DNA from: a virus
Virus record (IMG/VR): IMGVR_UViG_3300039106_000176
Span: 1-35,030 of that record
Length of the DNA stretch: 35,030 nucleotides
Strand: one strand, 5' to 3'
Position 1 is the stretch's first letter, and each line of letters opens with the position of its first letter. Positions 1 through 35,030 of the stretch are shown piece by piece. The notes beneath the pieces were generated by a model. It was not told the DNA's origin, did no database searches, and saw only the letters and a list, made by a program, of their open reading frames with translations. The position numbers and the translations under genes were made by a program.

Positions 1-101
1 CAATACACCAAAGTGGGTCGGTTAGTTACGGTCACTGGCGGGGTAATTGTCTCTAGCGTTTCGTCGCCGACGGGCTATTTTACAATCTCTCTACCCTTTA
101 C
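1..101. repeat. Left copy of terminal overlap (circular genome join)
   Basis: Bases 1-101 match 34930-35030 with one mismatch (A at 3, G at 34932); the exact match is 98 bases, 4-101. The repeat lies inside a fibre gene whose frame is continuous across the join. This is most simply an assembly overlap of a circular or circularly permuted genome, not a biological terminal repeat. The mismatch changes CAA to CAG (both Gln), as expected for strain variation in a phage population. Confidence 0.9.
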
Positions 102-321
102 GTCTGCAAGCCTTAGCGAGTTGTCGGGATACTTTTTATCTGTTTTGACAATATCTGGCGTTAACACAGCGAACATTGCTGACTTTGTTTCGTTAGGTGT
201 AACTGGCGCTTCGTCTATACGTATATATCTTGGGGATGCCACAGGATTGCAAGGTGACTCAGCGCAAGAACTGAAGGCTGGCACTGAAATATATTTTACC
301 GTATCTTATATCGCTGCGTGA
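1..321 (+). CDS. C-terminal part of virion fibre protein (gene starts at 34387)
   Basis: This is the end of the gene that begins at 34387. Frame 1 is open from base 1 (Gln-Tyr-Thr-Lys-Val) to the TGA at 319-321, and joins the right edge of the window in the same frame. Together they give 287 residues. An internal GTG at 13 could be mistaken for a start, but it has no ribosome site and the reading frame continues upstream through the join. The segment is Ser/Thr/Gly/Val-rich with beta-strand-like alternation and no catalytic motif, as in fibre distal domains. The next gene follows after 13 bases. Confidence 0.85.
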   Translation, partial: QYTKVGRLVTVTGGVIVSSVSSPTGYFTISLPFTSASLSELSGYFLSVLTISGVNTANIADFVSLGVTGASSIRIYLGDATGLQGDSAQELKAGTEIYFTVSYIAA

Positions 322-334
322 TAAGGAAAACCAA

Positions 335-1888
335 ATGGTTTTGACTAAAGCAACCTATTCAATGATCAAAAACGCCCCCGCAAACGTGGTGGATTTTGGC
401 GCTGATCCAACTGGAGTTGCCGACAGTACGGCGGCTTTTGCGGCTGCATTAGCTGCGTCTACCCTCGTATATATACCCGCTGGCACATATACTGTTAGCC
501 AAATTGACATTACGCAAGACGGCACACAGATCATTACGGATGGACTTGAAACAGTAATCCATCAAAAATCAGCCGGCGGCGGAAACTATGACCTTCAGAT
601 TATCCGCGTTATGGCGTCTGACGTAATTATTGGCGACATAAAGTTTATCGGCAATATAGCGACAGATACAGGTGAATTTAACCATTGTATTTACGTCTAT
701 GAAAACAGCGGTTCGTTACCTGAAATTCGGAACATTACGCTCGGAAGCTACTATGCTACCGATATTCGTGGAGATGTATTGTATGTTGGTGGGACAGCCG
801 GAACGCCTGTATATAATGTCAATGTTATTTCTTTAGACGGCGACAACATTTATCGCAGCATTTGCTCTATCACTGGCGGCCAAGGTGTTCGTATAAACCA
901 AATATACGGCAATCGTGTAGGCTACAGAAACATAGATTTTGAAAGCAATGTAGGCAGTCAACGAGTTGATGATTGCTGGGTAGGGTTTATTCGCGGTGGA
1001 GTTTTTCAGCTTGCCAGTGATGACGCAGCACTTCGCGTTGGTTCGATTCAAATAGACCAGCTTGACTTAGACTCCGCTTTTATGCCGCCACCGACACCGC
1101 TGCCACCATTTACAAACCCGACTGCCCCTGACATTGCTTTAATTGCTAGTCGTTTTGAGTATCTTAAAATAGGGTCAATAAAAATTAACAGCTATGCGGC
1201 GGTTGGGTTAAACTTTGGGAATATTGGTGTTGAAGATAAAGGCCGTGTTTCTATAGATTATATTGAAGCATCAAACATCGCGCCTACAGGGGTTTTTCAA
1301 GCGGTTATCGAGTCCAGCGGCGCAACACTTGTCGAAATAAATTCTGGCAAAATTACTTTAGAACCAAGCACAGGTTTTCTTAAAGGCACGGACGCAGACT
1401 ACGTTATTCGGAACATTGAATTTCTTGGTACTGCTAACGCTAGTTTAGCTACTTTTTGCACCGACTTGCATTGCGAAAACGTAACCGGCGATTTTGGCAA
1501 CGGAAACATTTTTGGGGATGTTGCAAACGGTCAAGTCATCAACTCTCGTCTTGAGACTACTGGCAACGCAATGAACCAGTGCGCCGACATGAGTTGGTAT
1601 AATTGCACTCTTGACGCAACGGGTTTTGATAACTCTCCTGCTGCTGGAAGCAACAAAGCTGCGTTTGAGCGCGGCACGCTGAACGGCACTTGGTATGATA
1701 GTTATTCTGTTGTTTTTGGCGGCACGTTGTGGCGCAACCACATCGGCGTTGCTCAAGGTACTGGAACGCCAGAAGGCGCTTTAATCGCTGCTGTTGGTGC
1801 GCTATACACCCGCACTGACGGCGGCGCGGGGACAACGCTTTACGTCAAAGAATCTGGAACCGGCAACACAGGCTGGGTCGCCAAATAA
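335..1888 (+). CDS. Tailspike-like protein with pectate-lyase-fold N-terminus
   Basis: This 517-residue protein opens with a short leader, then the signature NVVDFGADPTGVADSTAAF (about residues 18-36). That is the start of the Pectate_lyase_3 beta-helix family used by phage spikes to bind or cut surface polysaccharide. Repeated short strands with Asn/Gly turns continue to about residue 420, and a compact C-terminal domain follows (about 440-517). It lacks the P22-type head-binding domain seen in the spike at 32303, so it probably attaches through another fibre, possibly the one just upstream. AAGGA at 322-326 precedes the ATG. Catalytic residues cannot be assigned by eye. Confidence 0.8.
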   Translation: MVLTKATYSMIKNAPANVVDFGADPTGVADSTAAFAAALAASTLVYIPAGTYTVSQIDITQDGTQIITDGLETVIHQKSAGGGNYDLQIIRVMASDVIIGDIKFIGNIATDTGEFNHCIYVYENSGSLPEIRNITLGSYYATDIRGDVLYVGGTAGTPVYNVNVISLDGDNIYRSICSITGGQGVRINQIYGNRVGYRNIDFESNVGSQRVDDCWVGFIRGGVFQLASDDAALRVGSIQIDQLDLDSAFMPPPTPLPPFTNPTAPDIALIASRFEYLKIGSIKINSYAAVGLNFGNIGVEDKGRVSIDYIEASNIAPTGVFQAVIESSGATLVEINSGKITLEPSTGFLKGTDADYVIRNIEFLGTANASLATFCTDLHCENVTGDFGNGNIFGDVANGQVINSRLETTGNAMNQCADMSWYNCTLDATGFDNSPAAGSNKAAFERGTLNGTWYDSYSVVFGGTLWRNHIGVAQGTGTPEGALIAAVGALYTRTDGGAGTTLYVKESGTGNTGWVAK

Positions 1889-1936
1889 CCGCGCTGATCC
1901 GGATGGTCAGTATTTGATTTTGATTGGATTATCAAA

Positions 1937-2209
1937 GTGGCACTTGAAAAAACAACAACCGTAGATCGCATTGAAGTTGTAGAAAATGGCGCAGTGCAAG
2001 TCCGCACTAAGACTGCCATCCTCGAAGACGGCGAACAGATCAGCGGCACATTCCACCGTCACGTTGTCGCCCCAGGCGATGACTACAGCGCAGAAGATGC
2101 TCGCGTGCAGGCAATATGCGCTGCAACGCATACTGCTGACGTAGTAGCTGCCTATGCCGCAGAACAAGCTAAGGCTGCACCAGTAGCACTGCCAGAAGCA
2201 GAAGCTTAA
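1937..2209 (+). CDS. Conserved small phage protein next to fibre genes
   Basis: GTG start (Met-Ala-Leu-Glu-Lys) with TTGGA about 8 bases upstream; 90 residues. The N-terminal half is charged (TTTVDRIEVVENGAVQVRTK) and is followed by an FHRHVVAPGDD motif and an Ala-rich helical C-terminus. I recognise this type from other podophages and siphophages of Proteobacteria, where it sits after tail fibre genes, but know of no assigned function. It may be a virion or chaperone component. It has no signal peptide or membrane segment. It leads into the lysis block. Confidence 0.7.
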   Translation: MALEKTTTVDRIEVVENGAVQVRTKTAILEDGEQISGTFHRHVVAPGDDYSAEDARVQAICAATHTADVVAAYAAEQAKAAPVALPEAEA

Positions 2210-2236
2210 TCACTGCAACCAAATTGGTGGAATCAA

Positions 2237-2416
2237 ATGGCTAGCATTGACGAAACACAGGCGCAGCTTAACACGCACGAACAAGTCTGTGCATTTCGAT
2301 ACGAGAGTATCTGTGCGCGGATGAAGCGTATCGAAAGCCTTGGCATATCTGCTTGCGGCACAATTATTGTATTGCTGATCGGCATACTAGTAAGCGTGCT
2401 GCAAAAGGGCGGCTAA
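2237..2416 (+). CDS. Small membrane protein, holin/XhlA-like
   Basis: A 59-residue ORF starting at ATG 2237 after GGTGG (spacing about 6) and ending TAA at 2414-2416. Residues 1-32 are soluble and charged (MASIDETQAQLNTHEQ...) and could form a coiled coil. A single hydrophobic helix follows (about residues 36-55: GISACGTIIVLLIGILVSVL), then a short KGG tail. This plan resembles XhlA-type holin accessory proteins. It sits first in the row of membrane proteins before the endolysin. Function is inferred from topology and position only. Confidence 0.65.
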   Translation: MASIDETQAQLNTHEQVCAFRYESICARMKRIESLGISACGTIIVLLIGILVSVLQKGG

Positions 2417-2425
2417 GGAGGGCGT

Positions 2426-2617
2426 ATGCGTTTTCTGCGTGCTGCAATCGTTGCGTCTTTGCTAGTGCTTGCTGCTTGTGAAGATCGCTATCGCTATGAC
2501 TGCCAAGACCCTGCGAACTGGCAAGAGGACATTTGCAAGAAGCCCAAATGTGTAGCTATGGGCTACTGCACCGAATGGCTGATTGATACGGGTGAAGAAG
2601 TTGTCGAAGAAGGTTAA
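2426..2617 (+). CDS. Small Cys-rich lipoprotein
   Basis: 63 residues. The N-terminus MRFLRAAIVASLLVLAAC is a lipoprotein signal with lipobox LAAC (Cys18). The mature part, EDRYRYDCQDPANWQEDICK, contains further Cys residues that could form disulfides in the periplasm. AAGGAGGG at 2415-2422 precedes the ATG closely. Similar short lipoproteins occur near lysis genes of T7- and P22-like phages. Position suggests an Rz1/o-spanin-like role, but it is not Pro-rich like classical Rz1 and no Rz partner is obvious. Its 3' end overlaps the next gene. Confidence 0.6.
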   Translation: MRFLRAAIVASLLVLAACEDRYRYDCQDPANWQEDICKKPKCVAMGYCTEWLIDTGEEVVEEG

Positions 2618-2888
2618 ATACTGGTCGCCAGAGGAGCTGCTGCGTTTCATCGTCGGCGTTGTTCTGTCGTTCACGTTAATGTTTATCGTGGCGACTGTGC
2701 TATATTCGCTGATATTTGTATCGCAGCCAATGGAGGGGCAGTCCCCGAATGACGCTGAGTTTTTTAAGCTGATTAACCCAATAGCTACGTTTATTGTTGG
2801 AGCATTGGCAGGACTTATGGCTGGGCAGGGTAGCGGCTCGATCAAGCCAAAGGACAAGGAGATTAAAGAAGATGAGCTTCCTGAATAG
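2592..2888 (+). CDS. Two-TM membrane protein, putative holin
   Basis: About 98 residues if the GTG at 2592 starts translation; TTG at 2583 and TTG at 2601 are alternatives and none has a clear ribosome site. The 5' end overlaps the lipoprotein gene, suggesting coupling. A short basic head (KKLSKKVKYW) precedes TM1 (RFIVGVVLSFTLMFIVATVL). A loop and TM2 (about KLINPIATFIVGALAGLMAG) follow, then a charged tail rich in Lys/Asp/Glu. Topology and the place just before the endolysin fit a class II-like holin. It shares the pattern INP...IxGALxGLxxG with the next gene, so the two look like an old tandem duplication. Confidence 0.6.
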   Translation: MKKLSKKVKYWSPEELLRFIVGVVLSFTLMFIVATVLYSLIFVSQPMEGQSPNDAEFFKLINPIATFIVGALAGLMAGQGSGSIKPKDKEIKEDELPE

Positions 2889-3375
2889 TTTCGAAAGCAA
2901 GCAGGACGGAATCAATGACACCGTTGAGTTTGTTGTGCGCGTGGCGATCGTCACGCTGTCGGCAGTTATCCTTGTCGTTGTGCTGGCGCTTGTTGTTGGG
3001 ATGTTCGTTCCTAACGATGTCGTGGACAGCACTGCCGTCCTTGAGATGATTAACCCTGCGTTCCAGACCATCATCGGTGCGCTTGTCGGACTGCTGGGCG
3101 GCTTGAGCCTCAACGCTAACGCCCGTGACACCGACCCTGAGCCTGCACCAGCGCCGGCGCCAGAGCCAGAAGCGCCGCCTGAACTGACGCCAGCGATGGC
3201 GTGGAAGGTGTACGACGATCCACAAGGCACAGTCTTTATCGACGAGCCTGAAGATGATGATGATGATGAGCTAGAGCCTTGGGAGAAATATAGAGCAGAT
3301 TTGCGCTATGACATCAACGGCGATGGGCAAGTTACGGAAGAAGATTTTCCTAACTGGAGAGAGGCTGGCAAATGA
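2872..3375 (+). CDS. Two-TM protein with acidic tail and EF-hand-like loop
   Basis: ATG 2872 has AAGGAG at 2856-2861; an upstream in-frame start at 2794 would overlap the previous gene deeply and is rejected. The 167-residue product has TM1 (about residues 21-43) and TM2 (about 57-78, INPAFQTIIGALVGLLGG), related to TM2 of the preceding protein. An Ala/Pro/Glu repeat linker (PEPAPAPAPEPEAPPE) follows, then a run of five Asp. Near the C-terminus, DINGDGQVTEED matches the 12-residue EF-hand/dockerin calcium loop (D-x-N-x-D-G). It may be a holin or antiholin with a calcium-responsive tail; the role is unknown. Confidence 0.6.
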   Translation: MSFLNSFESKQDGINDTVEFVVRVAIVTLSAVILVVVLALVVGMFVPNDVVDSTAVLEMINPAFQTIIGALVGLLGGLSLNANARDTDPEPAPAPAPEPEAPPELTPAMAWKVYDDPQGTVFIDEPEDDDDDELEPWEKYRADLRYDINGDGQVTEEDFPNWREAGK

Positions 3376-3983
3376 GCTTGATTAACCTTCAACAGAAAAT
3401 CGGAGTAACCGCAGATGGTGCGTTCGGCCCTGGCACATTTAAGGCGGCTGCGGCTTTTTATAAACTATCACCTAATCGGGCTGCGCATTTCTTTGCTCAA
3501 ACGGCGCATGAGTCGGGCAACTTCAAGGCGTTCAGCGAAAACCTGAACTACAGCGCTAAGGGTCTGCGCGGTATCTTTCGCAAGTACTTCCCTACCGACG
3601 CGTTGGCCAAGGCTTATGAGCGCAAGCCTGCAAAAATTGCCAACCGTGTTTACGGCAACCGCATGGGTAACGGCGACGAAGCGTCAGGCGAGGGTTTCGC
3701 TTTTCGCGGGCGCGGGGCCTTACAACTCACTGGCAAATTTAACTACCAAGCCTTTGCTGATTATATCGGTCGCCCCGACGTAATGACGAACCCCGACATT
3801 GTCGCCACCGAACTCGCCTTTGAGAGCGCCCTTTGGTTCTTCGACAAAAACAAGCTATGGTCCATCTGCGACCAAGGCATCAACGATGCTGCCATTCTGG
3901 CGCTAACGAAGCGGATCAACGGGGGCACACACGGCCTCGATGACCGCAAACTGAAGACCAAGAAGTACGCTGCTTGGTTGTAA
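3372..3983 (+). CDS. Endolysin, GH19 chitinase-like lysozyme
   Basis: 203 residues, ATG at 3372 overlapping the previous stop by 4 bases (ATGA). The fold is glycoside hydrolase 19, which in phages cuts the peptidoglycan glycan backbone. Visible motifs are AHESGNF with the likely catalytic acid Glu47, SENLNY with Glu56 as likely base, FRGRGALQLTGKFNY (111-125) and TKRINGG (179-185). It has no signal peptide, so it should be cytoplasmic and need a holin, and several candidates lie directly upstream. The N-terminal residues 1-30 (LQQKIGVTADGAFGPGTFKA) look like a truncated peptidoglycan-binding-1 motif merged into the enzyme. Confidence 0.92.
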   Translation: MSLINLQQKIGVTADGAFGPGTFKAAAAFYKLSPNRAAHFFAQTAHESGNFKAFSENLNYSAKGLRGIFRKYFPTDALAKAYERKPAKIANRVYGNRMGNGDEASGEGFAFRGRGALQLTGKFNYQAFADYIGRPDVMTNPDIVATELAFESALWFFDKNKLWSICDQGINDAAILALTKRINGGTHGLDDRKLKTKKYAAWL

Positions 3984-3991
3984 GGAGACAA

Positions 3992-4177
3992 ATGATGGAC
4001 TTTAAGAGCATATTGAAGAAAGAAGCTGAAAAAGCACTCCTCAAGCAAGCTGCAGGTAAAATCCTGCCTATGGAATCTGAGCCAAAGCCTGTACTCGGCT
4101 GGAAAGCCAAGCTTGCTGGTGCGCTTGCTATTATCGGCGCAGTAGCAACGGCGCTGGCGCAATATCTGGCTGGCTAA
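3992..4177 (+). CDS. Small single-TM protein after endolysin
   Basis: 61 residues from ATG 3992 (a second ATG follows at once at 3995), with AAGGAG at 3982-3987. The N-terminal half is an amphipathic Lys/Glu/Ala-rich helix (KSILKKEAEKALLKQAAGK). The C-terminal half carries one hydrophobic segment (about residues 40-60, LAGALAIIGAVATALAQYLA). It is the last rightward gene of the map and ends just before the convergent hairpin. A lysis accessory or pinholin role is possible from position and topology alone. Confidence 0.65.
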   Translation: MMDFKSILKKEAEKALLKQAAGKILPMESEPKPVLGWKAKLAGALAIIGAVATALAQYLAG

Positions 4178-4183
4178 CTTAAT

Positions 4184-4411
4184 CTAATACCCGTCACCTT
4201 CGGGTGGCGGGATATTCTTTAATTCGCGGACGATCTCTATCGCCCTTGCGGATGTAATGCTTTTCCACTCGCACCATGCGCCACAAGCGCACTCGCGTTC
4301 TTCTAGTGCAGCGCAGTCGCATTTCATGGCGTCAGCCTCTAGCGCCTTGGCCGCTTCTTCAACGCCGCTGTTAAATCCCTTCTGCCATCTGGATAGGGGT
4401 TTATCGGTCAC
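4184..4411 (-). CDS. Small Cys-rich hypothetical protein
   Basis: 75 residues, last gene of the second leftward operon. The ATG at 4411 overlaps the upstream stop by 4 bases. The N-terminal helix (SRWQKGFNSGVEEAAKALEA) is followed by a cysteine cluster (CDC...ECACGAWC, about residues 31-47) that could bind zinc, then an Arg/Glu helix. The 3' end (PPPEGDGY) is encoded by the late terminator hairpin. I do not recognise a family. It may be an early host-modulating protein. Confidence 0.65.
   Translation of the reverse strand: MTDKPLSRWQKGFNSGVEEAAKALEADAMKCDCAALEERECACGAWCEWKSITSARAIEIVRELKNIPPPEGDGY
4190..4211 (+). terminator. Convergent hairpin terminator with TTCG loop
   Basis: CCCGTCACC (4190-4198), loop TTCG (4199-4202) and GGTGGCGGG (4203-4211) form a 9-bp stem with one G-T pair. 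ATATTCTTTAATT follows on the plus strand. It lies 12 bases after the last rightward stop and so should end the late transcript. The stable TTCG loop forms only on the plus-strand RNA; the minus strand has CGAA. The hairpin is also coding for the last residues of the leftward gene 4184-4411. The T-tract is only moderate. Confidence 0.65.
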
Positions 4412-4908
4412 TTGCTTTGGTCCAGTGCTGCGCGATATTGCCCGTTAAGCCATGCGTCTTGACGCGCTTTGAAACTTTCCGCGCTTTCAGTAGCGCCTAT
4501 TAGTGGCGCAGCTTCCAAAGCCTCACGCAGCGCCTCGTGCTGCTCAAGCAGATATGTGCCGCCATCGTAATAGCCACGATCAAACTGCGCCTTTGTCTCG
4601 ACCCGCAGCCACTCAATCTCTGCCGCTTGGGCTTCGATGTGGTCTGCGGCTTTGTTGCAGTCAGCCAGATAATCTAATGCGATTTGTTTCTGCTGTTCCC
4701 ACAGGTCAGAAACAACGGCCTTCTCGCGTTCCAACTGCTCGATACAGTCGGCGGCGCGATAAAGCATAGCGCGCATACCAACCTCACGGTCAACTTTGAA
4801 ATTATCGGCTTCTATGAAAAGCCGCTGCGCCAAATCGTTGGGGCAAATTTCAATCAGGTCTGCATCCTGTGCAATCAGGTTGTCCATTGCTTCTGTTCGG
4901 TCAGTCAT
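4408..4908 (-). CDS. Hypothetical helical early protein
   Basis: 166 residues, rich in Glu/Ala/Gln and almost wholly helical by inspection (RAADCIEQLEREKAVVSDLWEQ..., DHIEAQAAEIEWL), so coiled-coil oligomerisation is likely. It has no membrane segment or enzyme motif. Its start overlaps the end of the upstream gene by 8 bases and its stop overlaps the downstream start by 4 (ATGA), so it is translationally coupled within the 5483-4184 leftward unit. I do not recognise a family. Phage 'ead/Ea22'-like early proteins have a similar look, which is only a resemblance. Confidence 0.7.
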   Translation of the reverse strand: MTDRTEAMDNLIAQDADLIEICPNDLAQRLFIEADNFKVDREVGMRAMLYRAADCIEQLEREKAVVSDLWEQQKQIALDYLADCNKAADHIEAQAAEIEWLRVETKAQFDRGYYDGGTYLLEQHEALREALEAAPLIGATESAESFKARQDAWLNGQYRAALDQSK

Positions 4909-5257
4909 CGTTCTTACTCCTTATCTCAAGCCCACGGGCTTCCAGTGCGGCGCGGAGTTCGTCGGCATCTACCAACGACGCGCCGTACGTCTCTTTCAAC
5001 GCCTCCACCAGCGGGTCAGGCTTGGGCGCAGGGATGATGAAGCGGTCGAAGTTTCTTGGCAGTGTGGGGTAGAGCGCCTTAATATACGTCATCACATCGC
5101 TCACCTCTTGCTTATAGGCTTCGTGCTGTTCGATGGCGCGGCATAGTGCTTCGTCCATGATAAGTCCGCGCATGATACGGCGTGTAAGTTCCTTTTCGCC
5201 TTCCTCGCGCTCAACCTCATTCACCAGCGCCAAGGCTTTTTGTTCAATGTCTGTCAT
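4901..5257 (-). CDS. Hypothetical early protein
   Basis: 118 residues. The N-terminal half is charged and helical (QKALALVNEVEREEGEKELT) and the C-terminal part contains PAPKPDPLVEALKETYG. The end (LRAALEARGLEIRSKNDD) looks like the C-terminal helix of many phage early proteins. ATG 5257 overlaps the upstream stop by 4 bases. No enzyme motif, signal peptide or membrane segment is visible. Function is unknown; its neighbours are other small unknown proteins. Confidence 0.7.
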   Translation of the reverse strand: MTDIEQKALALVNEVEREEGEKELTRRIMRGLIMDEALCRAIEQHEAYKQEVSDVMTYIKALYPTLPRNFDRFIIPAPKPDPLVEALKETYGASLVDADELRAALEARGLEIRSKNDD

Positions 5258-5391
5258 TTGCTTTGCTCCTGTTCCCTGAGGCGCTTGGCTTCTGCAAAGG
5301 TCAAACCTTCTGAGTTACGCAACGGAAATGCGCTGTCTGATGATACACGGTAGGGCTTGCCCAATGGGGCTGCTTGTGCTGGTTTAATCAT
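5254..5391 (-). CDS. Hypothetical 45-residue protein
   Basis: I place the start at ATG 5391 (MIKPAQAAPLGKPYRVSSDS). It overlaps the stop of a newly seen 31-codon gene as ATGA, the same coupling used by every junction in this unit. AAAGG lies 11 bases upstream. A GTG at 5397 is possible, and an ATG at 5442 lacks any ribosome site. The stop overlaps the next start by 4 bases. The sequence is basic and Pro/Ala-rich at its N-terminus and ends in a short charged helix. Family unknown. Confidence 0.6.
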   Translation of the reverse strand: MIKPAQAAPLGKPYRVSSDSAFPLRNSEGLTFAEAKRLREQEQSK

Positions 5392-5483
5392 GACCACTCT
5401 GGCCTTTCTGAAAGAAACATAGTTATGACAATAACCAGCCATATTGTGACTAGCCAGAATTGAGTTTTTGAAATTTTAGTCAT
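5388..5483 (-). CDS. 31-residue single-TM micropeptide
   Basis: Minus-strand ATG at 5483-5481 with AAGGA ending 6 bases upstream; stop TGA at 5390-5388 inside an ATGA overlap with the next gene. The product is a short polar head (MTKISKTQ), a hydrophobic, Trp/Val/Ile-rich helix (FWLVTIWLVIVITMFL) and a charged tail (SERPEWS). The ribosome site, the TM pattern and the stop-start overlap together make it a real first gene of the operon, though it is short. Possible roles include inner-membrane signalling or superinfection exclusion; none is shown. Confidence 0.6.
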   Translation of the reverse strand: MTKISKTQFWLVTIWLVIVITMFLSERPEWS

Positions 5484-5529
5484 TTTACATCCTTGTATGG
5501 CGGGGCATGGCCCCTTGGTTAGTCCTGAT

Positions 5530-5577
5530 TCTATAAACGCGATATATAATAAATAAAAGCACTTTTTTCATAACGCA
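5530..5577 (-). promoter_or_regulatory. AT-rich promoter-like region of second leftward unit
   Basis: This stretch lies between the leftward terminator and the 31-codon gene. On the minus strand it contains several -10-like hexamers (TATTAT, TATATA, TATAGA) but only a weak -35 (TTATGA). It also carries AAAAGCACTTTT at 5555-5566, one base from the AAAAGCGCTTTT palindrome between the divergent promoters at 8704-8715. Leftward genes below the terminator need a start of their own, so a promoter under the same regulator is likely here. A GGGGC-ATG-GCCCC hairpin (5502-5514) lies in the leader. Confidence 0.4.
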
Positions 5578-5578
5578 T

Positions 5579-5612
5579 AAAAAAAGACGGGATGCACAAT
5601 GCAAACCCGCCC
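5579..5612 (-). terminator. Intrinsic terminator of the recombination operon
   Basis: On the minus strand a GCGGG/CCCGT stem is extended by an inner TGCA/TGCA stem around a TTG loop, then C and seven T (A-run at 5579-5585 on the plus strand). It begins 8 bases after the last stop of the leftward operon (5620), the expected place for a Rho-independent terminator. It divides the leftward genes into two transcription units. Confidence 0.75.
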
Positions 5613-5619
5613 TTTTCCG

Positions 5620-5847
5620 TTATACCAGCAATCTCTGTGGTATCTGCAAAAGCCATCCATGATGCTTGGCAACATCCACAAAACGCTTTTTGTCTAATGT
5701 GTGCTGCCCTGTAAGAAGCTGTGCCTTTAGCAATGCCTTTGTTGAAAGTTCAATGGATTCCGATTCTCGATTGTTTATCCTCTCCATTTGCCTAGTTAAA
5801 GGCGGATGCTGTTTATATAGAAAATCTACTCGTGGTGCTGATAGCAT
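5620..5847 (-). CDS. Hypothetical protein, last gene of recombination operon
   Basis: 75 residues with GAGGT 8 bases before ATG 5847, and 11 bases after the SSB stop. The sequence is basic and helical (ELSTKALLKAQLLTGQHTL, then KKRFVDVAKHHGWLL). No family is recognised. Its place directly after SSB and before the operon terminator suggests a role in early DNA metabolism, by context only. Confidence 0.65.
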   Translation of the reverse strand: MLSAPRVDFLYKQHPPLTRQMERINNRESESIELSTKALLKAQLLTGQHTLDKKRFVDVAKHHGWLLQIPQRLLV

Positions 5848-5858
5848 GATTATTTACC

Positions 5859-6236
5859 TCAAAATGGAACAGAATCCTCCAAATCATCATCAAACGTAGT
5901 GTGCTGATTCTGACTGTGTGAATTACTTACCTGGCTTGAGCCAGCTTCTGATCGCGGCGCTGTATCAATGCTGCCAACGCGCACGTTAAACTGTGGCTTG
6001 CCTTCGTATTCGTCATGCGTCAGTTCGCCTGATACAAAGACCTTGGTGCCTTTCTTTAGGCTGCCAGCAAACGCTTCCGCTGCCTTGCCCCACAAGCTGC
6101 ACCGATACCAGACGCTGCCAGCATCTTTGCCGAATCCGTTCTTGACGCCAACATTAAAGCTTAGAACCTTGCTGTCGCGGGTGTCGCGCAACTCGGCATC
6201 TTTTCCGACGTTTCCTGAAATTGTGATTAACTGCAT
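5859..6236 (-). CDS. ssb: Single-stranded DNA-binding protein (OB fold)
   Basis: 125 residues. The N-terminal ~100 residues form the SSB OB fold: MQLITISGNVGKDAELR, then SFNVGVKNGFG, VWYRCSLWGKAAEAFAGSL and KGTKVFVSGELTHDEYEGKP. A short Ser/Gln/Asn-rich linker leads to the acidic tip DDDLEDSVPF, which in bacterial SSBs recruits replication and repair partners. It protects ssDNA during phage replication and Erf/YqaJ recombination, whose genes lie upstream in the same operon. Confidence 0.93.
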   Translation of the reverse strand: MQLITISGNVGKDAELRDTRDSKVLSFNVGVKNGFGKDAGSVWYRCSLWGKAAEAFAGSLKKGTKVFVSGELTHDEYEGKPQFNVRVGSIDTAPRSEAGSSQVSNSHSQNQHTTFDDDLEDSVPF

Positions 6237-6246
6237 GGTATTCTCC

Positions 6247-6480
6247 TTATCCGCCTAGGGCGTTCATGTATGTGTCAAGCAGGACTTCGTATTCTGCCCG
6301 TTCGTGTTTTTCCATCTTGCGAAGGCGAATCACAGCGCGAAGGATTTTAACATCGTATCCGTGTGACTTGGCCTCGCTGTAAATTTCCCTAATGCTGTCG
6401 GAAATGGTTTTCTTTTCTTCTTCCTGGCGTTCGATGCGCTCAATCAAAAGGCGCAGCATATCATCATTCGTATCACTCAT
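6247..6480 (-). CDS. GapR/DUF2312-like DNA-binding protein
   Basis: 77 residues matching the DUF2312/GapR pattern: [42 protein letters not shown], with a C-terminal helix ending in [11 protein letters not shown]. The long N-terminal coiled coil and the basic KILRxVIRLRK segment are the family hallmarks. In Caulobacter, GapR tracks overtwisted DNA and is needed for normal replication and transcription. The family is almost confined to Alphaproteobacteria and their phages, which is the best host clue here. A phage copy next to SSB could replace or redirect the host protein on replicating phage DNA. Confidence 0.85.
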
Positions 6481-6498
6481 ATTCTTTCTCCTTTAAAA

Positions 6499-6924
6499 TT
6501 ATTTAGCCAAGCTCATGGCTTCGTTTATTATATCTTGTGGAGCAGTGCCGACCATAAAGCGCCCAACTAAAGCTGGAATGGCAGTCTGCACAAATGCCTC
6601 AAAATCTTCTTGGCCCATTTTAGCAAATGATATGCTTCCAGGGACAAAATGATTCTTGCCTCTGCTATCTGTAACAACCTCACCCGTTCCAGTAGCAACT
6701 TTAGCAAAGTGCTTTGCCGCCCTTGTCGAGATGTGCGGATTGCTGTTTTGGCTTATCAATTGCAGCATGACAAAAAACAAGCGATGATACTTTTCATTTC
6801 GGATGTGCTTGCCTCTTAATTCACAAACCTCACCCAATTTAATTTTAGAAAAGTAATCGCTTGCCTCATCGCTGAATGGCACAAACCCATCTAAGGTGCG
6901 GCGATAGAGAAGCAGATCACTCAC
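6499..6924 (-). CDS. DUF1367-like phage protein
   Basis: 141 residues. The pattern LLLYRRTLDGFVPFSDEASD and the conserved RNEKYHRLFFVMLQL segment (about residues 42-56) match the DUF1367 family, common in early regions of lambdoid and P22-like phages near nin-type genes. The biochemical role of the family is not established; it often neighbours Holliday-junction or HNH nucleases, as here. The start overlaps the upstream HNH gene's stop by 4 bases. Confidence 0.7.
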   Translation of the reverse strand: MSDLLLYRRTLDGFVPFSDEASDYFSKIKLGEVCELRGKHIRNEKYHRLFFVMLQLISQNSNPHISTRAAKHFAKVATGTGEVVTDSRGKNHFVPGSISFAKMGQEDFEAFVQTAIPALVGRFMVGTAPQDIINEAMSLAK

Positions 6925-7253
6925 TTTTCTTGAGCCTCTTTAATCTCACGCGCCTTTGGGCTGGCTTTGCAGAAGGCTTCAATCAAAGCTTCTATGTCGA
7001 TGCCCTTCCAGAACGTCTGCTCTCCAACTATGTGCTGGTTCCGGTGATGTTCGCTGCACAATGGGACTACTCGCCAATCATCTGGCTTTTGCCCCATCCC
7101 TGCACCGCTACCATTGCGAACGTGAGCGCATTCAATCGGCATCTGCTGGCAATTATCTACGCAGCAATGGAACGATCGAATGAAGTTTAGATGCCCCTGG
7201 GATCGCCACCGTGCTGTCCGCTTAGGCTTCTTGGCGATGCGATTAGGCAGCAT
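6921..7253 (-). CDS. HNH-type nuclease (DUF968/NinG-like context)
   Basis: I place the start at ATG 7253 (MLPNRIAKKPKR...), preceded by GGAA; an upstream ATG at 7358 would overlap the neighbouring gene by over 100 bases. The 110-residue product has the zinc/HNH core HCCVDNC ... IECAHVRNGSGAGMGQKP (Cys pair and Asp/His-like ECAHV), then VPLCSEHHRNQH. This matches the DUF968-type HNH family of phage recombination regions, thought to process DNA junctions or ends. It lies between recombination genes and a DUF1367 gene. Confidence 0.78.
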   Translation of the reverse strand: MLPNRIAKKPKRTARWRSQGHLNFIRSFHCCVDNCQQMPIECAHVRNGSGAGMGQKPDDWRVVPLCSEHHRNQHIVGEQTFWKGIDIEALIEAFCKASPKAREIKEAQEK

Positions 7254-7464
7254 CTTCAAGTTCCAGGCTATACTCAGCGATGTAAGATGATTCGCCCCAG
7301 CGATTGACCACCTCAATCTTTTTGGTTTTGATTTTATGCCCAGCCTTTCGCAGATCATTAATGCGCGATGCTAGGCGATAGATGCCAAGGTCATTCAATG
7401 CAGTCATTGGGCGGATTGGCCCAACGCTACGCAAGTGATCGAAAACTCTTTCGTTCTGTGTCAT
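7243..7464 (-). CDS. Small winged-helix protein
   Basis: 73 residues. MTQNERVFDHLRSVGPIRPM followed by ALNDLGIYRLASRINDLRKAGHKI is a winged helix-turn-helix with recognition helix around residues 27-42, then a beta wing (KTKKIEVVNRWGESSYIAEY). This type is common in phage early operons and may bind DNA as a regulator or recombination accessory factor. ATG 7464 overlaps the YqaJ gene's stop by 4 bases; its own 3' end overlaps the HNH gene by 11. Confidence 0.75.
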   Translation of the reverse strand: MTQNERVFDHLRSVGPIRPMTALNDLGIYRLASRINDLRKAGHKIKTKKIEVVNRWGESSYIAEYSLELEDAA

Positions 7465-8093
7465 GATTGGTCTCCTAGTTTTGATAACGCTTTTACGTCT
7501 TCATCGACTTCTACAAGAAATGCGGCTACCTCTGATTCCAGAATCGCCAGCATATCGTTGTCACGCTGCACCCTTTGGATGTAAAGCATAAGATGGTCTG
7601 GCATCCGTGGATCAAAGCTCACGAAGTCGCACCATTGACGATCAGCACAAGCCATCTGCCATTGCATCTGCAATAGATATTTATGAGCCACCTGATTGCT
7701 TTTCAGCGTTTCAATATGCGTTGCAGAGTTTGGGCATTTAATCTCTATGCACCCATCATCGCCCACAAGCCCGTCAGGGCTGGCGTGAGAGCCGATAATG
7801 GTCGGGTGCTTATATAACCCTACCTCAGTCACATCATGGCCTGTCATGAAGCTGTAGGCGATTCTAGCTTCTTCCTCCTTCTCCTGTCCCCAGATCATAG
7901 CGGAACTTGCAAATCCGTCCTCCTGCTGGCCTGTAAGTCTTTCGACCACAAGCTTGGCGCGAAGGTTAGCGCGTGACGCTCCCCAACCTGATTTGGTCTT
8001 GGCTAGGGCGTCTGCCAGTTGGGAAGCGCCAAGGCTCCCACAACGTGCTGCAAACCATTCAGGGCTGCGTTGGATGATAGCTGAATCTGTCAT
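7461..8093 (-). CDS. YqaJ/lambda-exonuclease-type recombinase nuclease
   Basis: 210 residues. Conserved features: RSPEWFAARCGSLGAS at the N-terminus, Glu residues in WGQEKEEEARIAY (69-80), and the PD-(D/E)xK core SHASPDGLVGDDGCIEIKCP, with Asp107, Glu117 and Lys119 as metal and catalytic residues. It also has LLQMQWQMACADRQW. The enzyme should resect dsDNA 5' to 3' and hand the ssDNA to the annealing protein encoded just upstream. It overlaps the erf-like gene by 4 bases, so the pair is coupled as in lambda exo/bet. Confidence 0.92.
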   Translation of the reverse strand: MTDSAIIQRSPEWFAARCGSLGASQLADALAKTKSGWGASRANLRAKLVVERLTGQQEDGFASSAMIWGQEKEEEARIAYSFMTGHDVTEVGLYKHPTIIGSHASPDGLVGDDGCIEIKCPNSATHIETLKSNQVAHKYLLQMQWQMACADRQWCDFVSFDPRMPDHLMLYIQRVQRDNDMLAILESEVAAFLVEVDEDVKALSKLGDQS

Positions 8094-8650
8094 GCCAGCT
8101 TCTTTTCTAATGCAGCCTTCACCGCATCAAAGCGAGTTTCCTGCAATTCCTTGAGGGCGGTGATTTTGTAATGCTTACAGAGCAAAGCCATGTCTGTTTT
8201 TGTAAGGTGAACCAAATCCACCAATACCTCAAACTGTTCGTTGCTGATAAACTTAACCTGTGGCGCTGGTTCGCTCTTGCCTGTGGTAGCATCCAATGCG
8301 TCATGCTCAACGATGCAAAGGGCTGCTGTCCAGAGGTAGCGGGTGGAGTAGGTCTCGCAAGCGCCAATGTTTTGAATCTCGTGGCAACCTTTAAGATTGG
8401 CTGAACCCATTGGGCTGTGAATGATAACTTGGCTACCATCTTCGACATCGACAATGTGCATCGTCGCAGTGGTTTCCGAAAAGCTTATGATCGCGCACAA
8501 TCCGACATCGTTAAAAATGCGAAGGGCTGGAATCACAAAGTCGGAAAGCTCAAAATATTTGTATCCAGCAAACGTGTTATGGCCGGACTTTTTAAGCGGT
8601 AGTGCGTGGAAGGCAACTCGCGCTTCGTTAATCTTTTTATGTACTGGCAT
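8090..8650 (-). CDS. erf: ERF-family single-strand annealing protein
   Basis: 186 residues. The motif KKSGHNTFAGYKYFELSDFV (about residues 20-39) and GACETYSTRYLWTAALCI (about 101-118) are characteristic of the Erf family, which in P22 circularises phage DNA by annealing. The C-terminal portion (about 130-186) is a helical tail (KITALKELQETRFDAVKAAL). It is the first gene of the leftward operon, with GGAGA 8 bases before ATG 8650. With the YqaJ nuclease and SSB it makes a complete recombination module suited to a headful-packaging, terminally redundant genome. Confidence 0.9.
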   Translation of the reverse strand: MPVHKKINEARVAFHALPLKKSGHNTFAGYKYFELSDFVIPALRIFNDVGLCAIISFSETTATMHIVDVEDGSQVIIHSPMGSANLKGCHEIQNIGACETYSTRYLWTAALCIVEHDALDATTGKSEPAPQVKFISNEQFEVLVDLVHLTKTDMALLCKHYKITALKELQETRFDAVKAALEKKLA

Positions 8651-8691
8651 TGCGGTATCTCCTTTTATTTGCCAAACCCCTTGTAACTAAT

Positions 8692-8728
8692 TTGCAGGAT
8701 ATTAAAAGCGCTTTTTACAAACAGCCAA
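8692..8728. promoter_or_regulatory. Divergent promoters sharing a palindromic operator
   Basis: The perfect 12-bp palindrome AAAAGCGCTTTT spans 8704-8715. Leftward: -35-like TTGGCT (8728-8723), 18-bp spacer, -10-like TAATAT (8704-8699). Rightward: -35-like TTGCAG (8692-8697), 18-bp spacer, -10-like TACAAA (8716-8721). Each hexamer matches consensus at 3-4 of 6 positions. The palindrome fills the shared spacer, so a protein bound there, perhaps the Cro-like product encoded just to the right, could control both directions. A one-mismatch copy lies at 5555-5566 and a partial copy (AAAAGCGC) at 9355-9362. Confidence 0.5.
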
Positions 8729-8741
8729 AAGAAAGTTGAAT

Positions 8742-8948
8742 ATGACCAGTGTAGAGCAAACGATTGCGGACTTTTTCAAGCTCGCAAAGACGCATAAAAT
8801 CAGGGCCTGCAAGATAGCGAATGAAGCTGGCATCACCCGTGTCACGCTGTCGAATTGGAAAAGCGGACGCACTGAGCCGCAGCTAAGCGTATGGCTTGCA
8901 GCTAATGAAGCACTTCATCGCCTGGTGCAGCAGAAACTTAAGTTATGA
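8742..8948 (+). CDS. Cro-like helix-turn-helix regulator
   Basis: 68 residues from ATG 8742 with GAAAG 7 bases upstream; the TTG at 8736 is a less likely start. The HTH is KIRACKIANEAGITRVTLSNWKSGRTEP (about residues 20-45), a single XRE/Cro-type domain with helix 3 TRVTLSNWKSG. It is the first rightward gene, facing the recombination operon over the palindrome at 8704-8715, the classic place for a Cro-type switch protein. No CI-like partner with an oligomerisation or cleavage domain is found. Confidence 0.8.
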   Translation: MTSVEQTIADFFKLAKTHKIRACKIANEAGITRVTLSNWKSGRTEPQLSVWLAANEALHRLVQQKLKL

Positions 8949-9289
8949 GGCGCTTCGGAAAGTATCGTGCTGTCAAAGCGCAGTGCAATGCTGGACACAC
9001 CCATGACAGTAAACGGGAGGCGGTGCGCTGCAATGAGCTACATGATCTGCAGGCGGCTGGGGCTATCAGTGATTTAATCATGCACCCGCAATACTGGTTC
9101 GTCATCAATGGTCGCCAGGTCAAGCACGCCAATGGTCGGCGCGTTGGCTACAAATCAGATTTTGAATATGTGGAAAACGGAATCAAGGTCACTGAAGATG
9201 TGAAAGGGGTAATCGTTCGGGATTGGCCTCTGCGCCGCGCTATCTTTATTGCGCTATTCCCCGATCACCAGCTTCGTGAGACCAAATAA
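8945..9289 (+). CDS. DUF1064 family phage nuclease
   Basis: 114 residues overlapping the Cro-like gene by 4 bases (ATGA). The family pattern is clear: HDSKREAVRCNELHDLQAAG (with His20/Asp21/Glu25), ISDLIMHPQYWFVINGR, then YKSDFEY (Asp72) and TEDVKG (Glu84, Lys87). This is a PD-(D/E)xK-like core. DUF1064 proteins occur in phage replication regions and are regarded as putative junction-processing nucleases. A second nuclease (HNH) sits in the leftward unit. Confidence 0.82.
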   Translation: MRRFGKYRAVKAQCNAGHTHDSKREAVRCNELHDLQAAGAISDLIMHPQYWFVINGRQVKHANGRRVGYKSDFEYVENGIKVTEDVKGVIVRDWPLRRAIFIALFPDHQLRETK

Positions 9290-9312
9290 AAAATGGGTGA
9301 CCGAAGCCACCC
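9288..9312 (-). terminator. Leftward intrinsic terminator with TTCG loop
   Basis: On the minus strand GGGTGGC-TTCG-GTCACCC (7-bp stem with one G-T pair, C(TTCG)G loop; plus coordinates 9312-9295) is followed by A and six T (A-run at 9288-9293 on the plus strand). No leftward protein-coding gene lies upstream of it; the genes on either side are rightward. It therefore points to a short leftward RNA from the 9313-9540 region. On the plus strand the stem has a mismatch, a CGAA loop and a poor T-tract, so it could at most attenuate rightward transcripts. Confidence 0.6.
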
Positions 9313-9493
9313 AGTTTGTTCGGTAAGGAGTACCAAGCCGCGCAAATACGTTGGAAAAGCGCGTCGGTCAATGCTGCCAAAATTCTCTTTTATAAATGCG
9401 TGTTTTCGGTTATAGGAGAGCGAGCGGGGAATGCTGAAAGCACATAAAGCACTCGACCCGCTCTAACAACGCCTAGTCAAGGAAGGCATCGCT
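9313..9493. promoter_or_regulatory. Non-coding control region before the replication gene
   Basis: This is the longest stretch without an established gene. It holds a half palindrome AAAAGCGC (9355-9362), an AT-rich segment (9379-9395, with TATAAA at 9391-9396), and long inverted arms GAGCGGG (9422-9428) and CCCGCTC (9457-9463). A ribosome-site-like AGGAGAG (9414-9420) precedes ATG 9431, which opens an 11-codon ORF (MLKAHKALDPL) ending TAA at 9464-9466. The second arm lies in its last codons, so translation of this mini-ORF would melt the hairpin. This suggests attenuation or an origin/leader; neither is proven. Confidence 0.4.
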
Positions 9494-9544
9494 ATGTTTA
9501 GTATTACACGCCACAGAACCATCACGCAAGATATTGCGTCATGA
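9494..9544 (+). CDS. 16-codon leader peptide coupled to replication gene
   Basis: ATG 9494 has AAGGAAGG ending about 7 bases upstream, the best ribosome site in the region. The ORF encodes MFSITRHRTITQDIAS and ends TGA at 9542-9544, overlapping the ATG of the replication gene as ATGA. The replication gene itself has no separate Shine-Dalgarno, so its translation probably depends on ribosomes finishing this leader. The peptide is basic and has no recognised domain; its role may be only coupling. Confidence 0.5.
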   Translation: MFSITRHRTITQDIAS

Positions 9545-10224
9545 GCATCAAATTAATGACAGCAGTATGGGATAGGGAAGACCTATCATCTACGCAAAAG
9601 CTTGTCCTTTTATCCTTAGCAGATTGGGCAAACGATGAGGGCTTATGCTGGCCATCTATTGAGCGCGTTGCAAAAAAATCATCATTGAAAAAACGGGCTG
9701 TTCAACTGGCGATAAGATCGCTGGAGGAAATGAAGTTTATTCGGCGCGAAGAAGTGGTCGGCAAGGGCAATAGGTATTGGATTCAGATACCCATGCATGA
9801 AATGCACCCGTGCATTAAAGACATGACACCCGTGCATGAAATGCATGAGACCCGTGCACCAGATGCACCCAATACATCAAAGATACATCAATTAACCACC
9901 AAGTATATAAAGCGGGAGCTGCCAGAGTGCATTCCTGTTGATGCTTGGCAAGGTTGGGTAGAGATGCGTAATCAGCGCAAGAAGCCTTTAACGGATCGCG
10001 CATACAATCAGGCTATCGACAAGCTGGTAGCATTCATGGCTAAAGGTCAAAACATAACGGAGGTTCTGGATCGCAGCACAATGAACGGCTGGCTAGACCT
10101 TTACGAAATTAAGGAACAAAAGAATGGTACATCAAATCGGACAACTGGTAAGCTTGGAAACCAAAACGGCTTTGCCGCAGCACTTCGATACGTCGCGGAT
10201 GGACGATCTGATGACCCGTTCTGA
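9541..10224 (+). CDS. Winged-helix replication initiator-like protein
   Basis: 227 residues. The N-terminal domain (about 1-95) is a helix-turn-helix_36 type winged helix: STQKLVLLSLADWANDEGLC, WPSIERVAKKSSLKKRAVQL and a wing around RREEVVGKGNRYWIQI. The linker is Met/His/Pro-rich (MHEMHPC ... VHEMHETRAP), with repeated MHE/HPC units. The C-terminal domain (about 125-190, WQGWVEMRNQRKKPLTDRAY and STMNGWLDLYEIK) resembles the lambda O-like C-terminal part found in phage replication proteins. It probably binds the phage origin, which is often inside or just upstream of this gene type. Confidence 0.75.
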   Translation: MSIKLMTAVWDREDLSSTQKLVLLSLADWANDEGLCWPSIERVAKKSSLKKRAVQLAIRSLEEMKFIRREEVVGKGNRYWIQIPMHEMHPCIKDMTPVHEMHETRAPDAPNTSKIHQLTTKYIKRELPECIPVDAWQGWVEMRNQRKKPLTDRAYNQAIDKLVAFMAKGQNITEVLDRSTMNGWLDLYEIKEQKNGTSNRTTGKLGNQNGFAAALRYVADGRSDDPF

Positions 10225-10705
10225 ACTAACGGTAGCTGAATGCGATGAACTACGGTCGATTGCGTTAGCGATGCCTGTCGAGAACATCCCAGTTGAAACC
10301 AAAGAACTTGCCAAGCAGCTGCAATTTATTGAAGCAACGCTGCCAAGCAAGAACACCGACGAGCAAAGCGGACAGATGCGGACAGCAGTCTATGCACGGA
10401 TTCTTGGTGGCTACACGAAAGAAGCCCTTAGCTACATGACTGAGCGCGTTTGCAAAGAGCTTGATTGGTTCCCGACGCCTCGCCAGTGCCTACAGATATT
10501 GGAAAGCTACACGCCACGAACTACCAGAAAGGACAAGGCGCTTCTAATCTGTTCTAATCACACGCAAGCAAGGTTTGAGGATTTCATCAGCAAGCTACAC
10601 TGTGGTGAGCCTGTCGAGCTATCAGACAAGCCAGAGCGTTGGTTACGCATTGCTGAAGATCGCGGTTACCTTCGGATTGTCGATGGCGAATTTATCATCA
10701 GGTGA
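10199..10705 (+). CDS. Hypothetical protein in the helicase-loader position
   Basis: The frame is open from 10124. I choose ATG 10199 (MDDLMTRSELT...), which limits overlap with the replication gene to 26 bases; ATG 10211 is also possible. The ~168-residue product is helical and mixed-charge, with LSYMTERVCKELDWFPTPRQCLQILESY in its centre and a C-terminal segment ERWLRIAEDRGYLRIVDG. Its site right after an O-like gene is where lambda-type phages carry P/helicase loaders, but no Walker motif is visible. The role is therefore by position only. Confidence 0.65.
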   Translation: MDDLMTRSELTVAECDELRSIALAMPVENIPVETKELAKQLQFIEATLPSKNTDEQSGQMRTAVYARILGGYTKEALSYMTERVCKELDWFPTPRQCLQILESYTPRTTRKDKALLICSNHTQARFEDFISKLHCGEPVELSDKPERWLRIAEDRGYLRIVDGEFIIR

Positions 10706-10869
10706 CAAAGAGCGCAGCCACTGACTTAATGTGCGACCTGATCCGCCTGCAATCTGGTAAGCTCACAATGGATGACATCCGCAAGCACTGGGCCAAGGGT
10801 AAGTATAAAGGCGCACCTGAAGCCTGGGCGATTGCAGCGATTGAACACGCAAAGCGACAAAAATCATAA
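10702..10869 (+). CDS. 55-residue hypothetical protein
   Basis: GTG 10702 overlaps the previous stop as GTGA. The product reads MTKSAATDLMCDLIRLQSGK, then DDIRKHWAKGKYKGAPEAW and AIAAIEHAKRQKS. It is basic, helical and without a recognised family. It fills what would otherwise be a ~190-base gap, and the 4-base overlap matches the style of the other junctions in this operon. It may belong with the replication proteins upstream. Confidence 0.6.
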   Translation: MTKSAATDLMCDLIRLQSGKLTMDDIRKHWAKGKYKGAPEAWAIAAIEHAKRQKS

Positions 10870-10897
10870 TTAGCATATAACAAAAAAGGAGCAGACA

Positions 10898-11113
10898 ATG
10901 AGACACGTGCATGAATGGCCACCAATGCAACAGGGCGAAGCAAAGAAAGCGTCAACGCGGAATTTGTGGAATTACGTTCAACAGCATAGGCGATGGGTGG
11001 AAACGCTTTACCCAGGAGCTGACAATTATCTGGCAATCAACAGGGCTAATTCAGCACGAGCAGAGTTAAATCGACGCATAAATACGAAAGATTATGCTTT
11101 AAATCGCAATTAA
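10898..11113 (+). CDS. Hypothetical basic protein
   Basis: 71 residues with AAGGAGC at 10888-10894 before ATG 10898. The sequence is Arg/Asn/Trp-rich (MRHVHEWPPMQQGEAKKAST, then WNYVQQHRRWVETLYPGADN and RRINTKDYALNRN). No known motif. Its TAA shares one base with the next ATG (TAATG). Small proteins like this in early operons often act on host targets, which cannot be inferred here. Confidence 0.65.
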   Translation: MRHVHEWPPMQQGEAKKASTRNLWNYVQQHRRWVETLYPGADNYLAINRANSARAELNRRINTKDYALNRN

Positions 11114-11448
11114 TGAAAAAAACGCTTTACAGAATTAAAGGCCCTTTTTATAAGGGGGCATCAGCAAGGGGATATTCCCCGCCAACATGGAGACTGATTA
11201 TGATGATTTGGGATATTCGCGGCGAAGGTCAAGCGCCACAGCACATCGGTAACTTCGATGGCATGAGCACTTTAAAAGAATTGCTAACCGCCGCCCGCAC
11301 CGCCCGCCATAATGTTAAGATTGCAGCGGTAGCAATAAAGGGTAACGCAGCAACGTGCTACACCTTCCGCACCTTTGCAGACTTCCGCCGCTTTTTCGAT
11401 GACAACAGCGATTTAACTATCACTGACAAGGCGATCGGATTAGCATGA
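11113..11448 (+). CDS. Hypothetical early protein
   Basis: 111 residues from the TAATG junction at 11113. A basic N-terminus (MKKTLYRIKGPFYKG) precedes a mixed alpha/beta region (WDIRGEGQAPQHIGNFDGMS, KELLTAARTARHNVKIAAVA) and ends with FADFRRFFDDNSDLTITDKA. An internal ATG at about 11200 is an alternative shorter start. No family or catalytic motif is recognised. The stop overlaps the next ATG by 4 bases. Confidence 0.65.
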   Translation: MKKTLYRIKGPFYKGASARGYSPPTWRLIMMIWDIRGEGQAPQHIGNFDGMSTLKELLTAARTARHNVKIAAVAIKGNAATCYTFRTFADFRRFFDDNSDLTITDKAIGLA

Positions 11449-11690
11449 GCATCACCCTATCTCAATTCGAACGCATCGACGGTCTTTTGACAAAGCAGAT
11501 TCGCGCTGGCCAGTTTGAAACGTGCGCTGATCCCCGCCAATACATCATCACAAGCAACATACTTTTGGATGCTTGCGCTGATGCACTGGGCCGTGAATTT
11601 ACAGAACGCTATGCAAGCGCCGAAGATTGCGCTGCAGCCATCGTCACACAGGCATTGCTATGCCCTGATTTTGTGGAGCAAGACGCATGA
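11445..11690 (+). CDS. Hypothetical small helical protein
   Basis: 81 residues, ATGA overlap at both ends, so strictly coupled to its neighbours. The product is helical with several Cys (FETCADPRQYIITSNILLDA, CADALGREFTERYASAEDCA), and no CxxC zinc motif. No membrane segment is seen. Family unknown. Confidence 0.65.
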   Translation: MSITLSQFERIDGLLTKQIRAGQFETCADPRQYIITSNILLDACADALGREFTERYASAEDCAAAIVTQALLCPDFVEQDA

Positions 11691-11989
11691 GCAAGAACCT
11701 CACACAACTAGCGCAAGACGCTATCGACGCACTAAACGCTTACACCGAAGAACATAAGCGCCAGAAAGAAAAATGGCAGCAATCGGGTTACGCAGCGATC
11801 CTTAACAGCAATACTTTCGGCATTAGCGACACTCAGGAGATTGAGCTGCTGACCGCTATCGTCGATTACGATGAAGACCCTGCTGGCACATTGCAGGAGA
11901 TACTTTGGCAAACGGAGTCCGACTATAGAGAGAACGAGGCGGACTATCGTTACGAAGAAATGCGTTCTCGTGAATTATTGGAGGGTTAA
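11687..11989 (+). CDS. Hypothetical acidic protein
   Basis: 100 residues starting at an ATGA overlap. It is acidic and helical (LAQDAIDALNAYTEEHKRQK; TAIVDYDEDPAGTLQEILWQ) with a Tyr/Glu-rich tail (YRENEADYRYEEMRS). The high acidity would suit a DNA-mimic or host-protein-binding role, which is speculation. ATG of the next gene follows its stop without a gap. Confidence 0.65.
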   Translation: MSKNLTQLAQDAIDALNAYTEEHKRQKEKWQQSGYAAILNSNTFGISDTQEIELLTAIVDYDEDPAGTLQEILWQTESDYRENEADYRYEEMRSRELLEG

Positions 11990-12160
11990 ATGACACATCA
12001 AGAAATCATAATTGCACTAATGGTAGCGGCACAACTGTTTACCCTGTTCCTACTTTGGGAAGCCACAAAGCGTGGAGACCAATTGCAAGCCAAGTTAAAG
12101 CGCAGCACAGTTTTGCGCGATCCTAAAACTGGTCGATTCATCAAGAATGGCAAAATCTAA
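11990..12160 (+). CDS. 56-residue single-TM protein
   Basis: ATG 11990 follows the previous TAA directly, with GGAGGG at 11980-11985 as ribosome site. The product has an N-terminal hydrophobic helix (about residues 5-23, EIIIALMVAAQLFTLFLLW), then a basic cytoplasmic tail containing LRDPKTGRFIKNGKI. Its TAA overlaps the next ATG as TAATG. It is probably a small inner-membrane protein; purpose unknown. Confidence 0.65.
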   Translation: MTHQEIIIALMVAAQLFTLFLLWEATKRGDQLQAKLKRSTVLRDPKTGRFIKNGKI

Positions 12161-12456
12161 TGTTGCACGCAAACCTAATCCGCCAATGGGCGCAAGACCG
12201 CAACCTGATTGAAGGCAGCACGGTGCAATCTCAGTTCGTCAAGTTGATTGAAGAAATAGGCGAGCTGGCTGAAGCAATCGCCAAGGGCAAAGATGAGCAG
12301 TTTATGGATAGCATCGGTGATGCTTTTGTCGTGCTTACCATCCTGGCAGCGCAAAAGGATTTAGAGATTGAAGAATGCGTTGTTCACGCATGGCACGAAA
12401 TCAAAGACCGCAAAGGCCGAATGGAAAATGGAATCTTCATAAAGGATGATTCATGA
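12160..12456 (+). CDS. MazG-like nucleotide pyrophosphohydrolase
   Basis: 98 residues. The MazG signature is visible: KLIEEIGELAEAIAKGKDE (EExxE metal site, about residues 28-35), then DSIGDAFVVLTILAA (about 49-63) supplying the second acidic pair. Enzymes of this family hydrolyse (d)NTPs to monophosphates plus pyrophosphate. Phage copies may clean the nucleotide pool or lower the stringent alarmone level. A DNA-modifying enzyme is encoded downstream, but a link between them is only conjecture. It overlaps the next gene by 4 bases. Confidence 0.85.
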   Translation: MLHANLIRQWAQDRNLIEGSTVQSQFVKLIEEIGELAEAIAKGKDEQFMDSIGDAFVVLTILAAQKDLEIEECVVHAWHEIKDRKGRMENGIFIKDDS

Positions 12457-12701
12457 CACCCAGAGAACAGAATTTAGCTGACATTGAAGTTATCGCCAAA
12501 GAGCATCGTTTCACTTTGGAAGATATTCTAGGCAAAAGTAGGTTTGGGCCATTAGTCAAGGTAAGGCGCAAGTGCGTTGTCATGCTGCGTGAGAAGGGTT
12601 ATTCCACAACAGAGATAGGCCGGATTATGCACCGCGATTACAGCACCATTGTTCACTCACTGCAGAAGATGGCAGCGGCAGCAGAGATGGAAGAAGCATG
12701 A
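12453..12701 (+). CDS. Stand-alone DnaA domain IV-like DNA-binding protein
   Basis: 82 residues. The segment RRKCVVMLREKGYSTTEIGR followed by IMHRDYSTIVHSLQKM matches the C-terminal DNA-binding domain of DnaA (Bac_DnaA_C): a helix-turn-helix plus the basic loop, with the RDHSTV-like signature as RDYSTI. There is no AAA+ domain. Such a protein could bind DnaA-box-like sites on the host or phage chromosome, competing with or recruiting host initiation factors. Confidence 0.82.
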   Translation: MTPREQNLADIEVIAKEHRFTLEDILGKSRFGPLVKVRRKCVVMLREKGYSTTEIGRIMHRDYSTIVHSLQKMAAAAEMEEA

Positions 12702-12919
12702 CGCCAGCAAAGCTTAAACTAGCCAGAGCGTTCATGGGCTATAGCGTAAACAAGATGGCGGACGCTCTCCGCCTATCGCCTGACAATGGCGGCACAACCA
12801 TTCGCAAGATGGAAGCTGGCAAGGTGCGTATCACTGGGCCTATAATGGTTGCAGTCGATGCAATGCTAAAGGGCTATGATCCGTTTGATTACGAGGAGGA
12901 CGAAGACAATGAGTATTGA
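12698..12919 (+). CDS. XRE-type helix-turn-helix protein
   Basis: 73 residues, ATGA overlap with the DnaA-like gene. The pattern KLKLARAFMGYSVNKMADAL ... GTTIRKMEAGKVRITGPIMV is a short XRE HTH, as seen in small phage transcription regulators where a 'TIRRWE.G...SGP' motif ends the recognition helix. The tail is strongly acidic (DYEEDEDNEY). It may control the switch to late genes, by position before the packaging cluster. Confidence 0.72.
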   Translation: MTPAKLKLARAFMGYSVNKMADALRLSPDNGGTTIRKMEAGKVRITGPIMVAVDAMLKGYDPFDYEEDEDNEY

Positions 12920-13136
12920 TACACATCAAGTAGGTGGAGATCATTACGCATCTAAATCCGTTCAGCCGTGGCAAGCAATGGAGTCCTGGATGTCGCCAGA
13001 AGCTTTCTCAGGTTATTTGCAGGGTAATTGCATAAAGTATTTATCCCGCTATCGTGATAAGAATGGTATTGAAGATTTGAAGAAGGCGCAACACTATCTG
13101 TCAAAGCTTATTGATCTAGAAAGCAAAAGCAAATGA
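12909..13136 (+). CDS. DUF3310 family protein
   Basis: 75 residues from ATG 12909, with AGGAGG at 12895-12900; an upstream in-frame ATG at 12876 lies inside the previous gene. Conserved DUF3310 pattern: HQVGGDHYASKSVQPWQ, then FSGYLQGNCIKYLSRYRDK and GIEDLKKAQHYLSKL. The family is frequent in phages and is sometimes called nucleotide kinase-like, but its activity is not established. It overlaps the previous stop by 11 bases and the next start by 4. Confidence 0.88.
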   Translation: MSIDTHQVGGDHYASKSVQPWQAMESWMSPEAFSGYLQGNCIKYLSRYRDKNGIEDLKKAQHYLSKLIDLESKSK

Positions 13137-13318
13137 TTGAGGTCGTAACAAAGTTCTCTTGCTATTGCGGCTTTCAATGCGAAGGCAAAGGCGATGCACC
13201 TGATTGCAATAGGTGCGGAGATAAGATGCACTCTTGGGGAACAAGGGAAGTCACAACGAAATCATTTACCTTGGCTGGCGAAAGCGCCGACAAGCGCACG
13301 ATTAACGGAGGATATTGA
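13133..13318 (+). CDS. Small zinc-ribbon-like protein
   Basis: 61 residues starting at an ATGA overlap. Four or more cysteines (Cys10, Cys12, Cys16, Cys25, Cys28) in CYCGFQC ... DCNRCGDKMH could bind one zinc ion. The rest is polar. It lies two genes upstream of the Mom-like gene. In phage Mu, mom translation needs Com, a ~60-residue zinc-finger RNA-binding protein encoded just upstream, so a Com-like role is possible. The sequence itself is not clearly Com. TGATG joins it to the next gene. Confidence 0.65.
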   Translation: MIEVVTKFSCYCGFQCEGKGDAPDCNRCGDKMHSWGTREVTTKSFTLAGESADKRTINGGY

Positions 13319-13836
13319 TGGACGTTAAGATCGAAAAGATCAGCATTGCCAAGCTGATTCCATATGCAGCGAATAGCCGCACGCACAGCGACGCACAGGT
13401 GGCGCAGATCGCGGCAAGCATTAGAGAGTTTGGATGGACAAACCCTATTCTAGTGTCAGATAAAAACGACATCATTGCAGGACATGGCAGACTTCTGGCA
13501 GCTCGCAAGCTTGGCATGGAAGAAGTGCCAGTTATTGTTCTCGATCACCTAAACAAATCACAGCAACGCGCATTAGTGATTGCCGATAACCAACTTGCCC
13601 TGAATGCAGGTTGGGACATGGATATGTTAAAGGCTGAGATTGAGACATTGAACATCGAAGGCTTTGAATTAGAAATTCTTGGCTTTGATGATAGCACTTT
13701 GCAGAAGATATTGGATGAGCCTAATTTTGAAGCTGGAACTGAAGATGACCAAGGTAAGTTAGATCAGCTTGAACCTAAGATGATAGCCTGCCCTAAATGT
13801 CAGCATGAGTTTGATAGCCGTGAAGCCACAGCTTAA
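13318..13836 (+). CDS. ParB/sulfiredoxin-fold nuclease-like protein
   Basis: 172 residues from ATG 13318 (GGAGG 6 bases upstream). The N-terminal 110 residues show the ParB N-domain: LIPYAANSRTHSDAQVAQIA, REFGWTNPILVS, IIAGHGRLLAARKLG (the GHGR nucleotide-binding/catalytic box) and VIADNQLALNAGW. The C-terminal end has a Cys pair, CPKCQHEF. Similar phage proteins are often fused to, or next to, DNA methylases and terminases, and are taken as nucleases or DNA-modification partners. Here its last 32 bases overlap the Mom-like gene. Confidence 0.85.
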   Translation: MDVKIEKISIAKLIPYAANSRTHSDAQVAQIAASIREFGWTNPILVSDKNDIIAGHGRLLAARKLGMEEVPVIVLDHLNKSQQRALVIADNQLALNAGWDMDMLKAEIETLNIEGFELEILGFDDSTLQKILDEPNFEAGTEDDQGKLDQLEPKMIACPKCQHEFDSREATA

Positions 13837-14506
13837 AATAGATTGGGCAACGCACGAAGCTGCAAAGTATGCTTGCGTAAATTGGCACTACAGCGGCTGC
13901 TTGCCAGTTGGGAAGTTGGTTAAGGTAGGCGCATGGGAAAACGGCAAATTTATAGGCGTTGTTCTATTTGGTAGAGGCGCAAACAAATCACTTGGTGAGC
14001 CATACGGGTGCGACCAGACTGAAAGCTGTGAATTAGTTCGTATAGCTTTAACATCACACATAACGCCAGTTAGCAAAATTATGTCGTTTGCTTTAAAATG
14101 GCTTAAAAAAACAAATGAAAAAATTAAACTTGTGGTATCGTTTGCTGATACTGAAGTAGGTCATCATGGCGGAATATATCAAGCAACAAACTGGATTTAC
14201 GACGGTTTAACAAACTCTGCGGATGAGTATCTTTATAAGGGCAAAAGATGGCATGGTCGCGCTTTTAGAAAGTCGCATGGCTCGCACTTAAATTATATGA
14301 ATAAGGGATTGCAAATTGTCAGAGGAGCGCAAAAGCATCGTTATCTCATGCCCCTTGACGCAGATATAAAACAGCGTATTTTACCACTGTCAAAACCCTA
14401 CCCTAAGCGTGTGAAAGATCAGGACTCAGAACACCCTTCTGAACTGGGCGGCGAGACTCCGACCCACACGCTCCAAACTCAGGTGGTAAATGATGACGCA
14501 AACTAA
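13805..14506 (+). CDS. mom: Mom-like adenine hypermodification enzyme
   Basis: 233 residues (Mu Mom is about the same length). GTG 13820 (MKPQLKIDWATHEAAKYAC) is an alternative start. The family pattern is clear: ATHEAAKYACVNWHYSGCLP near the N-terminus, CELVRIAL (75-82), SFADTEVGHHGGIYQATNW (112-130), WHGRAFRKSHGS (149-160) and YLMPLD (180-185). Mom of phage Mu has a GNAT-type fold and converts adenine in DNA to a carbamoylmethyl form that blocks many restriction enzymes. The C-terminal 35 residues are polar and low-complexity, as in related phage proteins. It overlaps both the ParB-like gene and terS, so modification is timed just before packaging. Confidence 0.87.
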   Translation: MSLIAVKPQLKIDWATHEAAKYACVNWHYSGCLPVGKLVKVGAWENGKFIGVVLFGRGANKSLGEPYGCDQTESCELVRIALTSHITPVSKIMSFALKWLKKTNEKIKLVVSFADTEVGHHGGIYQATNWIYDGLTNSADEYLYKGKRWHGRAFRKSHGSHLNYMNKGLQIVRGAQKHRYLMPLDADIKQRILPLSKPYPKRVKDQDSEHPSELGGETPTHTLQTQVVNDDAN

Positions 14507-14903
14507 ACTAACAGCAAAGCAGGAGGCATTCGCTCAAGCTATAGCTGATGGCTTAGGGCAAGCAGACGCTTATCGGATGGCTTACGATTCTAAGACTGCA
14601 TCTGAAGGCAGCATTTATGTGCAATCATCTAACCTAATGAAAAACTCTAAGGTTGCTCTAAGAGTTGCGGAATTAAAATCTCAGGTGGTCGAAAAGCAAC
14701 TATGGACACGCGAAATGTCTGTCAAAGGGTTGATACAAGCTTATCGTATTGCCCAGGATGCAAAGACATCAACAGGCATGACAGCAGCCGTTAAAGAGCT
14801 AAACGTAATGCATGGGTTCAACGAGCCAACGAAGCTTAGTATCACTGGCAGCATGATCCAGCGCATCCAGCGTGAAGTGATCGATGACAACGCTGAAGAT
14901 TAA
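14490..14903 (+). CDS. terS: Terminase small subunit
   Basis: 137 residues (ATG 14490 or 14493, AGGTGG upstream). The N-terminal KLTAKQEAFAQAIADGLGQA followed by DAYRMAYDSKTASEGS is the terminase_2 helix-turn-helix, and LMKNSKVALRVAELKSQVV follows. This subunit binds pac and delivers DNA to TerL. Its start lies 17 bases inside mom and its end overlaps terL by 20 bases. In P22 the pac site lies within this gene; no sequence here could be assigned as pac. Confidence 0.87.
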   Translation: MMTQTKLTAKQEAFAQAIADGLGQADAYRMAYDSKTASEGSIYVQSSNLMKNSKVALRVAELKSQVVEKQLWTREMSVKGLIQAYRIAQDAKTSTGMTAAVKELNVMHGFNEPTKLSITGSMIQRIQREVIDDNAED

Positions 14904-16107
14904 AACCCCGCGCTGGTTTAAGCCTTTCCTAAAGCCTAGTCGCTATAAGGGCGCGCATGGTGGGCGTGGTTCAGGCAAGAGCCATGCCTTTGCTGAAATG
15001 GTTATCGAAGCGCACGTTATGGATCAGCGGCGCAGAACAGTATGCGTCCGTGAAATACAGAAGTCGCTATCGCAGTCTGTCAAGCGTTTGCTGGAGCTAA
15101 AGATAGAACAGCTTGGCGTGCAGGATTACTTTGAGGTGCAGGAAGCACAGATCAAGTCACGGCATGGCGATGGGCTAATCATCTTCCAGGGGATGCAGAA
15201 CCACACAGCCGATTCCATCAAGTCGCTGGAAGGTTATGACTGCGCTTGGGTTGAGGAATCGCAGACGCTATCACAACGCTCGCTCGACCTATTGCGCCCG
15301 ACAATCCGTAAGCCAGAGTCCGAGCTATGGTTCACATGGAACCCACTGAACAGCAGTGACCCGATTGATATGCTGCTGCGTGGTGAAAGCCCACCGCCTG
15401 ACGCTGTGGTTGCACAGGTAAACTATCGAGACAACCCTTGGTTCCCTGATGTTCTTAAAGCGGAAATGGAATACGATCGGGAGCGCGACCCTGACAAATA
15501 CAAGCACGTATGGCTGGGTAGCTACGCATCGAACAGCGAAGCGCGTGTATTCCGCAACTGGAAGATAGAGGACTTTGAAACACCAGATGACGCAACGCAT
15601 CGCTTCGGCGCTGACTGGGGCTTTGCATCTGACCCAACAGTCCTAATCCGTTGCCATGTTGTTGGCCGCACAATCTATGTCGATCATGAAGCCTATCGCG
15701 TTGGCTGTGAGATTATGGACACGCCAGACCTGTTCTTCACTGTGCCGGAGTCTGAGAAGTGGCCAATCGTTGCTGATAGCGCCAGACCTGAAACGATTAG
15801 CCATATGCGTAAACATGGCTTCCCAAAGATTATGCCAGCAGTCAAAGGGCCTAAGTCTGTAGAGGAAGGCGTCGAATGGTTGAAGTCATACGACATCGTT
15901 GTTCACCCTCGCTGCCAGCATACGATTGACGAATTAACGTGCTACAGTTATAAAACCGACCCCTTGACAGGACAAATCTTGCCAATCCTTGCGGATCGTG
16001 ATAATCACCTTATAGACGCGCTACGTTATGCGTGCGAGGCCATACGTCGAGCAGTCCCTCCAAAGACTTTCGATGTGCAACCTTTGGCAACTGTGAGTAG
16101 GTGGTAA
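14884..16107 (+). CDS. terL: Terminase large subunit (ATPase/nuclease)
   Basis: 407 residues. Walker A GGRGSGKS (26-33), Walker B CAWVEES (120-126), coupling segment WFTWNPLNSSDP (149-160). The nuclease domain has FGADWGFASDP (Asp244), IVADSARPETI (Asp298) and DRDNHLIDALRYA (371-383). This is the Terminase_3/PBSX-type motor that pumps DNA through the portal and cuts at headful. It is slightly shorter than many relatives but has all motifs. The portal ATG follows the stop directly. Confidence 0.95.
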   Translation: MTTLKIKTPRWFKPFLKPSRYKGAHGGRGSGKSHAFAEMVIEAHVMDQRRRTVCVREIQKSLSQSVKRLLELKIEQLGVQDYFEVQEAQIKSRHGDGLIIFQGMQNHTADSIKSLEGYDCAWVEESQTLSQRSLDLLRPTIRKPESELWFTWNPLNSSDPIDMLLRGESPPPDAVVAQVNYRDNPWFPDVLKAEMEYDRERDPDKYKHVWLGSYASNSEARVFRNWKIEDFETPDDATHRFGADWGFASDPTVLIRCHVVGRTIYVDHEAYRVGCEIMDTPDLFFTVPESEKWPIVADSARPETISHMRKHGFPKIMPAVKGPKSVEEGVEWLKSYDIVVHPRCQHTIDELTCYSYKTDPLTGQILPILADRDNHLIDALRYACEAIRRAVPPKTFDVQPLATVSRW

Positions 16108-18180
16108 ATGGCTCGACTGAATAAAGAACAAAGGTTCCAGAACATCCATCAGCAAGCGATGACGGAGTTCGACCGCGTTCAATCGTCGGTGCGTGATGAA
16201 CGTCTCCAGTGCCTTCAGGATAGACGCTTCTACTCAATCGCTGGCGCACAATGGGAAGGCCCACTGGGTGACCAATACGAAAACAAGCCGCGCTTCGAGG
16301 TAAACAAGATTCACCTTAGCGTCATTCGTATCATCAACGAATATCGTAATAACCGCATCGCTGTAGACTTTGTAAGCAAGGACGGCGACACGGATGAGAA
16401 ACTAGCTGAGACTTGCAATGGTCTCTATCGTGCAGACGAACGGGACAGCGGCGCTGAAGAAGCATACGACAACGCTTTTGAGGAAGCTGTAGGCGGTGGG
16501 ATTGGTGCATGGCGCTTACGCACTGCTTATGAAGATGACGAGAACGACGAGGATGAACGCCAGCGCATCCGCATAGAGCCAATCTATGATGCTGACAGCT
16601 CTGTGTTCTTCGACCTTGACTCTAAGCGCCAGGACAAAGCCGACGCTAAGTATTGCTTCGTTCTGTATTCCATGACCTATGAAGCTTACAAAGCTGAATG
16701 GAATGATGACCCAGCGACATGGCCCAAAGAGATTCACCAGTATGAGTTTGACTGGGATACGCCTGATGTTGTGTTCGTTGCTGAATACTATCGCGTTGAA
16801 GAAACCCGCGAGACTGTCCGCATCTTCCTGACAATCGAAGGCGAAGAAGAACGCTACACGCAGGCGGACTTCGACGCAGACGAAACGCTAGAGGAAACTC
16901 TCGCTGCTGTTGGCACGTTCGAAGTTCGTCAGAAGCGTGTTAAGCGTAAGCGCGTCCGCAAGTATATCATGAGCGGCGGCGGTGTCCTTGACGACATGGG
17001 CTACATTGCTGGCAAGAACATTCCTATTGTTCCTGTCTATGGTAAGCGTTGGTTCGTCGATAACGTTGAGCGTTGCATGGGCCAAGTGCGTCTAGCGAAA
17101 GACCCGCAGCGCCTGAAGAATATGCAGCTATCGAAGCTGGGCGAAATCAGTGCGCTTTCATCCGTTGAAAAGCCAATCCTGCTTCCTGAGCAAGTCTCTG
17201 GTCACCAAGTGATGTGGGCTGAAGATAACCTTCGCAACTATCCTTACCTCTTGGTCAATCCTATCACTGGCCCTAATGGTGAGACTCAAGCTGCTGGGCC
17301 TGTTGCTTACACCAAGTCGCCACAGATTCCGCCAGCGATGGCAGCACTGTTGCAGATCACCGAATCCGACATGGCTGAGATACTGGGCAACAACCAGCAA
17401 TCAGACAAGATGGTCAGCAATATCAGTGGCAAGGCTGTTGAGCTAATCCAGACCCGCTTGGATATGCAGACGTTCATCTACATGAGCAACATGGCTAAGG
17501 CTGTGCGGCGCTGTGGTGAGATATGGCTTTCAATGGCAAAAGACATCTACGTTGAAGAAAAGCGTAAGATGAAAGTAGTCGGCTCTATGGAGGAAGTTGG
17601 TTCGATTGAACTGATGAAGCCACAGATCGACGAAGAAACTGGCGAACTGATTTACGAGAACAACTTGGCTGACGCTATATTTGATGTCGCTGTAGATGTT
17701 GGCCCATCGTTCAGCAGCCGTCGTGATGCAACAGTCCGTGCGCTTACAGGCATGATGCAAGTTACCACTGATCCGACAACCCAACAGGTTCTGCAAGCTA
17801 TGGCTATCATGAACATGGAAGGTGAAGGCATTGGCGACATCAAGGAATACTTCCGCAAGCAGCTAGTCCAGCTTGGCGTTGTGAAGCCAACGGAAGAAGA
17901 ACAGCAGCAGATGATGGAAGCGCAAGCAAACGTGCAGCAAGACGCACAGACCACTTACTTGCTTGCTGAAGCCGCTAAGTCACAGGCTCAAGCTATACAG
18001 GCACAAGCTAACACTGAATATACATTGGCACGTTCGGAAGAAACGAAAGCCAAGACAGCAGAGACCATCTCAAACATCGACATTGACCAGCGCAAGTCGG
18101 CAATTGAGACTGCTGAAAAGATTGGGGAAGCATTGCGACCCAGTACGAATGTGGTTCCACCCTCCACACAATTTGGGTGA
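16108..18180 (+). CDS. P22-type portal protein
   Basis: 690 residues (P22 gp1 is 725). The N-terminus ERLQCLQDRRFYSIAGAQWE and the sequence NKPRFEVNKIHLSVIRIINEYRNNR are typical of P22 portals. Acidic wing segments follow. The C-terminal ~100 residues are Gln/Ala-rich helices (EEEQQQMMEAQANVQQDAQT, KSQAQAIQAQANTEY), matching the long barrel that reaches into the P22 capsid. As a dodecamer it forms the DNA channel and pressure sensor for headful termination. Confidence 0.93.
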   Translation: MARLNKEQRFQNIHQQAMTEFDRVQSSVRDERLQCLQDRRFYSIAGAQWEGPLGDQYENKPRFEVNKIHLSVIRIINEYRNNRIAVDFVSKDGDTDEKLAETCNGLYRADERDSGAEEAYDNAFEEAVGGGIGAWRLRTAYEDDENDEDERQRIRIEPIYDADSSVFFDLDSKRQDKADAKYCFVLYSMTYEAYKAEWNDDPATWPKEIHQYEFDWDTPDVVFVAEYYRVEETRETVRIFLTIEGEEERYTQADFDADETLEETLAAVGTFEVRQKRVKRKRVRKYIMSGGGVLDDMGYIAGKNIPIVPVYGKRWFVDNVERCMGQVRLAKDPQRLKNMQLSKLGEISALSSVEKPILLPEQVSGHQVMWAEDNLRNYPYLLVNPITGPNGETQAAGPVAYTKSPQIPPAMAALLQITESDMAEILGNNQQSDKMVSNISGKAVELIQTRLDMQTFIYMSNMAKAVRRCGEIWLSMAKDIYVEEKRKMKVVGSMEEVGSIELMKPQIDEETGELIYENNLADAIFDVAVDVGPSFSSRRDATVRALTGMMQVTTDPTTQQVLQAMAIMNMEGEGIGDIKEYFRKQLVQLGVVKPTEEEQQQMMEAQANVQQDAQTTYLLAEAAKSQAQAIQAQANTEYTLARSEETKAKTAETISNIDIDQRKSAIETAEKIGEALRPSTNVVPPSTQFG

Positions 18181-18197
18181 GTTAATGGGGTTAAAAC

Positions 18198-19049
18198 ATG
18201 AAAACGGCAGAATTGGATAATAACGACAACATCGACACAATCGACATCGACACAGACTTCAATGAGCAATCGGATGATGAGACCAATTCCATCGACGATG
18301 AACAAGAAGACGAAGATGACGAAGATGAAGTCGTAATATCTATCGGAGAGGAATCGCCACCTCAAGATGAAGAAGTTCGTGCGCCTGCTTGGGTGCGTGA
18401 ATTGCGTAAATCAAATCTGGAAAAAGAGCGGAAGATTCGTGAGCTTGAAGCAAAGCTAAATACGACAGCAACTGAGACCAAGCCGGTTGCCCTAGTATCT
18501 AAGCCAACGCTTGAAAGCTGCGACTATGATTCCGACGAGTACGAACAAAAGCTAGCTGAATGGTATGAGCATAAACGCGAATACGATGCAGCCGAAGCCA
18601 ATGTTGCAGCGCAGCGAGATGCTGAGTCTAAAGCATGGCAGGACAAGCTTGATTCCTATGCGAAGGCGAAAGCCTCGTTAAAGGTGCGGGACTATGACGA
18701 AGCTGAGGCTACGGCTTTAGATACGTTTGACGTAACGCAACAAGGGATTGTTCTACAAGGCTCTGACAACCCTGCTTTGCTTATCTACGCAATTGGCAAA
18801 AGCACCAAGCGAGCTAAGGAACTTGCAGCAATCACCGACCCCGTGAAGTTTGCCTTTGCGGTAGCAAAACTGGAGACTCAGTTGAAAGTAACGAACCGTA
18901 GGGCGACAACCGCGCCAGAACGTACAATCACCACAAGCGGTGGTCGTGTGTCTGGTTCCATTGATTCACAACTTGAACGCTTACGCGCCGAAGCTCTGAA
19001 GACCGGAGACTTGTCAAAGGTTATGGAGTATAAGCGTCGTAAGAAATAA
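18198..19049 (+). CDS. Scaffolding protein
   Basis: 283 residues (P22 gp8 is 303). A very acidic N-terminus (about residues 5-55, runs of Asp/Glu) is followed by charged coiled coil (ELRKSNLEKERKIRELEAKL), a central helical region and a basic C-terminal tail (SQLERLRAEALKTGDLS...YKRRKK). In P22 the basic helix-turn-helix at the scaffold C-terminus binds coat protein. Gene order portal-scaffold-coat supports the assignment; sequence identity to gp8 is not obvious by eye. Confidence 0.85.
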   Translation: MKTAELDNNDNIDTIDIDTDFNEQSDDETNSIDDEQEDEDDEDEVVISIGEESPPQDEEVRAPAWVRELRKSNLEKERKIRELEAKLNTTATETKPVALVSKPTLESCDYDSDEYEQKLAEWYEHKREYDAAEANVAAQRDAESKAWQDKLDSYAKAKASLKVRDYDEAEATALDTFDVTQQGIVLQGSDNPALLIYAIGKSTKRAKELAAITDPVKFAFAVAKLETQLKVTNRRATTAPERTITTSGGRVSGSIDSQLERLRAEALKTGDLSKVMEYKRRKK

Positions 19050-19079
19050 ACCTAATTTAGAAAGAATAGGGAATTAAAT

Positions 19080-20354
19080 ATGGCTAACGCTTTTTCGAAA
19101 GAAGAAATTGTTGCTTTTGAGGACATCCTCGAAGGCTTCAACGATGCTTTGATCCTGTCAAAGAACATCAACGTATACAACACCAACGGCGTAACGATGG
19201 AACGCGCACGCGACACCATCTGGCGTCCACAACCTTACATCGCTCAGTCGTTCGACCGCGTTGTAGGCACATCGATTGCTGGCGATGTCACCAACATGAC
19301 TCAGCTTTCTGTTCCATCGACCCTCGGTTTCAACAAGTGCTCTGCTTGGCAGATGAACGCACTGGAACTGCGTGATGCGTTGCAGGAAGGTCGTCTTGGC
19401 GATTCCGCAAAGCAAAAGCTTGCATCTGACATCAACCTTTCCGTTATGGATTTGGCTGCTGCTCAGGGTACGCTTGTTGTTCCAATCGCAACTGCTGCTG
19501 GCGACTATGATGACGTTGCTCTGTGCGACAGCATCATGAACGAACAGGGCGTTATGGCTGGCGATCGTTACCTCGCATTGTCGAGCCGCGATTACAACGG
19601 CATGGCTGGCAACTTGGCAGTAGCGACTCGCTCGTTCACTGGTAACAAGTCGGCTAACGCATATGAGCGTTCGTTCGTTGGTGAAGTTGCAAGCTTCTCA
19701 ACCTACAAGCTCGACTATGCTAACCGTTGCGCTGCAAACGCTGCAACTCCAACGATTGCTACCAATGGCGCACAGGTTCGTTATGTTCCTAAAGCCACTG
19801 TAAACAACGTTGGCGGCATCTTGAACGTAGACAACCGCTATCAGACCGTCACTGTGTCCACCACAGTTGGCACTGTTGCGGGTGATGCGTTCACGATCGA
19901 TGGCATTGAAGCTGTTCACCACATCACGAAGCGTTCGACTGGCGAACTCAAGACGTTCCGCGTCATTGAAGTCATCGACGGCACTTCGATGGTTATCAGC
20001 CCGCCAATCATCGGTGCAAACTCGACGCCAACTGATGCTGAACTTCAGTATCAGAACGTTGAAGTAGTAGCGACCTCGGCAACTGCTGGCATCAACTTCT
20101 TGAACGTTGCGGCCTCGAACATCAACCCATTCTGGCGCAAGGATTCGATTGAACTCCTCCCAGGCCGCTATGCTGTTCCAGATGGCGCAGGCGTTGACGT
20201 TCTTCGTGCATCGACAGATCAGGGCATCGAATTGGTCATGACCAAGAAGTTCGATCCACTGACCTTCCAGACGCTTTACACGCTGGACACACTGTATGGT
20301 GTGGTCATGACAAACCCTGAAATGGCAGGCATCCTGCTTTTCAACCAGACGTAA
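19080..20354 (+). CDS. P22-like major coat protein
   Basis: 424 residues (P22 gp5 is 430). The N-terminus ANAFSKEEIVAFEDILEGFN followed by LSKNINVYNTNGVTMERARD TIWRPQPYIA is the P22 coat family signature; the later IVGANSTPTDAEL-like insertion region and C-terminal TLDTLYGVVMTNPEMAGILL fit the HK97-fold core with a telokin-like inserted domain. AGGG precedes the ATG by 9 bases. It should be the most expressed late gene, and a stable hairpin follows it. Confidence 0.94.
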   Translation: MANAFSKEEIVAFEDILEGFNDALILSKNINVYNTNGVTMERARDTIWRPQPYIAQSFDRVVGTSIAGDVTNMTQLSVPSTLGFNKCSAWQMNALELRDALQEGRLGDSAKQKLASDINLSVMDLAAAQGTLVVPIATAAGDYDDVALCDSIMNEQGVMAGDRYLALSSRDYNGMAGNLAVATRSFTGNKSANAYERSFVGEVASFSTYKLDYANRCAANAATPTIATNGAQVRYVPKATVNNVGGILNVDNRYQTVTVSTTVGTVAGDAFTIDGIEAVHHITKRSTGELKTFRVIEVIDGTSMVISPPIIGANSTPTDAELQYQNVEVVATSATAGINFLNVAASNINPFWRKDSIELLPGRYAVPDGAGVDVLRASTDQGIELVMTKKFDPLTFQTLYTLDTLYGVVMTNPEMAGILLFNQT

Positions 20355-20366
20355 GTCTAATAGGAA

Positions 20367-20393
20367 GGGGGGGATTTGGAAGTCATCCCCCCC
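20367..20393 (+). terminator. G/C-run hairpin after coat gene
   Basis: GGGGGGGAT (20367-20375) and ATCCCCCCC (20385-20393) form a perfect 9-bp stem around a 9-base loop, flanked by AAG and CTT that may extend it. It starts 13 bases after the coat stop. The following CGACCTTCTTTAG is a weak T-tract, so it probably acts as a partial terminator or an mRNA 3' stabiliser that keeps coat mRNA more abundant than the downstream message. Confidence 0.6.
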
Positions 20394-20416
20394 GACCTTC
20401 TTTAGGGAGTGAACCA

Positions 20417-20590
20417 ATGCCATTGAAAAAAGGTTACAGCCGCGCAACCATCGGCAAGAACATCAAGATGGAAGAAAAGTCTGGTCGCCCTAAAAAGCAA
20501 GCCATCGCTATTGCGCTGAACGTTGCACGCGATGCTGCCATGAACGCAGGGAAGCCATCGAAGGCTCCTAAGCGGAAGGCAAAGAAATGA
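20417..20590 (+). CDS. 57-residue Lys-rich protein after coat gene
   Basis: GGGAG sits 8 bases upstream of ATG 20417. The protein (MPLKKGYSRATIGKNIKMEE, then GRPKKQAIAIALNVARDAA, ending KAPKRKAKK) is of a type often found in phage head clusters: 'MPLKKG...S..TI..NI......G.P.KQA.AIAL..A'. It is strongly basic. No function is known; binding to packaged DNA or a role in assembly is possible. The stop overlaps the next ATG by 4. Confidence 0.72.
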   Translation: MPLKKGYSRATIGKNIKMEEKSGRPKKQAIAIALNVARDAAMNAGKPSKAPKRKAKK

Positions 20591-20763
20591 AGATGGGCCT
20601 ATACGCAAACATCAATGCGAAGCGTAAGCGCATCAAAGCGCAGAAGGCTGCTGGCAAAACACCAGAGCGCATGAAGAAGGTCGGCAGCAAAGGTGCGCCA
20701 ACAAAGGCTGACTTCATCGCATCAGCAAAGACTGCAAAGCCAATGAAGGGCAAAAAGAAATGA
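20587..20763 (+). CDS. 58-residue Lys-rich protein
   Basis: ATGA-coupled to the previous gene. MKMGLYANINAKRKRIKAQK, then AAGKTPERMKKVGSKGAPTK and a KPMKGKKK tail match a small protein type seen beside phage capsid genes ('GLYANIHAKRKRIKAGSGE.MRKPGSKGAPT'). It is extremely basic, with no hydrophobic core, so it may fold only when bound to nucleic acid or to acidic proteins such as the scaffold. Function unknown. Confidence 0.75.
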   Translation: MKMGLYANINAKRKRIKAQKAAGKTPERMKKVGSKGAPTKADFIASAKTAKPMKGKKK

Positions 20764-21077
20764 CCGACTTTCCAACTATTCTCTATCGCATTCCTGGGCC
20801 ACATAAGAAGCCTCGTGGATTGACCTATGCTTACACAGGCGCTCAAGACCAAGAGCAGTTTGACGCATTGATCGCCAAAGGATGGTCTGCGTCTTATGAA
20901 GATGCTGCGAGCAAGTTAGACAAGAAGCCAAAGGCTAAGGCTGTTGAGATTGATGAAGTCTCCGGCCCAACCCGTGAGGAACTGGAAATTAAGGCGAAAG
21001 AATTAGGGGTATCGTTTAATGCGCGAACTTCTGATATAACGCTGTCAGAACGTATAACGTCAGCACTGGAAGTCTGA
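20760..21077 (+). CDS. Hypothetical virion-region protein with HeH/LEM-like end
   Basis: 105 residues, ATGA overlap with the previous gene. A small N-terminal alpha/beta region (PTILYRIPGPHKKPRGLTYA) is followed by a Lys-rich linker. The C-terminal helix-extended-helix-like motif TREELEIKAKELGVSFNART plus ITLSERITSALEV resembles the LEM/HeH fold found in phage head-assembly and DNA-end proteins. It sits between coat and the gp4 adaptor, so it may be a head or DNA-associated component. Confidence 0.68.
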   Translation: MTDFPTILYRIPGPHKKPRGLTYAYTGAQDQEQFDALIAKGWSASYEDAASKLDKKPKAKAVEIDEVSGPTREELEIKAKELGVSFNARTSDITLSERITSALEV

Positions 21078-21078
21078 A

Positions 21079-21558
21079 ATGGGATATACAAAGCGCCAAT
21101 TCGTAACGTCAGCCTTTGAAGAAATAGGCTTGGCAGATTACGTCTTTGACCTTCAGCCTGAACAGCTAGAGGCTGCTTTGCGGCGCTTAGATTCCATGAT
21201 TGCTGAATGGAACGCAATGGGCATCCGTCTTGGTTACGCAATGCCAAGTAGCCCACAGGACAGCGACCTTGATACAGAAACCAATGTGCCTGACAGCGCA
21301 TGGGAAGCAATCATCACCAACCTCGCCATTCGGATTGCTCCTGGCTATGGCAAGGCTGTATCGCCTGACACCAAGGTATCAGCTAAAGGCGCTTACAACG
21401 TGCTATTGCAACGTGCGACCTATCCGCTTGAGCAACAGCTTCCACAGACGATGCCAACAGGACAGGGCAACAAGCCTTGGCGTTGGGATAACCCATTCGT
21501 CCCTCGCCCTGCCGACCCTATAGATGCTGGGCCTGATGGCCCCCTTGATTGGAGTTAA
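21079..21558 (+). CDS. P22 gp4-like tail accessory factor / head completion
   Basis: 159 residues (P22 gp4 is 166). The N-terminus YTKRQFVTSAFEEIGLADYV is followed by LRRLDSMIAEWNAMGIRLGY and later AWEAIITNLAIRIAPGYGKA, the pattern of the gp4 family. In P22 this protein forms the first ring under the portal and is needed to stabilise packaged DNA. The long Pro-rich C-terminal tail (NPFVPRPADPIDAGPDGPLD) would extend into the tail assembly. Confidence 0.9.
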   Translation: MGYTKRQFVTSAFEEIGLADYVFDLQPEQLEAALRRLDSMIAEWNAMGIRLGYAMPSSPQDSDLDTETNVPDSAWEAIITNLAIRIAPGYGKAVSPDTKVSAKGAYNVLLQRATYPLEQQLPQTMPTGQGNKPWRWDNPFVPRPADPIDAGPDGPLDWS

Positions 21559-21561
21559 ACC

Positions 21562-21888
21562 ATGCCTACCATTAATCAGCTACCAACTGTCACACAGGTT
21601 TCCGGTGGAGATCAGTTGCCGTTGTTCGTAACCAACCAAGGCGATGCCCGTCGTTGTTCTGTTACGACCCTTATCGAATACATTCAGGTAAACTTTGGCG
21701 CTGTTACCTGTATGTCGGTTCAGACAACGCCCGTGCGATTTGACCAGTTGCCGAATGCTGTTGGCAATGCTGGCGCTCGTGCATTCATCACAAACTGCAA
21801 TACAGCAACGTTCAACGCTGCCGCTGCTGGCGGTGGTTCAAACCAAGTTCCAGTGTTCAGCAATGGCGTAAACTGGTTCGTCGGCTAA
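21562..21888 (+). CDS. Small virion-associated hypothetical protein
   Basis: 108 residues. The start MPTINQLPTVTQVSGGDQLP LFVTNQGDARRCSV resembles short N-terminal modules found on many phage fibre-like and decoration proteins, and the same 'LP...GTEVLPI' style opens the fibre gene at 34387. The tail is Ala/Gly/Asn-rich. It may be a head fibre or decoration component. Catalytic or membrane features are absent. Confidence 0.65.
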   Translation: MPTINQLPTVTQVSGGDQLPLFVTNQGDARRCSVTTLIEYIQVNFGAVTCMSVQTTPVRFDQLPNAVGNAGARAFITNCNTATFNAAAAGGGSNQVPVFSNGVNWFVG

Positions 21889-21915
21889 TTCTAATTTCAT
21901 TTAAGGGGTTCTGAA

Positions 21916-23103
21916 ATGATTATTCAACCAGGTCTCACTCAGACTATTACTGATGTTGTTGTCCCTGCTGGTCAATATATCAGCATTGGCAATGTCGGCA
22001 ACGATGCCACAACCGTTTCGCTTGAGCCACTCGGCCCATTGAGCTACGAATATTACACCGAAATTGCTTCGCTTTCTAACAGCGCAGAGATGTTCGGCCC
22101 TTATCCAGTTGATCGCACAGTGCGTATCACCAGCGGCCTTCAGTCAACAGCGCAATACGACGTAGGCGCTCAACCAACGCTGCGTGACTTCCCGCCTTTG
22201 ACAATCGGCAGCCTTGAGCCTGTTAGCCTTGTCGAGCCAGCAGCTACCTTTGTGACGCTCACTTATGCGAATAACGCAGGCGATGTTAAATTGGTAAGTG
22301 CTGGCGTTCATGGCCTCACCAATGCAGTTTCGCAAGGCTCTGACCTTTATATCACTTGGACGGGTGGAACGGCATCCACTGGCTTTTATGAAGTATTGGA
22401 CGCTGATACAGATACTAAGGAGGTAACCATTGACCTACCTTACATCTCGTCAACCGTCACGATTACCATTGCTGCACCAGGCGTTATAACTTGGGCTGGA
22501 CATGGCCTATCGGTAAACGACACGATCCGCTTTACCACTACTGGTGCTTTGCCTACTGGCTTGGCTATCAACACCACATACTATGTGAAGCAAGTGCTGT
22601 CAGCCAACACCTTCACGGTGTCAACTTCAGCAGGCGGCGCAGCAGTCACCACAAGCGGCACGCAGTCTGGCACACACACTGCTCTCGTTTGGTATGGCGT
22701 TGCAGTTGTTGCTGTAGCCAACACTGAAATTACGCTGGCATCTGTCACAGTCCCAGGCTGGTCGATGGGCGTTGGTGGCGGCATGGAAATTGACGCTTTG
22801 TTTACTGTGACCAATAACGCGACGGTTAAAACATTGGGCATGACATACGGCGGTGGCGTTCTCTTGGCTGCTGCGGCGGCTAACAACACCAGCGCGTGTG
22901 TTCAGAAGCTAATGTGCAACCGTGGTAGCTCGCAAGTTGTCAGCAACTCAGCAACTGCTGTAGGTCATGGCCTATCGACTGGTGCGAACGTGTTCCTGAA
23001 CGTCGATGCTACACAGGATCAGACATTTGCAATCACTGTAAAGCCAGCGACTGCGAATAACCTCATGCGGCTTGAGGCATTCAAGCTTCATGTAACTTTC
23101 TAA
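21916..23103 (+). CDS. Head-fibre or decoration-like structural protein
   Basis: 395 residues with AAGGGG 8 bases before ATG 21916. The N-terminus (QPGLTQTITDVVVPAGQYIS) and the central repeats are beta-rich. The module WAGHGLSVNDTIRFTTTGAL followed by YYVKQVLSANTFTVS occurs in many phage fibre and decoration proteins. The C-terminal half is Ala/Thr/Val-rich with a likely beta-sandwich ending in RLEAFKLHVTF. It should be exposed on the virion; exact location unknown. Confidence 0.72.
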   Translation: MIIQPGLTQTITDVVVPAGQYISIGNVGNDATTVSLEPLGPLSYEYYTEIASLSNSAEMFGPYPVDRTVRITSGLQSTAQYDVGAQPTLRDFPPLTIGSLEPVSLVEPAATFVTLTYANNAGDVKLVSAGVHGLTNAVSQGSDLYITWTGGTASTGFYEVLDADTDTKEVTIDLPYISSTVTITIAAPGVITWAGHGLSVNDTIRFTTTGALPTGLAINTTYYVKQVLSANTFTVSTSAGGAAVTTSGTQSGTHTALVWYGVAVVAVANTEITLASVTVPGWSMGVGGGMEIDALFTVTNNATVKTLGMTYGGGVLLAAAAANNTSACVQKLMCNRGSSQVVSNSATAVGHGLSTGANVFLNVDATQDQTFAITVKPATANNLMRLEAFKLHVTF

Positions 23104-23116
23104 TAAGGAAATCGAT

Positions 23117-23236
23117 ATGAAAATGGGTGGCGGAAAAATGAGCTACGGTTCCAAAGGCATGGCAATGGCAAAGAAGGCTGCTGGCAAAGCTGCTAAGCCA
23201 ATGATGATGACCAAAGCCAAGAAGAAAAAGAAGTAA
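23117..23236 (+). CDS. 39-residue Lys/Met-rich protein
   Basis: ATG 23117 has AAGGAA 7 bases upstream. The product is MKMGGGKMSYGSKGMAMAKK then AAGKAAKPMMMTKAKKKKK, one third Lys and one fifth Met. Its end repeats the KAAGK...KPM...KKK pattern of the 58-residue protein at 20587, so the two may share ancestry. It is clearly a real gene by its ribosome site and fit between neighbours. It may neutralise packaged DNA or be a small capsid component. Confidence 0.68.
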   Translation: MKMGGGKMSYGSKGMAMAKKAAGKAAKPMMMTKAKKKKK

Positions 23237-23244
23237 GCTTTCGG

Positions 23245-23526
23245 ATGAAAAAGGATTCGCGTCTTACTCGTGCTGGCGTCGCAGGCTATAACAAGCCTAA
23301 GCGCACACCATCGCATCCAAAGAAGTCACACGTTGTGGTAGCTAAGGAAGGCGATAAGGTTAAGACAATCCGCTTCGGACAGCAGGGCGTAATGGGTTCA
23401 CCCGCCAGCAAAGGCGAAAGCGAAGCCAACAAGAAGCGCCGCGCATCGTTTAAAGCTAGGCACGCAAAGAATATTGCCAAGGGTAAAATGAGCGCGGCCT
23501 TCTGGTCGGACAAGATTAAGTGGTAA
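23245..23526 (+). CDS. Conserved basic phage protein
   Basis: 93 residues. MKKDSRLTRAGVAGYNKPKR TPSHPKKSHVVVAKEGDKVK and RASFKARHAKNIAKGKMSAA form a highly conserved small protein found in the structural region of many podophages. The protein is strongly basic (Lys/Arg about 30%). I know of no assigned function; its conservation and place between head and tail genes suggest a virion or assembly role, possibly DNA-binding. Confidence 0.85.
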   Translation: MKKDSRLTRAGVAGYNKPKRTPSHPKKSHVVVAKEGDKVKTIRFGQQGVMGSPASKGESEANKKRRASFKARHAKNIAKGKMSAAFWSDKIKW

Positions 23527-23538
23527 AGGAATTGAGCT

Positions 23539-23841
23539 ATGAATGATATTGAAACATTTGCACCCGCTTATGGAGAAGCTATTCTAGTCTCTCCTGGAAA
23601 CACAAGCGGAAACTCTGTTATCCGCAGGAATACGACATCGCTTTGCATCACTAGCCGTAATTCGGTTGAGTGCTTTGTCCGCATCGGCACGGGCGTTGGT
23701 CTAGCTGCAACGACTGCTGACTATCTTGTTCCGCCAAACGGTCAGGTGAGCATCAGCAAGTTTATGGATTATGACCGGATCGCATACATTGCCCCTGCTG
23801 GCGGTGGTTCGCTCCACATCATTCCAGGCGAAGGCTTCTAA
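23539..23841 (+). CDS. Small virion-region hypothetical protein
   Basis: 100 residues with AAAGGA 9 bases before ATG 23539. The sequence is beta-rich (GEAILVSPGNTSGNSVIRRN, then SISKFMDYDRIAYIAPAGGG, ending HIIPGEGF), like a small jelly-roll or decoration protein. Its TAA shares one base with the next ATG. Family unknown. Confidence 0.65.
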   Translation: MNDIETFAPAYGEAILVSPGNTSGNSVIRRNTTSLCITSRNSVECFVRIGTGVGLAATTADYLVPPNGQVSISKFMDYDRIAYIAPAGGGSLHIIPGEGF

Positions 23842-23975
23842 TGTTTCTGCTAACGCGCCTTCGGAATCGCTTGCGTTATTTCAACGTAGACGGTGGCCCT
23901 GTCCTTGGTGCGCTTCTTCTAGAGAATGGTGACTTCCTGACTCTTGAAGATGGCGGCTATATTCTGCTGGAATAA
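23841..23975 (+). CDS. 44-residue hypothetical protein
   Basis: TAATG junction with the previous gene. MFLLTRLRNRLRYFNVDGGP, then VLGALLLENGDFLTLEDGGY and ILLE. The repeated (L/I)LLE(N/D)G(D/G) pattern is typical of short C-terminal 'LLLENGDFLLLEDGGRLLLE' segments seen in many phage structural proteins, so this gene may be a stand-alone version of that motif. Role unknown, probably virion-related. Confidence 0.62.
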   Translation: MFLLTRLRNRLRYFNVDGGPVLGALLLENGDFLTLEDGGYILLE

Positions 23976-23984
23976 CATATATCC

Positions 23985-25397
23985 ATGACACAGATTCCAA
24001 TCATTAATGGCATCTATACGGACAACGGGCCAGACTTTAGAACGTCTTATCCGGTGAACCTTGTGCCTGTGCCAAAGGCAACTGGAATCAATAATGGTTA
24101 TCTGCGACCCGCTGAAGGCATTGTCGGCAACGGCACTGGCCCTGGCATTGATCGCGGCGGCATAAACTACAACGGTGTTTGCTACCGCGTCATGGGTTCC
24201 AAGTTCGTATCAGTTGCCAGCAACGGCGCTGTGACGATCTTGGGCGATGTCGGCAACGATGGCGATTACGTTACGCTAGACTACAGCTTTGAATATATCG
24301 GCATTGCGTCGAACAACAATCTATTCCTGTGGGATATAAACACGGGAGTTCTCGCTCAGAACACCGACCCTGATCTTGGCGTTGTTCTAGATACAGTGTG
24401 GGTGGATGGCTACTGGATGACCACTGATGGCGAGTTCCTCGTTGTCACCGACCTAAGCAATCCGTTTGCAGTGAACCCACTGAAATATGGTTCGTCGGAA
24501 GTTGACCCTGACCCAGTGGTTGCCCTGCTGAAGCTACGCAATGAAGTCTATGCGCTCAACCGTCACACAATCGAAGTCTTTGACAACGTAGGCGGTGACC
24601 TATTCCCGTTCCAACGTATCGAAGGCGCACAGATTGAAAAGGGCGTTGTCGGCACTCATGCTTGCTGCGTGTTCCTTGAGAACATCGCATTCCTTGGCAG
24701 CGGCTTTAACGAAGCACCAGGTATTTATCTTGGCGCAAACGCAAACGCTAATAAGGTCAGCACGCAAGAGATTGACGAACTGCTGGCGACATTTACTGAG
24801 GCGCAGCTATCGGGCGTAAAGCTAGAGGCAAGGAACGATCGAGCGCATCAGCATCTATATATCCACCTTCCAGATCGCACGATTGTATTCGACGCAGCGG
24901 CATCGCAGGAATTGGGCCAACCTGTTTGGTTCGAACTGACGAGCAGCCTTGTGGACTATGCCCCATATCGCGCTAGAAACTTCGTGTGGTGCTATGACAA
25001 GTGGTTGCTAGGCGACCCCACCAGCAATGCCATTGGGTATCTTGTGAAGGATATATCGACGCACTGGGGGCAAAAGGTGCGCTGGGAGTTTGGCACGACC
25101 ATTCTGTACAATGATGGGCGCGGCGCGATATTGCAGAACCTTGAACTGGTTTCTCTGACAGGCGCGGTTGCGTATGGCTTAGACCCAACCATTAACACCA
25201 GTTACTCGATCGACGGGCAGAACTGGAGCCAGCAGAAATTTATCAAGGCGGGTAAGACAGGGCAGCGTGCAAAGCGTCTTGTATGGTTCCACCAAGGCTG
25301 GATGCGTAACTGGCGCGTTCAACGCTTCCAAGGCACATCAGACGCTCATATGTCTTTTGCTCGGCTGGAAGCGCAGATAGAGCCGTTGGCTTACTAA
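23985..25397 (+). CDS. P22 gp10-like packaged-DNA stabilisation protein
   Basis: 470 residues (P22 gp10 is 472). The N-terminus IPIINGIYTDNGPDFRTSYP VNLVPVPKATGI and the beta-propeller-like repeats (GGINYNGVCYRVMGSKFVSV, YSFEYIGIASNNNLFLWD) are diagnostic. In P22 gp10 forms the hexameric ring below gp4 to which tailspikes and needle bind. The stop shares one base with the next ATG. High confidence from family pattern, length and order. Confidence 0.93.
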   Translation: MTQIPIINGIYTDNGPDFRTSYPVNLVPVPKATGINNGYLRPAEGIVGNGTGPGIDRGGINYNGVCYRVMGSKFVSVASNGAVTILGDVGNDGDYVTLDYSFEYIGIASNNNLFLWDINTGVLAQNTDPDLGVVLDTVWVDGYWMTTDGEFLVVTDLSNPFAVNPLKYGSSEVDPDPVVALLKLRNEVYALNRHTIEVFDNVGGDLFPFQRIEGAQIEKGVVGTHACCVFLENIAFLGSGFNEAPGIYLGANANANKVSTQEIDELLATFTEAQLSGVKLEARNDRAHQHLYIHLPDRTIVFDAAASQELGQPVWFELTSSLVDYAPYRARNFVWCYDKWLLGDPTSNAIGYLVKDISTHWGQKVRWEFGTTILYNDGRGAILQNLELVSLTGAVAYGLDPTINTSYSIDGQNWSQQKFIKAGKTGQRAKRLVWFHQGWMRNWRVQRFQGTSDAHMSFARLEAQIEPLAY

Positions 25398-26044
25398 TGG
25401 CTGTAACTCCACGAAGATTAAGCCTGACACGGGATCAGTTTGCCTCGTTCCTTCAGGACTTCGAGCAGATTAAGCAATTCGAAAATCTGTTTGCTACCGT
25501 TGATACCATGGCGAACGTCACTACTGATGAAATTAACATCGCTGCTGGCAATGCTAGTGCTGCTGCCAATGAAGCAAATGACAGCATACAAAGTCTTTTG
25601 GATTCTTTAGACCGAGGGCCACCAGCTGCATCTCAGGAACAGATTGCGGCATTGCAAGAGCAAATAACGACACTTCAACAAGCGCCACCAGCATTGGATG
25701 CGCTGGCTGTGCAAGCAATCATCAATGCGTCATCGTCGCCTGTAATTAAAACAGCGGACTTTACGGTAGCCTCTGGTGAGCTTTGGATAATCAATAACAA
25801 GTCAGGATCGACTTGCACTGTCACGCTGCCTGCGGCTTCGGTATATGCTGGACGTACTCTTAACTTCCAAAACTACCAAGATCAGTCACTTGTATCTGCG
25901 TCAAGCGATGTCATTCCGCAAGGTGGCGGCTCGGCTGGTTCCGCTATTTTGACAAATGTTGCAGGAAACTGGGCAACCCTAGTGTCAAACGGCACAAATT
26001 GGGTTATAACGCAAGCAGCATCATTTAATTGTTTGTTGTATTAA
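25397..26044 (+). CDS. Tail-needle-position protein with coiled coil
   Basis: 215 residues, one-base overlap with gp10. Order matches P22 gene 26 (tail needle, 233 residues). The N-terminus TPRRLSLTRDQFASFLQDFE and the coiled-coil segment SQEQIAALQEQITTLQQAPP are followed by a beta-rich C-terminus (STCTVTLPAASVYAGRTLNF, GGGSAGSAILTNVAGNW) with Gly-rich repeats. Similar proteins occur in other podophages without clear needle homology. It may plug the tail channel or be an adaptor. Confidence 0.62.
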   Translation: MAVTPRRLSLTRDQFASFLQDFEQIKQFENLFATVDTMANVTTDEINIAAGNASAAANEANDSIQSLLDSLDRGPPAASQEQIAALQEQITTLQQAPPALDALAVQAIINASSSPVIKTADFTVASGELWIINNKSGSTCTVTLPAASVYAGRTLNFQNYQDQSLVSASSDVIPQGGGSAGSAILTNVAGNWATLVSNGTNWVITQAASFNCLLY

Positions 26045-26054
26045 AGGATTAAAC

Positions 26055-26390
26055 ATGGCTGTATCAACAAGAGTTCTGATTCCGGCAAAGACTGCTGAGA
26101 ACACACAGACAACGCAATACACTGCGACGAACGTCACAGCTATCATCGACAAGTTCACAGCGACGAACTACAGCGCAACGGCTGCGACGATTAGCGTCAA
26201 CCTTGTGGCATTGTCTGGCAGCGCAGGGAATGACAACTTGATCGTCAAGACCAAGACGCTTCAGCCATCGGAAACCTATACGTTCCCTGAGTTAGTCGGT
26301 CAGGTAATCGCGTCAGGCGGATTTATTTCAACTATTGCCGGAACAGCTACAGCCATTAACATCCGCGCATCTGGACGGGAAATATCGTAA
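26055..26390 (+). CDS. Conserved small virion protein
   Basis: 111 residues with AAAGGA 9 bases before ATG. The pattern STRVLIPAKTAENTQTTQYT, then TATNYSATAATISVNLVALS and IASGGFISTIAGTATAINIR with the ending ASGREIS is common in phage structural clusters. A beta-sandwich virion or decoration role is probable; function not established. Its stop shares one base with the next start. Confidence 0.78.
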   Translation: MAVSTRVLIPAKTAENTQTTQYTATNVTAIIDKFTATNYSATAATISVNLVALSGSAGNDNLIVKTKTLQPSETYTFPELVGQVIASGGFISTIAGTATAINIRASGREIS

Positions 26391-26791
26391 TGAAAAAGCC
26401 AATGATTATGATTGAAGGCTTCGCGGGTATGCGCGAAAGCGAACCATTCATCACTACCGCTGAGAACAAGAAGAACACAGCGATGGTTATCAAGGACTGG
26501 ATGCTTGGCCCTGAGAACCCCAGCAACGAGAAGGGCGCTAACCCTGAATACTGGGTTGCCTTGGGTGTAGCTATGCAAGTCGATGAGGCTGAAGCCCGTC
26601 GCCGCCGCTGCTCACTTTGTGAGTACTACGATAATAGCACAATGACACAGGCCAAGATGGACAAAATCCCTTGGAACCAATGGGACGTAGAAGCCGGATT
26701 CCGTGGTTACTGCACTAAGTTTGAGTTCATCTGTCACGATCTTCGCTCTTGTCAAGCATTTGAGGAACGAGAGTTTGAATTTGACGATTGA
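26390..26791 (+). CDS. Cys-rich phage protein, putative metal or Fe-S binder
   Basis: 133 residues. N-terminal half: MIMIEGFAGMRESEPFITTA, conserved in podophages. C-terminal half holds Cys74 and Cys77 (CSLC), Cys108, Cys115 and Cys121 in a pattern EAGFRGYCTKFEFICHDLRS CQAF, which resembles Fe-S or zinc-binding modules. The protein ends in acidic residues. It directly precedes the cupin-SET gene (66 bases and a hairpin apart), and the pair may work together, though this is inference. Function unknown. Confidence 0.7.
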   Translation: MKKPMIMIEGFAGMRESEPFITTAENKKNTAMVIKDWMLGPENPSNEKGANPEYWVALGVAMQVDEAEARRRRCSLCEYYDNSTMTQAKMDKIPWNQWDVEAGFRGYCTKFEFICHDLRSCQAFEEREFEFDD

Positions 26792-26806
26792 TTGTGATAT
26801 GGTTTT

Positions 26807-26836
26807 GCCACAGAGCTTTTAAGAGCAGCCTGTGGC
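26807..26836. other. Hairpin in leader of cupin-SET gene
   Basis: GCCACAG (26807-26813) and CTGTGGC (26830-26836) pair as a 7-bp stem; the loop holds a smaller GCT/AGC stem (GCTTTTAAGAGC). No T-tract follows, so it is not a typical terminator. It precedes the AAAGG ribosome site (26846-26850) by about 10 bases and could affect translation or RNA stability of the cupin-SET gene. A TTGACG hexamer at 26781-26786 is -35-like but lacks a well-spaced -10. Confidence 0.4.
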
Positions 26837-26857
26837 TCATTTCGTAAAGGTGATGCC

Positions 26858-27745
26858 GTGACTGCAATATGCCGCACAAAAGACATTGATACAGTTGAAA
26901 GCGTTCTTATTGAGCCTTTCACAAAGGCTTTCAATGAAGCGGATGTTCAGCGTTTAGAGTCGGCACTTCTCGATCTGCCACAAGCTGACTGCCCTATTAC
27001 ACATCGCTTTGCTCCAGGCATTTATATTCGTGAAGTTCGTATGCCAGCAGATGCTTACATAGTCGGACATCATCACAAGACTGCTCACTTCAACAATATG
27101 CTATCTGGTCGCCTGACTATCTTAAATGACGATGGCACAAAGACAGAGCTAGTTGCTCCACAGTCGTTCATTGCGCCTCCTGGTCGCAAGATAGCCTATA
27201 TCCATGAAGATGTGATTTGGCAGAACGTCTTTGCAACTGATGAGCGTGACGTTGATACGCTTGATGAGATGTTTTTAGACAAAAGCGAATCATGGCAGGA
27301 ATCAAAGAAGTTTAACCAGATGCTGTTAAGCTTTGACCACTCTGAAGACATTGCGGATTTTTACGCAGCGATTGAGGAGTTTGGCTTTGAGCCTGAAACA
27401 GTTCGGCAAATATCCGAATTAGAACATGACCAGATTCCGTTTCCGCATGGCGAGTATAAGGTTGCGCTTGGTGATAGCCAGATTGAAGGCAAGGGATTGT
27501 TTGCATCTGGCAATATCCCGCAGTTTGAGGTAATTGCACCAGCATTGATGGGCGGATTTCGCACACCAGCGGGACGTTATACCAACCATTCAAAGAATCC
27601 AAATGCGATGATGTTTCGTATGGAAAATGGTGATATATATCTTGTTGCAATGCGCGACATCTCAGGATGCAAGGGCGGCAGCAACGGCGAAGAAATTACA
27701 GTTGATTATCGTCAGGCTTTAATCGTGACGATAGGGGGTTATTGA
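26858..27745 (+). CDS. Cupin-SET fusion, putative protein lysine methyltransferase
   Basis: 295 residues, GTG start with AAAGG 7 bases upstream. Residues about 50-140 are a cupin-like domain: YIVGHHHKTAHFNNMLSGRL (His71-73, His77 as metal ligands), then FIAPPGRKIAYIHEDVIWQN (His116). A helical linker follows (140-195). Residues about 197-290 carry the SET signature in order: SQIEGKGLFASGNI (207-220), GRYTNHSKNPNAMMF (239-253, the RFINHSCxPN box) and GEEITVDY (277-284). SET enzymes transfer methyl from S-adenosylmethionine to lysine of proteins. There is no pre-/post-SET zinc region. It lies between tail and ejection genes. Confidence 0.8.
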   Translation: MTAICRTKDIDTVESVLIEPFTKAFNEADVQRLESALLDLPQADCPITHRFAPGIYIREVRMPADAYIVGHHHKTAHFNNMLSGRLTILNDDGTKTELVAPQSFIAPPGRKIAYIHEDVIWQNVFATDERDVDTLDEMFLDKSESWQESKKFNQMLLSFDHSEDIADFYAAIEEFGFEPETVRQISELEHDQIPFPHGEYKVALGDSQIEGKGLFASGNIPQFEVIAPALMGGFRTPAGRYTNHSKNPNAMMFRMENGDIYLVAMRDISGCKGGSNGEEITVDYRQALIVTIGGY

Positions 27746-27746
27746 T

Positions 27747-28412
27747 ATGAGTGCAGTAGCAGCAGCAGTTATTGGAAGCGCAGTTATCGGCGGCGTTGTT
27801 TCAAGCAAGGCGGCTAGTAAAGCTGGTAAAGCGCAAGTGCAGGCGGCTGATGCTGCTGCGGCTGAACAGCGTGCGGCGCGTGAAGAAATGCGGACGCTGC
27901 TTAACCCTTATGTATCCGCTGGAACCCCAGCCCTGCAAGCACAGATGGCGGCATTAGGTCTGTCAGGGCCGGAGGCACAGCAAGAATTTGTCACGCAGCA
28001 AGAGCAAAGCCCGTTCTTTCAGTCATTGGCGCGACAAGGTGAAGAAGCTATCCTACAGAACGCATCGGCAACTGGTGGGCTTCGTGGCGGCAACGTTCAA
28101 GGTGCATTGGCACAGTTCCGCCCAGCATTGTTGAATCAGTTCCTTGAGCAGCAATATGGTCGTTTGGGCGGCATGACAAACCTTGGTCAAAATTCTGCGG
28201 CGGGTGTTGGTGCGGCTGGTATGCAAAGCGCAACTCAGATTGGCAACGCATATACTCAAGCGGGACAGGCAAGAGCTGGTTCCGCATTAGGACAAGCTAA
28301 CGCATTCAATCAAGCCCTTGGAACAGTTGCTGGTCAGATACCAGGAATGATTGGCCCTGGAATAAATTCAAGCATTACTAATATGTTTAATAGAAACCCT
28401 GGGATTTTCTAA
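27747..28412 (+). CDS. Ejection protein (P22 gp7-like position)
   Basis: 221 residues starting 1 base after the previous stop. N-terminal hydrophobic Ala/Gly/Val stretch (VAAAVIGSAVIGGVVSSKAA) may insert in membrane; then a long Gln/Ala-rich helix (AADAAAAEQRAAREEMRTLL), and Gly/Ala repeats (TGGLRGGNVQGALAQFRPAL, QTG-like). Similar proteins are DNA-transfer proteins of P22-like phages, released with the genome to build the channel through the cell envelope. It is first of three ejection genes, matching P22 order 7-20-16. Confidence 0.75.
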   Translation: MSAVAAAVIGSAVIGGVVSSKAASKAGKAQVQAADAAAAEQRAAREEMRTLLNPYVSAGTPALQAQMAALGLSGPEAQQEFVTQQEQSPFFQSLARQGEEAILQNASATGGLRGGNVQGALAQFRPALLNQFLEQQYGRLGGMTNLGQNSAAGVGAAGMQSATQIGNAYTQAGQARAGSALGQANAFNQALGTVAGQIPGMIGPGINSSITNMFNRNPGIF

Positions 28413-29281
28413 TGGCTCAACCATTCAATTATAACATTGCAAGCCCTATGGCAGCATTTGAAGGCTCGTTTAACTTTGCTCAGGCTCAAGAGCAAAAGCA
28501 GCGTGCTGAACAAGCGGCGCGTGAAAAGCAAGCGCAGCAAATGGCGGAGCAACAAAGAGTGCAAACTGCTCTTGAATCTATCAGCAGAGATAGATCGCCA
28601 GAAAACCTTGCTAAGAATCTTCTTCTTGTTCCGTCAATTAAAGAACAAGTTTTGGCAAGTGAATCCATATTAAACGAAGCCCAAAAAACTGCTGACAATC
28701 AATTTCGTGCAGAAGTGATAGGCTTGGCTAAAGGCGGGAATATAGATGCCGCTCGTGCGCGGTTAGCGGCACAAGCAGAAGGTTATGCGAATACCCCTGG
28801 AAAAGAAAAGCAAGCGGCTGCGGCACAGGCGCTGCTTAAAACTTTCGACATTAATCCTGAATCCGTTATTCTGCCAATGACCATTCAATTGGCTGAGAGC
28901 AATAAGGATTTATACAAAACATTATTTGATGCTGGTGAATTAACTGCATTCCAAAAGAATCAAAGGGCTGCTGGCGTTGACCCTGCAAGTCCTGAAGGCA
29001 TCGCACAGTCACAGCAATACTTACAATTGCAAATTGATCCTATAGTTGAGATGGTGACGCCTGATAACGTAAAGTTTGTTGGCCCCCGTTCCGAATATTT
29101 CAGGCGCTATGGTACAAACGCGCAAGAGCCTGTTGTAAAGGCGCTACCCGCTGTAGGCGAAGTAAGAAATGGTTATAGATTTAACGGTGGCGATCCTGCT
29201 CAAAAAAGTAACTGGTCTAAAGTAGGAAAGTCAGGAGGTCAGACTAGCGAAACGCAGTCTGGTAACTTTCAAGGGCAGTGA
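28412..29281 (+). CDS. Ejection protein (P22 gp20-like position)
   Basis: 289 residues, one-base overlap with the previous gene. The N-terminus is Gln/Glu/Arg-rich coiled coil (AQEQKQRAEQAAREKQAQQM), then a helical core and a conserved end (KALPAVGEVRNGYRFNGGDP). The +1 frame is open from 29226 to 29589 and encodes an M15-type peptidase domain, which suggests the intact protein once continued, or still continues through frameshifting, into it. It is expected to be packaged within the capsid and ejected. Confidence 0.75.
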   Translation: MAQPFNYNIASPMAAFEGSFNFAQAQEQKQRAEQAAREKQAQQMAEQQRVQTALESISRDRSPENLAKNLLLVPSIKEQVLASESILNEAQKTADNQFRAEVIGLAKGGNIDAARARLAAQAEGYANTPGKEKQAAAAQALLKTFDINPESVILPMTIQLAESNKDLYKTLFDAGELTAFQKNQRAAGVDPASPEGIAQSQQYLQLQIDPIVEMVTPDNVKFVGPRSEYFRRYGTNAQEPVVKALPAVGEVRNGYRFNGGDPAQKSNWSKVGKSGGQTSETQSGNFQGQ

Positions 29282-29282
29282 C

Positions 29283-29591
29283 ATTGATCCAGTAAAAGAT
29301 TTAGGTGCTCTTGGCTTTGCTCCCACAAGTGGATTTAGAACTGAAAAACATCAACAAGCTTTAGTGAGGCAGGGAATGACAACAACAACCCGTGGTTCAC
29401 ATCCAAAAGGTGACGCATTAGATTTTATGCCACCCAAAGGAATGAAGGTTTCTGAAGCAATTGCCTTGGTAAAACAAACATACCCAGGCACTCGCGTTGC
29501 TGCTAGTAACAAAGGTGCACTGCACATAACCTTCCCTGGCTGGGGTAAGGCCCCTGACGTAAGTGGTTCTCGTGAAAGATATGGTGATTAA
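29283..29591 (+). CDS. M15-type peptidase domain in +1 frame (split or frameshifted)
   Basis: The frame has no ATG until 29364, yet conserved residues lie upstream of it (TSGFRTEKHQQAL, encoded from about 29325). Motifs of the D-Ala-D-Ala carboxypeptidase M15 / hedgehog-like fold follow: RGSHPKGDALDF (His and Asp metal ligands) and LHITFPGW (second His). The end PDVSGSRERYG is typical of phage virion peptidases. So the domain is probably translated as a fusion with 28412-29281 by a +1 shift between 29226 and 29279, or the gene is broken or misassembled. If active, it would cut cell-wall peptides as DNA enters. Confidence 0.6.
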   Translation: MDPVKDLGALGFAPTSGFRTEKHQQALVRQGMTTTTRGSHPKGDALDFMPPKGMKVSEAIALVKQTYPGTRVAASNKGALHITFPGWGKAPDVSGSRERYGD

Positions 29592-29592
29592 T

Positions 29593-32244
29593 ATGGCGCA
29601 GGAATTTCCTTGGGATGCATATAAGCCGACTACTGGTGATGTCGGTCAAGGCGTGATTATTCCAAAAGAACCTGAAAAGCCTGAGAAGCCTACGGAAACA
29701 TTCCGCGATGCCACTACGCAGGAAAAGATTGCTGCAGGCGTTGATCCCAACATGGCGTATCAAATTAATGAGGTAACTAAGGAATTAAAGGTGGTTGGTG
29801 GTCAACCAACTGCCGCTGCTGCTGGAATCCTCGACCCCAAAACTGTTGAAGGCCGAAAGCTTATTGCTACTGGCATTCTAAATAGCGTTGGCTTTGACCC
29901 AAGCACTGGTTTTGACCCAGTTTCAGAAATGATACGACAGTCAACTAGCGGTGGTTTGCAGAAGGCGGCGGCTGGATTGGTCGGTTCTCTTACTGGAGAG
30001 CCAACGTCAGGCATGGAAGAAATAAGTAGGTTAAAAGCTATTGCATCAGACATGACATTGCAAATGTCTGGCGGCAGTCTTGGCGCTGGTATGTCTAATA
30101 CTGACCGTGATTTTATCAATGAACGTATGGGCGATATTGCGAATCCTGACAAGACAGCGGGTGAACGTCTTGCTGCATGGGGCGAAGTTAAAAAACGCTT
30201 AATGACAATTGCGGAACTTCAAGCTGGTGAACAGGCTGGTGTCGATGGTGCTGCTACTGGTGCGGCTGCTGCACCGCCGTTGCAAGTCGCAACAGGCGTT
30301 ACATTTTCGACAGATCAAGATATTGCAAATGCAATGGCTCTCAATCAGCTTTGGGCTAATGGAGCGTCTCTTGAGCAGATGAATGCAAAGTCAATTGAAT
30401 TGACTACATCACCACTGTCTGAACAAAGCTTAAATTTTCTCCGTGCCAATATAAACAATCGCAACATACCAGCGGTTTCACCAGCATCGTCTGGACAACG
30501 TGAGGGAGGCGCTCCAAGTGAATTGGCAGCAATCGGCGCTGGCTTATTTCGCGGAGGAACGGCAAATCTTGGTGAAGAACTGGTCAACGTATTTGATCCA
30601 GCCGCTGCTGCAAAGCTTCAGGCTGCAAGCGAATATGCCCAAAGCGAAAGCCCATATATAACCACGGGTGCAGAATTAGTCTCTGGAGCGCTGACTCCGT
30701 TATCTGGCCTTGGCAATCTTGCGCGTGGGGTTGGCCCTATTGCACGAGAAGCACTGTCTGGCTTAGGTTACGGTGTTATGTATGGAGCTGGCGAAGCTGA
30801 TCCAAGTGCTGGTATTAAAGACCGCCTTCCAGGTGCATTAATTGGTGGTGTTACTGGTGGTGCAGGTGGCGCACTTGGCGGAAAGATTGCTCAAACGCTT
30901 GGTGGTGGAAGCGCTGCAACACAAGAAGCTGTTCGAGCTGCTGAAGGGGCTGGTATCCCTGTCATGGCATCTGATGTTGTTCCTCCTGCCACATTTGTCG
31001 GTAAGGCCGTGCAACAAGCAGGTGAGCGCATTCCTTTTGTTGGCACTGGAGGAGCAAGATCAGCGCAACAAGAGGCGCGAGGCGATGCTGTAGTTTCATT
31101 GTTAACCGAATACGGTGTTAGCGATCCAACTTTGGCGAAAAAGGTCGCAACGTCTTTATCGGATACGCGAAAAGCTGAGATTAAAAAATATAAAGGCATT
31201 AAGGATGAGGTTATTAATCCACTAGCATCTGCTGGGGTGGTTCCTGTCAATAATGCAATTCAAGCAATTGATGACCAAATTATACAGCTTGGTCGCCGCG
31301 CAACACCAGCCGCTGATGAGGCAATGGCTGAATTAGCTAACATTAAGACTACTCTCCAAGGCCGTGATTTGTTTGCTTTGGAAGCATATCGTGCGGATGA
31401 ACTTAGCAAGGCTTTTGCTGATGAAGCTAAATTTTCTGTAGCAGCCCGTGACATTGGTGAAAAAGCATTACGCGCCATTTATGATCCAGTGCGTAAGGAT
31501 ATGGGTGAGTTCATCCAAGCCAACGGTGGCCCTAACGATTTCGTTAAATGGAAAGTAGCAAACAAAAAACTTGCTGACGGTGCTGATGAGCTTAGAAACT
31601 CCACTCTTAAAACCGTATTGAAGGATGCTAACCAAAAACCAGAAGCGGTTTGGAGATTGCTGTTTAGTAGCAAGCCAAGTGATGTCGCTACACTGTATCG
31701 CAACCTTGATGACCAAGGTAAGGCGTCTGCTCGCTCCGCAATCATGGATAAGGTATTTCGTGACATTGCAGGTGAAGGTGGAACCATTGATGACGTAACG
31801 CCTGAAAAGTTTGTTAATGCTATGCGTAAGCAAGGGGCGCAGCTTCGCATTTTCTTTAACGGAGCAGAAGCGGATCGAGTTCAAGGGCTTATCAAGGCGC
31901 TTAAATTAACTTCGCGTGCTGGACAGGCAAATGTTATGACACAAAGCGGTCAGCAAGTAGTTCCAATTGCGAGTGCTGCTGGTTTAGCTGGACTTGTGTC
32001 TGGACTTCTTGGAGATGCTGCAACGGGCTTTACTACTGGTGTTTCCACGCTGGGTGCTGCTGCAACTATTGGCGGACTTGCACGCATTCTTGAAAGCGGC
32101 CCAGTTAAAAATGCGTTGATAGCTATGCAAAAGGCAAAGCCAGTCGATGAGAACAAGGCAGCGCAACGCGTAATAGATACAATTCGTGCATCTTCCGCTC
32201 AAGCAGGTGGAAATCTACCTTCTTCTGAACCGATGCCACAATGA
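29593..32244 (+). CDS. Large ejection protein (P22 gp16-like position)
   Basis: 883 residues from ATG 29593 (MAQEFPWDAYKP...); upstream in-frame ATGs at 29563 and 29581 overlap the peptidase frame, and 29581 has GAAAG nearby. The Pro/Glu-rich N-terminus (IPKEPEKPEKPTETFRDATT) leads to long helical regions, a Gly-rich hydrophobic segment (ALIGGVTGGAGGALGGKIAQ) and a second one near the C-terminus (SAAGLAGLVSGLLGDAATGF), fit for membrane insertion. It should form, with the two preceding products, a channel for DNA entry. No lysozyme motif is seen in it. Confidence 0.82.
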   Translation: MAQEFPWDAYKPTTGDVGQGVIIPKEPEKPEKPTETFRDATTQEKIAAGVDPNMAYQINEVTKELKVVGGQPTAAAAGILDPKTVEGRKLIATGILNSVGFDPSTGFDPVSEMIRQSTSGGLQKAAAGLVGSLTGEPTSGMEEISRLKAIASDMTLQMSGGSLGAGMSNTDRDFINERMGDIANPDKTAGERLAAWGEVKKRLMTIAELQAGEQAGVDGAATGAAAAPPLQVATGVTFSTDQDIANAMALNQLWANGASLEQMNAKSIELTTSPLSEQSLNFLRANINNRNIPAVSPASSGQREGGAPSELAAIGAGLFRGGTANLGEELVNVFDPAAAAKLQAASEYAQSESPYITTGAELVSGALTPLSGLGNLARGVGPIAREALSGLGYGVMYGAGEADPSAGIKDRLPGALIGGVTGGAGGALGGKIAQTLGGGSAATQEAVRAAEGAGIPVMASDVVPPATFVGKAVQQAGERIPFVGTGGARSAQQEARGDAVVSLLTEYGVSDPTLAKKVATSLSDTRKAEIKKYKGIKDEVINPLASAGVVPVNNAIQAIDDQIIQLGRRATPAADEAMAELANIKTTLQGRDLFALEAYRADELSKAFADEAKFSVAARDIGEKALRAIYDPVRKDMGEFIQANGGPNDFVKWKVANKKLADGADELRNSTLKTVLKDANQKPEAVWRLLFSSKPSDVATLYRNLDDQGKASARSAIMDKVFRDIAGEGGTIDDVTPEKFVNAMRKQGAQLRIFFNGAEADRVQGLIKALKLTSRAGQANVMTQSGQQVVPIASAAGLAGLVSGLLGDAATGFTTGVSTLGAAATIGGLARILESGPVKNALIAMQKAKPVDENKAAQRVIDTIRASSAQAGGNLPSSEPMPQ

Positions 32245-32302
32245 CCTTTCGCTGCAACATAATTTCGGCTATAAGCCTAACGACGCAAGGGATTAAGTTC
32301 TA

Positions 32303-34375
32303 ATGGCACTTACTCAAGTTACTGGCCCTTACCCAATATTTACCGATCTAGACGGTACGCCTCTGGATGACGGATACCTGTATATCGGTGCAATCAACGA
32401 TGACCCTGAACAGAATCCGATTCAGGTATTCTTTGACAGCAACCTAACCATCCCAGCTACCCAGCCAATCCGCACAAGCAATGGCTACGCTTATCGTAAC
32501 GGCACACCAGCCTTGCTTTACACTGGTGGCGAGTTCTCGATCACCATCCGCAATAAGCGCAATGAGTTCGTTCTCTACAGTCCTGTAGGATATGGCTTCG
32601 ATCCTGCGGCTGTCTCTGCGTCTGTTGTCAAGAACGACTTTGTTGGTGATGGCGTTACAGTTGCCTTTGTGCTTTCCGCATCGCCTAGCACTATTCTGGC
32701 TACCAATATCTTTATCAATGGCGTGTATCAGGAAAAGGATAGCTACACGCTTGCTGGTAACACCATTACGTTTACAGTACCTCCGCCGCTGAGTTCCAGC
32801 ATTGAGATTCTAACGAACGAAACTGGCGTCATCAACAGTGGTAATGCCAATGACATCAGTTATACCCTGACTGCCGCTGGAGCAACTCTACAGAGCGTTC
32901 AGACCAAGCTGGAGCAATACATCTCGGTCAAGGACTTTGGTGCTGTTGGCGACGATGTGGCTGATGATACGGCGGCTATTCAGGCTGCTTTTGATTATGC
33001 GGCTACAGTTGATGGCTGCACCGTATATTTTCCAGACGGAATTTATCTAATCAGTGATCCCTTGATCGTATACAGCAACACAACCATTACTATGAGTGGC
33101 ACGGTCAAAGTAGACTCAATGCCTTTGGGCGGATACGAAACTGTATTTGTAACTAACCCTGTCAGCCCTGCCGACAATATTCAATTTATCAACCCTCAGA
33201 TTGACGCTAATAACGTATCGCCAGCTAGTGGAATAATGATTCGTTACGGCGCAACCAATGTGCGTGTTTCTGGCGGCTACATTCGCAACTGTGTAAACGA
33301 TTCAGTAAATCCTGGTGGCCGTGCGTTTAATATTGAAGGTGGCACGGGAACGCAGAATGTCACTATCAGCGGCACAAACATTACTGACTGCTGGAACGGC
33401 GTTTCTCTTGCTGGCGGCGCAGCGCAAGCCAACTCCAACGTCAGCATTACTAATCTGACCATTAGTGACTGTCAGGTTGCTATCTCGCTGTTTGGCAACA
33501 CCTCTGGCTATCCGCACACAGGCGAATTTATGCAAGCAGTGTTTTCAAACATTGCTATTCGTAACTGCGGTCACCTGACAACTTTTACAACGCAAGCTGG
33601 CGTGATTGTTTCAGATCGCGGAAGCAACGTGTCGTTCAGCGACATATATGTGTTTAACGATGCGGCTTATGGCGCTGTAGGCTCTCTGTGGCGTGGCGAT
33701 GCTAACAACATCAGCATGAGCAACGTCACGATGGATGGTGATTTGACTGCCGCACTGTTTGACTTTTCCAGTTATGCGGAAAGCAATTCATATCCGTTGT
33801 CGGCTAACAGTTCGTTGAATAGCCGCTTCATGAATGTAAAGCACAATGGCACAATCCCAGATATTATTGATCTACCGATTAGTGGCGCTTCGTATCTGAC
33901 TAACTGTCAGTTTGATGTCATTACGGATGATGTAACAAGCGGCGCTCCAGGCACAGCTAACACGGCTAACAAAACAACTTGCCGTCTAAAGGCATACAAC
34001 AAGACTGAGAACGCGTTCATCGAAGGATTCTTGAGCGACATTGGTTCACTTACGTTTGCTGAAGCAACGGATACATTATATCCGGCTGACAGTTTTGCAG
34101 CCCGCGCATGGGGTTTGTTTGACGGCACTACAGGCACAATGGCACGCAGCTTTAACGCTACTAGCGTTCGCAATTCTGCTGGCGACTACACTATATCATT
34201 TGACAACACGGCCCCTGTTGTCAGCTATGTGGTTGTCGCATCTGCTGCCACCGCAACCGGATCAAATCAAGTTCTCAGCATTCAGAATAAGACGCAGAAC
34301 GACTTTGATATTTTTACGTTTAGCGGCGGCGTAGCGACTGATATGCCATCCATTAACTTTGTTGTTTACTACTAA
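32303..34375 (+). CDS. Tailspike with P22-type head-binding domain
   Basis: 690 residues (P22 gp9 is 667). Residues about 1-105 are the P22 tailspike head-binding domain (PYPIFTDLDGTPLDDGYLYI, ITIRNKRNEFVLYSPVGYGF), which trimerises and attaches to the tail hub. A linker domain follows, and from about residue 205 the beta-helix starts with ISVKDFGAVGDDVADDTAAI (Pectate_lyase_3). The C-terminal region from about 610 is a beta-rich trimer domain. It should recognise and possibly cleave host surface polysaccharide. It lies after the ejection genes, as in P22. Confidence 0.92.
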   Translation: MALTQVTGPYPIFTDLDGTPLDDGYLYIGAINDDPEQNPIQVFFDSNLTIPATQPIRTSNGYAYRNGTPALLYTGGEFSITIRNKRNEFVLYSPVGYGFDPAAVSASVVKNDFVGDGVTVAFVLSASPSTILATNIFINGVYQEKDSYTLAGNTITFTVPPPLSSSIEILTNETGVINSGNANDISYTLTAAGATLQSVQTKLEQYISVKDFGAVGDDVADDTAAIQAAFDYAATVDGCTVYFPDGIYLISDPLIVYSNTTITMSGTVKVDSMPLGGYETVFVTNPVSPADNIQFINPQIDANNVSPASGIMIRYGATNVRVSGGYIRNCVNDSVNPGGRAFNIEGGTGTQNVTISGTNITDCWNGVSLAGGAAQANSNVSITNLTISDCQVAISLFGNTSGYPHTGEFMQAVFSNIAIRNCGHLTTFTTQAGVIVSDRGSNVSFSDIYVFNDAAYGAVGSLWRGDANNISMSNVTMDGDLTAALFDFSSYAESNSYPLSANSSLNSRFMNVKHNGTIPDIIDLPISGASYLTNCQFDVITDDVTSGAPGTANTANKTTCRLKAYNKTENAFIEGFLSDIGSLTFAEATDTLYPADSFAARAWGLFDGTTGTMARSFNATSVRNSAGDYTISFDNTAPVVSYVVVASAATATGSNQVLSIQNKTQNDFDIFTFSGGVATDMPSINFVVYY

Positions 34376-34386
34376 GGATACGCCTC

Positions 34387-35030
34387 ATGGCCGACAAAAA
34401 AATCTCCGCATTAACTGCTGCAACAACACCTTTAGCTGGTACTGAAGTTCTGCCGATTGTGCAGAGCGCATCGACGGTTAAGGTAGCCGTCAATGATATG
34501 CTTGGTGTTACAAGCTGGACTTCGCCAGCCGTTAACTCTGAAGGCAATATGTTTTTGCGTGCCACAGACACGTTAGGTACTGGCGTTGGTACGCAGATCG
34601 GTCTTGGCGGTAAGTATAACGCATCCAGCTATTTCCCTTTTGCTGCTGTTGCAGGCCGCAAAGAAAACGCCACCAACAACAACGTAGCTGGCTATTTGGC
34701 TTTCTTAACCACCACTTCTGGCGGCACATTGACTGAGCGTGCAAGATTTAACAGCACGGGCAACTTGGCCTTTAGCACCGCTGGCAACGGCATCGACTTC
34801 AGCGCAGCCACGCACGCGGCAGGCATGACCAGCGAATTGCTGAATGACTATGAAGAAGGCACATACACTGTAGCAATCGGCTGTGGAACAAGCGGTACAG
34901 TGACACTAAATACTAGCTTTGATACGGCACAGTACACCAAAGTGGGTCGGTTAGTTACGGTCACTGGCGGGGTAATTGTCTCTAGCGTTTCGTCGCCGAC
35001 GGGCTATTTTACAATCTCTCTACCCTTTAC
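34387..35030 (+). CDS. Virion fibre protein, N-terminal part (continues at base 1)
   Basis: The ATG at 34387, with AAGGATA upstream, opens a frame that runs past the end of the window and continues at position 1 to 321, for 287 residues in all. The N-terminus ADKKISALTAATTPLAGTEV followed by LPIVQSASTVKVAVNDML is a common phage fibre module. The centre (NATNNNVAGYLAFLTTTSGG, ERARFNSTGNLAFSTAG) is typical of fibre shafts, and LLNDYEEGTYTVAI begins the distal domain. It follows the tailspike by 11 bases and precedes the second spike. Confidence 0.85.
   Translation, partial: MADKKISALTAATTPLAGTEVLPIVQSASTVKVAVNDMLGVTSWTSPAVNSEGNMFLRATDTLGTGVGTQIGLGGKYNASSYFPFAAVAGRKENATNNNVAGYLAFLTTTSGGTLTERARFNSTGNLAFSTAGNGIDFSAATHAAGMTSELLNDYEEGTYTVAIGCGTSGTVTLNTSFDTAQYTKVGRLVTVTGGVIVSSVSSPTGYFTISLPF
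34930..35030. repeat. Right copy of terminal overlap
   Basis: Identical to 1-101 except G at 34932 for A at 3. Removing one copy leaves a circular map of 34,929 bp with the fibre gene intact. Confidence 0.9.

Follow-up and report, generated by a model that had tools for sequence, protein, structure and literature searches.

The window, a virus record of 35,030 bases analysed over its whole length, encodes in its virion operon a protein in which a cupin domain is fused to a SET domain. We propose that this protein is an active, compact SET lysine methyltransferase with a docking cupin, and that it belongs to an exchangeable cassette that would modify virion proteins during assembly. We put the probability of this reading at about 0.5.

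The cupin-SET gene and its two domains

The window has the gene order of a P22-like podophage: small and large terminase, P22-type portal, scaffold, coat, the head-tail adaptor Ad3, Hc3, small genes, cupin-SET, a gp7-type gene, a DNA-transfer protein and tailspike. This order agrees with an earlier note, made from the sequence alone, which had placed the gene in a podophage structural cluster. The features referred to below are as follows.

23985..25397, + strand: head-closure protein Hc3, a P22 gp10-type stabilisation protein (PF11134, E=6e-35; phrog_578, E=4e-95)
26858..27745, + strand: cupin-SET gene, 295 residues, phrog_34170 family, GTG start (supported by relatives, AF2 model and dN/dS)
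26942..27247, + strand: cupin/RmlC-like jelly-roll domain, residues ~29-130, a homologue of Bbp23 (BPP-1) and of further phage cupins
27248..27442, + strand: helical linker, residues 131-195 (DSSP helices 144-186)
27443..27727, + strand: compact SET domain, residues ~196-290, lacking most of the SET-I insert and the post-SET
27485..27505, + strand: SET box 1, EGKGLFA, residues 210-216 (G211 and G213 invariant, 77/77)
27575..27607, + strand: SET box 2, RYTNHSKNPNA, residues 240-250 (N243 77/77, H244 76/77), preceded by the family motif RTPAG
27686..27709, + strand: SET box 3, GEEITVDY, residues 277-284 (E279 and catalytic-type Y284, 77/77)
27747..28412, + strand: P22 gp7-type DNA-ejection protein gene (PF25688, E=1e-8; phrog_598, E=7e-38)

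The GTG start and the N-terminus of cupin-SET are common to its close relatives. The three SET boxes are in the correct order, as first reported in the earlier note, and Pfam SET (PF00856) matches the single window sequence above its cut-off (E=3e-7, 31.2 bits against 22.4). A profile of 12 family sequences matches MLL1, KMT2B/C/D, PBCV-1 vSET, EZH2 and ASH1L in the PDB by sequence. The AF2 model of cupin-SET, computed from a 24-row alignment, has a pLDDT of 87.5 and a pTM of 0.82. When this model was compared with the PDB by Foldseek, a check that the note had suggested, both folds were matched: the SET half by the SET domains of MLL1 (6u9m, E=1e-4, probability 1.00, about 125 columns) and EZH2, and the other half by many cupins. 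Conservation was assessed in 77 sequences, namely the window protein with 74 distinct relatives of full length, and two SET genes that stand separately. R235, T236, G239 and R240 are invariant in this set together with G211, G213, N243, E279 and Y284, and D283, like H244, is kept in 76 of the 77; a relative found later (L470) has Trp at position 240.

In SET enzymes, the GxG and NH motifs bind SAM, and the tyrosine of the DY motif is catalytic. Because these SAM-binding and catalytic motif residues are intact, methyltransferase activity is likely, and we infer from the sequence that the reaction would be SAM-dependent methylation of lysine. The protein is probably a protein lysine methyltransferase. 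The cupin-SET fusion named in the earlier note is thereby upheld by Pfam, AF2, Foldseek and the invariant motifs, with its activity as a prediction. Two elements bear on the strength of this prediction. Between aligned blocks of the profile alignment, the cupin-SET family has ~8 residues where MLL1 has ~42, so that SET-I, part of the usual substrate groove in SET enzymes, is mostly absent. The sequence also stops shortly after DYRQ, with no post-SET or equivalent C-terminal lid. The missing SET-I and lid weaken the claim of activity but do not exclude it, as accepted SET domains also vary there. The C-terminal part of the linker (~163-195) accompanies SET where SET is a separate gene, and the separate SET genes of loci L118 and L119 align from profile position ~151-160.

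For the cupin half, the Pfam match to Cupin_2 by sequence alone is below threshold (E=0.0074). The jelly-roll barrel is supported by the AF2 model and the cupins among its Foldseek matches, and homology to cupins is found through phrog_12032 (E=6e-34) and Vibrio homologues annotated as RmlC-like jelly roll. This half is homologous to a large phage cupin family, which includes Bbp23 of BPP-1 and is widespread among phages without SET. Of the His-rich cupin-like barrel described earlier, the cupin fold stands, but the richness in histidine is a local HHH (71-73), and within the motif-1 region the cupin-SET family keeps only H71 and H77. Gln occupies position 73 in 46 of 75 relatives, and the motif-2 histidine (PxGxxH) is absent, with Ile or Met at position 112. 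The HxD...H triad of 2OG oxygenases was sought in the cupin and is absent, and profile comparison of the cupin with real phage Asp-hydroxylases gave no similarity. With incomplete metal ligands and no profile match to phage hydroxylases, the suggestion in the earlier note of a 2-oxoglutarate oxygenase or JmjC demethylase was rejected. The role of the cupin is more likely structural or binding than oxygenase chemistry, and it may still bind a metal.

The same note had regarded the fusion as unusual. This view is contradicted by the extent of the family, as cupin-SET relatives are encoded in at least 448 viral contigs; prophage or MAG copies occur in Burkholderiaceae and others. The dN/dS ratio is 0.03-0.08 in the cupin part and in the SET part, a sign that each half is under purifying selection. 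Neither the split SET of L119 nor L117 retrieved relatives when viral sequences were scanned with them. In MW202557 (L031 3809-4375), an antisense open reading frame is annotated ('contryphan-vn-tryptophan') and the real cupin-SET gene is left unannotated. The cupin gene is also present in PLSDB 'plasmids' of 39-56 kb, for example NZ_CP039344 and NZ_CP090425, which may be phage genomes or phage-plasmids. As to novelty, the domains are singly known and the family has been catalogued; the domain assignment, the integrity of the active site, the gene slot and the enzyme swapping are added here. In the literature searched (phage SET with cupin or tail fibre; cyanophage SET), we found no description of a phage-encoded SET lysine methyltransferase.

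Three further genes of the window were noted. The product of 13805-14506, directly upstream of the terminase genes, is a Mom-family DNA-modification protein (PF25680, E=5.9e-45) with a likely anti-restriction function. A 111-residue protein without known family (26055-26390) retains 72-80% identity between phages whose coat and Hc3 proteins share only about 25%, and it has the appearance of a tail or fibre module that is exchanged independently. The 133-residue Cys-rich protein at 26390-26791 (CxxC and further Cys) is kept beside cupin-SET in close relatives and has no match in Pfam or PHROG.

The gene slot and exchange of the partner enzyme

A gp7-type ejection gene is the next gene downstream in 83 of the 85 cupin-SET loci with a readable downstream gene. 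The gap is usually 0-1 nt, and in the window the gp7-type gene starts 1 nt past the cupin-SET stop. Many Vibrio, Shewanella and Sphaerotilus phages have the cupin without SET at a corresponding position, immediately before genes of gp7 or T7-gp14 type, and gp7 follows the cupin in 58 of 77 loci fetched with a cupin query. The cupin of BPP-1 and Alteromonas H4/4 lies upstream of the portal instead. Among the gp7 proteins adjacent to SET lineages, no lysine is more than 60% conserved, and gp7 was rejected as a fixed-site substrate on this basis. The target may therefore lie elsewhere among the virion proteins, or it may be a host protein or the cupin itself.

Three kinds of enzyme were found as partners of the same cupin, namely SET, Asp/Asn beta-hydroxylase and GNAT acetyltransferase, so that one cupin family is accompanied in the virion operon by different enzyme families, as expected of an exchangeable cassette. 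SET itself occurs in three placements: fused after the cupin (window), fused before it (L463), and as a separate gene overlapping the cupin stop (L119, a Paraburkholderia prophage). We take these alternative placements, with the fusion itself present in hundreds of contigs, as Rosetta-stone evidence. Among prophages of Burkholderiaceae, the cupin start is overlapped by a GNAT gene (PF00583) in 7 loci, as in BPP-1, and by an Asp/Asn beta-hydroxylase gene in 4. The hydroxylase (PF05118) is encoded in at least 229 viral contigs, in a scan that used the hydroxylase alone and not the cupin. The cupin is nonetheless the next gene after it in 70 of 80 fetched loci, with an ATGA or GTGA overlap in most, and these hydroxylases keep an intact HxD...H (H116, D118 and H164). 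Clustering at 70% identity reduces the hydroxylase loci to only 7 groups, of which 4 have the cupin as partner, so the number of independent hydroxylase-cupin events is modest.

The partner enzymes were not found together around the fusion: a hydroxylase or GNAT is adjacent in none of 88 cupin-SET loci, and no hydroxylase-cupin pair has SET; the GNAT profile is narrow, and GNATs may be counted too low. In four phages with homologous flanks, this slot holds cupin-SET (MW202744 and PH1), cupin alone (Amaethon) or a hydroxylase without cupin (MW202665). This is non-homologous replacement between homologous flanks. On a cupin tree built from a short alignment, in which gains and losses are indistinguishable, the SET label requires 5 changes, at least 2 of them forced by well-supported branches; on the same short alignment, the hydroxylase and GNAT labels require 2 changes each. 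The cupin is very often found without a detectable enzyme, and the enzyme is therefore not essential to it. In PfAn1, the order is hydroxylase, then GNAT, then gp7. Limnohabitans phage DC33 (L347, PQ492659) has adjacent hydroxylase and GNAT genes in a 39-kb genome with tailed-phage-type genes; its taxonomy line reads Inoviridae, and it is probably misclassified.

Proposed function and alternatives

In the mechanism that we propose, an active compact SET-type protein lysine methyltransferase is fused to a cupin that would no longer be a classical metal enzyme. The cupin would act as the recognition or docking part, binding the target while the partner enzyme modifies it. Depending on the phage, one cupin in the podophage virion operon would work with SET, Asp/Asn beta-hydroxylase or GNAT, and the cassette would be co-translated with the DNA-ejection genes. 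Its targets would belong to the phage virion, whether as ejection proteins, as further components of tail or head, or as the cupin itself; they would be modified before or during assembly, and the selected trait would be modification of the target rather than any single chemistry. We infer the docking role of the cupin; that the substrate is a virion protein is a weaker suggestion, favoured by the location in the late virion operon. The SET, Asp/Asn hydroxylase and GNAT families all include enzymes that act on protein side chains, and GNATs also act on small molecules. More tentatively, the system may be a dedicated virion-protein modification cassette, in which a conserved cupin adaptor brings proteins of the ejection apparatus or tail to an exchangeable enzyme and the particles are modified by the phage's own genes. 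Methyl-lysine on phage virion proteins was reported for the first time in 2026, from mass spectrometry of Cellulophaga phages, and the phage with the clearest capsid methyl site has no methyltransferase predicted in its genome (PMC13288928).

Alternatively, the enzyme may be directed at the host. It would either enter the cell along with the ejected gp7/gp20/gp16-type proteins or be synthesised there, and it would methylate host proteins bound by the cupin, such as a defence factor or a nucleoid or translation protein. The gene adjoins genes of ejected proteins, in Cellulophaga the methylation of host proteins increases upon phage infection (PMC13288928), and the enzyme type differs between phages, as expected of arms-race functions. 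However, in the loci read, cupin-SET is part of the late virion operon and does not belong to an early or accessory cluster. Purifying selection on both halves is strong, and neither shows signs of fast evolution. We consider a host-directed enzyme unlikely.

It is also doubtful, and somewhat more so, that the protein is a structural part of the virion, with the cupin as a short tail fibre or adhesin and SET as a beta-clip module that serves binding rather than catalysis. Database labels of the cupin family read 'short tail fiber protein' or 'tail fiber adhesin' (phrog_12032, phrog_24280), and Shewanella X14 lists the cupin as a structural gene of unknown function. We found no experimental basis for the tail-fibre labels. 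Even between very divergent members, the cofactor and catalytic residues of SET do not vary; a mere scaffold could do without them. The alternative partners of the cupin belong to enzyme families, the hydroxylases with their catalytic residues intact. A bifunctional enzyme, in which an oxygenase or demethylase activity of the cupin would complement the methyltransferase, could draw on the cupin fold, the conserved H71 and H77 and the real 2OG hydroxylase in the same slot of another phage, but is highly improbable given the absent motif-2 histidine, the variable position 73, and the lack of an HxD...H triad and of profile similarity to hydroxylases.

A family of phage genes whose lysine-methyltransferase site is intact and which lies inside the virion operon offers a direct genetic handle on who writes virion methyl-lysine, and why. 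That a methyltransferase, a hydroxylase and an acetyltransferase replace one another next to a single cupin points to protein modification as a general factor in the assembly of podophages or the ejection of their DNA. It suggests that these phages alter proteins chemically when they build or use their particles. The cassette idea can be tested in the cultured phages Rhodoferax phage P26218, Pseudoalteromonas phage PH1 and BPP-1. If confirmed biochemically, an enzyme-swapping cassette would be a new kind of phage system.

Comparison with known systems

The closest catalogued family, phrog_34170 of PHROGs v4, has the same cupin-SET architecture and matches residues 20-289 (E=5.7e-85), effectively the full length, but its function is given there as unknown. 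PBCV-1 vSET (1n3j) and MLL1/EZH2 share the SET fold and the GxG, NHS..PN and E[IL]T.DY motifs with the window protein. The latter differs from them in lacking the post-SET and most of SET-I (against MLL1), in its fused cupin, and in belonging to a bacterial virus with no histone target. The 99-residue SET proteins of marine phages (phrog_28741; P-RSM6, P-SSM7 and Kolga) are likewise compact and share the RTPxGx[FY]xNHS motif with the window protein, but they stand alone without a cupin, and their genes lie outside a structural slot in both P-SSM7 and Kolga. They were rejected as part of the cupin-SET system since their genomic context differs. This stand-alone family is encoded in at least 251 viral contigs (L120 4058-4357; L121-L200), with members in cyanophages and the pelagiphage Kolga.

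Two assembly genes, P22 gene 14, which occupies the slot before gp7, and T7 gene 13, which precedes gene 14, share the operon slot of cupin-SET directly upstream of the ejection genes but are not homologous to it. For P22 gp14 (DUF2824; L212 5912-6367), the best 50 PDB matches of a low-confidence AF2 model (pLDDT 46) are almost all GNAT-type acetyltransferases. We note that this suggested GNAT-like fold is a lead only. As a sequence homologue of the slot GNATs, gp14 was rejected after hhalign, run on a shallow alignment, found nothing. T7 gp13 has a weak match to spermidine acetyltransferase (E=0.39).

In Bordetella phage BPP-1, Bbp23 is homologous to the cupin half and is overlapped by its neighbour Bbp24, a GNAT; unlike in the window, the enzyme belongs to an acetyltransferase family rather than SET and is unfused. 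The podophage Asp/Asn beta-hydroxylase-cupin pairs (L327, L335 and most of L353-L432; also L336 and L338) differ from cupin-SET in that the enzyme is a 2OG oxygenase encoded by a separate gene. They resemble it in having a cupin of the same family, here overlapped by the enzyme gene, and in being followed by an ejection-type gene where tested.
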